A stretch of 40,846 nt of DNA from Desulfovibrio cuneatus DSM 11391. Lineage in GTDB: Bacteria > Desulfobacterota > Desulfovibrionia > Desulfovibrionales > Desulfovibrionaceae. This document shows positions 1 through 40,846 of this stretch, in pieces. The notes beneath the pieces were generated by a model, which worked only from the letters and a program-made list of their open reading frames with translations, searched no databases and was not told the DNA's origin. The stretch is taken from NCBI RefSeq assembly GCF_000430005.1, contig NZ_AUCY01000029.1:1-40846 (forward strand), in the 5' to 3' direction. Position numbers and translations under genes: made by a program. Each line of letters starts with the position of its first letter. The first letter of the stretch is position 1.

Positions 1-135
1 TCAGTATACGTGGAAAAATTCCATAACACATAACGCTATCATCGTCTATCTATGCTTCCGTTCGGGTGTCATTTCTCCGCTCCTGCGGCGAGCAAGATGC
101 TTCGGCGGCGTAGCCGCCTGCGCCTCGCCTTGTCA

Positions 136-174
136 CTCCATGGCTCGCTACGCTCGCGACTGCCGTCGGCTTTA
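136..174. repeat. dispersed repeat module B, solo copy
   Basis: This GC-rich block includes the string GGCTCGCTACGCTCGCGACT followed by GCCGTCGGCTTTA. It recurs at 14161-14202 in the same orientation and inverted at 16080-16120, both inside composite palindromic repeats. Here it stands alone, about 300 bp downstream of the asparaginase gene. No gene was recognised between 1 and 472. The short open frames there cross repeats and have no ribosome binding site or recognisable domain. Confidence 0.7.
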
Positions 175-300
175 GGGAAGGCTTTGGCGTAAGGTTGTGT
201 TACCAACACTACGGTGTGGGGAAGCATTCCAAGCTCCTGCGAGCGAGTGGAGGCACCGTAGGTGCATCCATGCGCGAGCAGGGGGCTGTGCTTGGGCGGG

Positions 301-436
301 GCGTTGGTGAAAAGATAGAATTTTTTGTGCAGACAAGGCGGCGGCGGATTTTTCAAGGGGCTGACCTCACGGTCTGCCCTGACGAAAAATTCGCCGCCAA
401 CGAAGTATGCGCGAAAAAGGCTAGTTTTACCAACGT
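301..436. repeat. long imperfect palindrome, MITE-like
   Basis: The two halves are imperfect reverse complements over about 65 bp. Outer arms CGTTGGT (302-308) and ACCAACG (429-435) pair. A 15-bp inner stem at 340-354 and 384-398 has one mismatch, and the innermost TGACC/GGTC pairing closes a short loop near 367-370. It lies just downstream of the asparaginase stop on the minus strand. It could end that transcript, but no strong T-run follows. It is unrelated in sequence to the 125-bp repeats elsewhere in the window. Confidence 0.65.
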
Positions 437-472
437 GCCACGCCCAAAACCAAACAGAAAGACAGGGCGTTT

Positions 473-1492
473 CTAGTAGGCTTGAAACGCAGCGCGAACC
501 GCCTCCATCTTGGCCAATCCGCTCAGGCCACGGGCCATGCCCAAGGCCGCCATAAGCAATATCCTGGCCTTGGGGGCCCGCAGGCTACCGCCCAGAATAA
601 CGCCAAGGTCGCGCAGTTCGTTGGCGCCGCCCTTATAGCCATACAGGGGCCACACCCCGCCTTCAATACAGCGGGAAGTTAGCACCACAGGAATATGCGC
701 TGCCACGGCTGCGCGTATTTCTTCCAGCACGCCGGGGGGCACGTTGCCCGCACCAAACCCTTCCACCACAATGCCTTGCGCCCCGCACTGGCGGGCACAG
801 GCCAAAAAGCGGCCATCCATGCCAGGGGCAAGGCTTACCACGTCCACGGCTGTTTCAATGGCTTGCGGGGTAAGGGCTTTGCGCGGCAATGGCGTGCGGA
901 AAAGCTGTACCCCACCTGCCACGCAGGTGCCAATGGGGCCTGCGCCGGGGGCATCAAAGGAATTCACCGCCAGGGAATGCACTTTGGTCACTTCCCGTGC
1001 GGCGTAAATCTTATCTGCCATAAGCACCACGGTGCCCAAATCTGGCGGCACAGGATACAGGCATAAGCGAATGGCAGCCGCCAGGTTGCGCAGGCCGTCA
1101 TAGCCTGCCTCGTCGTGGGAACGCATGGCCCCTGTTACCACAATGGGCTTGGGGGAGGGCACTACAAGGTCCAGCAGAAAGGCCGTTTCTTCCATCACGT
1201 CGGTACCGTGGGTGACCACGGCCCCGGCAACGTCCTCGCGTTCCAGCATGGCCTTCACGTCCATGGCAAGCTGGAACATAAGGGCCGGGGTCATGTGGGG
1301 GCTGGGCAGGTCGGCCCATTCTACAGGCAAAATATGTTCCGGCCCCAGGGGTGCGTTTTTTACTGCGGCCCCCGGCAGTTCTGCCAGCAGGTCGGCAAGG
1401 TGCAGGGCTGGGCGCACGGCACCATCAGCACTTTGCTGCATGCCAATGGTGCCGCCAGTAAAGAATATGGCAATGTTGCGTGGGGCGTGCAT
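473..1492 (-). CDS. type II-like L-asparaginase
   Basis: This 339-residue protein is predicted to hydrolyse L-asparagine to aspartate and ammonia. Both signature threonine motifs are visible: TGGTIG at residues 12-17, with the nucleophilic Thr12, and THGTD at 94-98, supplying the second catalytic Thr97 and Asp98. A conserved DGLRNL segment follows near residue 132. Length fits the family (about 330-350). The first residues show no obvious signal peptide, so a cytoplasmic location is more likely than the periplasmic one of E. coli AnsB. The ATG is preceded by AGGA at good spacing. It lies downstream of der on the same strand but beyond two hairpins, so it probably has its own promoter. Glutaminase side activity cannot be judged from sequence. 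Confidence 0.9.
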   Translation of the reverse strand: MHAPRNIAIFFTGGTIGMQQSADGAVRPALHLADLLAELPGAAVKNAPLGPEHILPVEWADLPSPHMTPALMFQLAMDVKAMLEREDVAGAVVTHGTDVMEETAFLLDLVVPSPKPIVVTGAMRSHDEAGYDGLRNLAAAIRLCLYPVPPDLGTVVLMADKIYAAREVTKVHSLAVNSFDAPGAGPIGTCVAGGVQLFRTPLPRKALTPQAIETAVDVVSLAPGMDGRFLACARQCGAQGIVVEGFGAGNVPPGVLEEIRAAVAAHIPVVLTSRCIEGGVWPLYGYKGGANELRDLGVILGGSLRAPKARILLMAALGMARGLSGLAKMEAVRAAFQAY

Positions 1493-1607
1493 GGTGGTTC
1501 CTGCTCGTGCATTTTCACTTTGAAAGTATACATTGGCTTACCATGCAGCGCATTGGTTTTTTCAATGTAGCCATCTGTTGTAATATAATAAAACGACACG
1601 CTCCGCG

Positions 1608-1653
1608 GGTGGCAGGGTTGCTGCCACCGAGCAATTGCAAAGTGAAATTGCTC
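1608..1653 (-). terminator. tandem hairpins downstream of der
   Basis: Two adjacent perfect 8-bp stems are present: GAGCAATT/AATTGCTC (1629-1636 and 1646-1653) and GGTGGCAG/CTGCCACC (1608-1615 and 1621-1628). They begin 5 bp after the der stop on the minus strand. A TTTTATTATATT stretch follows about 15 bases later. This is probably transcript termination or 3'-end stabilisation for der. Confidence 0.55.
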
Positions 1654-1658
1654 TACCG

Positions 1659-3182
1659 CTATTTTTTGGCCTTCTTCTTGTGCGAAGAGCGAAAATGCAT
1701 ACGCATGGGGGCATGCTCAATGCCAAACATTTTGCGCAGGCCGCGCTCCAGGTAACGGCTGTACGCATCGTTAATAAGGTCTGCATTGTTCACAAAAAAC
1801 ACGAAGGTAGGCGGGGAAGTTTCCGCCTGTGTCATATAAAAGAACTTGGGGCGCACCCCTTTAACCATGGGGGCCTGGTGGGTTTGCAGCACTGTTTCCA
1901 GGGAACGGTTCAGCACCCCGGTGCCGATACGCAAGGAACATTCCTGGAAAATGCGCTTGGCAAGGGGCACAATTTTTTGCAGGTTTTTGTCTTTGGCAGC
2001 GGAAATGAACAGCAGCGGCACGTGGGGGCAAAACACCAGGGCCTGGCGGTAATCTTTTTCTTTTTCCTTACGTGCGGCAGGGTCTACAAGGTCCCACTTG
2101 TTTACCAGCAGCATGAAGGGGGTGCGGCGTTCCACCAACAGGTCAATAAGGCGCTTGTCCTGCTGGGTCAGCCCTTCATCGGCCCCCACCACCATCAGGG
2201 TCACGTGGGCCTTGGTGGTGCTTTTAATGGAAGAGTTTACGCTGTAGCGTTCCACCGTGTCGGCAATTTTGGAACGGCGGCGCACCCCGGCAGTGTCCAC
2301 AAAGGTGCAGGGCTCGCCGTCAATCATGGTGTGCACGTCCACGCTGTCGCGGGTGGTGCCAGGGGTGTCGCTCACAATCATGCGCTGGCGGCCAGTAAGG
2401 GCATTCACCAGGGAAGATTTGCCCGCATTGGGCCGCCCCAACAGGGCAAGGCGCAGGTAGCCGGGTTCCCCTTCCACTTCTTCGCTTTCCGCTGCGGCGT
2501 CAGCAGTGCCTTCTTCGTCTTCTTCGCCGTCCAAAATTTCCAGTTCGTCTTCACTTGCCACCAGGGCAATATGCGCGTTTTCTGCTTCCTCTTCAGCTTC
2601 GCCTTCTGCCTTGTCTTCTGGCTCGGGAATTTCGTCGCCGTCGGGGAACACACGCTCGCGCATGAATTCTTCCAGTTCCATCATGTTAAAGCCGTGGGCT
2701 GCGGAGCAGGGCACCAGCTCCATGCCAAGGTTATGGAATTCTGCCAGCAGAATGTCGGCCTTTTCTGCCCCATCAATTTTGTTCACCACCAGCAACAGGG
2801 GTTTGCCCACCTTGCGCAAGAAGTCTGCCAGGTGCCTGTCCAGGGGGGTAAGGCCGTCTCTGCCATCTACCACAAGGCACAGCAGGCTGGCTTCTGCCAC
2901 GGCTTCCTTGGCTTGGCGCAGAATGTCCTCTTCAAACCCGCGCAGCAGCACCGGCCCTTGCGAGGCTTTTGCCGCAGCGTCCAGGGTAACGCCGCCAGTA
3001 TCAACCAGAATAAAAGGTTCGCGGCCACGGCGCTTCACTACCCCTTCCATGCGGTCGCGGGTAATACCTGCCCTGTCGTGGGTAATGGCCCGGTTGCTGC
3101 GAATAAGGCGGTTGAACAGGGTGGATTTGCCCACGTTGGGGCGGCCCAGCAGGGCAACTTGGGGAAGATAAGCGGATGACAT
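1659..3182 (-). CDS. der: ribosome-assembly GTPase Der (EngA)
   Basis: Der is an essential double-GTPase acting in 50S ribosomal subunit assembly. The 507 residues show two G domains in tandem. The first has GRPNVGKS (13-20), DTGG (61-64) and NKID (134-137). The second has GRPNAGKS (249-256), DTPG/DTAG (272-275 and 296-299) and NKWD (361-364). A KH-like C-terminal domain ends in a very basic KKKAKK tail. An unusually long acidic linker, residues about 183-240 and mostly Glu and Asp, separates the G domains and makes the protein longer than the usual 440-490. The start MSSAYLPQVALLG places the first P-loop at its normal distance. The minus-strand neighbours appear to be separate transcription units, because hairpin-rich repeats lie on both sides. 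Confidence 0.96.
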   Translation of the reverse strand: MSSAYLPQVALLGRPNVGKSTLFNRLIRSNRAITHDRAGITRDRMEGVVKRRGREPFILVDTGGVTLDAAAKASQGPVLLRGFEEDILRQAKEAVAEASLLCLVVDGRDGLTPLDRHLADFLRKVGKPLLLVVNKIDGAEKADILLAEFHNLGMELVPCSAAHGFNMMELEEFMRERVFPDGDEIPEPEDKAEGEAEEEAENAHIALVASEDELEILDGEEDEEGTADAAAESEEVEGEPGYLRLALLGRPNAGKSSLVNALTGRQRMIVSDTPGTTRDSVDVHTMIDGEPCTFVDTAGVRRRSKIADTVERYSVNSSIKSTTKAHVTLMVVGADEGLTQQDKRLIDLLVERRTPFMLLVNKWDLVDPAARKEKEKDYRQALVFCPHVPLLFISAAKDKNLQKIVPLAKRIFQECSLRIGTGVLNRSLETVLQTHQAPMVKGVRPKFFYMTQAETSPPTFVFFVNNADLINDAYSRYLERGLRKMFGIEHAPMRMHFRSSHKKKAKK

Positions 3183-3247
3183 AGCGTGTACCTAAGCAAA
3201 AAGGTGTGTGGCAACCCAAGGCGGCTGCCATTGAATCAACAAATGGT

Positions 3248-3342
3248 GAGGCTCTGCCTCCCCATACCCCTCCGCCAAGGGCATGATGCCCTTGGAACCC
3301 CGCATCGGCGTTCAGTTTTTCGCTACGCGAAAAGCTGAACGC
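3248..3342. repeat. cluster of small hairpin repeats
   Basis: Three palindromes are packed between the thioesterase stop and the der start. They are GAGGC/GCCTC at 3248-3260, a 21-bp palindrome centred on 3285 (CCAAGGGCAT/ATGCCCTTGG), and a stem GCGTTCAG/CTGAACGC at 3308-3315 and 3335-3342 with a complementary interior. The arrangement is typical of REP or BIME-type extragenic repeats. No open frame with a credible start lies here. Confidence 0.6.
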
Positions 3343-3347
3343 AAATG

Positions 3348-3401
3348 GGGGTCAAGGGGCGTCACGTCCCTTGCAGGGGGTTTGGGGGACAGCGTCCCCC
3401 A
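3348..3401. repeat. REP-like double hairpin, intergenic copy
   Basis: Two hairpins lie in tandem: AAGGGGCGTCACGTCCCTT, then TGGGGGACAGCGTCCCCCA. A nearly identical block occurs at 30776-30827, where it is inside the hypF reading frame. This copy is 11 bp from the stop of the thioesterase-ACT gene and could stabilise the 3' end of that transcript. Confidence 0.75.
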
Positions 3402-3412
3402 AAAAACGGGAT

Positions 3413-4354
3413 CTACTGGCAGGGGTCGTCCTCGTTTTTTTCAATGCGGTGGCCAACGGCTTCCAGGCTTTTGAAGGCATGGTCACGCAGGGCAAGTGGC
3501 AAAAGCAGCAGGCTGTTGGTAAGGGTAGAAAGGATGAGTACGGGAATGCGGGCGGCTGCCAGCACAGAGGTAATGCTTGCCAGCACCCCCACGCTGCCTG
3601 GGCGTACTCCTTCGTATTCCTGCAAGGCATCCGGGTTTTCCATGCTGCTTTGCTTCATGCTTTCATTAATAGCCAGGCAAAAATAGTCACGCAAGGTAAG
3701 GGCTGGCTCTTCTTCAAATGCCAGGGCGCATGCTTCATTCACTGCGCAAAAAAGTCCTTCCGCAGTGCGCACAATGCCCAGCAAATCTTGGGCTGGCACC
3801 TGGGGGAGCGGGCTTTGTGGCGGCACCTGATACAGGGTGAACATTCCTGGCAATTCCTTCAGGCGGAAATACTGGGTATAACTGCCTGCGGTGCGCCGGG
3901 TAAGGCGTGAAATAGCCATGCGCCGGGTGCCGTCTGCCATGCGCCGCCTGTCTTCCTCTGTTTCGGCAAGAAGGGGTGGCAAGGTGCGGGGGTTGCCCTG
4001 GGCATCAATACCCACAAAAATCAGATAACCTGTGGAAACATGGCGTACTTCACCCGTCAGGTAATCTTCTGCTTCAATGCGTACACCCACTTCCATGCTG
4101 CTACGTGCCACCGTGTTTACGGAGCAGTGGAACATAATAATATCGCCGGGGTGGACCGGGGCAATAAATTCCATGTGGGCAATGGCCGCTGTTACCAGCG
4201 TGCCGCGTGCATGGCGAAAGGCACAAATGGCCCCGGCAGAATCGAGCATGCGCAAAAGTTCCCCACCATGCATTTTACCTGCATTGTTGGTATGGTGGGG
4301 CATTACCTGATGCTGTATGGTAGCCCGGCTGGCGCTAACCTTTTTTCCTTGCAT
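3413..4354 (-). CDS. hotdog acyl-CoA thioesterase fused to ACT-like domain
   Basis: Residues 1-150 of 313 form a hotdog-fold acyl-CoA thioesterase of the YciA/BFIT type. The signature NNAGKMHGGELLRMLDSAG spans about 23-41, followed by the usual VTAAIAHMEFIAPVHPGD strand region. Such enzymes hydrolyse acyl-CoA to free acid and CoA. Residues about 155-303 are not part of that fold. They contain two half-repeats ending in VRPGSVGVLASITSVLA and ARIPVLILSTLTNSLLLLP, which resemble ACT domains of the CASTOR/ACT_7 type that bind amino acids. The protein may therefore be an allosterically controlled thioesterase, which is inference. The gene stands alone between repeats and the KdsD gene. An AAGG lies upstream of the ATG. 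Confidence 0.8.
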   Translation of the reverse strand: MQGKKVSASRATIQHQVMPHHTNNAGKMHGGELLRMLDSAGAICAFRHARGTLVTAAIAHMEFIAPVHPGDIIMFHCSVNTVARSSMEVGVRIEAEDYLTGEVRHVSTGYLIFVGIDAQGNPRTLPPLLAETEEDRRRMADGTRRMAISRLTRRTAGSYTQYFRLKELPGMFTLYQVPPQSPLPQVPAQDLLGIVRTAEGLFCAVNEACALAFEEEPALTLRDYFCLAINESMKQSSMENPDALQEYEGVRPGSVGVLASITSVLAAARIPVLILSTLTNSLLLLPLALRDHAFKSLEAVGHRIEKNEDDPCQ

Positions 4355-4410
4355 GGTGTAACCTTATGTATACGGAACAAAAATGCACAGTGCCTTTGGC
4401 GTTACTGTGA

Positions 4411-5394
4411 CTAGCCCGCAAATTTTACTTTACCCTTGCCCAAAAGGTCGTGCAAATGCACCACCCCCACCAGCGTGCCCTGGGCACCTGTAACGGGCAA
4501 AAGTGTTATGGCTTTTTCTTCCATCATGTCCAGTACTTCCGCAGCGCTGTTGCCTGGCTGGCAACTTCTTGGGTTGCGGGTCATAAACCCGGCAACGGCT
4601 GCTTCTGGCACATAACGCCCTTGGCATACGATACGGCGTATATCGCCATCTGTCAAAATGCCCAGTACATTGTGCTTTGCGTTTGTTACCACAACGCCGC
4701 CAAGGCCGCCTGCATCCAGGGCCGTTAGGGCTGCTTGCATGGGGGCATCTTCCGTAACGCTGGGAACAATTGTATGCATCATATCGGCAATGGCAAGCCC
4801 AAGGCGCCTGCCAAGGTCGCCAGCGGGGTGGTATTTTTTAAAGTCATTGGGGGTAAAGGCCTTCATGTCCATAAGGCACACGGCAAGGGCGTCGCCCAGG
4901 GCAAGGGTTGCCGTGGTGCTGCTGGTGGGGGCCAGGTTCATGGGGCACGCTTCACGCGGGATGCCGGAATCCAGCACCACGTCTGCCATGGAAGCAAAGG
5001 GGGTGGCAAGGCCGGAAGTAATGGCAATTATTGGGGTGCCAATGCGCTTCAGGGAAGGGATAATGGCGTTGAGCTCTTCACTTTTTCCGGAATAGGAAAT
5101 GGCAATAACCACATCGTCTGCCCGAATGGAACCAAGGTCGCCGTGGGCACCTTCCACAGCATGTAAAAAGAAGGAAGGCGTTCCTGTGGAAGAAAATGTG
5201 GCAGCAAGCTTGCGCCCCACCAGGCCAGATTTGCCCAGCCCGGTAACAACAACGCGCCCGGCACAGGCCCCCAAAAGCTGCACCGCCTGGTGGAAGGCCG
5301 CCCCAAGGTTTGCCTGCACATGGTGCAGGGCTTCAATTTCTATGGCAAAAACTTCGCGGCCTCGTTCGGCCCAATGCGTTTGTGAAGCGCTCAT
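4411..5394 (-). CDS. kdsD: arabinose-5-phosphate isomerase (KdsD/KpsF)
   Basis: This enzyme interconverts D-ribulose 5-phosphate and D-arabinose 5-phosphate, the first step toward Kdo for LPS. The 327 residues from the chosen ATG match the family length of about 328. A SIS sugar-isomerase domain covers about 40-180 with TGLGKSGLVG (51-60), followed by two CBS domains (about 205-260 and 270-325). The frame stays open upstream to 5556, but those extra 54 residues have no counterpart in the family and partly translate a repeat end at 5470-5502. The internal ATG, with AAGG about 10 bases upstream, is therefore preferred. The gene is divergent from the peroxiredoxin gene. Confidence 0.92.
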   Translation of the reverse strand: MSASQTHWAERGREVFAIEIEALHHVQANLGAAFHQAVQLLGACAGRVVVTGLGKSGLVGRKLAATFSSTGTPSFFLHAVEGAHGDLGSIRADDVVIAISYSGKSEELNAIIPSLKRIGTPIIAITSGLATPFASMADVVLDSGIPREACPMNLAPTSSTTATLALGDALAVCLMDMKAFTPNDFKKYHPAGDLGRRLGLAIADMMHTIVPSVTEDAPMQAALTALDAGGLGGVVVTNAKHNVLGILTDGDIRRIVCQGRYVPEAAVAGFMTRNPRSCQPGNSAAEVLDMMEEKAITLLPVTGAQGTLVGVVHLHDLLGKGKVKFAG

Positions 5395-5469
5395 ATATAG
5401 GTAACCTTTTATGCAATTGGTAGCTGGTAGTTGGGTATATACCATGAACCACTGTTCATTGGCATTTGC

Positions 5470-5502
5470 GAAACGCTCAGTTATTTCGTTTGGCAAGGCA
5501 CA
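5470..5502 (+). repeat. solo left end of the 125-bp palindromic repeat
   Basis: This segment matches the left end of the dispersed repeat: GAAACGCTCAGTTATTTCG, then TTTGGCAAGGCAC. The core and right end are missing. It lies in the kdsD/peroxiredoxin gap, 75 bp upstream of the kdsD start. Confidence 0.8.
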
Positions 5503-5627
5503 ATAGGCATACTCATGCCTGTGAGCGTTGTAGGGCATAAGGGGCAACGGGGTCAAGAAAAAGACAAACGCGCCGTACTTTAGTATGCCAGTTTCCCCAC
5601 GTATGTGGCGGGCTAAACCGCTTTCTC

Positions 5628-5656
5628 TTGACGATTCCTGTATAGCGGCCTATTAT
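5628..5656 (+). promoter_or_regulatory. sigma70-type promoter of peroxiredoxin gene
   Basis: TTGACG (5628-5633), a 17-bp spacer and TATTAT (5651-5656) give a near-consensus promoter. Transcription would start near 5663. That is upstream of the ATG at 5691 and makes an in-frame ATG at 5661 unlikely to be the start. Confidence 0.65.
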
Positions 5657-5690
5657 TCCTATGAATGAATTAAGCATACGAGGAGGCCAT

Positions 5691-6314
5691 ATGGCAGCTG
5701 CGGTTTCCACTACCCACCCCATCAAAATAGGTGATAAAGTTCACCCTTTTGTGTTCAGCACGTACAACCCGCGTGATGACCGGTTTGAAGAATGCAGCCT
5801 TGCAAAGCTGCTCATGGAAAAGAAGTGGATTATTCTATTCTTTTACCCGGCAGACTTTACCTTTGTGTGCCCCACCGAACTTGCCGACCTTGCCAGCCAC
5901 CAGGCTGAAATGCAACGCATGGGCATTGAAGTAATTTCTATTTCTACAGACACACAGTTTTCTCACCTTGCCTGGTGCAAGGCGGAAAGGCTGCTGCAAA
6001 ATGTAAAATTCCTTATGGCTTCAGACCCAACAGGGGAAGCAGCCAAATTTTTCGGCGTGTATGACGACACCACAGGCACCGCCTTGCGGGGAACATTTAT
6101 TATTAACCCTGACGGCCTTTTGGTTGGGGCAGAAATAAATGCCGTGAATGTTGGGCGTAATGCTGCCGAATTACTGCGCAAAATGCGCGCTATGACCTAC
6201 CTGCGCGACGCGCCAGACCAAGCGTGCCCGGCGGGGTGGGTTGAAGGTTCCCCCACGCTTACCCCCTCCGAAGCAATGGTGGGGAACGTGTACGAACATC
6301 TTCACAACAAATAG
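5691..6314 (+). CDS. 2-Cys peroxiredoxin (AhpC/TSA family)
   Basis: This 207-residue thiol peroxidase reduces H2O2 and organic peroxides. The peroxidatic cysteine is Cys60 in DFTFVCPTEL. The resolving cysteine is Cys179 in DQACPAGW near the C-terminus, so it is a typical 2-Cys enzyme of the AhpC/Prx1 class. The start is set by AGGAGG five bases before the ATG; an upstream in-frame ATG at 5661 precedes the expected transcript start. It is monocistronic, with a sigma70-type promoter in front and a strong terminator behind. No adjacent reductase (AhpF or rubredoxin-type) is seen, so the electron donor is unknown. In an anaerobe it would act in oxygen defence. Confidence 0.93.
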   Translation: MAAAVSTTHPIKIGDKVHPFVFSTYNPRDDRFEECSLAKLLMEKKWIILFFYPADFTFVCPTELADLASHQAEMQRMGIEVISISTDTQFSHLAWCKAERLLQNVKFLMASDPTGEAAKFFGVYDDTTGTALRGTFIINPDGLLVGAEINAVNVGRNAAELLRKMRAMTYLRDAPDQACPAGWVEGSPTLTPSEAMVGNVYEHLHNK

Positions 6315-6342
6315 CCCTCCGCTTGGTAGGCTCCACTTGCTG

Positions 6343-6373
6343 CAAAGCCCGCGTGTGCGGGCTTTGTGTTTTT
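6343..6373 (+). terminator. rho-independent terminator of peroxiredoxin gene
   Basis: A perfect 10-bp stem CAAAGCCCGC/GCGGGCTTTG (6343-6352 and 6357-6366) with loop GTGT is followed by TGTTTTT. It lies 28 bp after the peroxiredoxin stop. Confidence 0.88.
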
Positions 6374-6479
6374 AGTGGATGTGCGGCTTGCCACCGCCCC
6401 ATTCCTCTTTTCTTATTTAGTTTGCCTCTCGCTAAGATTACTGTGGCGCTTGCACCACAATAATCCCACATTCCCCAAC

Positions 6480-6519
6480 AAAAAAGTCCCCCGCCTCTTT
6501 TTCCAAAAAGGCAAGGGAC
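6480..6519 (-). terminator. rho-independent terminator of flgFGAH
   Basis: On the minus strand, a stem running from GTCCCTTGCC to GGCGGGGGAC, with G-U pairs and a U/A-rich upper part, is followed by six T residues (6480-6485 in + coordinates). It ends the flagellar operon 31 bp after flgH. Confidence 0.75.
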
Positions 6520-6550
6520 ATCTTTTTACCCTCTGTACCAAAAAACTAAC

Positions 6551-7267
6551 TTACAGCGGCCACACGTTATCAAGCAACCGGCTCAACCAGCCAGACTTCT
6601 GCTTGTCGCCCAGCACGCCTTCGCCGTAGTATTCCACCTTGGAATCCGCAAGTTGGGTGGAATCCACCGAGTTATCCGAAGCGATGTCCCGCGAGCGCAC
6701 AAGCCCACTTACCACCATGTACTGGGTTTCTTCATTCACGCGCACTTCCCGTGCGCCCTGAATTTGCAGCACCCCGCCAGGCAGCACTTGCAGCACCCGC
6801 GCCCCAATGGTGGCGGTTACGTAGTTTTCCCGCTTGGTTTCCCCTTTGGCCTGCATGTTGGAACCATATTGGCTGGCAAGCAGTGGGTTTTCCCCCACCT
6901 TGCCGCTTAACAGGCTACTGGCACCCCACAACGGGCCAACGGTTTTCTCTCCAAGGGCGCTGGTTACGTCCACACTCATACCGGAAGTGCGGGAAGCGTC
7001 GGTGTCAGCCTTGCTTTTAGACTTGGAGTTTTCCACAATCTTGATAAGCACAATGTCGCCCACGTGGCGGGCGCGGTTGTCCGCATACATGTCTACGTTT
7101 TCCGAAGCGCTGAACAGCGAACCGGGGTTTGCCACACGTTGGTCCGGCTCCGTATACACCTGAGCCTGGGTAATGGGGGGCATGGGGGTGGATGTATGCT
7201 TTTGCGGGGCGCAACCCGCTAAGCCAATGCCTGAGACAATAAGCATACAGCGTGTAATATTTCGCAT
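6551..7267 (-). CDS. flgH: flagellar L-ring protein FlgH
   Basis: FlgH forms the outer-membrane L-ring of the flagellar basal body. The 238-residue lipoprotein has a signal peptide with lipobox LAGC (Cys19). It carries the family's typical GSLF...YADNRARHVGDIVLIKI region and a C-terminal segment rich in alternating hydrophobics. The frame is open 50 residues further upstream, but the chosen ATG has AAGGA at the right spacing and gives a canonical lipoprotein start. It is the last gene of flgF-flgG-flgA-flgH. The P-ring gene flgI and flgJ, which commonly follow flgH, are absent, and a terminator comes next. A 211-bp gap separates it from flgA. Confidence 0.95.
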   Translation of the reverse strand: MRNITRCMLIVSGIGLAGCAPQKHTSTPMPPITQAQVYTEPDQRVANPGSLFSASENVDMYADNRARHVGDIVLIKIVENSKSKSKADTDASRTSGMSVDVTSALGEKTVGPLWGASSLLSGKVGENPLLASQYGSNMQAKGETKRENYVTATIGARVLQVLPGGVLQIQGAREVRVNEETQYMVVSGLVRSRDIASDNSVDSTQLADSKVEYYGEGVLGDKQKSGWLSRLLDNVWPL

Positions 7268-7466
7268 GGTGTTTTCCTTCTCATATGCCGCTTGCGCGGG
7301 TTGCTTGCCTTGTTCCACGGCCCGGCTGGCACGGGCCTGTTGTTCCAATACTATGTATGATCCCTCTCCCGCAGATATTCCTGGTACTCTCAAAATCATT
7401 CCTGTTGCCACCACCACGTACCCCCCTCCAGAGGCAAGTAAGGCAGCACTGGATACAAAGCTTTTA

Positions 7467-7483
7467 GGAAACGCTCAGTTATT
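7467..7483 (+). repeat. solo repeat end overlapping the flgA stop codon
   Basis: GGAAACGCTCAGTTATT is identical to the terminal 17 bases of the dispersed repeat (for example 36956-36972). The flgA stop (TAA on the minus strand) is at 7479-7481, inside this match. The repeat end therefore supplies, or coincides with, the end of the flgA reading frame. Confidence 0.6.
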
Positions 7484-8498
7484 GCCCCGGAGCCCGAATC
7501 TCGACAGTAGCAGCGTCTTTCACCACCGCTGTCACTTCCTTCTTGCTTTGGCTGTTGCGCACGGTCACGCTTTCGCCAATACCCGCATCTGCCAGGGCTT
7601 CACCCCGTGCAGAAAGGGTTACGTTGCGGCTGATATACACAATGGTGACCTGCGACCCTTTGCGGACTGTGGGTATATATGCCAGGTCGTGTTGATAAAT
7701 TACCTGGTCCACCCCCACCGGGCGCAGCATGCGCCAGGGGCCGCCCCTGCCGTCCCAGGGGGCACCGCGCAGGTGGGCAAGGTTCGTGCGCATAAAGGTC
7801 ACCTTGTCCGGCTCCAACAGGTCGTCGCGGTTCAAAGGCGTTGCCGCGCTGGGCACTTCCATCCATGAATCCACAAACACGGAACCAGTAAACTTTTGCA
7901 CGGCTTTGCCGTCCAGTTCATGCACCACAATGCGCAGGCTTACCCTGCCCGGTTGCAGGCGCTTGGGCTGTTCAAGCCCAAGGGTTTGCCCTGGGTGCTG
8001 CATGAAAATGGCCCCTGGCAGGCGAAAATCGCTCAAGGTATTTTCCCCCGGCATGGAATTGAGCATGGGTGTCAGTTCCTTGACAACAAGCTGCTGCACC
8101 TGGGTTTTATTCAGGGCAACCCCGCCGCGCTGTAACGCCATGGAACCGGGAAACAGGCAGTAAGGCGCAAGGTCGCGCATGGTGGCCACAACCGCTTCCT
8201 GCAAGCGGGGGCGCGTCATGTTCACAGCGCCCTTGCCTTCCGCCGGGGAAGGCCACAATTCACGCAGGGCATATTCACGCCACAACTCCGCAGGCATATC
8301 ACCCACCGGGGCCGCCACTTCACCCAAAGTTACCTTTGGCCCCTGTACCACTGCCGCTTCAAAAAAACGGATGCGCCAGGGCACTTCCTGCCCCTGCGTG
8401 GTTTCTTGCGCGGCAACCGCACTGCTGGCAAAAGCCAACAGCAGGCACAGGGCAAACACCACAGGGTGCAAGGCGTAGCGTGTGAAGAAACCTGACAT
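7479..8498 (-). CDS. flgA: flagellar P-ring assembly chaperone FlgA
   Basis: FlgA is the periplasmic chaperone for P-ring (FlgI) assembly. The 339 residues begin with a clear Sec signal peptide (hydrophobic core about 10-27, cleavage after an AxA-type AVAA). The C-terminal part holds the SAF/FlgA domain, with LRPVGVDQVIYQ, KGSQVTIVYISRNVTLSARG and a terminal VTAVVKDAATVEIRAPG strand pair. It is longer than E. coli FlgA (219), because of an extended N-terminal region as in other deltaproteobacteria. AAGGA lies upstream of the ATG. The order after flgG and before flgH is conserved. The last codons run into a repeat end, so the extreme C-terminus may not be ancestral. Confidence 0.92.
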   Translation of the reverse strand: MSGFFTRYALHPVVFALCLLLAFASSAVAAQETTQGQEVPWRIRFFEAAVVQGPKVTLGEVAAPVGDMPAELWREYALRELWPSPAEGKGAVNMTRPRLQEAVVATMRDLAPYCLFPGSMALQRGGVALNKTQVQQLVVKELTPMLNSMPGENTLSDFRLPGAIFMQHPGQTLGLEQPKRLQPGRVSLRIVVHELDGKAVQKFTGSVFVDSWMEVPSAATPLNRDDLLEPDKVTFMRTNLAHLRGAPWDGRGGPWRMLRPVGVDQVIYQHDLAYIPTVRKGSQVTIVYISRNVTLSARGEALADAGIGESVTVRNSQSKKEVTAVVKDAATVEIRAPGQ

Positions 8499-8517
8499 GA
8501 CATATTCCTTTTGCGAG

Positions 8518-8553
8518 GGGTACCAGGCGCTGGCAAGCCAGCGCCTGGTACTC
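8518..8553 (-). other. intercistronic hairpin between flgG and flgA
   Basis: A perfect 14-bp inverted repeat, TACCAGGCGCTGGC/GCCAGCGCCTGGTA (8521-8534 and 8537-8550), with only AA between the arms, can be extended by a few flanking pairs. It fills almost the whole gap between the flgG stop and the flgA ribosome binding site. No T-run follows on the minus strand. A role as a processing, stabilising or translation-tuning element is more likely than full termination. Confidence 0.7.
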
Positions 8554-9342
8554 TTACCGTTTCAACTGTACTGCTATTTGCAACATGGAATCAGAGGTTT
8601 GAATGGCTTTGGAGTTCATTTCGTAAGCACGCTGGCCCACAATCATGTTCACCATTTCGTCCACCACTTCCACGTTGGACATTTCCAGAAAGCCCTGGGC
8701 AATGGTACCCACGTTTTCTTCGCCCGGCACGCCTTCCTGTGCTTCACCCGAAGCTTCTGAAGGGTTATACAGATTGCGCCCCTTGGCTTCCAACCCTGCC
8801 GGGTTAATAAAGGTGTACAGCGGAATATCCGCGGCGGCCAGTTCCTGCCCCGCTGCATCCAGGGCGGCAATATGCCCGTTTTCCGTCACCACAATATTTT
8901 TTGTTTCCGCAGGCACGGTAAACTCAGGCTGCAAAATGTAGCCGTTGGCCGTAACCACGGTTCCGTCCTGGTTCAGCTTAAACGCACCCGCACGGGTGTA
9001 AGCAGGTTCGCCGTTCACCAGCACCTGGAAGAAGCCGTCGCCTTCAATGGCCATATCCAGGGGGTTACTTGTGTTCTGGTAGTCGCCCTGGGAAAAGAAT
9101 TTATGCACCGTTGTGGGGCGCACACCAAGACCCACCTGAATACCCGTGGGAATGCGCTGGTCGCCCCCGGCCCCGGTGATGCTGCCTGCAATACGCAGGT
9201 TCTGGTAAATAAGGTCTTCAAATTCGGCACGGCCTTTTTTAAAGCCCGTGGTGTTCACGTTGGCAAGGTTGTTGGAAATAACGTCAATGTTCAGTTGTTG
9301 GGCCACCATACCAGTGGCGGCCGTCCAAAGGGAACGCATCAT
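8554..9342 (-). CDS. flgG: flagellar distal rod protein FlgG
   Basis: FlgG is the distal rod subunit of the flagellar axle. The 262 residues match the invariant family length. The N-terminus MMRSLWTAATGMVAQQ with NNLANVNTTGFKK (about 24-36) is the rod/hook signature, and the central DMAIEGDGFFQV and C-terminal GQRAYEMNSKAIQTSDSML are diagnostic. AAGGAG precedes the ATG. It lies downstream of flgF, with a possible small open frame between them ending in a TGA that overlaps the flgG ATG. Confidence 0.97.
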   Translation of the reverse strand: MMRSLWTAATGMVAQQLNIDVISNNLANVNTTGFKKGRAEFEDLIYQNLRIAGSITGAGGDQRIPTGIQVGLGVRPTTVHKFFSQGDYQNTSNPLDMAIEGDGFFQVLVNGEPAYTRAGAFKLNQDGTVVTANGYILQPEFTVPAETKNIVVTENGHIAALDAAGQELAAADIPLYTFINPAGLEAKGRNLYNPSEASGEAQEGVPGEENVGTIAQGFLEMSNVEVVDEMVNMIVGQRAYEMNSKAIQTSDSMLQIAVQLKR

Positions 9343-9569
9343 GGTAGGCTCCTTGTGACAAATCCGGGTTTTGTAGTGTGCAGCGGCCCATAACTGGGTG
9401 CCGATGCAGTATTCAATTCAGGGGGTAGGCATTCCACCCCAACAATTATGGGCCGGGTAAACACGGCACGCCGGCACAGGCGCAGGGTGCGCTCCAGGGG
9501 CACGGCCAAGGCGGCCTGCCAGGCCTGCTTTGGCCGACTGGACGAAATTTTTATTGGTTCAAAACGCAT
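9339..9569 (-). CDS. possible small protein between flgF and flgG
   Basis: This 76-residue open frame starts 4 bases after the flgF stop and ends with TGA overlapping the flgG ATG as ATGA. That is the layout of a translationally coupled gene. The sequence is Arg-, Pro- and Ser-rich with no domain I recognise, no signal peptide and no membrane segment. The Shine-Dalgarno sequence is poor (AAGG too close to the ATG). It could instead be a non-coding spacer in a GC-rich genome. Conservation in relatives would decide. Confidence 0.3.
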   Translation of the reverse strand: MRFEPIKISSSRPKQAWQAALAVPLERTLRLCRRAVFTRPIIVGVECLPPELNTASAPSYGPLHTTKPGFVTRSLP

Positions 9570-9573
9570 GGCC

Positions 9574-10353
9574 TTACCTACCTTTGCCCACTTGCTGAAT
9601 ACTGGCCTTATCCAGCGCTTCAGCCGTTTGCATTACTTTTGTATAGGCTTCAAACTGGCGTTGGGCTTCAATCATGTTCACCATTTCATACACGGCGTCC
9701 ACGTTTGGCGCTTCCAAAAAGCCTTGCACCAACACACCCTGGGCGGGCTGTTCACCTACGGTTACCCCTTCACGTGGGCGGAACAGGTTGTTCCCCGCTT
9801 TTTCCAGCATGCTTGGGTCGTCCACTGAAACAACATCAAGCTGGCCCACCAGTGCGTTGTCGGCAAAAATGCGGCCATCTTCGGCAATAACAATATCTTT
9901 AAAGCCAGCAGAAAGGGTAATGGCGTCGCCGCCACCCAGCACAGGAAAGCCCTGCTCCGTAATCATCTGGCCTTCAGCATTCAGGCGGAAATGCCCGTTG
10001 CGCGTCAAAAGTTCGCCGTTAGGGGTTTGCACTTTCAAAAAACCATCGCCGCTAATGGCAACGTCAAACGGTGCGCCCGTTATCTTCAGGCCGCCCTGCT
10101 CAAAGTCGGTGTGTGAAACGGCAAGCCGCACACGGGCCATATGTTGTGGCTCAGGGAACATGGGCTTGGCACGCAGGTTGGTTACAGGCTCCATGATCTG
10201 GTCATGGGCATACATGGCAAACGTGTCTTCAAAGGCCAAAAGGTCACGTTTGTAGCCTGTGGTGTTGACGTTGGCCAGGTTGTTGGCAATGCTGTTCATG
10301 CGGTGCTCGTTACTGAGCGCCCCGAACAGCGCGGTGTACATGGCTTCTTGCAT
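9574..10353 (-). CDS. flgF: flagellar proximal rod protein FlgF-like
   Basis: This is a 259-residue flagellar basal-body rod protein, a paralogue of FlgG with the same NNLANVNTTGYKRD motif near residue 25, the central DVAISGDGFLKV and C-terminal NMIEAQRQFEAYTKVMQTAE. Its position directly before flgG and its FlgF-like, less conserved middle support the name. The open frame extends upstream, but the chosen ATG has AGGAGG five bases before it and gives the typical N-terminus MQEAMYTALFGAL. It is the first gene of the operon, 160 bp downstream of a sigma54-type promoter. Confidence 0.93.
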   Translation of the reverse strand: MQEAMYTALFGALSNEHRMNSIANNLANVNTTGYKRDLLAFEDTFAMYAHDQIMEPVTNLRAKPMFPEPQHMARVRLAVSHTDFEQGGLKITGAPFDVAISGDGFLKVQTPNGELLTRNGHFRLNAEGQMITEQGFPVLGGGDAITLSAGFKDIVIAEDGRIFADNALVGQLDVVSVDDPSMLEKAGNNLFRPREGVTVGEQPAQGVLVQGFLEAPNVDAVYEMVNMIEAQRQFEAYTKVMQTAEALDKASIQQVGKGR

Positions 10354-10511
10354 AGGTCCTCCTTCCGGTACACAGGGGGGGCGTTGTTCACCCGTACCCT
10401 GTGCGGTACGCAACGTATGGGCTTTCCCGGTGTTCTTTTGGCTGGCCCGGTTATGGGCCCGCTGTTGCGGCAAAGCCACCCGCCCGGCATAGGGCAAGGT
10501 GCAGTTGCTTA

Positions 10512-10527
10512 TGCATTTACAGTGCCA
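10512..10527 (-). promoter_or_regulatory. sigma54-type promoter upstream of flgF
   Basis: The minus strand reads TGGCACTGTAAATGCA. It has GG and GC exactly 10 bases apart and a perfect TGGCAC -24 box; the -12 box is ATGC where TTGC is consensus. It lies about 160 bp before the flgF ATG and nothing else is transcribed leftward from here. Middle flagellar genes are RpoN-controlled in many proteobacteria, so the assignment fits. No activator site was identified in the 150 bp upstream. Confidence 0.65.
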
Positions 10528-10681
10528 CCATCAATTTTAGCAGTATTTGCAACTAAATACACACATGCACCACCCAATGCATTTCCCTTTGGTCAAACTT
10601 ATGGCAGGCTTGGTGCCGTGTGTTTTGGGGGTGGCAGCCGCCTGTGTGCTGTGTTCGGAAACTACGGATTACATAGCACCT

Positions 10682-10808
10682 GGGAAACGCTCAGTTTTTC
10701 GTTTGGCAAGGCACGAGCTTTTTTTGAGGTGGGCGCTGGACTCTTCGATCCTGCCCCGCATCAAAAAAAGCGTGTAACACCGCCAAACGAAACAAATCAG
10801 CGTTTCCC
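10682..10808 (+). repeat. palindromic repeat, full copy 1
   Basis: This is a 125-bp copy with outer ends GGGAAACGC and GCGTTTCCC. Subterminal CGTTTGGC pairs with GCCAAACG. An inner core folds as CTTTTTTTGA.../...TCAAAAAAAG around a short GGACTCTTCGATCC-type tip. It lies between the divergent flgF and uracil permease genes. A flanking GATTACATAGCA (10667-10678) recurs just left of the copy at 40738, so some copies carry a left extension. Confidence 0.88.
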
Positions 10809-10953
10809 CAAAGGAAACTCTTTTTCTTGCCCTCTGCCCCAAAAAAAGGTAGCTCAAGGGTGCTGGTGCGCAGCATTCTATACCTCTTATTGGCGAACGG
10901 CGAAGCCGCATGGCGCACCCACGGGGCAATTAGCCGCCACGGAGAACTGCACA

Positions 10954-12219
10954 ATGACCAAATCACCATCTTCATCATCATCCTCCATTTCCCAGCTCGA
11001 CTATTCCTTTGAGCCGCGCCACGCCCTTGTGGGTGCTCAAATGTTTTTTGTGGCCTTTGGGGCCCTGGTGCTTGTGCCCCTGCTCACAGGCATGGACGCC
11101 AGCATTGCCATGTTCACCGCCGGGGTAGGCACCCTAATTTTCCAAATAATTACCAAAGGCCGGGTGCCCATTTTCCTGGCATCGTCCTTTGCCTTTATTG
11201 CCCCCATTCAGTTTGGGGTGCAAACCTGGGGCCTGCCCGGCACCTTGTGCGGGCTGGTGGCTGCGGGGCTGCTGTACTTTCTTATCAGCACCCTGGTGTA
11301 TTACCGGGGCATTGGTGTGGTAAACCGCCTGCTGCCCCCCATTGTGACCGGGCCTGTTATTATGGTTATTGGCCTTTCCCTGGCCCCGGTGGCCATTAGC
11401 ATGGCAACAGAGCTCACCACCAAGGCGGGCATTACCCTGCCCCGCCCCGATGCGCTGATTATTTCCATGTCTGCCCTGGCCGCCACGGTGGGTGTTTCGT
11501 TGCTGGGGCGCGGTATGCTCAAGCTTATTCCCATTTTGTGCGGCATTGCCACTGGCTATGCTGTAGCCCTTTTCTATGGCGTGGTGGACTTTTCCCCGGT
11601 GTCCAATGCCCCGTGGTTTGCCATGCCCAAGTTTGTGTTCCCCACCTGGAACCTGGAAGCTATCCTTTATATTGTGCCCATTGCCATTGCCCCCACCATT
11701 GAGCACGTGGGGAACATTGCGGCCATTGGCTCCATTACCGGGCGCGACTACATGAAAGACCCCGGCCTGCACCGCACCCTGCTGGGCGACGGCGTTGCCA
11801 CCATGGTGGCTTCCCTGGTAGGCGGCCCGCCCAACACCACCTATTCTGAAGTAAGCGGCGGCGTAGCCCTTACCCGCGCCTTCAACCCCGGCGTTATGAC
11901 CTGGACGGCACTTTCCGCCATATGCCTTGCCTTTGTGGGCAAGCTGGGCGCGCTGCTCACCACCATTCCCACCCAGGTTATGGGGGGCATTATGGTGCTG
12001 CTGTTTGGGGCCATTGTAGTGGTAGGCATGAACAGCCTTGTGCGGGCAGGGGAAGATTTGATGAAGCCGCGCAACCTTGCCATTGTGGCGGTGGTGCTGG
12101 TGTTCGGCCTTGGGGGCATGGAATTGCAGGCCGGGGCCTTTTCCGCCAAAGGCATTGGCCTTGCCGGGCTTACCGGGCTTATTTTGAATTTGATTCTGCC
12201 CAAGGGGACAGAGGCGTAA
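10954..12219 (+). CDS. uraA: uracil/xanthine permease, NCS2 family
   Basis: This inner-membrane nucleobase transporter has 421 residues and about 12-14 hydrophobic segments. It contains the NCS2 motifs [15 protein letters not shown] near the start and, later, [17 protein letters not shown] followed by [17 protein letters not shown] and [15 protein letters not shown]. The Glu-His pair of the QP/EH region is typical of uracil permeases such as UraA, rather than xanthine or urate carriers. The start has GGAGA eight bases upstream. The longer open frame to the left runs through flgF antisense and a repeat and is not credible. It is flanked on both sides by full copies of the palindromic repeat. 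Confidence 0.9.
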
Positions 12220-12242
12220 GGTACATTTACCAAGGGATATTT

Positions 12243-12370
12243 GGGAAACGCGTAGTTATTTCGTTTGGCAAGGCGCGAACTTTTTTTGAGGCGGGTGCTG
12301 GGCTCTTTGGCCCTGCCCCGCTGAAAAAAAAGAAAGCAACAGCGCCAAACGGAATAAATCAGCGTTTCCC
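12243..12370 (+). repeat. palindromic repeat, full copy 2
   Basis: The ends are GGGAAACGC and GCGTTTCCC, with inner CGTTTGGC/GCCAAACG pairs and a core tip GGGCTCTTTGGCCC. It begins 24 bp after the permease stop and ends 40 bp before ftsE. No Shine-Dalgarno sequence is visible between the repeat and ftsE. Confidence 0.88.
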
Positions 12371-12410
12371 TTGTTTTCTGTAGCCCTATTCCGTATAGTT
12401 GCCCCACATT

Positions 12411-13163
12411 ATGATACACGTGCGCCATCTCTCCCACACCTTCGGCTCCTACTGGGCGCTGAAAGATTGCACCTTTTCCCTGGAAAAGGGCGATTTCCTC
12501 TTCCTTTCCGGCCCTTCCGGGGCTGGCAAAAGCACGTTGCTGCGCCTGCTCTATGGCGCGTTGCCCGTGCAGCGCGGTGAAGCCAGCGTAGCAGACATGC
12601 CCCTGCACACCTTAAAGCACCGCCAGCTTCCGGCTTTGCGCCGCAAGGTGGGTGTTGTGTTTCAAGATTTCAAGATTTTGCCCATACGCACGGTGAATGA
12701 AAATATTGCCCTGCCCCTGGAAGTACGCGGCCTTGCCCCCCAGCAGGTGGTACGCCGGGTGCGTGCCGTGGCCCGTGCCCTGGGCCTGGAAAACCACCTG
12801 GAAACCCCTTGCGGTGCCCTTTCCGGCGGGGAACAGCAACGTGTGGCCATTGCCCGCGCCTTTGTTATGAACCCGCAAGTGCTGCTGGCCGACGAACCCA
12901 CTGGCAACCTGGACACGCACCTTTCCTTCCGGCTTATGGAGCTGTTCAAGCAATTTCAGGCTTACGGGGCCACGGTTATTTTTGCTACCCACAGTAAAGA
13001 ACTGATGAAGCGCCACCCACAGGCCAAAATTTTATGGCTGGAAGACGGCGCCGTACGTGATGCCAACTGGCCCGGAGCCCGCATTTTAAAAGCCCCCCGC
13101 CACCGGGAAAGAGAACACGGCATTACCTTGCCCCCGCCAGACACTGAAGGGGGCAGGCTATGA
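12411..13163 (+). CDS. ftsE: cell-division ATPase FtsE
   Basis: FtsE is the ABC ATPase that with FtsX links the divisome to peptidoglycan hydrolase activation. The 250 residues carry Walker A GPSGAGKST (34-42), signature LSGGEQQRVAIARA and Walker B VLLADEPTGNLD, then the switch His in FATHSKEL. The fold is a single nucleotide-binding domain, plus a 30-residue tail beyond the usual 220. The first ATG giving MIHVRHLSHTFG is taken as the start by family alignment; no clear ribosome binding site precedes it. The stop overlaps the ftsX ATG (ATGA), which is expected for the FtsEX pair. Confidence 0.95.
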   Translation: MIHVRHLSHTFGSYWALKDCTFSLEKGDFLFLSGPSGAGKSTLLRLLYGALPVQRGEASVADMPLHTLKHRQLPALRRKVGVVFQDFKILPIRTVNENIALPLEVRGLAPQQVVRRVRAVARALGLENHLETPCGALSGGEQQRVAIARAFVMNPQVLLADEPTGNLDTHLSFRLMELFKQFQAYGATVIFATHSKELMKRHPQAKILWLEDGAVRDANWPGARILKAPRHREREHGITLPPPDTEGGRL

Positions 13164-14068
13164 TGCGTACCATGATGCGCTTGGTACGCCAGGGCTTTGC
13201 AGACATGGGCCTGTACCCCTGGGTGCAGGTATGTACCCTTGCGGCCGTTACCCTTATGGTATTTCTTTCCGGCCTGTTCCTTATTACCCTGGTCACCCTG
13301 AACCACGAACTGGGTGCCGTTAAAGGGGAAACCGCCTTTCAGGTGTATTGGCGGGCAGGCTCTGAAATGGCCCTTGTGGAAGAACAGTGGGGCCGTTTGA
13401 AAAACCTGCCCTGGTTTACCGGGCTGAAAACGTTTACCCCCCAACAAGCGTTGGAAGAATTGGGCACACGCCTGCACGGCAAAAAAGCTTCCTCTGAAAA
13501 GCTGTTCCCCTTTCTTACAGGCAAAAACCCGCTGCCAGCCACAGCCCTTGTTTCCTTTGCCCCCAATGAGGAAGACACCGAACGCTGGCTGAAAGAAACC
13601 GGGGAATACCTGCAAAACCTGCCCGGCGTGGAGCGGGTGCTGGCAACCCCCCTGCGCGACGAACTGGGCCAGGCCTGGCGCAAGGCCGGGCGCTATGTTA
13701 TGTGGCCCACCCTGGCCTTTTTAGGGCTGCTCCTGGGCCTTGTGGTGGGCAACACGGTGCGCCTTTCCCTGTTTGCCAGGGCGCATGAAATTGAAATTTT
13801 GCAACTGGTGGGGGCACCCAACTGGTACGTTCGCCTGCCACTGCTGGTGAATGGGGCCACTGTGGGGCTATTGGGCGGCTGCCTTGCCCTGGTGCTGCTG
13901 CGCTTTACCTTTTTGCAGGTGCACAGCCTGTTGCAGTTCCCCCCCCTGTTTATGGAAATACGTTTTCTGCCCCTGGAACTATGCCTTGCCCTGGTGGCCC
14001 TGCCCACTCTTACGGGCATGGCGGCAAGTTATCTTGCGGTGCGTGGGGACCCTTCCCGCACCATGTGA
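13160..14068 (+). CDS. ftsX: cell-division membrane protein FtsX
   Basis: FtsX is the permease-like partner of FtsE, with four transmembrane segments and a large periplasmic loop that engages amidase activators. The 302 residues show TM1 at about 20-42, a soluble extracytoplasmic domain about 45-170 and three further TM segments at about 175-197, 220-250 and 270-295, including the LLLGLVVGNTVRLSLFARAHEIEILQLVGAP region typical of the family (shown here only as landmark pieces: VVGNTVRL and EIEILQLVGAP). It overlaps ftsE by four bases. The stop codon abuts the start of a composite repeat (14069) with no spacer. Confidence 0.94.
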   Translation: MMRTMMRLVRQGFADMGLYPWVQVCTLAAVTLMVFLSGLFLITLVTLNHELGAVKGETAFQVYWRAGSEMALVEEQWGRLKNLPWFTGLKTFTPQQALEELGTRLHGKKASSEKLFPFLTGKNPLPATALVSFAPNEEDTERWLKETGEYLQNLPGVERVLATPLRDELGQAWRKAGRYVMWPTLAFLGLLLGLVVGNTVRLSLFARAHEIEILQLVGAPNWYVRLPLLVNGATVGLLGGCLALVLLRFTFLQVHSLLQFPPLFMEIRFLPLELCLALVALPTLTGMAASYLAVRGDPSRTM

Positions 14069-14283
14069 GGAAAACGCTGATTTATTCCGTTTGGCTACGT
14101 TTTTCCGCTCAGGCGTCGTGGAGATGAACAGCCAGCAAAGCTGTCTGTTCCCTCCGCCCTCTCTCCACGGCTCGCTACGCTCGCGACTGCCGTCGGCTTT
14201 AAAGATACTGGCAAAGGAGAAAGAGTCCACTCCTGCTTCAAAAAAAGCTCATGCCTTGCCAAACGAAATAACTGAGCGTTTTC
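14069..14283 (-). repeat. composite palindromic repeat 3, inverted, with module B/C core
   Basis: This 215-bp element has the same terminal repeats as the 125-bp family but reversed: GAAAACGCTGATTTATTCCG at the left and ACTGAGCGTTTTC at the right. The interior holds an extra block made of module C inverted (14100-14158) and module B (14161-14202), followed by part of the normal core with CTTCAAAAAAAGC. It fills most of the gap between ftsX and ilvD. Confidence 0.8.
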
Positions 14284-14365
14284 AAAATGCACTGTAACCA
14301 GCGTTTCTATTGCGAGCTCTACATCTAGAACTAAAGACCCATACGAATATAAAAGGACACACACC

Positions 14366-16033
14366 ATGCGAAGCGAAAAAATGACCAAAGGCCCGGAAAA
14401 AGCCCCCCACCGTTCCCTGCTGTATGCCCTTGGCATGACACGTGAAGAAATGAGCCGCCCCCTGGTGGGCGTGGTGAACGCCGCTAACGAAGTTGTTCCC
14501 GGCCACATTCACCTGGGCAAAATTGCTGAAGCCGTAAAGGCTGGCGTGCGCATGGCTGGCGGCACCCCCATGGAATTTCCGGCCATTGCCGTGTGCGACG
14601 GCCTTGCCATGAACCATGAAGGCATGCGCTTTTCCCTGCCAAGCCGTGAAATTATTGCCGACTCCATTGAGATTATGGCCACAGCCCACCCCTTTGACGC
14701 CATGGTGTTTATTCCCAACTGCGACAAGTGCGTGCCTGCCATGCTCATGGCCATGCTACGCCTGAACGTGCCTTCCGTGCTGGTAAGCGGCGGCCCTATG
14801 CTGCCGGGCCGCAAGGGCGACGAAAAAGCCGACCTTATTACCGTGTTTGAAGGCGTGGGCCGTGTACGCGGCGGCACCATGACAGAGGATGAGCTGGAAG
14901 ATTTGACAGAAAACGCCTGCCCTGGTTGCGGCTCCTGCGCGGGTATGTTCACGGCCAACTCCATGAACTGCCTTTCAGAGGCCATTGGCCTTGCCCTGCC
15001 CGGCAACGGCACCATTCCTGCCGTTTCTGCTGCGCGCATTCGCCTTGCCAAAAAGGCAGGCATGCAGGTAATGCGCCTGCTGGAAAAGAACATTGCCCCG
15101 CGCGACATCGTAACGGAAAAAGCCGTGCAAAACGCTGTGGCAGTGGACATGGCCCTTGGTGGCTCTTCCAACACCGTGCTGCACCTGCCTGCCATTTTTG
15201 CCGAAGCAGGCCTGGACCTGACCCTGGACATTTTTGACGCCGTTAGCCGCAAAACCCCCAACCTGTGCAAGCTTTCCCCTGCCGGGCCACACCACATTGT
15301 GGACCTGCATGAAGCTGGCGGCATTCAGGCTGTTATGGCGGAACTGCTGGCAGCAGGCATGATTGATGGCAGCGCCATGACCACCACCGGGGCCACCATT
15401 GCCGAAAACATTACGGCCCTGAAAGCCCGCAATGAAAACCCACGCGTGATTCGCCCTGTGGACCAGCCCCACTCCAAAGAAGGCGGCATTGCCATTTTAC
15501 GCGGCAACCTGGCCCCGGAAGGCGCTGTGGTAAAGCAGTTTGCCGTGCTGCCTTCCATGATGCAGCGCACCGTGACCGCCAAGGTGTACAATTCTGAAGA
15601 AGACGCCGTGGCAGCCATTCTTGGCGGGCTCATTAAGGCAGACGATGCCGTAGTTATTCGCTACGAAGGCCCCAAAGGCGGCCCTGGTATGCGTGAAATG
15701 CTCACCCCCACCTCGGCCATTGCTGGCATGGGGCTGGACGGCGACGTGGCCCTGATTACCGACGGCCGCTTTTCCGGCGGTTCACGCGGGGCAGCCATTG
15801 GGCACATTTCCCCGGAAGCAGCCGAAGGCGGCCTGATTGCCCTGGTGCAGGACGGCGACAAAATTGCCATTGATATTCCAGCCCGCAGACTGGAACTTTT
15901 GGTGGACGAAGCGGAAATTGCCCGCCGCCGCGCGAGCTTTGTGCCTGTGGAAAAGCCCATAGCTTCTTCCTTCCTGCGGCGCTATGCTGCGCAGGTGACG
16001 TCTGCCTCTACGGGCGCTGTCTATAAAAAGTAA
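14366..16033 (+). CDS. ilvD: dihydroxy-acid dehydratase IlvD
   Basis: IlvD dehydrates 2,3-dihydroxy-3-methyl acids to 2-oxo acids, the third common step of valine and isoleucine synthesis. The 555 residues match the short bacterial form. Fe-S cysteines are visible in [10 protein letters not shown] (Cys119, Cys122) and [19 protein letters not shown] (from Cys185). The C-terminal [20 protein letters not shown] is the ILVD_EDD signature. AAAGGA precedes the ATG. No attenuator peptide or T-box was found in the 80 bp between the upstream repeat and the start. No other ilv gene is nearby, so it is a single-gene unit bounded by repeats. Confidence 0.96.
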
Positions 16034-16341
16034 AGGCTGTCTTTTTCCGTTTGGTGGCGTTGGCGGGAAAGTCATTCTCTAAAGCCGACGGCAGTCGTGA
16101 GCACAGCGAGCCGTGGAGTGAGGGCGGAGGGTGCGGGCAGCTTTGCTGACCCGCACATCTCCACGAAGCCCGAGCGGAGAAAAGGACCGGGCAGGGCCAA
16201 AGAGTTGACTCGGCCCGTCCTGGGCCTCGGCCTTCGGCTCCCGCCCTGCAGGCGGTTCCCAATTCCGCTTCCCTGCGGAATTGTCACCCCCCTCGCAAAA
16301 TACGCTTGCGCCTTGCCAAACGAAAAAACTCAGCCTTTCCT
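16034..16341 (-). repeat. composite palindromic repeat 4, inverted, long core
   Basis: This element of about 308 bp begins immediately after the ilvD stop. Its ends are degenerate versions of the family termini (CTTTTTCCGTTTGG and GCCAAACGAAAAAACTCAGC). Inside are module B inverted (16080-16120), module C (16133-16178, a hairpin GTGCGGGCAGC/GCTGACCCGCAC), and a further GC-rich block ending near 16283 that recurs inverted at 40797-40846. It is the most complex copy and shows that cores are interchangeable. Confidence 0.78.
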
Positions 16342-16439
16342 TGGCCCACCTTACCTTTCTTCGTTAACTATACGCTGCCACTGCCAACGGTGGCGCTACT
16401 AAGGATTGCCTTCCCAGGAAGGTTAGTTTTAACCATTAA

Positions 16440-16561
16440 GAAACGCTAAGTTTTTCGTTTGGCAAGGCGCGAGCTTTTTTGGAAGTGGGTGCTGGGCTCT
16501 TCGGCCCTGCCCCGCTTCAAAAAAAGCAAGCAACGCCGCCAAACGGAAAAATCAGCGTTTC
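16440..16561 (+). repeat. palindromic repeat, full copy 5
   Basis: This 122-bp copy has ends GAAACGCT and AGCGTTTC and core tip GGGCTCTTCGGCCC. It ends 21 bp before trmI; the AAGGA of trmI lies just outside the repeat. Two small palindromes at 16409-16422 (CCTTCC/GGAAGG) and about 16421-16434 (GGTTA/TTAACC) lie directly to its left. Confidence 0.88.
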
Positions 16562-16582
16562 CCCAGCAACAAGGATAGATAC

Positions 16583-17476
16583 ATGCCGAAATACGGCGAG
16601 CTTTTTATACTGGCAAGTGCCAAAGGCAAGCGGAGCCTCCGCCGCCTCATGGAAGGCCAAGACATTCACGGTTCCGACGGTGTGCTGCCAGCAGCCACTG
16701 TTGCAGCAGCCGATTTCGGCACAGAAGTAAAAACCCTGCAAGGGGTGCCTTACCGCATTAAAAAGCCTACGCTGTATGATTTGGTGCGGGGCGTGCGCCG
16801 CCAAACCCAAATTATTTACCCAAAGGACATTGGCTACATTTGCATGCGCCTTGGCATTGGCAACGGCACGCGGGTTATTGAAGCCGGTTCCGGCTCCGGC
16901 AGCCTTACCGTGGCCATGTCCTGGTTTTCCGGCGCGCGCGGCCACGTGTATACCTATGAAGCGCGGGAAGAATTTTACGAGCTGTGCAAGCGCAACCTGG
17001 AATGGGCAGGCGTGGGGCAAAACGTTACCCAGCACCTGCGCGACGTGAAAGACGGCTTTGACCAGACCGATGCCGACGCCCTGTTCCTTGATGTGCGCAC
17101 CCCGTGGGAATACCTGGGGCACGTGGCCAAGGCTGTGCGCCCCGGCGGGGCTTTGGCCTTTCTGGTGCCCACAGTGGACCAGGTTTCCCAATTGCTGCGC
17201 GGCCTGGAAACTGGCCCCTTTGACGACGTGGAAGTGGAAGAAGTACTTGTGCGCGGCTGGAAGGCCGTGGCAGACCGCCTGCGCCCCAACGACCGCATGG
17301 TAGCCCACACGGGCTTTCTGGTATTTGCCCGCATTCAGGAACGCTCGCAGGAATTTGAAAAACTCAAACCCTTGGGCACACGGGAACGCAAACAGCAAAA
17401 AGCCCTGCAAGCCCGCCTGGAAGAACAAGGGCTGGGGGATGCTGACTTTGGCGCAGATGATTCCTCTGACGAATAG
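16583..17476 (+). CDS. trmI: tRNA (adenine-N1)-methyltransferase TrmI
   Basis: This enzyme is predicted to form m1A58 in the T-loop of tRNAs using S-adenosylmethionine. The 297 residues show a small N-terminal beta domain (about 1-75), the GCD14 linker RRQTQIIYPKDIGYI, and a Rossmann methyltransferase core with SAM motif VIEAGSGSGSLT (about 98-109), followed by EAREEF (motif II) and ALFLDVRTPW (motif IV region). AAGGA lies eight bases before the ATG. It has its own terminator (17511-17556) and a palindromic repeat directly upstream, so it is probably monocistronic. The C-terminal 35 residues are charged and Gln/Glu-rich. Confidence 0.93.
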   Translation: MPKYGELFILASAKGKRSLRRLMEGQDIHGSDGVLPAATVAAADFGTEVKTLQGVPYRIKKPTLYDLVRGVRRQTQIIYPKDIGYICMRLGIGNGTRVIEAGSGSGSLTVAMSWFSGARGHVYTYEAREEFYELCKRNLEWAGVGQNVTQHLRDVKDGFDQTDADALFLDVRTPWEYLGHVAKAVRPGGALAFLVPTVDQVSQLLRGLETGPFDDVEVEEVLVRGWKAVADRLRPNDRMVAHTGFLVFARIQERSQEFEKLKPLGTRERKQQKALQARLEEQGLGDADFGADDSSDE

Positions 17477-17510
17477 TTTCATTCCATAACGTTCTGACAA
17501 CGCCATAAAT

Positions 17511-17556
17511 AAACCGCCGGGGCATGCAGCAGTGTACATGCCCCGGCGGTTTTTTG
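17511..17556 (+). terminator. rho-independent terminator of trmI
   Basis: A perfect 16-bp stem AAACCGCCGGGGCATG/CATGCCCCGGCGGTTT (17511-17526 and 17537-17552) runs into further T residues to 17555. It lies 34 bp after the trmI stop. Confidence 0.93.
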
Positions 17557-17670
17557 TTGTAGCGACTGAAACTATTGCAAAATAGTCGCCTGTGTAAGAG
17601 AGGAAACACAAAGTTTCATGCGGTGTGCCGCCGCGAGCATTCTACTTTTGGGGAGTAGGAAGACGAAGGC

Positions 17671-17717
17671 TGCGGGCAGCTTTGCTGCCAGCCCATTTCC
17701 ACGAAGCCCGAACGGTC
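17671..17717 (+). repeat. repeat module C remnant
   Basis: The stretch GCGGGCAGCTTTGCTG, a short divergent part, then CCACGAAGCCCGAACGG matches module C at 16133-16178 and 28466-28516. It marks the left edge of the AT-rich island and abuts the GAF-domain remnant. Confidence 0.65.
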
Positions 17718-18192
17718 AAAAAAAATGATGCTCATGATCAAGATGCCCACACTGAATACTCACGGTGTTGGCAGCCACGCACAGTTGTTCACCAAGGGCA
17801 GGTATACGGCTTTGGGGGAAGGGCTTTTCCGCCCCAAGCAGCACAAGCGCCCCCAGTACGTCATTTTGCCTGCCAAATAGAGGTGCCCCCAGGGTACGCT
17901 GGGCTTCAAAATTCATCAGGCTTTTGCCGGTAATCTCCCCATTTTTAGTAGCCTCAAAAGTAGAGTCTAAGCCGCTATTGTCTTTTTCCAGGCTTACGGG
18001 CATAAGCGGCAAAACTTGCCCCGTTTGCGATAAGCAGATGAAAAACCGCCGTGACGAAAAAAGCGATTTCTGCGGTTGGCTCGGATACGCTGATTGCAAG
18101 GAGACATTACTGCTGGCGTTACAAAAAATAACGTTTTCAGAAAATTCGACACTCTTTCTATTATAGGAAAGGGTGTCATTTACTATTGAAAG
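17716..18192 (-). pseudogene. GAF-domain protein remnant, 5' truncated
   Basis: The minus-strand frame is open from 18192 to a stop at 17716. The part nearest the stop reads like the C-terminal half of a GAF sensory domain (QRTLGAPLFGRQNDVLGALV followed by LLGAEKPFPQSRIPALGEQL). No ATG or GTG start with a ribosome binding site opens the frame. The only alternative start codon is a TTG at 18099 without a good Shine-Dalgarno. No output domain follows. GAF domains commonly precede AAA+ domains in sigma54 activators, so it may be a fragment of such a regulator, but this is speculation. Confidence 0.5.
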
Positions 18193-18201
18193 CTAGCCCG
18201 T

Positions 18202-18217
18202 TGGCATATTATTTGCT
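18202..18217 (+). promoter_or_regulatory. sigma54-type promoter
   Basis: TGGCATATTATTTGCT matches the RpoN consensus: GG and GC separated by exactly 10 bases, -12 box TTGCT. It sits 46 bp before the strong ribosome binding site and ATG of the unknown gene at 18262. A hairpin at 18148-18177 (GACACTCTTTC paired with GGAAAGGGTGTC) lies just upstream and may insulate it from readthrough. Confidence 0.75.
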
Positions 18218-18261
18218 TTTGTATATAGCAAGGAAAAATTTTCACCCAAGGAGGTGCATCA

Positions 18262-18942
18262 ATGAGTATCAATGCTATCGGTCAAACAAGAGGTATGGAC
18301 ACTTTTTTTAATGAAAAAGTCCGTAAAACCAGTCCACAACCTTCTCAGTCCTTTGGGGTGGCATGCACAGTCAATATCTCCAGTGAGGCAATAGAAAAAT
18401 ACTTTGCCATGAAAAACGCCAACCAGGCGGGAGAAAATGGTTCCACTACCTCTGGAGATGTCGCTGCCAAAATTTCTGATTGGTATGATGACTTTCGTAA
18501 AAATATGGGGATGGTAGATGAACCGGATTACTCGGCGTGGCCTCCGGAAAATCAAGCGAGACGTCAGCAGTTGTTAAAAGAGCGTGATGTGTTATGGCAG
18601 GCGGCCTCAAACACCTCTTTCACTGACGCGAATAGAAAACTAAATCGCAACACGTATGAGCTTATGACTCTTGATGCTATAGGGGGGCAGCAGGTTCTCT
18701 CAGACAGTGATATGGGCAAGGCACGTGATGCGCTTTATAGTGCTATGGATAGATGGGAACATGACTTACCCGGCACGACTGCATGGTTGGCTGGAGAGGG
18801 CTCTTTTAATAACGGGCAACCACCCGCATCAGGAGAATCACTCGTATCACTGGCCCAAAAGAATTTTGCTCCTAGCGAAGAAGAGGAAGTCCGTTTAAAG
18901 AGGGAACGATTATTGCCCGGGTTTCTTAAAGAGGGTCAGTAA
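18262..18942 (+). CDS. unknown 226-residue protein, sigma54-controlled
   Basis: I do not recognise this protein. It has 226 residues, is hydrophilic and acidic to neutral, with no signal peptide or membrane segment and one cysteine (in GVACTVNISSEA). The N-terminal 35 residues are Ser/Thr/Gln-rich and look disordered. A short VNISSEAIEKYFAMKNA helix follows, then a mainly helical region (about 75-220). The start is secure: AAGGAGGT lies five bases before the ATG. A near-consensus sigma54 promoter precedes it and a bidirectional terminator follows. The SINAIG... start and the VxISxEA string resemble short N-terminal tags seen in some flagellum-associated proteins, but that is weak. It is AT-richer than the genes outside the island. 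Confidence 0.8.
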   Translation: MSINAIGQTRGMDTFFNEKVRKTSPQPSQSFGVACTVNISSEAIEKYFAMKNANQAGENGSTTSGDVAAKISDWYDDFRKNMGMVDEPDYSAWPPENQARRQQLLKERDVLWQAASNTSFTDANRKLNRNTYELMTLDAIGGQQVLSDSDMGKARDALYSAMDRWEHDLPGTTAWLAGEGSFNNGQPPASGESLVSLAQKNFAPSEEEEVRLKRERLLPGFLKEGQ

Positions 18943-18946
18943 CTGC

Positions 18947-18974
18947 AAAGCCCTTCTCTTGCGAGAGGGGCTTT
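18947..18974. terminator. bidirectional terminator between convergent genes
   Basis: The stem AAAGCCCTTCTC/GAGAGGGGCTTT (one G-U pair) has loop TTGC and sits between the stop of the unknown gene (18942) and the stop of the C39 peptidase gene (18973, which it overlaps). T residues follow on the plus strand. Confidence 0.75.
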
Positions 18975-19677
18975 AATTAATTGTTTCAACAGGAAAAATA
19001 ATCCTAAAAAATTTATCTGGTATATTCTGGAACTGTCTATGCTGGTTCCTCAACATTTCCACTTGTGGGTCTTTCCATTCAGGAGATAATTCTTGGTTCA
19101 GAGCAAGCAGATGGTCAGTAGGCAATCCAAAACCCGCCTTCCCAAGGACAAGGGCTAGCCCGCCTTTCCATTGAGAAATAAAATCATCATGCCTGATCCA
19201 TATATTTCCACGCGAGGGGTCTGCCAGATAGACTCGCCCTTGTCCGATTCCCTTCACAATAACAAAATGGTTAATTTCTTTTCCTTCCAAAAGCACGATT
19301 ACCGGCCCTTTTAATTTTTCAAGCATTTCCGGCGACAGTTCTACTCCCGCTGCAACATATCCCATGCTTTGCGCCTGTATTTTGAGGTCTTGCATTGAGA
19401 AGCCGCGAGCTAGCCTTGCCTTTAGTTCGTCAGGGGGGATTCTGTTGAACATATCATCTAAAATAAATGGTTCCGGTGCGGGGTCATGAAAATAATATTC
19501 TATTAAAGTGGATAATGCGCCAGCACCACAAGAGTAATCGTATATCTGGCGATTAACATTCTGCCATTTTATTTTTTGCCATGATGACACTTCTTTCTTA
19601 TTTTTTTCTAATGGAGTACATCCATAATTATATAGTGTACAAATGGTTAGTAGCATCAATATAATATTCTTACTCAT
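18973..19677 (-). CDS. periplasmic C39-family peptidase, possible lipoprotein
   Basis: This 234-residue protein is a stand-alone C39 cysteine peptidase, the family that removes double-glycine leaders. The catalytic set is visible: Gln44 and Cys50 in RQIYDYSCGAGAL, His137 in EINHFVIVKG and Asp153 in VYLADPSRG. The first 19 residues form a signal peptide ending in YNYGC, where Cys20 could be lipidated, although Asn at -3 makes the lipobox weak. There is no transporter or ATPase domain, unlike bacteriocin ABC exporters. It most resembles FapD-type peptidases of functional-amyloid loci. It follows the beta-barrel gene by 3 bp. Its likely substrate is the precursor encoded at 21021-21395, which carries a matching cleavage motif; this is inference. 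Confidence 0.85.
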   Translation of the reverse strand: MSKNIILMLLTICTLYNYGCTPLEKNKKEVSSWQKIKWQNVNRQIYDYSCGAGALSTLIEYYFHDPAPEPFILDDMFNRIPPDELKARLARGFSMQDLKIQAQSMGYVAAGVELSPEMLEKLKGPVIVLLEGKEINHFVIVKGIGQGRVYLADPSRGNIWIRHDDFISQWKGGLALVLGKAGFGLPTDHLLALNQELSPEWKDPQVEMLRNQHRQFQNIPDKFFRIIFPVETIN

Positions 19678-19680
19678 GAT

Positions 19681-20934
19681 TTAAAACGATCTTGCTAAAG
19701 ATAGCCCAAGAACAAAATCAGACGCATCATCATTTAATCCAAAGTTTACAAATGGGTTTATTATCAAATGACTTAACGTTCGATAGCTCAATCCAAGTCC
19801 GATGCTTACAGGGTCTAAAGAAGTTCCATACTGTTCTACACCGGCTTTTTTTAGCTCAAAAACATGTTCTCCTGATAATCTCGCGCTCAGGCTAGCTTGG
19901 TCATTAACCGCAAAGCCTACACCGCCGTAATAGCCGATTCTGTCCCCACGTTTATAGTCTGTGCCCTCATGTGTTGCTGAAAACTCATATTGATAGCTAG
20001 TTCCATAAAAAAAAGTAAGTGGGTCAGTTGTTGTGACAAAGTGTGCACCTGGGCGGATGGCCCAGTTCCCCCTACCCGATGCGATAGCGGCATCAAGTTG
20101 GTTACTCGTATAGGGAGCCTCGCCTGTTGGTGCAATGGCATCAAGAGAAAACGTTACCGAAGGGGTTTGTATTCCTTCCCCGATTGCGAGAAAACGAACT
20201 CCAGCGGAAAGGTCGCCTATGCCGCCTCCGTCCTTTTTGCTTTGATATATCCCCTCTGTTCTATCAAAAGTTGCGTACTGGAAAGGCACGTTTAACCATG
20301 CTTCAAGGCGTTCTGTTATACCAACCGTTGTTGCGATGTCGGCAGTAAATCTATTTCGTGTTTCGTTTGCAACAACACCAAACATTGTTGAAATCACGGG
20401 GTTGTCGTAGCGGCTTCTATCGTATGAAAGTGTCAGAGCAAGTTCAACTTCGCCCGGCTTTCTGATTACAGTTGAACCTCTCAAATATTCTTTAGGAGGT
20501 GACTCAGAGTCTTCTCCGACAGTTTTATTTGTTGTCTTTGCGGCCACATTTTTGGGTGAATTTAACTGTGCAATAATTTTATTTTCATTCATCGTAGATG
20601 AAATGGATGATATAGTATCTTTTCTAGAACTTATTATACCAAATTTTTCAGAATTAATAACCGCCTCTTGACCATTATAAAGCAGCATCCCAATAACAGT
20701 CTCACCACTATCAAGGATGAGTTTCACATGTGATGATGTTTCAATTGATTTAATATCGCTTGTATTTATTGTCCTTTTTTCTCCATGCGCGTATATTTCT
20801 ACAGCATACTGTGAATATCGAAAAAAAATGCCATTCAATTTTTCGCCATTTACTAAAGATACTGTATCCGCAACGGCAGTTGATGATATAAAAAAAGACA
20901 TGCAACTAATCGCTAGTATAGAGCAAATTTTCAT
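19681..20934 (-). CDS. outer-membrane beta-barrel with N-terminal repeat domains
   Basis: The protein has 417 residues. The Sec signal peptide ends at AVA-D (residue 22). Residues about 24-66 and 68-112 are two related small beta units (SLVNGEKLNGIFF... and KLILDSGETVIGMLL...), like the periplasmic repeats in DUF481-type proteins. A low-complexity linker follows. Residues about 150-417 alternate polar and apolar positions in strands (for example SVTFSLDAIAPTGEAPY and LDPVSIGLGLSYR) and end in Phe, the outer-membrane insertion signal. The barrel resembles the MetA-pathway/FapF-like porin group. The ATG at 20934 is chosen because GGGAAG precedes it at good spacing; an in-frame TTG lies at 20961. 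Probably the exit or anchoring pore for the precursor upstream. Confidence 0.82.
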   Translation of the reverse strand: MKICSILAISCMSFFISSTAVADTVSLVNGEKLNGIFFRYSQYAVEIYAHGEKRTINTSDIKSIETSSHVKLILDSGETVIGMLLYNGQEAVINSEKFGIISSRKDTISSISSTMNENKIIAQLNSPKNVAAKTTNKTVGEDSESPPKEYLRGSTVIRKPGEVELALTLSYDRSRYDNPVISTMFGVVANETRNRFTADIATTVGITERLEAWLNVPFQYATFDRTEGIYQSKKDGGGIGDLSAGVRFLAIGEGIQTPSVTFSLDAIAPTGEAPYTSNQLDAAIASGRGNWAIRPGAHFVTTTDPLTFFYGTSYQYEFSATHEGTDYKRGDRIGYYGGVGFAVNDQASLSARLSGEHVFELKKAGVEQYGTSLDPVSIGLGLSYRTLSHLIINPFVNFGLNDDASDFVLGLSLARSF

Positions 20935-20970
20935 ATGTACATCTTCCCGACATTTTATCAATATAAAAGG

Positions 20971-20999
20971 AGGAAAGCTGCCTATATGGCAGCTTTCCT
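20971..20999 (-). terminator. intra-operon hairpin, probable attenuator
   Basis: A perfect 12-bp stem AGGAAAGCTGCC/GGCAGCTTTCCT (20971-20982 and 20988-20999) with a 5-base loop lies between the precursor gene and the barrel gene. On the minus strand it is followed by TTTTATAT. It could partly end transcription or protect the upstream message, giving more precursor than export protein. Confidence 0.7.
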
Positions 21000-21020
21000 T
21001 GTTGACAAGTCTATAACACG

Positions 21021-21395
21021 TTAGCGGCGAGTAGCCCAGGCCGAGACAGGGCTGTTACTCTGATTCCAAATAACCATAGGATAGCCGTGAACCCTACTAT
21101 CGCTGACATACCATGTTCCAAAATAGTTGGTATAGAGAGAACGCGGCCCGCTGGATAATCTCCAATTGCTAAATGTTTTGCTGCGAGCGTCAGTCCTAAA
21201 ATTGGCACCATAGCTAAATATCACGGAATACTCCGTGATATTTGCCCCTTGGGCTGCATCCAAGGTGGCATCATCAGCCATAGCTACCGCCTGGCTTTGC
21301 CCAAGGTCGGCCAAGATAGCGGGTTCTTCCGCACACGCGGCTCCGGCAAATGCAAGTGCGCCCAAGCAGCAAAAAGTCATTAAGAATTTCTTCAT
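21021..21395 (-). CDS. secreted precursor with Sec signal plus double-glycine-like leader
   Basis: This 124-residue protein starts with a clear Sec signal peptide (MKKFLMTFCCLGALAFAGAA, cleavage after ACA, residue 22). It then has a second leader: DDATLDAAQGA (41-51) places Leu at -7, Ala at -4, Gly at -2 and Ala at -1, the pattern C39 peptidases cut in bacteriocin leaders. The predicted mature product, residues 52-124, has 14 aromatic residues in 73, many Asn and Ser, and no Cys. That fits a beta-rich or aggregating extracellular peptide better than a classic disulfide bacteriocin. GAGG six bases before the ATG sets the start; an in-frame ATG four codons earlier overlaps that ribosome binding site. 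It is first in the operon with the barrel and C39 peptidase. Confidence 0.78.
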   Translation of the reverse strand: MKKFLMTFCCLGALAFAGAACAEEPAILADLGQSQAVAMADDATLDAAQGANITEYSVIFSYGANFRTDARSKTFSNWRLSSGPRSLYTNYFGTWYVSDSRVHGYPMVIWNQSNSPVSAWATRR

Positions 21396-21449
21396 GAAAA
21401 ACCTCATTTGTTAGAACAATTAAAGGTCAACACGTATACGCAAATTACA

Positions 21450-21476
21450 AATATATTACTTTATGAATATAGTCAA
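21450..21476 (-). promoter_or_regulatory. possible promoter of precursor operon
   Basis: On the minus strand TTGACT (21471-21476) is followed after 15-17 bases by TATATT/ATATTT. Spacing is not ideal in either reading. The surrounding 21396-21530 is very AT-rich and holds no gene, as expected of the promoter region for this operon. No sigma54 match was found here. Confidence 0.35.
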
Positions 21477-21530
21477 TTTATTATCACATATGAATTTTTT
21501 ATTAATAGTTTTTTATATTAAATAACATAA

Positions 21531-21731
21531 TCACACATCGCCCTCAGCCCACTTCAGTAACCTGTAGGGCATAGGTGGAGTCCTTATGGCAACATAGGCC
21601 AAGCGGGTAAACAGATCCGGCAAGTGGAATCTTCGATTGAAGCGATACGCAAATGAGGACAGGCAGCGCGGCGCGTGTTTGGTGCTGATGGCCCTGTACG
21701 TGGTGGCACTTGTACTAATTCTTGCTGCCAT
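21531..21731 (-). pseudogene. IS1595/ISXO2-like transposase C-terminal remnant
   Basis: The last about 50 codons read STKHAPRCLSSFAYRFNRRF followed by a leucine-rich helix and LLKWAEGDV. This matches the end of IS1595-family (ISXO2-like) transposases, where a conserved YRFNRR motif closes the DDE domain. No catalytic DDE residues or start remain; the frame upstream of about 21690 does not look like transposase. It is GC-rich inside an AT-rich setting and sits at the right edge of the island. Confidence 0.7.
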
Positions 21732-21781
21732 GAAGCTTTCACCCCTGCAGAAAACTGCATAGGGAGTTCTCCCTGAGGCGC

Positions 21782-21818
21782 AAAAAAGTGGCCGCTACAG
21801 GAACACTGTAACGGCCAC
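21782..21818 (-). terminator. terminator of chemotaxis receptor gene
   Basis: On the minus strand a 13-bp stem (one mismatch; GTGGCCGTTACAG with CTGTAGCGGCCAC) has a 5-base loop and is followed by TTTTTT (21782-21787 in + coordinates). It lies 34 bp after the stop of the receptor gene. Confidence 0.88.
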
Positions 21819-21852
21819 TTCTACAAAACGGCAGGCATAAATGCCCGCAGGC

Positions 21853-23937
21853 TTATTTACGCAGGCTGGTAATAATAGACTCCAGGTGCTTTGCCAGCCC
21901 CAGCAGGGCTGCCACTGCCTCGCGGGAGCGCAAGGCTGCGCTGCTCACGCTATCTGCCGCCTGCCGCACTGCACCAGTGCTGTTGTTCACCTCTTCTGCC
22001 GTGGCAGACTGCTCTTCTGTGGCTGCGGCAATGGTGCGCACCTGGTCGGCAGTTTTGTCCACCATGCCTTCAATGCGGTCAAGGGCTGCCCCGGCCTGGC
22101 CTGCCAGTTCGGCCGAATGGGTGACAATGCCGGAAGAATTCTGCATGGCCCGCAGGCTTTCATCCGTGCCCCGCTGAATGCTGGTAATGGCGCTGCCCAC
22201 CTGCTGGGTGGCCTGCATGGTTTTTTCCGCCAGTTTGCGCACTTCATCGGCTACCACGGCAAACCCGCGCCCGGCTTCCCCGGCACGGGCCGCTTCAATG
22301 GCGGCGTTCAGGGCCAGCAGGTTGGTCTGGTCGGCAATGTCGTTAATTACGCCCATAATTTCGCCAATGTCTTTGGCCTGTGTGCCCAGCGCTTCCAGGC
22401 TTTTGCCCATAACAATACTTTCTTTTTCAACCTGGGCAATGCTGGCTACCATGTCGTGCACCAATTTTTTCCCATCAACACTCTGTGCACGGGCAGCGTC
22501 GGCAAGGCCGGAAGTGCTGCTGATGTTATCAGCCATTTCCGTAAGCACCACAGTCATTTGGGAAATGGCTGTGGCAATTTCCCCTACCCGGTGCTGCTGG
22601 GTTGCCACGCTATCAGCGGTGGCGGTTACCTCGCTGGAAAGTTGCCCTGCTGCCCCGGTAATTTGCTGCACCACAGCGCTAAGCTGCTCCGCCGTTTCCA
22701 AAATACCGTCACGCCGGGCCTGTTCCCCTGCAATTTTGGCTTCTTCCGCTGCGGCAGCGGAATGCCGGGCCTGTTCCAGGGCATCTTCTGCTTCACGCAC
22801 TTTGCCCTTGCCTTCTGCAATAAGGGCGGCCAGCGTGGTGACCATGCCCTGCAAACTGCGGTGCAGCAGCCCAAGTTCCGCCGTAAAGCCCTTACCTTCT
22901 GCCGGAATGGCATCCAGGTTACCTTCTGCCACAGACTGAGCAGCCGAAGCCAACACTTCCAACGGGCCCACAATGCTTTTGGAAAGCACATAGGCAACCC
23001 CGGCCATAACCGCCAAAATACCAAGGCCCACAATGAAAATACTCATGGTCAGGGCCATGGCGTCGGCAAAAATTTCGTCCTTGTCCTGTAGCAAAATAAG
23101 AGTCCAGTTATCACTGGTGGTGTGTACCCCGGCAAGCCACGTTGTGTTACTCAGCACGGTTTCTGAAACACCCTGCCTTTGCGCACGCAAGGCACCAAGC
23201 ACCTTGCCGGCCTCGGCGGGCAAGTCGGTAAGGGCCTTGCCCAGCCAGGTTTTATCTTCAGCCACCAGCACCTGCCCGGTGTGGTCAAGCAGCAGAATAC
23301 TCCCTGTTTTGCCAATGCGAATGCGCCCCAGTTCCTTGGTTAGGCTTTCCAAGCTAATATCAATGCCAAGCACGCCCTGCACACCGCTATTGCCCGTTAC
23401 AGGAACTGCAACGGTTGAAACAACTGTGCCTGTATCAGAAATGTAGGCTTCCGTCACCACGGCCTTGCCTGCGCGCTGCGCTTCAGCAAACCAGGGGCGG
23501 CTTGCAGGGTCGTAGCCTGCACTTAAGGGGTCGTCCGGGGCTTGCACAAAGCCACCCTGGCTGTCCCCCAGGTACACAAGCAAGTACCATGGGTTGTTGG
23601 CCTGCCAAGAGGAAAACAACTGAAACAGCTCACGTTCCTTAGGGGGAAGCTGCAACCCCACCGGAGTAACGTCTACGCCCAGGTTTTTATATACCGTCAT
23701 ATTGCCCAGGTTTTCACGCACCTGGGGCATAGATGCCATAAAGCGAATATCGCTCATGGTTCTGGCGAAAAAACTGTCTACAAATGCACTTACCCTGTCC
23801 AGTTGGGCCTGGCTTGTTACAGCAAAATTTTCTGTTAGTGCAGTTTGCAACTTTTGCGATACCGTAAGCGTTACCCCGGCCAGGGTAACCACCACAGCCG
23901 TAAGAATGGCAAGCATCATTTTGATACGAATACTCAT
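21853..23937 (-). CDS. methyl-accepting chemotaxis receptor with dCache domain
   Basis: This 694-residue transmembrane chemoreceptor signals to CheA/CheW. Order: TM1 (about 7-28), periplasmic double-Cache domain (about 35-285), TM2 (about 297-320), HAMP (about 320-375), then the coiled-coil signalling domain with the highly conserved tip [20 protein letters not shown]. The dCache part carries YDPASRPWF (142-150), Tyr165 and Asp193 in GVLGIDIS. This is close to the amino-acid-binding motif described for dCache_1 receptors, with Phe150 where Tyr is usual, so an amino-acid or related amine ligand is likely. AGGTGG precedes the ATG. A sigma28-like promoter is visible upstream and a terminator downstream. 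No che genes are in the window. The C-terminus lacks an obvious CheR-tethering pentapeptide. Confidence 0.93.
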
Positions 23938-24030
23938 AGAACCACCTGTATCTTAAAATTCATTCTGTTATTACTATTAGCAATGCATTTTATTGTTTAA
24001 CCCACATTGCCATAAGTTGCTCATTGTGTC

Positions 24031-24057
24031 TTATCGTCTTTATAATAAAAAGATTAA
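24031..24057 (-). promoter_or_regulatory. sigma28 (FliA)-like promoter of chemoreceptor gene
   Basis: The minus strand has TTAA (24054-24057), a 15-base spacer and GACGATAA (24031-24038). The FliA consensus is TAAA-N15-GCCGATAA. The -10 differs at one position and the spacing is exact. It lies about 95 bp before the receptor start. Confidence 0.5.
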
Positions 24058-24067
24058 GAGAAAAAGA

Positions 24068-24149
24068 CAACATACTACGCCAAATAAACACAGTTCTTAT
24101 CCCATCAAACATACAATTTTACTGCATGGCAACATATTATGCCAAATAA
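24068..24149. repeat. pair of 20-bp direct repeats upstream of the chemoreceptor promoter
   Basis: CAACATACTACGCCAAATAA (24068-24087) and CAACATATTATGCCAAATAA (24130-24149) match at 18 of 20 positions, with starts 62 bp apart (about six helical turns). They lie just upstream of the sigma28-like promoter and before the U32 gene's 3' end. They could be paired operator sites. Confidence 0.65.
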
Positions 24150-24171
24150 CAACGCTAAAAACAGCATTCCA

Positions 24172-26436
24172 TTACAACACATCCAGTTCCCAGTTAAACG
24201 GGCTGGTGCGTTCCACTTCCCCAACGGCTTTGGGGGGGTGTTCCTGCATGGAAACAAAGGTGCTGTACCCGGCCCTGGTCAGGGCTGCGGCATGGGGAGA
24301 AAGGTCCAGGGGCCATGCGGGGTAAATCCAGGTGTTCTGCCCGTATTTGCGCATCCAGAAGCTTTCGCGCTTGGGGCTTTGAAAGCCTTCGCGCTCGTCC
24401 AAAGGCATGGGGGCGTGGCGTGAAATACCCATGGGCCAAAAACCGTCCAGCACAATGCCAAGGGGCAGGGGGCTTTGCCCCGGCAGGGAAAGGGCATCTT
24501 CACGCCCCAGTTCCGGGCTGATAATAACGTCGGCAAAGCCCATGCCTGCCAGGGTATGCACCGCTGCGGCATTGGTAATGTTGCAAAATGGTCCTGCCGT
24601 AAGGCGGGGGAAACGCGGGCCGGGTTCGCCAAAAAAGCCTGCCTGCCACGGGGCGTTGCACACAAACGAGCGTGCGCCCTTGCGCTGGGCGTCGTGCAGC
24701 AGGCGTACCATTGCGGCTTCTTCATCCGGCCATATTACGGGGGGCAGCCACCAGGAAATACGGTCGAACAAGGTGCGGGAAACCTGCTCCACCGCACGGG
24801 GGGTTATCCACAACCCCTGCATGGCACCTGGGCGCAAAAATGCCTTGCCTTCCTTGCCCTGGGGCAAAGAACTACGCAGCATAATATGCGTTTTGCCGCC
24901 AGCAGGCTTGCCTTTGCTGGCAAACACGGGGGGGTACAGGTTGTTTATTTCATCCCCGGCCGGGGCGTTCATCTTGCTGGCTTCCAGCTTGGTTTGCCAT
25001 GTTTTCAGCGCTGTCATCAAGGCAGGCTCTTTACGGTCTAGCAAAAATACTGGGGTGCCGGGTTTGGGAAACCTGCCCCGCTCAAACCGCACCACGTGGG
25101 GGGTGCCCGCCGGGGCCGCCTTTTTCATGGAAACCATGGTGTGCCACGGTTCATCTTCATACCCCACCCGCAGGTAATCGCCCACGTGCAGGGCAAACTT
25201 GGGCCTGAAGGCCCACTGGTTTTCGGCATTTTGGTCCATTTGTCCGCACAAAAGGCCGGAAGACGTTTGCATGCGCTTGCCCTGCAGCACGGCCAGGGGG
25301 GAAGCTTCCCGCAGTGCGCCTTTGCCTGCCCCTTCTGCCGGAATGGAGAACAGCGCCCGCGTACCAGGGCGGCCCAAGGCAAAACGCAGCAGCTCTTCCG
25401 CTTCCTTGCGTGCCTCAACCTCGCCCCCTGCGTCGCGCAGAAGCTGGTAGGCCTTCACCACGTGGTACACATAGTGCGGCCCCTTGCGGCGGCCTTCAAT
25501 TTTCCAGGAACGCACGTTGGTCAGGGGCAGCAAGCCGCGCACCATGCTATCCAGGGAAAGGTCCAGGCAGGAGAAAAAGCGCCCTTCCTTGCCTTTTTGG
25601 GTGTACACCCGGCGGCATGGCTGCACGCAGCGCCCGCGCAAGCCACTTTTGCCCCCCATGTAACTGGACCACCAGCACCTGCCGGAAACGCAATAGCACA
25701 GCGCCCCGTGCACAAACAGCTCAAGGCTAAGGCCGGGGGGGCAGGCTTCATGCATTTGGGCCACTTCTGCCAAGGAAAGTTCACGCGGCAAAATTACCCG
25801 CGCCGCCCCGGCAGCCTGGGCTGCCAGCAGGCCTTTCTGGTGGGTAACGTTGGCCAGGGTGGAAAGGTGCAGTTCCCCGGTAAAGCCAGCTTCGCGGGCC
25901 AGGGGAAAAAAGCCGGGGTCTTGCACAATAAGGGCATGGGGCTGTATTTCCAGCACCAGGCGGCGAATAAGGCGCAGGGCCTTGGCAAGTTCCCCTGGCT
26001 TCATGAACGTGTTCATGGCCACATACACCTTGCGGTTTTCTTTTTGGGCAAGGTGCACAAGGCGGGAAACGTCGGAAGAGGAGAAGTTTTCCGCCAGCAT
26101 GCGGGCAGAAAACAGCTTCAGCCCAAGGAACACAGCGTCTGCCCCTGCGGCAAAGGCTGCCAGGGCGGAAGGCATGTCCCCTGCCGGGGCCAAAATTTCT
26201 GGCGGGGTACTGGGGCCGGGGGAAGTTACAAGCTGCGGGGTAGTGACAAGCGCGGGGCTGGGCAAAAGTTGCGGGGCAGACAAAACCTGAATGTCTTGCC
26301 TTTCCCCTTGGGGCATTGATGGTTTCCCCCGCCTTGGGGAATGTTCTTGCCGGGGAGATTTTCCCCCGCGCACAGTTTTGCCGGGCCGGGAAGAGGCAGA
26401 AGCCTTTTTCTTTTTATGTGATGATGCTGGAGGCAT
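24172..26436 (-). CDS. U32-family peptidase-like / RNA hydroxylation protein
   Basis: This 754-residue protein is of the U32 family, whose characterised members include the prephenate-dependent RNA hydroxylation proteins TrhP and RlhA of E. coli; true peptidase activity is doubtful in the family. The core starts at PPEILAPAGDMPSALAAFAAG (about 79) with the usual TIM-barrel pattern. The cysteine signature is present: ELFVHGALCYCVSGRC (Cys247, Cys249, Cys254) followed by GRCVQPCRR (Cys270, Cys274). A 78-residue, Lys/Arg/Ser/Pro-rich N-terminal extension precedes the core and could bind RNA. The C-terminal about 350 residues belong to the long RlhA-like class, but which RNA is modified cannot be told from sequence. 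The gene is alone, divergent from pyrK. Confidence 0.82.
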   Translation of the reverse strand: MPPASSHKKKKASASSRPGKTVRGGKSPRQEHSPRRGKPSMPQGERQDIQVLSAPQLLPSPALVTTPQLVTSPGPSTPPEILAPAGDMPSALAAFAAGADAVFLGLKLFSARMLAENFSSSDVSRLVHLAQKENRKVYVAMNTFMKPGELAKALRLIRRLVLEIQPHALIVQDPGFFPLAREAGFTGELHLSTLANVTHQKGLLAAQAAGAARVILPRELSLAEVAQMHEACPPGLSLELFVHGALCYCVSGRCWWSSYMGGKSGLRGRCVQPCRRVYTQKGKEGRFFSCLDLSLDSMVRGLLPLTNVRSWKIEGRRKGPHYVYHVVKAYQLLRDAGGEVEARKEAEELLRFALGRPGTRALFSIPAEGAGKGALREASPLAVLQGKRMQTSSGLLCGQMDQNAENQWAFRPKFALHVGDYLRVGYEDEPWHTMVSMKKAAPAGTPHVVRFERGRFPKPGTPVFLLDRKEPALMTALKTWQTKLEASKMNAPAGDEINNLYPPVFASKGKPAGGKTHIMLRSSLPQGKEGKAFLRPGAMQGLWITPRAVEQVSRTLFDRISWWLPPVIWPDEEAAMVRLLHDAQRKGARSFVCNAPWQAGFFGEPGPRFPRLTAGPFCNITNAAAVHTLAGMGFADVIISPELGREDALSLPGQSPLPLGIVLDGFWPMGISRHAPMPLDEREGFQSPKRESFWMRKYGQNTWIYPAWPLDLSPHAAALTRAGYSTFVSMQEHPPKAVGEVERTSPFNWELDVL

Positions 26437-26581
26437 GAAGGACTCTTGGTGGTTTAAGGATGGGATACAGAAATTGCGTGTTGCAGTGGCTTGTGCAAAA
26501 ACAGACTACGCGGTAGAAGGGGGGTGCGAACACCACCCTGTGTGCGCCTTTTCACAAAAAAACACTGACTACAGAGCGTTT

Positions 26582-26630
26582 GGAAATATTGTGTTTTCGT
26601 TTAGTAAAGACGAAATAAATCAGCGTTTCC
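26582..26630. repeat. collapsed palindromic repeat, 49 bp
   Basis: GGAAATATTGTGTTTTCG at the left and CGAAATAAATCAGCGTTTCC at the right keep the two termini of the dispersed family, but the core is lost. The left flank GACTACAGAGC resembles the extension left of the copies at 10683 and 40738. It lies 44 bp before pyrK, between divergent genes. Confidence 0.65.
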
Positions 26631-26674
26631 ATGTAAATACAACCGTCCTGCTTCAGGACTAATGGATACACACC

Positions 26675-27511
26675 ATGTCATACCCAATACTGTCCAAAGA
26701 AACGGTGCTTGACCTTGTGCCCTTTGGCAACTCCGGTCAGGAAGCCGAGTTCCTGGCCTTGCGGCTTTCCCCCCCTGCATGGAAGGAAATAGCCCCAGGC
26801 CAATTTGTTATGTTGCGCCTTAGCGGCAACCACGGCAACCACATTTGGGGCCGTCCCTTTTCCATTTGCCGGGTAACGCCGCGTGATCTGGTTATATTTT
26901 TCCAGGCACGGGGCCGCGTTACCAAAGAAATGGCAAAATTGCGTCCGGGCGACGTTATAGACGTGTGGGGCCCGCTTGGCAACTCGTTGCGGGTGGAAAA
27001 AGACACCCCCACCCTGCTGCTGGCAGGGGGCATTGGCATTGCTCCCTTTGTAGAATATGCCCACACCCACCCTGCCCCATGGAACCTTTCCATGGAATTT
27101 GGGCACCGCCTGCCGCTGGACTGTTACCCCTTTGACAGCCTGAATGAAAAAATTGATGCGGCTCCCCACCGGGAAAATACGGTGGAAGACAGAGACCGCT
27201 TTATTGCCCTGATGGAAAAACGTATGCAGGAACATGCCAAGGCCAAAGGCCTTGTGCTGGCATGTGGGCCTACACCCTTCCTACGCACCGTACAAACATT
27301 CGCCCTAAAACACAAGGTAAGAACACAGCTAGCGCTGGAAACCCGCATGGGTTGCGGCGTTGGTGCCTGCCTTGGGTGCGTGGTACAAGTGGCGTTAAAG
27401 GCATCGCTTATTCCCCCGGCGGATAGCCCGGTGTGCAAGGGTGAAGAATACCACAACCTGCAAACATGCACCTGTGGCCCCAATTTTTGGGCGCACCAGG
27501 TAAAGCTGTAA
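26675..27511 (+). CDS. pyrK: dihydroorotate dehydrogenase electron-transfer subunit PyrK
   Basis: PyrK passes electrons from dihydroorotate oxidation by PyrD-B to NAD+ through FAD and a 2Fe-2S cluster. The 278 residues show an FAD-binding barrel with GRPFSIC (59-65), the NAD-domain glycine motif GGIGIAPF (118-125) and C-terminal cluster cysteines Cys227, Cys232 and Cys235 in GCGVGACLGCVV, plus Cys265 or Cys267 in TCTCGPNF. The usual family end is a single Cys before xGPxF; here two are present. The pyrD gene follows after 10 bp, giving the standard pyrK-pyrD operon. No strong Shine-Dalgarno is visible before this ATG. Confidence 0.93.
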   Translation: MSYPILSKETVLDLVPFGNSGQEAEFLALRLSPPAWKEIAPGQFVMLRLSGNHGNHIWGRPFSICRVTPRDLVIFFQARGRVTKEMAKLRPGDVIDVWGPLGNSLRVEKDTPTLLLAGGIGIAPFVEYAHTHPAPWNLSMEFGHRLPLDCYPFDSLNEKIDAAPHRENTVEDRDRFIALMEKRMQEHAKAKGLVLACGPTPFLRTVQTFALKHKVRTQLALETRMGCGVGACLGCVVQVALKASLIPPADSPVCKGEEYHNLQTCTCGPNFWAHQVKL

Positions 27512-27521
27512 GGAGCCAGAA

Positions 27522-28448
27522 ATGGGCAAACAACGTATTACCCTTTCCGGCAACGGCCGCACCCTGGTGTTGAACAACCCGGTGCTTACTGCCTCTGGCA
27601 CGTTTGGCTATGGCCTGGAATATACCCCCTTTGGCAACCTTGCCAGCCTTGGCGGCATTGTGGCCAAAGGCCTTTCCCTGCTGCCACGCCAGGGCAACCC
27701 CATGCCCCGCATTGCGGAAACACCTTCCGGTATGCTGAACGCCGTGGGCCTGCAAAACTGTGGCTTTGACGAGTTTGTTAAACGCAAACTCCCCAAATTA
27801 CCCCACAAAGACGTGCCGGTTATTGTGAACCTGTACGCCACTTCCCCGGCGGAATTTGCAGAACTGGCAGGGAAACTGGCCGCCACGGAAGGCATTGCCG
27901 CCCTGGAAGTGAACATTTCCTGCCCCAATGTCAAGGAAGGCGGCTCAAGCTTTGGGCAAAGCGCCACCATGGCTGCCAAAGTGACAGAAGCGGTTGTGAA
28001 TGCTTCCGGCACCCTGCCTGTGCTGGTAAAGCTTTCCCCCAATGTCACTTCCATTACGGAAATTGCCAAAGCCTGTGAAGGGGCCGGGGCCACTGCCCTT
28101 TCCTGCATCAATACCGTTACGGGCATGGGGGTTGACCTGCAAAGCAAACGCCCCTTGCTTGCCAACGTCATTGGGGGGCTTTCCGGCCCGGCCATTAAGC
28201 CCATTGCCTTGCGCTGCGTGTGGGAAGTAACCCGCGCCGTGTCCATTCCGGTTATTGGCATTGGTGGCATTAGCACCCCGGAAGATGTGCTGGAATTCAT
28301 TCTTGTGGGGGCCAGCGCCGTGCAGGTGGGCACCGCCAACATTGCCCTGCCAGATGCTGCCTTCCGCATTGCCGAAGCCTTGCCCCACACCATGCACAAG
28401 TATGGAATTAGTAGTTTGGATGAATTACGGGGGGGGTTAAAGATTTAG
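27522..28448 (+). CDS. pyrD: dihydroorotate dehydrogenase PyrD, class 1B
   Basis: This enzyme oxidises dihydroorotate to orotate in pyrimidine synthesis. The 308-residue FMN TIM-barrel belongs to the class 1B heterotetrameric form, consistent with adjacent pyrK. The catalytic base is Cys134 in LEVNISCPNVKEGG, as in class 1 enzymes. NTVTGMGVDL and VIGIGGISTPEDVLEFI mark the phosphate-binding end. AAGGAG six bases before the ATG sets the start. Cytosolic, NAD+-linked through PyrK, and suited to anaerobic growth. The stop is followed within 18 bp by a repeat module. Confidence 0.96.
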   Translation: MGKQRITLSGNGRTLVLNNPVLTASGTFGYGLEYTPFGNLASLGGIVAKGLSLLPRQGNPMPRIAETPSGMLNAVGLQNCGFDEFVKRKLPKLPHKDVPVIVNLYATSPAEFAELAGKLAATEGIAALEVNISCPNVKEGGSSFGQSATMAAKVTEAVVNASGTLPVLVKLSPNVTSITEIAKACEGAGATALSCINTVTGMGVDLQSKRPLLANVIGGLSGPAIKPIALRCVWEVTRAVSIPVIGIGGISTPEDVLEFILVGASAVQVGTANIALPDAAFRIAEALPHTMHKYGISSLDELRGGLKI

Positions 28449-28465
28449 AGGGAAGAGCTGAGAGG

Positions 28466-28516
28466 GTGCGGGTAGCTTTGCTGCCCGCACATCTCCACGA
28501 AGCCCGAGCGGAGAAG
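28466..28516 (+). repeat. repeat module C, solo copy
   Basis: GTGCGGGTAGCTTTGCTGCC begins a hairpin (GTGCGGG/CCCGCAC) followed by CACGAAGCCCGAGCGGAGAA. It matches 16133-16178 and, inverted and diverged, 14100-14158. It lies between pyrD and hypF and creates a spurious upstream GTG in the hypF frame. Confidence 0.78.
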
Positions 28517-28549
28517 GTCACACGCCCAAAACAAAATACAAGAGAAGTC

Positions 28550-31246
28550 ATGGCAGCTTACCCTCCCACTTCCCCCCCTGCCCCCACGGCCCGGTGGCGC
28601 TTCACGGTGCAAGGGCAAGTGCAGGGCGTGGGCTTCCGTCCCTTCGTCTTCGTGCAGGCAGCAGAGCTTGGCCTTTCCGGCCTGGTGGGCAACACCCCCC
28701 AAGGCGTGAACATTGAAGTGCAAGGCCCCCCCACCAGCCTGGAACGCTTCCGCCACGCCCTGCACCACAGCCTCCCCCCGCTTGCCCGTATCACGCAGTG
28801 CCTTCAGGAACAACTCCCTGTTGTGCCGCACGAAGCGGGCTTTTGTATTGCCCAAAGCCAGGACGCCAGCACCCACAATGTGCTTATCAGCCCGGATACC
28901 GGCATGTGCGAAGCCTGCGGCAACGACATTTCCCAGCCGCACAACAGGCGCTTTGGCTATGCCTTTACCAACTGCACCAACTGCGGCCCCCGCTATTCCA
29001 TTACCCGCCACATGCCCTACGACAGGCACACCACCAGCATGGCCTGCTTTCCCATGTGCCCGGCCTGCCAGCAAGAATACGGAAATCCGCTAAACCGCCG
29101 CTTTCACGCCCAGCCCAACGCCTGCCCGGTGTGCGGCCCAAAAGTGTGGTATGTGGGCACACCCCACAACGCACCGCAGCAACACGCTGGCATTCAACCA
29201 AACACTCACCCAAACACTCACCCAGGCACCCACCCGGAAAACGCTGCCCTGCAAGGGGCGCAGGCCATGGAACAGGCCGCCGCCCTGCTGGCTGGGGGGG
29301 GCATCCTCGCCCTGAAAGGCCTTGGTGGCTTCCACCTTGCCTGCCATGCCTTTTGTGCCCCTGCCGTAGGCCGCCTCCGCCAGCGCAAAAACCGCCCACA
29401 CAAGCCCTTTGCCGTTATGGTGCCCCACCTGCACGCTGCCCAGACCCTTGCCCATGTCAGTGCAGAAGAAGAAGCCCTGCTGTGTTCCATTGAGCGCCCC
29501 ATTGTGCTGTGCCGCCTGCGCCCTGCATTGCGCCCGCTGCTTGCTGGCATTTCGCCAGACACCCCCCACATTGGCATTATGCTGCCGTATACGCCCTTGC
29601 ATTTTGTGTTGTTTCAGGCTGTGCAGCAACGGCTTGAGCAATCAAACACATCACTCGCTTTACCCCATAACGTGCCCCTTGCTCTGGTTATGACCTCCGG
29701 CAACCCTCAAGGCCAGCCCATTTGCCTTGGCAACCGGGAAGCATTGCAGCGCCTTGCTCCATTGGCAGAAGGTTTTTTACTGCACAACCGCGACATTCTC
29801 ATTCGGGTGGACGATTCGGTGGTGCGCCATGTGCCGGGGTGCGGCCCCCTGTTTTACCGCCGGGCCAGGGGCTTTGTTCCCCAGCCAACGGCCTTGCCCC
29901 TGCCCCAAGCCGAAGGGCAAGAGAGCGTTCAGCCACTTGCACTACCCTGCATTGTGGCTGCCGGGGCAGACCTGAAAAATACCCTGTGCCTTACCAAAGG
30001 CCCCATTGCTTTTGTCAGCCAGCACATAGGCGACATGGACAGCCTGGAAAACGCCCTGTTCCATGGGGAAATTCACACCCACCTTACCAGCCTGCTGGGG
30101 GTTACCCCCACCCTTGCCGTGGCAGACGCCCACCCCGGCTATGCCAGTTCTGCCCACATGGAAGGTTGGAGCGCAGAGCACGGCGTGCCCCTGCTGCGGG
30201 TGCAGCACCACACGGCCCATGCCTTTGCCGTGCTGGCAGAAAACGGACACAGTGCCCCGGCCTTGGCCCTTACCCTTGATGGCACAGGCTATAGTGACGA
30301 CGGCACCCTGTGGGGCGGGGAAATGCTGCTGTGCCACCCTGCCAATGGTGTTTGTACCCGGCTGGCAAGCCTTACCCCCTTGGCCCTGCCCGGCGGGGAA
30401 GCCGCCATACGCGAACCCTGGCGCATTGCCCATGCCCTGCTCCTGGACCTAGGCTGCCTTGCCTGCCCGGAAGCCACCCACACCACCGGGGGCTATCCCT
30501 TGCCCTGGTGCCTGCCTGTAGCTGAAGGTCTTGGCCCTAGGACTTTCCCCGCCGCTACGCCTGCGGCCCTGCGCCTGCTGGGGGCCATGCTGCAAAAGAA
30601 TATCCAATGCCCCACCAGTTCCAGCCTGGGCAGATGGTTTGATGCCGTGGCAGCCTTGCTCGGCCTGTGCCTGCACGTTACCTATGAAGGGCAGGCGGCC
30701 ATTCGGCTGGAAGAAGCGCAATGGCCGGAAGAGGAAGTACAGTTAAAGACTATACCCGTGGAGTCCGCAAAGAGAGGGTCAAGGGGCGTCACGCCCTTTG
30801 CAGGAACTGGGGGACAGCGTCCCCCAATAAATGAAAACACCATTCATAGCTCGCCGTTCCCCCATACCGTGGCCCCCCTGCTGCTTCCCCCGGCCCATGC
30901 CCACGATGTTCCCCGCTTCAATACCCGCGCCCTGTTCCATTCCTGTGTGCAGGCCCTGGAGCAGGGAAGCACGCCAGCCCAGGTGGCAGCACTGTTCCAT
31001 AGCCAACTGGCCCATGGCCTTGCTAGTGTGGCTGGTACTCTGGCAAAGCAGCACAGTGTGCAGCATGTGGGGCTTGCGGGGGGATGTTTGCAAAACGCCA
31101 CCTTGCTTCGCCTGCTATGCAGCCAGCTTCGCACCCAGGGGCTTACCCCGCTCTACCACACCCAGCTTCCCCCCAACGACGGCAGCATTGCCCTTGGGCA
31201 GGCGTTTTATGCCCTGTGCAGGCGTGGGCAGGCTCACAGCGCATAG
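28550..31246 (+). CDS. hypF: hydrogenase maturation carbamoyltransferase HypF
   Basis: HypF makes the carbamoyl group that becomes the CN ligands of [NiFe]-hydrogenase. The 898 residues run: acylphosphatase domain with GQVQGVGFRPFV (22-33), two zinc fingers (Cys120/123 with 142/145, and Cys170/173 with 192/195), a YrdC-like domain (about 236-430), and a Kae1-like domain with QHHTAHAFAVLAE and LTLDGTGYSDDGTLWGGE. Normal length is about 750-780. The excess comes from a His/Pro/Thr-rich linker (about 205-232, tandem NTHP units) and an insertion near 738-770, part of which is a REP-like repeat in frame. The start is the ATG before AAYPPTSPP; an upstream GTG lies in a repeat. No other hyp or hydrogenase genes are nearby. 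Confidence 0.95.
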   Translation: MAAYPPTSPPAPTARWRFTVQGQVQGVGFRPFVFVQAAELGLSGLVGNTPQGVNIEVQGPPTSLERFRHALHHSLPPLARITQCLQEQLPVVPHEAGFCIAQSQDASTHNVLISPDTGMCEACGNDISQPHNRRFGYAFTNCTNCGPRYSITRHMPYDRHTTSMACFPMCPACQQEYGNPLNRRFHAQPNACPVCGPKVWYVGTPHNAPQQHAGIQPNTHPNTHPGTHPENAALQGAQAMEQAAALLAGGGILALKGLGGFHLACHAFCAPAVGRLRQRKNRPHKPFAVMVPHLHAAQTLAHVSAEEEALLCSIERPIVLCRLRPALRPLLAGISPDTPHIGIMLPYTPLHFVLFQAVQQRLEQSNTSLALPHNVPLALVMTSGNPQGQPICLGNREALQRLAPLAEGFLLHNRDILIRVDDSVVRHVPGCGPLFYRRARGFVPQPTALPLPQAEGQESVQPLALPCIVAAGADLKNTLCLTKGPIAFVSQHIGDMDSLENALFHGEIHTHLTSLLGVTPTLAVADAHPGYASSAHMEGWSAEHGVPLLRVQHHTAHAFAVLAENGHSAPALALTLDGTGYSDDGTLWGGEMLLCHPANGVCTRLASLTPLALPGGEAAIREPWRIAHALLLDLGCLACPEATHTTGGYPLPWCLPVAEGLGPRTFPAATPAALRLLGAMLQKNIQCPTSSSLGRWFDAVAALLGLCLHVTYEGQAAIRLEEAQWPEEEVQLKTIPVESAKRGSRGVTPFAGTGGQRPPINENTIHSSPFPHTVAPLLLPPAHAHDVPRFNTRALFHSCVQALEQGSTPAQVAALFHSQLAHGLASVAGTLAKQHSVQHVGLAGGCLQNATLLRLLCSQLRTQGLTPLYHTQLPPNDGSIALGQAFYALCRRGQAHSA
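30776..30827 (+). repeat. REP-like double hairpin inside the hypF coding sequence
   Basis: AAGGGGCGTCACGCCCTTT and then TGGGGGACAGCGTCCCCCA form two hairpins. The block is nearly identical to the intergenic copy at 3348-3401. It is read in frame as about 18 residues (RGSRGVTPFAGTGGQRPP, near 742-759) in a variable loop of the Kae1-like domain, without interrupting translation. Confidence 0.85.
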
Positions 31247-31409
31247 GCCCCATGCGGCTGCAAGCCATGGCTGTGCCCAGCAAAGCCCCTAGCCGCTGCC
31301 AACTTGGAACCCGCCACCACGTGCCCCCCCCCGCACAAATTGCTTTTCCCCCTGAAATGGCATATCATAATACACTATTTCCTATTGCTATACTCACGTG
31401 AGGACAACC

Positions 31410-32843
31410 ATGCTCCAACCCGTTATTCTGTGCGGCGGCGACGGCACCCGCTTGTGGCCCGCTTCCCGCAAAGACTTGCCCAAGCAGTTCATGCCCTTGC
31501 GCGGTTCCACCCTGTTCAAGCAGGCTGTTACCCGTGCCGCGGCCATGCCCGGTGCCCTTTCCCCCCTGGTGGTGTGCAACCACAACCACCGCTTTCTTGC
31601 TGCCAGCCAGTTGCAGGAAGCACTGGCAGAACTGCCAGCGGAAAGTGCCCACCCCGCCAACGGCTTGAAGGGAAACCTGCTGCTGGAGCCCGTGGGCAAA
31701 AACACGGCCCCGGCTATTGCCCTGGCCGCATTGCAACTGCTAAATTCCGGCAGTGTCATGCTGGTGCTGCCCGCAGACCACAACATTTCCCAGCCTGAAA
31801 GCCTGGCCCAAGCCATTAGCGCTGCCATGCCTGCTGCGCGGGAAGGGGCTCTTATTACCTTCGGGGTAGTGCCCACAGCACCGGAAACCGGGTACGGCTA
31901 CATTCAGCAAGGCCCAGCCCTGGGGGAAAACCTGTTCAAGGTGGCCCAATTTGTGGAAAAGCCGCAAGAAGACCGCGCCCGCCAGTTTCTGGCCCAGGGC
32001 GGGTATTTATGGAACAGCGGCATGTTCTTGTTCACCCCGGAACGCTACCTGCAGGAACTGGAACGCTTTGCCCCTGCCATTTATGAAGCATGCACCAAAG
32101 CCTTTGCCGCCCGCAGCACAGACATGGACTTTTTGCGGGTAGATGCCGAGGAATTCGCTGCCTGCCCTGCCGATTCCATTGACTACGCCGTGTTTGAACA
32201 CACCAGCCACGCCTGCGTGGTGCCCCTGCACACCCAGTGGAGCGACCTTGGCTCCTGGGGAAGCCTGTATGAAACCGCCCCCCACGATGAGAACGAAAAT
32301 GCCACAGAAGGGGACGTGCTGCTGCACGACTGCAAGGAAAGCTTTGTGTTTTCCCAGTCCCGCCTGGTGGCAGGCATTGGCCTTTCCGGCCTGGTGGTGG
32401 TGGAAACACCGGACGCCGTTATGGTGGCCCAGCGCGGGCGCGACCAGGAAGTAAAAGCCATGGTGCAGCTTTTGAAAAAGCACAAACGCCCGGAAGCGGA
32501 AAACCACGCCCGCGTGTACCGTCCCTGGGGCAGTTATGAATCGCTCATCATGGGCGACCGTTTTCAGGTAAAGCGTATTGTTGTGTTGCCAGGGCAGCAC
32601 CTTTCCCTGCAAAAGCACTACCACAGGGCAGAACACTGGGTTGTTGTGCGCGGCACCGCCACGGTTACCGTAAACACCCAGGAACTGTTGCTGAAAGAAG
32701 ACGAATCTACCTACATTCCCATTGGGGCAGTACATCGGCTTTCCAACCAGGGCAAGTTGCCCCTGGAAATTATTGAAATTCAAACCGGCAGCTATTTGGG
32801 TGAAGACGACATTGTTCGCCTGGAGGATATTTATGGACGCTAA
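31410..32843 (+). CDS. manC: mannose-1-P guanylyltransferase / mannose-6-P isomerase
   Basis: This bifunctional type II PMI-GMP enzyme interconverts fructose-6-P and mannose-6-P and makes GDP-mannose from mannose-1-P and GTP. The 477 residues fit the family. The nucleotidyltransferase domain (about 1-340) begins with ILCGGDGTRLWPASRKDLPK and includes FVEKP. The C-terminal cupin isomerase domain contains RPWGSYESL and the zinc motif QKHYHRAEHW. AGGA six bases before the ATG sets the start; a GTG four codons earlier is in the ribosome binding site. It overlaps the mutase gene by 11 bases, so the two are one operon feeding GDP-mannose to surface glycans, together with the sugar genes downstream. 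Confidence 0.95.
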   Translation: MLQPVILCGGDGTRLWPASRKDLPKQFMPLRGSTLFKQAVTRAAAMPGALSPLVVCNHNHRFLAASQLQEALAELPAESAHPANGLKGNLLLEPVGKNTAPAIALAALQLLNSGSVMLVLPADHNISQPESLAQAISAAMPAAREGALITFGVVPTAPETGYGYIQQGPALGENLFKVAQFVEKPQEDRARQFLAQGGYLWNSGMFLFTPERYLQELERFAPAIYEACTKAFAARSTDMDFLRVDAEEFAACPADSIDYAVFEHTSHACVVPLHTQWSDLGSWGSLYETAPHDENENATEGDVLLHDCKESFVFSQSRLVAGIGLSGLVVVETPDAVMVAQRGRDQEVKAMVQLLKKHKRPEAENHARVYRPWGSYESLIMGDRFQVKRIVVLPGQHLSLQKHYHRAEHWVVVRGTATVTVNTQELLLKEDESTYIPIGAVHRLSNQGKLPLEIIEIQTGSYLGEDDIVRLEDIYGR

Positions 32844-34194
32844 AGGACTTGCCTGCTTCAAGGCATACGACATTCGCGGCAGGGTGCCCCAAGACCTGAA
32901 CCTTGAACTGGTGCGCCACATTGGCCTTGCCTATGCTGCGGAATTTGCCCCCAAAACCGTATGCGTTGGCTACGACATTCGCCTTTCCAGCCCAGACTTT
33001 GCCAAGGTGCTTATTGCTGCCCTGCAAGACGGCGGGGTGGACGTGGTAGACCTTGGGCAGTGCGGCACGGAAGAAGTATATTTTGCCACCTTCAGCCAGG
33101 GTTTTGATGGCGGCATTATGGTAACCGCCAGCCACAACCCCAAAGACTGGAACGGCCTGAAGCTGGTGGGCAAAGGGGCCACCCCCATTCACTCCGGCAA
33201 TGGCCTGCAAAAGCTGGAGCAACGCATACTTACCAGTAACTTGCCGATAGCTGAACGCAGGGGCGCCAGCCGTCATGAAAGTTACCGGGAAGCCTACATT
33301 GCTCATTTGCTGGAATACCTTGGGCCACAAGGGGTCAAAAACCTTGCCCCCCTCACCATTGTAGCCAACCCTGGCAACGGCTGTGCCGGGCCAGTGGTGG
33401 CAGAGCTGGCCAAGCACCTGCCCTGCACCATTGTGCCCATTTATGCAGAGCCAGACGGCACCTTCCCCCACGGCGTGCCCAACCCCCTGCTGCCGGAAAA
33501 CCGTGAACTTACCCGCAAGGCCGTGCTGGAAAACAAGGCCAGCCTGGGCATTGCCTGGGACGGCGACTTTGACCGCTGTTTCTTTTTTGACGAGCACGGC
33601 GAATTTGTGGAAGGCTATTATGTGGTGGGCCTGCTGGCAGAAGCGCTGCTTGCCACCCACCCCGGTGCCAGCATTCTGCACGACCCGCGCCTTACCTGGA
33701 ACACCCGTGAGGTGGTTACTGCCGCTGGCGGAACACCCATTGAAACCCGCACGGGCCACGCCTTCATGAAAGACCGCATGCGCCAGGAAAATGCCCTGTA
33801 CGGCGGGGAAATGAGCGCCCACCATTACTTCAAGAACTTTGCCTTTTGCGACAGCGGCATGATTGTATGGCTGCTGGTGTACCAGCTTATGAGCCGCACA
33901 GGCCTGCCCCTTTCCCAACTGGTGGGCAAACGCATGGCCCGCTACCCCGTGAGCGGCGAAATTAACCGCAAGGTGGAAAACGCCGAAGCCGCCATCCAAA
34001 AGGTGCGCGCCGCGTTTGAAAAAGACGCCATTGCCACCACCTTTGTGGACGGCGTTTCCATGGAGTTCCCCGACTGGCGCTGCAACATACGTATGTCTAA
34101 CACAGAACCGCTGCTGCGACTCAACGTGGAAACACGCGCCAACCCCGCCCTGCTGGAAGAAAAAACCAAAGCCATTTTGGCGCTTATTGAATAA
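32833..34194 (+). CDS. manB: phosphomannomutase/phosphoglucomutase
   Basis: This enzyme converts mannose-6-P to mannose-1-P (and often glucose-6-P to glucose-1-P). The 453 residues have the alpha-D-phosphohexomutase layout: phosphoserine Ser100 in VTASHNPKDWNG, metal loop DGDFDRC (Asp243, 245, 247), sugar-binding GGEMSAHHYF and phosphate-binding RMSNTEPLLRLN near the C-terminus. The start is set by GGAGG six bases before the ATG, inside the end of manC; the 11-base overlap implies translational coupling. The frame is open further left but only through manC in another frame. Confidence 0.95.
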   Translation: MDAKGLACFKAYDIRGRVPQDLNLELVRHIGLAYAAEFAPKTVCVGYDIRLSSPDFAKVLIAALQDGGVDVVDLGQCGTEEVYFATFSQGFDGGIMVTASHNPKDWNGLKLVGKGATPIHSGNGLQKLEQRILTSNLPIAERRGASRHESYREAYIAHLLEYLGPQGVKNLAPLTIVANPGNGCAGPVVAELAKHLPCTIVPIYAEPDGTFPHGVPNPLLPENRELTRKAVLENKASLGIAWDGDFDRCFFFDEHGEFVEGYYVVGLLAEALLATHPGASILHDPRLTWNTREVVTAAGGTPIETRTGHAFMKDRMRQENALYGGEMSAHHYFKNFAFCDSGMIVWLLVYQLMSRTGLPLSQLVGKRMARYPVSGEINRKVENAEAAIQKVRAAFEKDAIATTFVDGVSMEFPDWRCNIRMSNTEPLLRLNVETRANPALLEEKTKAILALIE

Positions 34195-34414
34195 GAAAGA
34201 AGGGAAGACTTGCGGGGAAGGGGGAAAACCCCTTTCCTCAAAATTTTAGCCCTATAGTGCATTAGATAGTGGGCTTGTAAAATAATACCTGTTACGTTAA
34301 TTTGTTCCTTCAAGCTGCGCTTCTTTGAAGGGTTATTGCATCGTGCCAAGACCCAAGCCTTTGAATGGGCTGACCTCATTGCCTCTACATCTAACACGTC
34401 GCCCCGAGGAACCT

Positions 34415-34885
34415 ATGGAATGCATTAATCACCCTGGCACACCCGCAGCGGGAAGTTGCCAACACTGTGGTAAAGCTCTCTGCTCTTCTTGCGTAAACAG
34501 GTTTGTACCCCCTCATTGTGAACCGTGCTTGCTCGCGCATAATGCCTCTGTAGCGCAAAGATTATATATTGATCTTGCTGTTACTGTGTTTATCTTTCTT
34601 GGTGTGGCGGCTCTTGTGGCTTACCATGCTGAGGTGAACAAAAGTGGCGGTATTGTGCTCGGGTTAATGTTAGCCGGGGCCTATTGGGGCTGGCAATTCC
34701 TGAACCGCATTCCTACACCTATCATCCTGACTTCAGGTGCTGGCTTCATAATATACGCGGGAATAAAGCTGATGCTTGCCATTCTGGCAGGCTTTATTAT
34801 TGGCCCATGGGAAATATTTAAACGGATAAAAGAAATTAACGCCATCAAAACACTTAAAAAAGAAATTGAGACGGGAAAAGCCTAA
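34415..34885 (+). CDS. B-box-type zinc-finger membrane protein
   Basis: This 156-residue protein has an N-terminal zinc-binding segment: Cys3, His6, Cys15, Cys18, Cys23, Cys26, His34, Cys35, Cys38 and His42 (MECINHPGTPAAGSCQHCGK at the start). That matches the B-box zinc finger found fused to bacterial membrane proteins. Three or four hydrophobic helices follow (about 52-70, 78-93, 98-135), and a lysine-rich cytoplasmic tail ends the protein. Function is unknown; members often sit near membrane or envelope genes. GAGGA five bases before the ATG sets the start. The sequence is less GC-rich than its neighbours. The 220 bp before it contain no feature I can name. Confidence 0.8.
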   Translation: MECINHPGTPAAGSCQHCGKALCSSCVNRFVPPHCEPCLLAHNASVAQRLYIDLAVTVFIFLGVAALVAYHAEVNKSGGIVLGLMLAGAYWGWQFLNRIPTPIILTSGAGFIIYAGIKLMLAILAGFIIGPWEIFKRIKEINAIKTLKKEIETGKA

Positions 34886-35036
34886 CCGAAAGTAGACATT
34901 TCTCCATGTCCGGTGGCCCATCGAGCCGCCGTACATGTTTTAGGGGAAGCCCATTTACCTTGAATGGTTTGTTCACTCATTTTTTGATATGGCAACCTGC
35001 TCACTTTTTTCAAACAAGGTTAGATAAGGAAACCGC

Positions 35037-35987
35037 ATGAATTACCTTGTTACAGGCGGCCTGGGGTACGTGGGCTCCTGGGCTGTGCGCCACCTGGCCC
35101 AAGCCGGGCACACGGTCTTCGCCATGTCGCGCAAGGCAGGCAAGCCCGACCTTGGCGTGCCGTATACACTGGTGCAGGCAGACCTTGCCGGGCAAAGCCC
35201 GGAAGAAATCGCCGCGGTGCTGCCACAAGGGCTGCATGGCATTGTACATGCCGCCAGCCTGAATGAGGCATTCCTGCCGGGCTACCCGCGTGAAGCCCTG
35301 CTGGCCAATGCCCTTGGCACGCGCAATGTATTAGAGGCACTGGTACTTGCCCACAAAGCCCAAGGGGCAGCGCCCCTGCCCGTGGTGGTGTATTGCAGCA
35401 CGTTCCATGTGTACGGCAAAAGTGAAGGGGAAATTACCGAATTCACCCCGCCAGACCCCAAAAACGACTATGCCCTCACCCACCTGTTTGCAGAGCAGTA
35501 CTGCCGCATGTTCGGGCATACCGCCGGAATGCCATGCATTACCGTGCGCCTGACCAACGGCTATGGCGCACCTGTTTCCCCTGGTTTCGACAAATGGCAC
35601 CTGATTATTAATGACCTGTGCAAACAGGCCGTGGAACAAGGCAGCCTTACCCTCAACGCCAACCCAGCCATTGAGCGCGACTTTTTATGGCTGGGGGACA
35701 TTGCCCGGTGCTTTGAGCTGCTCCTGCCCCGGCGCGATTTGGCAGGCCAAACGTTTGTTGCTGCCGCGCAGCGCACCGTTTCCCTCGGCGAAGTGGCCGA
35801 ACTGATTGCCAGCACAGCCCAGCAAATGCTGGGCACGCCTGTGCCCATTCACTACAAAACAGCCCCAAGCCCCTGCCCACGCCTTCAGGTGCGGGCAACG
35901 GCCCTGCACAAGGCCACAGGCTTTACCCCCACAGGCAGCATGGAACAAGCAATTCGGGCCATTCTTGCCCTGTGCAACGGCAAATAA
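35037..35987 (+). CDS. NAD-dependent epimerase/dehydratase, extended SDR
   Basis: This 316-residue SDR-fold sugar-nucleotide enzyme begins MNYLVTGGLGYVGSWAV, with the GxxGxxG NAD motif at 7-13. The catalytic Ser/Thr is in YCSTFHVYGK (about 119-128). The usual YxxxK is here Tyr145-A-L-T-His149, so the catalytic lysine is replaced. Downstream regions VRLTNGYGAP and NPAIERDFLWLGDIARCFEL are typical of WcaG-like epimerases and dehydratases. AAGGA precedes the ATG. With the GT2 gene 39 bp downstream and manC-manB upstream it probably belongs to LPS or surface-glycan synthesis; the exact substrate cannot be told. Confidence 0.82.
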   Translation: MNYLVTGGLGYVGSWAVRHLAQAGHTVFAMSRKAGKPDLGVPYTLVQADLAGQSPEEIAAVLPQGLHGIVHAASLNEAFLPGYPREALLANALGTRNVLEALVLAHKAQGAAPLPVVVYCSTFHVYGKSEGEITEFTPPDPKNDYALTHLFAEQYCRMFGHTAGMPCITVRLTNGYGAPVSPGFDKWHLIINDLCKQAVEQGSLTLNANPAIERDFLWLGDIARCFELLLPRRDLAGQTFVAAAQRTVSLGEVAELIASTAQQMLGTPVPIHYKTAPSPCPRLQVRATALHKATGFTPTGSMEQAIRAILALCNGK

Positions 35988-36025
35988 TAACGCCGCATTT
36001 TCTACTTTCACCCAAGGCTTTTGTT

Positions 36026-36922
36026 ATGAACTCCTCTCCCTCGTTAACCGTGCTGCTCACTGTGTACAATGGCATGCCCTATTTGCAGGAAGCCGTGCAC
36101 AGCATTTTGGGCCAAACCATGCACGACTTTACCTTTCTGGTGCTGGACAATGGCTCCACTGACGGCAGCGGCCAATGGCTGGAAACCGTTACCGACCCAC
36201 GCCTGCACCTTGTACGCCTGCCCGCCACCATAAGCCGCACTGAGGTGCTGAATATGGCCCTGAGCATGGTCACCACCGAACTGGTAGCCATTATTGATGC
36301 CGACGACATTGCCGCACCCCGCCGCCTGGAATTGCAGCGCGACTTCATGCAGCAAAACCCCGGTGTAGACCTTGTGGGCAGCGATATTGTGACCATTAAC
36401 GCCCAAGGGGAACGCACAGGCAGCCAGCAGTTCCCCCCGGAACATGAAGCCCTGTGCAACCGCCTGCCCCTTTACAACCAGTTTGCCCACGCGGCCTGCA
36501 TGTTCCGCACGGCAAAGGCCAAGGCCGTTGGCGGCTACCCCACCACCAGTCCCTATGCCCAAGACCTGGCCCTGTGGCTTGCCATGATTCAGGCAGGCAG
36601 CCGGGTTGCCAGCCTGCCCCAGCCTTTGGCTTCCATTCGGGTGCACCCGGCCCAAGCCACCAAAGACCCGGCCCAAAAAAAAGCACGGGCAGAAGATACC
36701 CTGCGCCTTGCCAAGGCCACCCTGGCCCTGCCCGGCCTTTCCCGTGCCGCCCGCCAAGCTGGCCTTGTGCGACTGGCCTTTGCCCACTTTGCCCTGCACC
36801 AGAATGCGCAAGGCCGCAGCATTTTGTGGCAGGCTGTGCGCCTGGCCCCCGTGCGGCTGTTCACCAACCCCATCCTATGGGAACGGATTATGCTTGAACG
36901 CCAAAGACATACTAAGAAATAG
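36026..36922 (+). CDS. family 2 glycosyltransferase
   Basis: This 298-residue inverting GT2 glycosyltransferase has a GT-A fold. TVLLTVYNGMPYLQEAVHSI opens the nucleotide-binding domain, DNGSTDGS (41-48) binds the nucleotide, and Asp91-A-Asp93-Asp94 in AIIDADDIAAPRR is the metal-binding DxD. No membrane segment is seen, so it is probably a peripheral membrane enzyme adding one sugar to a lipid-linked glycan. The ATG at 36026 is preceded by AAGG; the frame is open 18 codons further left into the intergenic gap. It follows the SDR gene and is followed by a palindromic repeat. Confidence 0.88.
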   Translation: MNSSPSLTVLLTVYNGMPYLQEAVHSILGQTMHDFTFLVLDNGSTDGSGQWLETVTDPRLHLVRLPATISRTEVLNMALSMVTTELVAIIDADDIAAPRRLELQRDFMQQNPGVDLVGSDIVTINAQGERTGSQQFPPEHEALCNRLPLYNQFAHAACMFRTAKAKAVGGYPTTSPYAQDLALWLAMIQAGSRVASLPQPLASIRVHPAQATKDPAQKKARAEDTLRLAKATLALPGLSRAARQAGLVRLAFAHFALHQNAQGRSILWQAVRLAPVRLFTNPILWERIMLERQRHTKK

Positions 36923-36955
36923 CCACCTATGAATACATTTACTAAATGGAGTTTT

Positions 36956-37080
36956 GGAAACGCTCAGTTATTTCGTTTGGCAAGGCACGAGCTTTTTTTG
37001 AAACAGGAGTGGACTCTTCCGTCCTCGACTGTTTCAAAAAAAGTGAAGTAACGCCGCCAAACGGAATAAATCAGCGTTTC
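36956..37080 (+). repeat. palindromic repeat, full copy 6
   Basis: This is the cleanest copy: 125 bp with ends GGAAACGCTCAGTTATTTCG and GGAATAAATCAGCGTTTC, inner stem CTTTTTTTGAAACAG/CTGTTTCAAAAAAAG (15 bp perfect) and tip GGACTCTTCCGTCC. It starts 33 bp after the glycosyltransferase stop and ends 11 bp before mutY. Confidence 0.92.
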
Positions 37081-37091
37081 TTGTGCCGCAT

Positions 37092-38243
37092 ATGTTACTA
37101 CCCGCCTACCCCCACATTCCCACGCCAGAAGAGTGCCTGCCCTTTGCCACGGCCCTGCTGGAATGGTACAACGCGCACCAGCGCCCCCTGCCCTGGCGGG
37201 AAGCGCCGGACGCCTACCGGGTATGGATTTCAGAAATCATGCTCCAGCAAACCCAAATGGAGCGGGGCGTTGCCTATTTTGCGCAATGGATGCAGCGCTT
37301 CCCCACCCTGGCAAGCCTTGCCAGCGCCCCTTTGGACGACGTACTGAAAGCATGGGAAGGCCTTGGCTACTATTCCCGCGCCAAAAACCTGCACGCCGCC
37401 GCCCGCCACGTACAACATAACCTTGGGGGGGTGTTGCCAAGCACACCAGAAGGCATGGTTGCCTTGCCAGGGGTTGGGCGCTACACCGCCGGGGCGGTGT
37501 GTTCCATTGCCCACAACCTGCCCGTGCCTGCGGTGGACGCCAACGTAGAGCGGGTGTTTGCCCGCCTGTTTGATGTAGACGCCCCAGCCAAAAGTAAAGA
37601 AGCCCAAGCCTTTTTCTGGCAAACCGCCCAGAACGCCATTCCACAAGGGCAAGCCCGGCACTTTAACCAGGCCCTTATGGAACTTGGGGCACTGGTATGC
37701 GGCAAACGCGCTAAATGCAGCGCTTGCCCCCTGGAAAGGTTTTGCCAAGCCAGCTACCTGGACCTTACGTTTGAACGCCCCATTACCGGGGCTAAAATGG
37801 TGTATGTGCCCCTGCAAATTGTGACCGGGGTGCTGGTGCACCGGGGCCGGGTGTTTGTGCAAAAACGCCTGGACCACGGCGCATGGGCTGGGCTGTGGGA
37901 ATTTCCCGGTGGCAGCCTGGAAGAAGGGGAAACCCCGGAACAGGGCGTGCTACGCGAATTTAGCGAAGAAACTGACTACACCCCGCAAATACTGCACCCC
38001 CTGGGCACGGTGCGCCATGCTTACACCCGCTACCGCATTACCCTGCACGCCTTTGTATGCACCCTGCCCGGCAACCCACAGGGCTTCCTTGCCACGGCCC
38101 TGCACGCCGCCACAGAATGCCGCTGGGCCACCCTGGAAGAAATGGATGCCCTGGCCTTTCCTGCCGGGCACAGAAAACTGCTGGACACAAAGAAGACACA
38201 TATCATACAAGCACTGCATAACGCTGGTACAGAAGCACTGTGA
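37092..38243 (+). CDS. mutY: adenine DNA glycosylase MutY with NUDIX-like C-domain
   Basis: MutY removes adenine mispaired with 8-oxoguanine. The 383 residues have the HhH-GPD glycosylase domain, with catalytic Glu48 in WISEIMLQQTQ, hairpin ALPGVGRYTAGAV and Asp149 in AVDANVERV. The 4Fe-4S cysteines are Cys203, 209, 212 and 218; the first gap is five residues where E. coli has six. The C-terminal part (about 240-360), with GLWEFPGGSLEEGET and a degenerate NUDIX box, recognises 8-oxoG. The start is uncertain: ATG at 37092 or GTG at 37083, neither with a Shine-Dalgarno, because the palindromic repeat ends 11 bp upstream. Confidence 0.94.
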   Translation: MLLPAYPHIPTPEECLPFATALLEWYNAHQRPLPWREAPDAYRVWISEIMLQQTQMERGVAYFAQWMQRFPTLASLASAPLDDVLKAWEGLGYYSRAKNLHAAARHVQHNLGGVLPSTPEGMVALPGVGRYTAGAVCSIAHNLPVPAVDANVERVFARLFDVDAPAKSKEAQAFFWQTAQNAIPQGQARHFNQALMELGALVCGKRAKCSACPLERFCQASYLDLTFERPITGAKMVYVPLQIVTGVLVHRGRVFVQKRLDHGAWAGLWEFPGGSLEEGETPEQGVLREFSEETDYTPQILHPLGTVRHAYTRYRITLHAFVCTLPGNPQGFLATALHAATECRWATLEEMDALAFPAGHRKLLDTKKTHIIQALHNAGTEAL

Positions 38244-38248
38244 AATTA

Positions 38249-38268
38249 CGGAATAACTCAGCGTTTCC
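38249..38268 (+). repeat. solo right end of the palindromic repeat
   Basis: CGGAATAACTCAGCGTTTCC equals the right terminus of full copies, with no left end or core. It lies 6 bp after the mutY stop and 38 bp before the next gene. Confidence 0.75.
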
Positions 38269-38305
38269 ATAAAAAGCATAACGCAATAACCGAGAACAAT
38301 TCCCT

Positions 38306-39127
38306 ATGGCCCGCTACCCGCGCACCCGTTTTCCCGCCCGCCGCCGCAGCACCAAATTGGTGGCTGCCTTTTGCCTGTTGGCTGGTGCCATGTGGTTTGC
38401 GCTGTGGTTGTGGGATAAACAACCCCCTACCCCACAACCTGCCCTAAACACACAGGCAACCACCACGCCAGCAGCAACCACACAGGCCAGAAATACGCCG
38501 GAAAGCCTGCCTGTGCCCCCTGCGGCACCTGTGGCACCCGTGCCAACCAGGGCACCGGGCCTGCCCCCGCAAAGCACACCCCCCGCAGCCGTGGCCCAGC
38601 CCCCCAAAAAATTGCCCGCGAACCTGCCTAAAGACGTGGCCCAACGGCTGCAACCGCTCACAGAAGCAGAGGCCTACCCCAACGGCCCCCTGGCCCCCAA
38701 AGCCACCTTTGACAGGCTGGTGTTGAAAAAAAAGGAACACCGCCTGTATGCCTATTACCGCGAAAAAGTGCTGCGGGTATACCCGGTGGCCCTGAGCCAA
38801 AACCCGCAAGGCCAGCGCAAAGTCCCTGGGGATAAAAAAACGCCTGAAGGCATTTATGCCATTCGGCGTAAAGAGGATGCCAGCCCCTACCACAAAACCC
38901 TGGAACTTTCTTTTCCCAACGCCCAAGACCTGCTCAATGCCCAGGTAGAAGGCCGCCCCATTGCCGGGCCTGTGGGCATACACGGCCTGACCAAAGACAC
39001 CGCCTTTCTCGGCCTTGCCCACCGCGCTTCCGACTGGACAGACGGCGGCATTGCCCTGAGTAATGAAGAGATTGACGAACTGTTTGAGCGCACCCCCCTG
39101 GGCGTTCCCGTGCACCTCGAAAAGTGA
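38306..39127 (+). CDS. L,D-transpeptidase-fold protein lacking catalytic Cys
   Basis: This 273-residue membrane-anchored YkuD-fold protein has an N-terminal Arg-rich segment and one TM helix (about 18-36), a Pro/Ala/Thr-rich periplasmic spacer (about 38-108) and a YkuD domain (about 135-272). KKTPEGIYAIRRK (177-189), His226 in GPVGIHGLTK and HRASDWTDGGIALSNEEIDE (239-258) are recognisable. In this family the last motif reads DWTxGCIA, and the Cys is the acyl-enzyme nucleophile; here it is Gly248 (codon GGC). The only Cys in the protein is in the TM helix. It is likely a non-catalytic peptidoglycan-binding relative, unless the base is a sequencing error. It sits alone between mutY and direct repeats. 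Confidence 0.85.
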   Translation: MARYPRTRFPARRRSTKLVAAFCLLAGAMWFALWLWDKQPPTPQPALNTQATTTPAATTQARNTPESLPVPPAAPVAPVPTRAPGLPPQSTPPAAVAQPPKKLPANLPKDVAQRLQPLTEAEAYPNGPLAPKATFDRLVLKKKEHRLYAYYREKVLRVYPVALSQNPQGQRKVPGDKKTPEGIYAIRRKEDASPYHKTLELSFPNAQDLLNAQVEGRPIAGPVGIHGLTKDTAFLGLAHRASDWTDGGIALSNEEIDELFERTPLGVPVHLEK

Positions 39128-39137
39128 TTGCTGGTCT

Positions 39138-39292
39138 TTTTTTGTTCTGCCTGCGTCAGGTTCGTTCTGTACGACGCTCATGTATGTCCATATACACATC
39201 GCCCCGCACAGAACTTCCCTTCCTTGGCAGAAGCAAAAAAATCCTCAGCAATCCTGTGCATAAGTCCTTTTTTGTTCTGCCTGTGTCAGGTT
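39138..39292. repeat. 25-bp direct repeats bounding a 105-bp segment
   Basis: TTTTTTGTTCTGCCTGCGTC (with AGGTT following, 39138-39162) and TTTTTTGTTCTGCCTGTGTC (with AGGTT, 39268-39292) match at 24 of 25 positions and start 130 bp apart. The segment between them has an inverted pair GTTCTGT/ACAGAAC (39164-39170 and 39208-39214). No credible gene lies here. Confidence 0.75.
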
Positions 39293-39329
39293 TTATAGGC
39301 AAACACACCTAGCCAATGCAACGAAACGC

Positions 39330-39455
39330 GGAAAGCGCTGAGTTTTTTCGTTTGGCAAGGCGCAAGCTTGTTTTGCGGGGGGGTGGGCTCTTTGGCCCTG
39401 CCCCCTCGCAAAACGAGTGCAGCAACGCCGCCAAACGGAAAACTCAGCGCTTTCC
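39330..39455 (+). repeat. palindromic repeat, full copy 7 with diverged but paired arms
   Basis: The ends are GGAAAGCGCTGAG and CTCAGCGCTTTCC. The extra GC in one arm is matched in the other. The inner arm TTGTTTTGCGGGGG pairs with CCCCCTCGCAAAACGA, unlike the T-rich arm of other copies, yet pairing is kept. It ends 17 bp before the aminotransferase gene. Confidence 0.9.
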
Positions 39456-39472
39456 CAAATAAGGAAAACCCA

Positions 39473-40579
39473 ATGCCACTCTGCCCCAATCCTTACGCCC
39501 TTGTCCCCATGGTTCCCGGCCCCACCAGCCTGCACCCCGCAGCCCTGGCAGCCCTTGCCAAAGACTATGGTTCCGGCTTTCTGGAAGAATCCTACCTGCC
39601 CCTGTACAACGAAACGTGCCAGGGCATTGCCCGCCTGCTGGGCACCAGCAACCAGGTGTGCCTTATGACAGGCGAACCCATGGTAGCCCTGTGGGGAGCG
39701 CTGAAAAGTGCTATCCGCCCCGGTGAAACAGTGCTGTGCATTGGCACTGGCCCCTTTGGGTACTGGATGGAAGGCATGGTGCAAAGCGTTGGCGGCATCC
39801 CCCAAATGGTGGCCTTTCCGGAGCAAAGCACCATCAACCTGCCCGGCTATATGGAGCAGATTGAACAGGCCATACTCAAGCACAAGCCCAAAATGATTTC
39901 CGTGGTGCATTGTGAAACGCCCTGCGGCACCCTGAACCCCCTGGAAGAACTGGGCGCGCTGAAAAAGCGCCTGGGTGTGCCCCTGTTGTATGTGGATGCG
40001 GTTTCCAGCGTAGGGGGCACCCCTGTGCACATGGACGCCTGGAACATTGATTTTCTGCTCACTGGCGGGCAAAAATGCCTTTCCGCCCCAGCCAGTGTCA
40101 CTGCCGTGGGCGTTAGCCCTGCGGCCTGGGAAATTGCCCGCACCGTGGGCTACCAGGGGTACGACGCCCTGCGCCCGTTTGAAAACGTAGGCACCACCGG
40201 GGCCTTCCCATACACGCCAGACTGGAGCGGCACCGCCGCCACCCATGCAGCGGTAAATGCCCTGCTGGCGGAAGGGCCGGAAAACGTATTCGCCCGCCAT
40301 GCACGGGTGGCAGCCCGCTGCCGCGCAGGGCTTGAAGAGCTTGGCATCAGCCTGTTCCCGCAGGCCGGGGCTATCGCTTCCCCCACTGTCACCGCCGCAT
40401 TCCTGCCCAAAGGGAAAACATGGCCTGCCTGGCAGAAAGAACTGCGGGCCAAAGGCCTTGTTATTACAGACACCGTGGGCGCGTACCAAAGCAAAGTGTT
40501 CCGCCTTGGGCACATGGGCACACAGGCAGATGATGCGCTGATGGAACAGGCGCTGGGCATTATTGCCAGCACCTTGTAA
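39473..40579 (+). CDS. class V aminotransferase (alanine-glyoxylate type)
   Basis: This 368-residue PLP enzyme is of the AGXT / serine-pyruvate / phosphoserine-like fold type I group. The PLP lysine is Lys201 in DFLLTGGQKCLSAPA. VPGPTSLHP at the N-terminus, GTGPFGYWM (92-100) and VHCETPCGTLNPLEELG (145-161) are landmark motifs, and YVDAVSSVGG (173-182) holds the Asp that pairs with the PLP ring nitrogen. It likely moves an amino group between alanine or serine and glyoxylate or pyruvate; substrate is not certain. AAGGA eight bases before the ATG sets the start. The gene stands alone between a palindromic repeat and a hairpin. Confidence 0.88.
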   Translation: MPLCPNPYALVPMVPGPTSLHPAALAALAKDYGSGFLEESYLPLYNETCQGIARLLGTSNQVCLMTGEPMVALWGALKSAIRPGETVLCIGTGPFGYWMEGMVQSVGGIPQMVAFPEQSTINLPGYMEQIEQAILKHKPKMISVVHCETPCGTLNPLEELGALKKRLGVPLLYVDAVSSVGGTPVHMDAWNIDFLLTGGQKCLSAPASVTAVGVSPAAWEIARTVGYQGYDALRPFENVGTTGAFPYTPDWSGTAATHAAVNALLAEGPENVFARHARVAARCRAGLEELGISLFPQAGAIASPTVTAAFLPKGKTWPAWQKELRAKGLVITDTVGAYQSKVFRLGHMGTQADDALMEQALGIIASTL

Positions 40580-40636
40580 TGCTCCCAAAGTGCACACACA
40601 ACACGCTGTAATTACGGGGTAACCTATTGTTTCAGG

Positions 40637-40672
40637 CCTTCACGGTGCAGGCAAACACATGCACCGTGAAGG
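40637..40672 (+). terminator. hairpin downstream of aminotransferase gene
   Basis: A perfect 13-bp stem CCTTCACGGTGCA/TGCACCGTGAAGG (40637-40649 and 40660-40672) with a 10-base loop lies 57 bp after the stop. No T-run follows, so it may stabilise the transcript end more than terminate it. Confidence 0.55.
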
Positions 40673-40737
40673 GAACCTGCTTCTGCCCCATTCTGGCGTG
40701 GCAAGCACCAAGGGAAGCACTGATTACATAGCATTTT

Positions 40738-40846
40738 GGAAACGCGCAGTTATTTCGTTTGGCAAGGCGCGAGCTTTTTTTGAAGCAGGAGTGACAATTC
40801 CGCAGGAAAGCGGAATTGGGAACCGCCCGCAGGGCGGGAGCCGAAG
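40738..40846 (+). repeat. palindromic repeat copy 8, cut by window end
   Basis: The left end GGAAACGCGCAGTTATTTCG and T-rich arm match the family. After 40797 the core switches to GGAATTGGGAACCGCCCGCA followed by GGGCGGGAGCCGAAG. That is the inverse of the block ending near 16283 in composite copy 4. The right end is beyond the window. The left flank GATTACATAGCA (40722-40733) matches 10667-10678. Confidence 0.82.

What the first reader, a model, noticed from the sequence alone, without database searches (positions are those of the whole stretch)
18973..21395. Three-gene export locus: dual-leader precursor, outer-membrane barrel and stand-alone C39 peptidase
The sequence shows three adjacent minus-strand genes. 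The first product has a Sec signal peptide and, after it, a second leader with Leu -7, Ala -4, Gly -2, Ala -1. The second is a C-terminal-Phe beta-barrel with two small repeat domains. The third is a C39 peptidase with signal peptide and intact Gln44/Cys50/His137/Asp153 but no ABC domains. In known bacteriocin systems C39 domains sit on ABC transporters and cut in the cytoplasm; in Fap amyloid loci a FapD C39 protein accompanies an outer-membrane pore. Inference: a minimal Fap-like pathway in which Sec exports the precursor, C39 trims it in the periplasm and the barrel releases or anchors it. The aromatic, Asn/Ser-rich 73-residue product fits a fibre or adhesive. I know of no described system with exactly this set.
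Basis: partly seen in the sequence, partly recalled or inferred. Interest (0 to 1): 0.85.

Follow-up and report, generated by a model that had tools for sequence, protein, structure and literature searches.

The report
Two-leader peptide export gene trio
Three neighbouring bacterial genes look like a small secretion device in which a peptide crosses the inner membrane, is trimmed a second time between the membranes and leaves through an outer-membrane pore; the same design recurs with different cargo proteins and suggests where a poorly understood enzyme of bacterial amyloid fibres may cut.

Summary
The three genes are real: a precursor with two leaders (Sec signal peptide, then a C39-type leader ending Gly-Ala), an outer-membrane barrel with FapF's fold, and a stand-alone FapD-like C39 peptidase. 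In 121 related loci, signal-peptide ORFs near the C39 gene carry the second-leader motif about three times as often as others. The window's C39 falls in a supported seven-locus clade (the window, one genome of its family, two Pseudomonas, Herbaspirillum, Paucimonas, Desulfobacula); all seven have the trio and share the leader. The cargo differs: UmoA-like in six, an unrelated 73-residue cationic peptide here. Leader and exporter are conserved, cargo is swapped. The fibre guess is not supported. The set is not new in kind: the haemocin (bacteriocin) locus has the same three parts, with LSQKEMSEVKGG after a signal peptide, and the published Neisseria nap island is similar. Apparently unreported in the papers I could search: FapE, beside FapD, has a leader of the same spacing (e.g. 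DQELAQLRGK) in 26 of 29 Pseudomonadaceae loci, a concrete testable cut site for FapD, whose substrate was reported as undetermined. Best reading: a haemocin/Fap-type two-leader export locus, probably acquired horizontally, cargo function unknown.

The parts
21330..21395 (-). precursor, Sec signal peptide (residues 1-22)
   Evidence: judged by eye and by a simple hydrophobicity rule
21243..21329 (-). precursor, second (C39-type) leader EEPAILADLGQSQAVAMADDATLDAAQGA, predicted cut after Ala51
   Evidence: 16.1 bits, 0 of 10,000 shuffles as high; alignment with 9 relatives
21021..21242 (-). precursor, mature cargo of 73 aa plus stop; 8 Lys/Arg, 3 Asp/Glu, 14 aromatic, no Cys
   Evidence: no Pfam or PHROG family, no significant NCBIfam family; unlike the UmoA-like cargo
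20971..20999 (-). terminator-like hairpin between precursor and barrel genes, may limit read-through into the exporter genes
   Evidence: region folds at -28.5 kcal/mol, z -4.5; same gap in L090 z -5.9, L093 z -3.8, L088 z -1.8, L094 z -1.2
19681..20934 (-). outer-membrane barrel, FapF-like; about residues 23-113 two small beta repeats, 148-417 barrel
   Evidence: Pfam Phenol_MetA_deg 1.7e-11; FapF in PDB 9.3e-35; model against 5o65 Z 28.9, rmsd 1.8 over 245 residues
18973..19677 (-). stand-alone C39 peptidase, FapD-like, with signal peptide
   Evidence: Pfam 2e-18, NCBIfam FapD 2.7e-25; catalytic residues invariant
18947..18974 (.). hairpin between the convergent C39 and candidate companion genes
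   Evidence: z -4.2
18262..18942 (+). candidate companion gene without signal peptide; at best a weak relative of a gene found beside five of the other six clade trios
   Evidence: 12.3 bits in the most sensitive mode, 0 of 1,000 shuffles as high (max 7.7), but not reported in the ordinary scan; 10-15% identity

Best explanation
A probably horizontally acquired two-leader export locus of the FapD/FapF kind, closest in plan to the haemocin bacteriocin locus. Sec moves the precursor into the periplasm and the first leader is removed (inferred from the signal peptide). The remaining leader (PAILxxL...DDAxLxxxxGA) is recognised by the exported C39 peptidase, which cuts after about Ala51 (inferred). 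The 73-residue cationic, aromatic peptide leaves through the FapF-type barrel (inferred from fold and from what is known of FapF). The hairpin after the precursor gene may make much cargo and little exporter (inferred). Cargo function is not shown; I favour a released, effector- or bacteriocin-like peptide (about 0.4) over a surface or regulatory protein like UmoA (0.25) or a fibre (0.15). Shown: gene set, leader conservation, fold, clade, cargo swap. Not shown: the cut, secretion, function.
For: Leader conserved beyond chance. All 7 clade loci have precursor, barrel and C39. Signal-peptide ORFs within 2.5 kb on the C39 strand carry the motif in 35 of 103 against 13 of 109 others (p 1e-4), and in a second set in 31 of 113 against 14 of 187 (p 4e-6), the others being near the shuffle expectation. 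FapF fold. Haemocin: the same three parts, SP + LSQKEMSEVKGG. FapE beside FapD has a leader of the same spacing in 26 of 29 loci. [quoted passage not shown] Low GC (barrel 40.7%, C39 40.0%, precursor 50.1%, window 55.8%) and presence in 2 of 149 family genomes, the own one included, fit acquisition.
Against: No cut was observed. The window leader fits less well (16-17 bits) than eight of the nine trained rows (36-55; the ninth, L092, was cut short at 12.0), and has Ala at -4 and -1. The clade's leader profile does not find the haemocin leader (E 0.95), so their kinship rests on spacing and position. 16 of 41 and 54 of 80 loci show no motif-bearing near ORF under the fixed rule, although some have leaders that the rule misses. 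No AAA ATPase as annotated in the haemocin locus is next to the window trio. The window C39 is on a long branch (0.95).
Confidence: 0.7

Rival explanations
1. A minimal Fap-like fibre or adhesin system: the trimmed 73-residue product polymerises on the surface and stays attached to the barrel.
For: Peptidase and barrel are FapD- and FapF-like; cargo has 14 of 73 aromatic and 18 of 73 Asn+Ser residues.
Against: No FapC relative in this genome with one FapC-like query, while its home genome G149 gave it; no repeat visible in the cargo; sister cargo is UmoA-like.
Confidence: 0.12
2. The C39 acts mainly on the barrel (the linker between beta repeats and barrel) to gate it, and the precursor's second leader is a binding or chaperone segment that is not cut.
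For: PMC5557850 (section 8) raises cleavage of FapF as a possibility; residues 122-153 of the model have pLDDT under 50.
Against: The conserved element with C39-leader spacing lies in the cargo, also in haemocin and FapE. I did not look for a conserved site in the barrel linker; the linker differs in length between relatives.
Confidence: 0.12
3. A signalling or motility-related locus: the exported protein acts like UmoA on the envelope or on flagellar control, and the companion is a flagellum-related protein.
For: UmoA-model matches of all six sister cargos (1.1e-6 to 9.8e-15); weak FspA match of one companion (E 0.085); the L094 trio lies between FlhA- and FliN-type genes.
Against: All UmoA matches (28-55 bits) are below the curated cut-off of 200; the window cargo has none; Proteus UmoA has no C39 or barrel within 8 kb and no such leader; I saw no flagellar genes beside the other sister trios, though not every neighbour was identified.
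Confidence: 0.15

Closest known systems
Haemocin locus (HmcD, C39 peptidase, AAA ATPase, haemocin, immunity), Avibacterium paragallinarum plasmid p250
   Same: Barrel related to this family (HmcD 1.2e-9), stand-alone C39 with signal peptide, precursor with signal peptide plus double-glycine leader
   Different: Adds an AAA ATPase and an immunity protein; HmcD (292 aa) is shorter and matches no NCBIfam model; different cargo; leader not found by the clade's leader profile (E 0.95)
Fap functional amyloid system of Pseudomonas (FapA-F)
   Same: FapD-like peptidase, FapF fold, and a FapE with signal peptide plus leader beside FapD
   Different: No FapC relative found in the genome; beta repeats instead of FapF's coiled coil; matches to FapD and FapF models far under their cut-offs
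Neisseria nap island (NapP C39, NapF FapF homologue, NapA-C GG peptides)
   Same: Small GG-leader peptides with a C39 and a FapF-like pore on an island with low GC (PMC11798529, section 5 read)
   Different: Three peptides, a putative holin, immunity-like and regulator genes; whether the peptides have Sec signal peptides was not checked here
Fil system (FilA, FilB C39, FilC barrel)
   Same: FilB and FilC models match the peptidase (5.9e-20) and barrel (2.4e-7); one FilA-like protein near a C39 (L013, 2.6e-5) and others like it by eye have SP + leader ending Gly-Gln
   Different: Larger cargo and extra genes; matches far below the curated cut-offs

Membership tests
Fap system | exported stand-alone C39 peptidase (FapD) | tested here: met
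   but 89 bits against NCBIfam's FapD cut-off of 330, which true FapD proteins passed (345-404 bits in 5 of 5)
Fap system | FapF-type barrel fold | tested here: met
   NCBIfam FapF cut-off not reached (58.4 of 700)
[quoted passage not shown]
   model shows two beta repeats at 23-113 (pLDDT about 64-79) and only a short helix 117-125
Fap system | FapC/FapB amyloid subunits | tested here: not met
   one FapC-like query, 0 in own genome and G093; found in G149, where the query comes from
Fap system | amyloid fibres | not testable with these tools
   needs experiment
Haemocin-type export locus | precursor with Sec signal peptide followed by C39-type leader | tested here: met
Haemocin-type export locus | stand-alone exported C39 plus FapF-like barrel adjacent | tested here: met
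Haemocin-type export locus | neighbouring AAA ATPase | tested here: not met
   the nearest genes on the two sides are the candidate companion (no Pfam match) and a chemotaxis receptor
Haemocin-type export locus | immunity protein | tested here: inconclusive
   the candidate companion could serve; no family match
Haemocin-type export locus | antibacterial activity | not testable with these tools
   needs experiment
UmoA family | UmoA domain in the cargo | tested here: not met
   no NCBIfam UmoA match; mature part scores like shuffles against the sister profile, 802 of 1,000 as high
Peptidase-containing ABC transporter | C39 fused to ABC membrane and ATPase domains | tested here: not met
   only Peptidase_C39 in the 234-aa protein

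The most novel reading that the evidence does not exclude
There is one general two-leader secretion route in Gram-negative bacteria, Sec first and then an exported C39 peptidase with a FapF-type pore, addressed by a leader of about the form [DE]xxLxx[AVIL]xGx placed after the signal peptide. Fap (through FapE), haemocin, Fil and this trio are branches of it; cargo is interchangeable (bacteriocin, UmoA-like, amyloid accessory, unknown), and FapD cuts FapE at ELxxLRG-K/R.
Probability: 0.5. Interest if true: 0.78.

Novelty: new variant of a known kind. Interest (0 to 1): 0.62.

Why it matters
FapD activity is essential for secretion of Pseudomonas amyloid, yet its substrate was reported as unclear in 2017 and undetermined in 2018 and a 2025 review says only that it is thought to process the FapE N-terminus and the periplasmic region of FapF. 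A leader with the same spacing in FapE, haemocin and this family gives a residue-level prediction that one mutant can test. It also suggests that FapD/FapF-type pairs are a general small-protein exporter, which would help to find unannotated secreted peptides beside them.

Tried and rejected
Single-sequence search of named genomes with the window C39 gave no relative; the profile search did. UmoA in the window cargo: rejected. UmoA model in 395 phylum genomes: none, but no control rang, so it shows nothing. I suspected a phospholipase-like motif in the L095/L075 cargo from reading it; no Pfam or NCBIfam match, so not claimed. Fold of the UmoA-like cargo: low confidence (pLDDT 60), no PDB match below E 0.5. 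Viral contigs: seven weak C39 relatives, not examined; no UmoA-like cargo. Phage records: two, both Acinetobacter and annotated as an NHLM ABC peptidase. Companion protein in 40 relatives: none, without a positive control. Leader profile in the own genome: the trained window row and one weak match on the signal-peptide part, E 0.22. In the ordinary ORF scan with the companion profile the window gene was not reported, while an ORF of L113 got E 0.055. In one search loose motif hits in L190 and L213 were not counted because the start was misassigned, and L211 gave no downstream ORF. L075 and L091 are the same contig and stand once in each set. The leader motif was fixed after I had looked at both sets, so neither set is fully independent of it. 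The six weakest hits were not fetched; L014 was left out of the tree for length. The two Pseudomonas genomes of L094 and L088 have one FapD-model match each, the trio's own.
Full report
WHAT IS THERE. The three minus-strand genes stand as described: precursor 21021-21395, barrel 19681-20934, C39 peptidase 18973-19677. 86 nt separate precursor and barrel genes and 3 nt separate barrel and C39, so they look like one operon (inference). A terminator-like hairpin lies between precursor and barrel (20971-20999; the gap folds at -28.5 kcal/mol, z -4.5). The same gap is significant in L090 (z -5.9) and L093 (z -3.8) and weak in L088 (-1.8) and L094 (-1.2); in L005, where the order differs, I folded the gap between C39 and precursor and found nothing. 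This would give much cargo and little exporter (inference). The trio is GC-poor (C39 40.0%, barrel 40.7%, precursor 50.1%; window 55.8%; third-position GC 31-36% for barrel and C39 against 60-68% in five other window genes). The C39 occurs in 2 of 149 genomes of the family and 6 of 348 of the class at the thresholds used, the own genome included. It was probably acquired.

FAMILIES. The peptidase matches Pfam Peptidase_C39 (2e-18) and NCBIfam FapD (2.7e-25, 89 bits, cut-off 330). The barrel profile finds FapF in the PDB at 9.3e-35; the AlphaFold model (mean pLDDT 73) aligns with FapF 5o65 at Z 28.9, rmsd 1.8 over 245 residues, ahead of the COG4313 channel 4rl8 at Z 25.8. Its N-terminal part is two small beta repeats instead of FapF's coiled coil. 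The precursor has no Pfam or PHROG family and only an NCBIfam match at E 0.07 to residues 5-33.

THE SECOND LEADER IS WIDESPREAD. L075 and L091 are one contig. A barrel relative lies in the fetched stretch in 32 of 41 and 75 of 80. With one motif ([DENST]xx[LMVIF]xx[AVILT]xG, not Pro), fixed after both sets had been looked at, signal-peptide ORFs within 2.5 kb on the C39 strand have it in 35 of 103 against 13 of 109 others (shuffle expectation 12.4 and 9.5; Fisher p 1e-4); in the second set in 31 of 113 against 14 of 187 (expectation 13.3 and 14.1; p 4e-6). At least one such ORF exists in 25 of 41 and 26 of 80 loci, so many loci have none under this rule. Of 19 named loci that I asked for, 17 returned a gene just downstream of the C39; 16 of these show D/E-x-x-L-x4-G-K/R/G by eye, a form the rule often misses; two of them tested match the FapE model (L121 4e-14, L118 4.5e-10).

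THE WINDOW'S OWN CLADE. In a tree of 120 C39 proteins the window row sits in a clade of seven (support 99/93): L005 (a genome of the same family), L090 Desulfobacula, L088 and L094 Pseudomonas, L093 Paucimonas, L096 Herbaspirillum; a wider clade of 13 rows has 97/91 (the window branch is long). All seven have precursor, barrel and C39. Six have the order precursor-barrel-C39; in five of these, the window included, the precursor lies 1,342-1,346 nt from the C39 (window 1,344), and in L096 the companion gene stands in between; L005 has barrel-C39-precursor. A leader profile trained on nine wider-clade precursors, window excluded, gives the window leader 16.1 bits; none of 10,000 shuffles reached it (max 12.8). 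Among 923 signal-peptide ORFs the window precursor is the best row that was neither trained nor identical to a trained row; next come the FapE-like protein of L011 (13.1) and the Herbaspirillum precursor (13.0), which I had not noticed before. With only five training rows the same test was weaker (36 of 5,000 shuffles as high).

CARGO IS SWAPPED. The precursors of all six sister loci match NCBIfam UmoA, all under the cut-off of 200 bits (L093 9.8e-15, L005 1.9e-11, L090 1.3e-10, L088 4.7e-8, L094 2.2e-7, L096 1.1e-6). The window's mature part does not resemble them (802 of 1,000 shuffles score as high). More distant L075/L091 and L095 have a related leader with yet another cargo, and L092 a short cationic tail. 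Proteus UmoA itself has neither leader nor C39/barrel within 8 kb. In the family of L094's genome the clade is rare: of 298 genomes drawn, 146 had a C39 match at 1e-25, but only L094's own genome scored 1e-103, the next 3e-35; L088's genome was not among the matches, so probably not drawn.

A POSSIBLE FOURTH GENE. A small protein without signal peptide accompanies five of the other six clade trios (L005 twice, L088 twice, L090, L094, L096 with a second match; not L093), and the profile reports none of the other loci at E 0.05 or better (L113 0.055). The window's convergent gene 18262-18942 was not reported in that ordinary scan; in the most sensitive mode it scores 12.3 bits, above all of 1,000 shuffles (max 7.7) but weak. 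The N-termini of the L005 copies recall FspA and FlgM (E 0.085 and 0.94), and the L094 trio lies between FlhA- and FliN-type genes; these are leads, not results.

WHAT IS KNOWN. FapD is an exported C39 peptidase whose Cys is needed for FapC secretion, with the target unclear and FapE suspected (PMC5557850, section 8 and passages; PMC6173800, passages). fapD/fapF homologues co-localise in five additional phyla (PMC6173800, section 6). The gonococcal nap island pairs GG peptides with a C39 and a FapF homologue (PMC11798529, section 5 and passages). On plasmid p250 the haemocin locus encodes a barrel of this family (HmcD 1.2e-9; no NCBIfam match), a stand-alone C39 with signal peptide (6e-26) and a haemocin precursor with a signal peptide followed by LSQKEMSEVKGG, which fits the LSxxELxxIxGG consensus quoted in a passage of PMC3897388. 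The clade's leader profile does not find it (E 0.95). An Acinetobacter plasmid has a C39, a two-leader precursor and the C-terminal part of a barrel at the record's edge. In listings and passages I found no held paper that states a two-leader precursor for haemocin or FapE (searches; most listed papers were not opened and subscription papers are not held).

LINK TO FAP. I examined the 29 best loci after L094's own. In 26 the gene directly downstream of the C39 has a signal peptide followed by [DE]xELxx[LM]RG[KR] or the close form with one change (e.g. DQELAQLRGK, EHELAEMRGR). Of five tested, five match the FapE model (four over its cut-off, L203 at 215 of 250 bits) and their C39s all pass the FapD cut-off. 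The spacing Leu -7, Leu/Met -4, Gly -2 equals that of double-glycine leaders, with Lys or Arg at -1. The published mass spectrometry missed about the first 70 residues of FapE, which agrees with processing but does not fix the site.

VERDICT. What is new and testable is the leader rule.

Noticed in passing
L181:3626-3928 and 1482-2919: The haemocin precursor has a signal peptide plus double-glycine leader, and HmcD is a FapF-like barrel: haemocin may be exported by Sec, an exported C39 and this pore rather than by an ABC transporter.
   Followed up: partly
L187-L215, gene downstream of the C39: FapE of Pseudomonadaceae has a conserved ELxx[LM]RG[KR] site after its signal peptide (26 of 29).
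   Followed up: partly
L011:5253-12175: A Fap-like locus in a genome of the window's order: FapB- and FapC-like repeat proteins (by eye), C39, FapE-like protein with second leader, barrel further downstream.
   Followed up: partly
L013:7736-13395, L068, L069, L052: Loci that look Fil-like in the phylum, with neighbouring proteins carrying SP + ...L..V.GQ leaders.
   Followed up: no
L075:1221-1835 and L095:4675-5340: Precursors with the same kind of leader but a cargo containing DxMDGxFxxHD, which resembles a phospholipase A2 motif by eye; no family match.
   Followed up: partly
window:7482-8498 (-) and 21856-23937 (-): A flagellar P-ring chaperone gene about 10 kb from the trio and a chemotaxis receptor gene directly upstream.
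   Followed up: no
L092:3780-4064: A 94-aa precursor with leader and an 18-residue strongly cationic tail beside a barrel/C39 pair.
   Followed up: no
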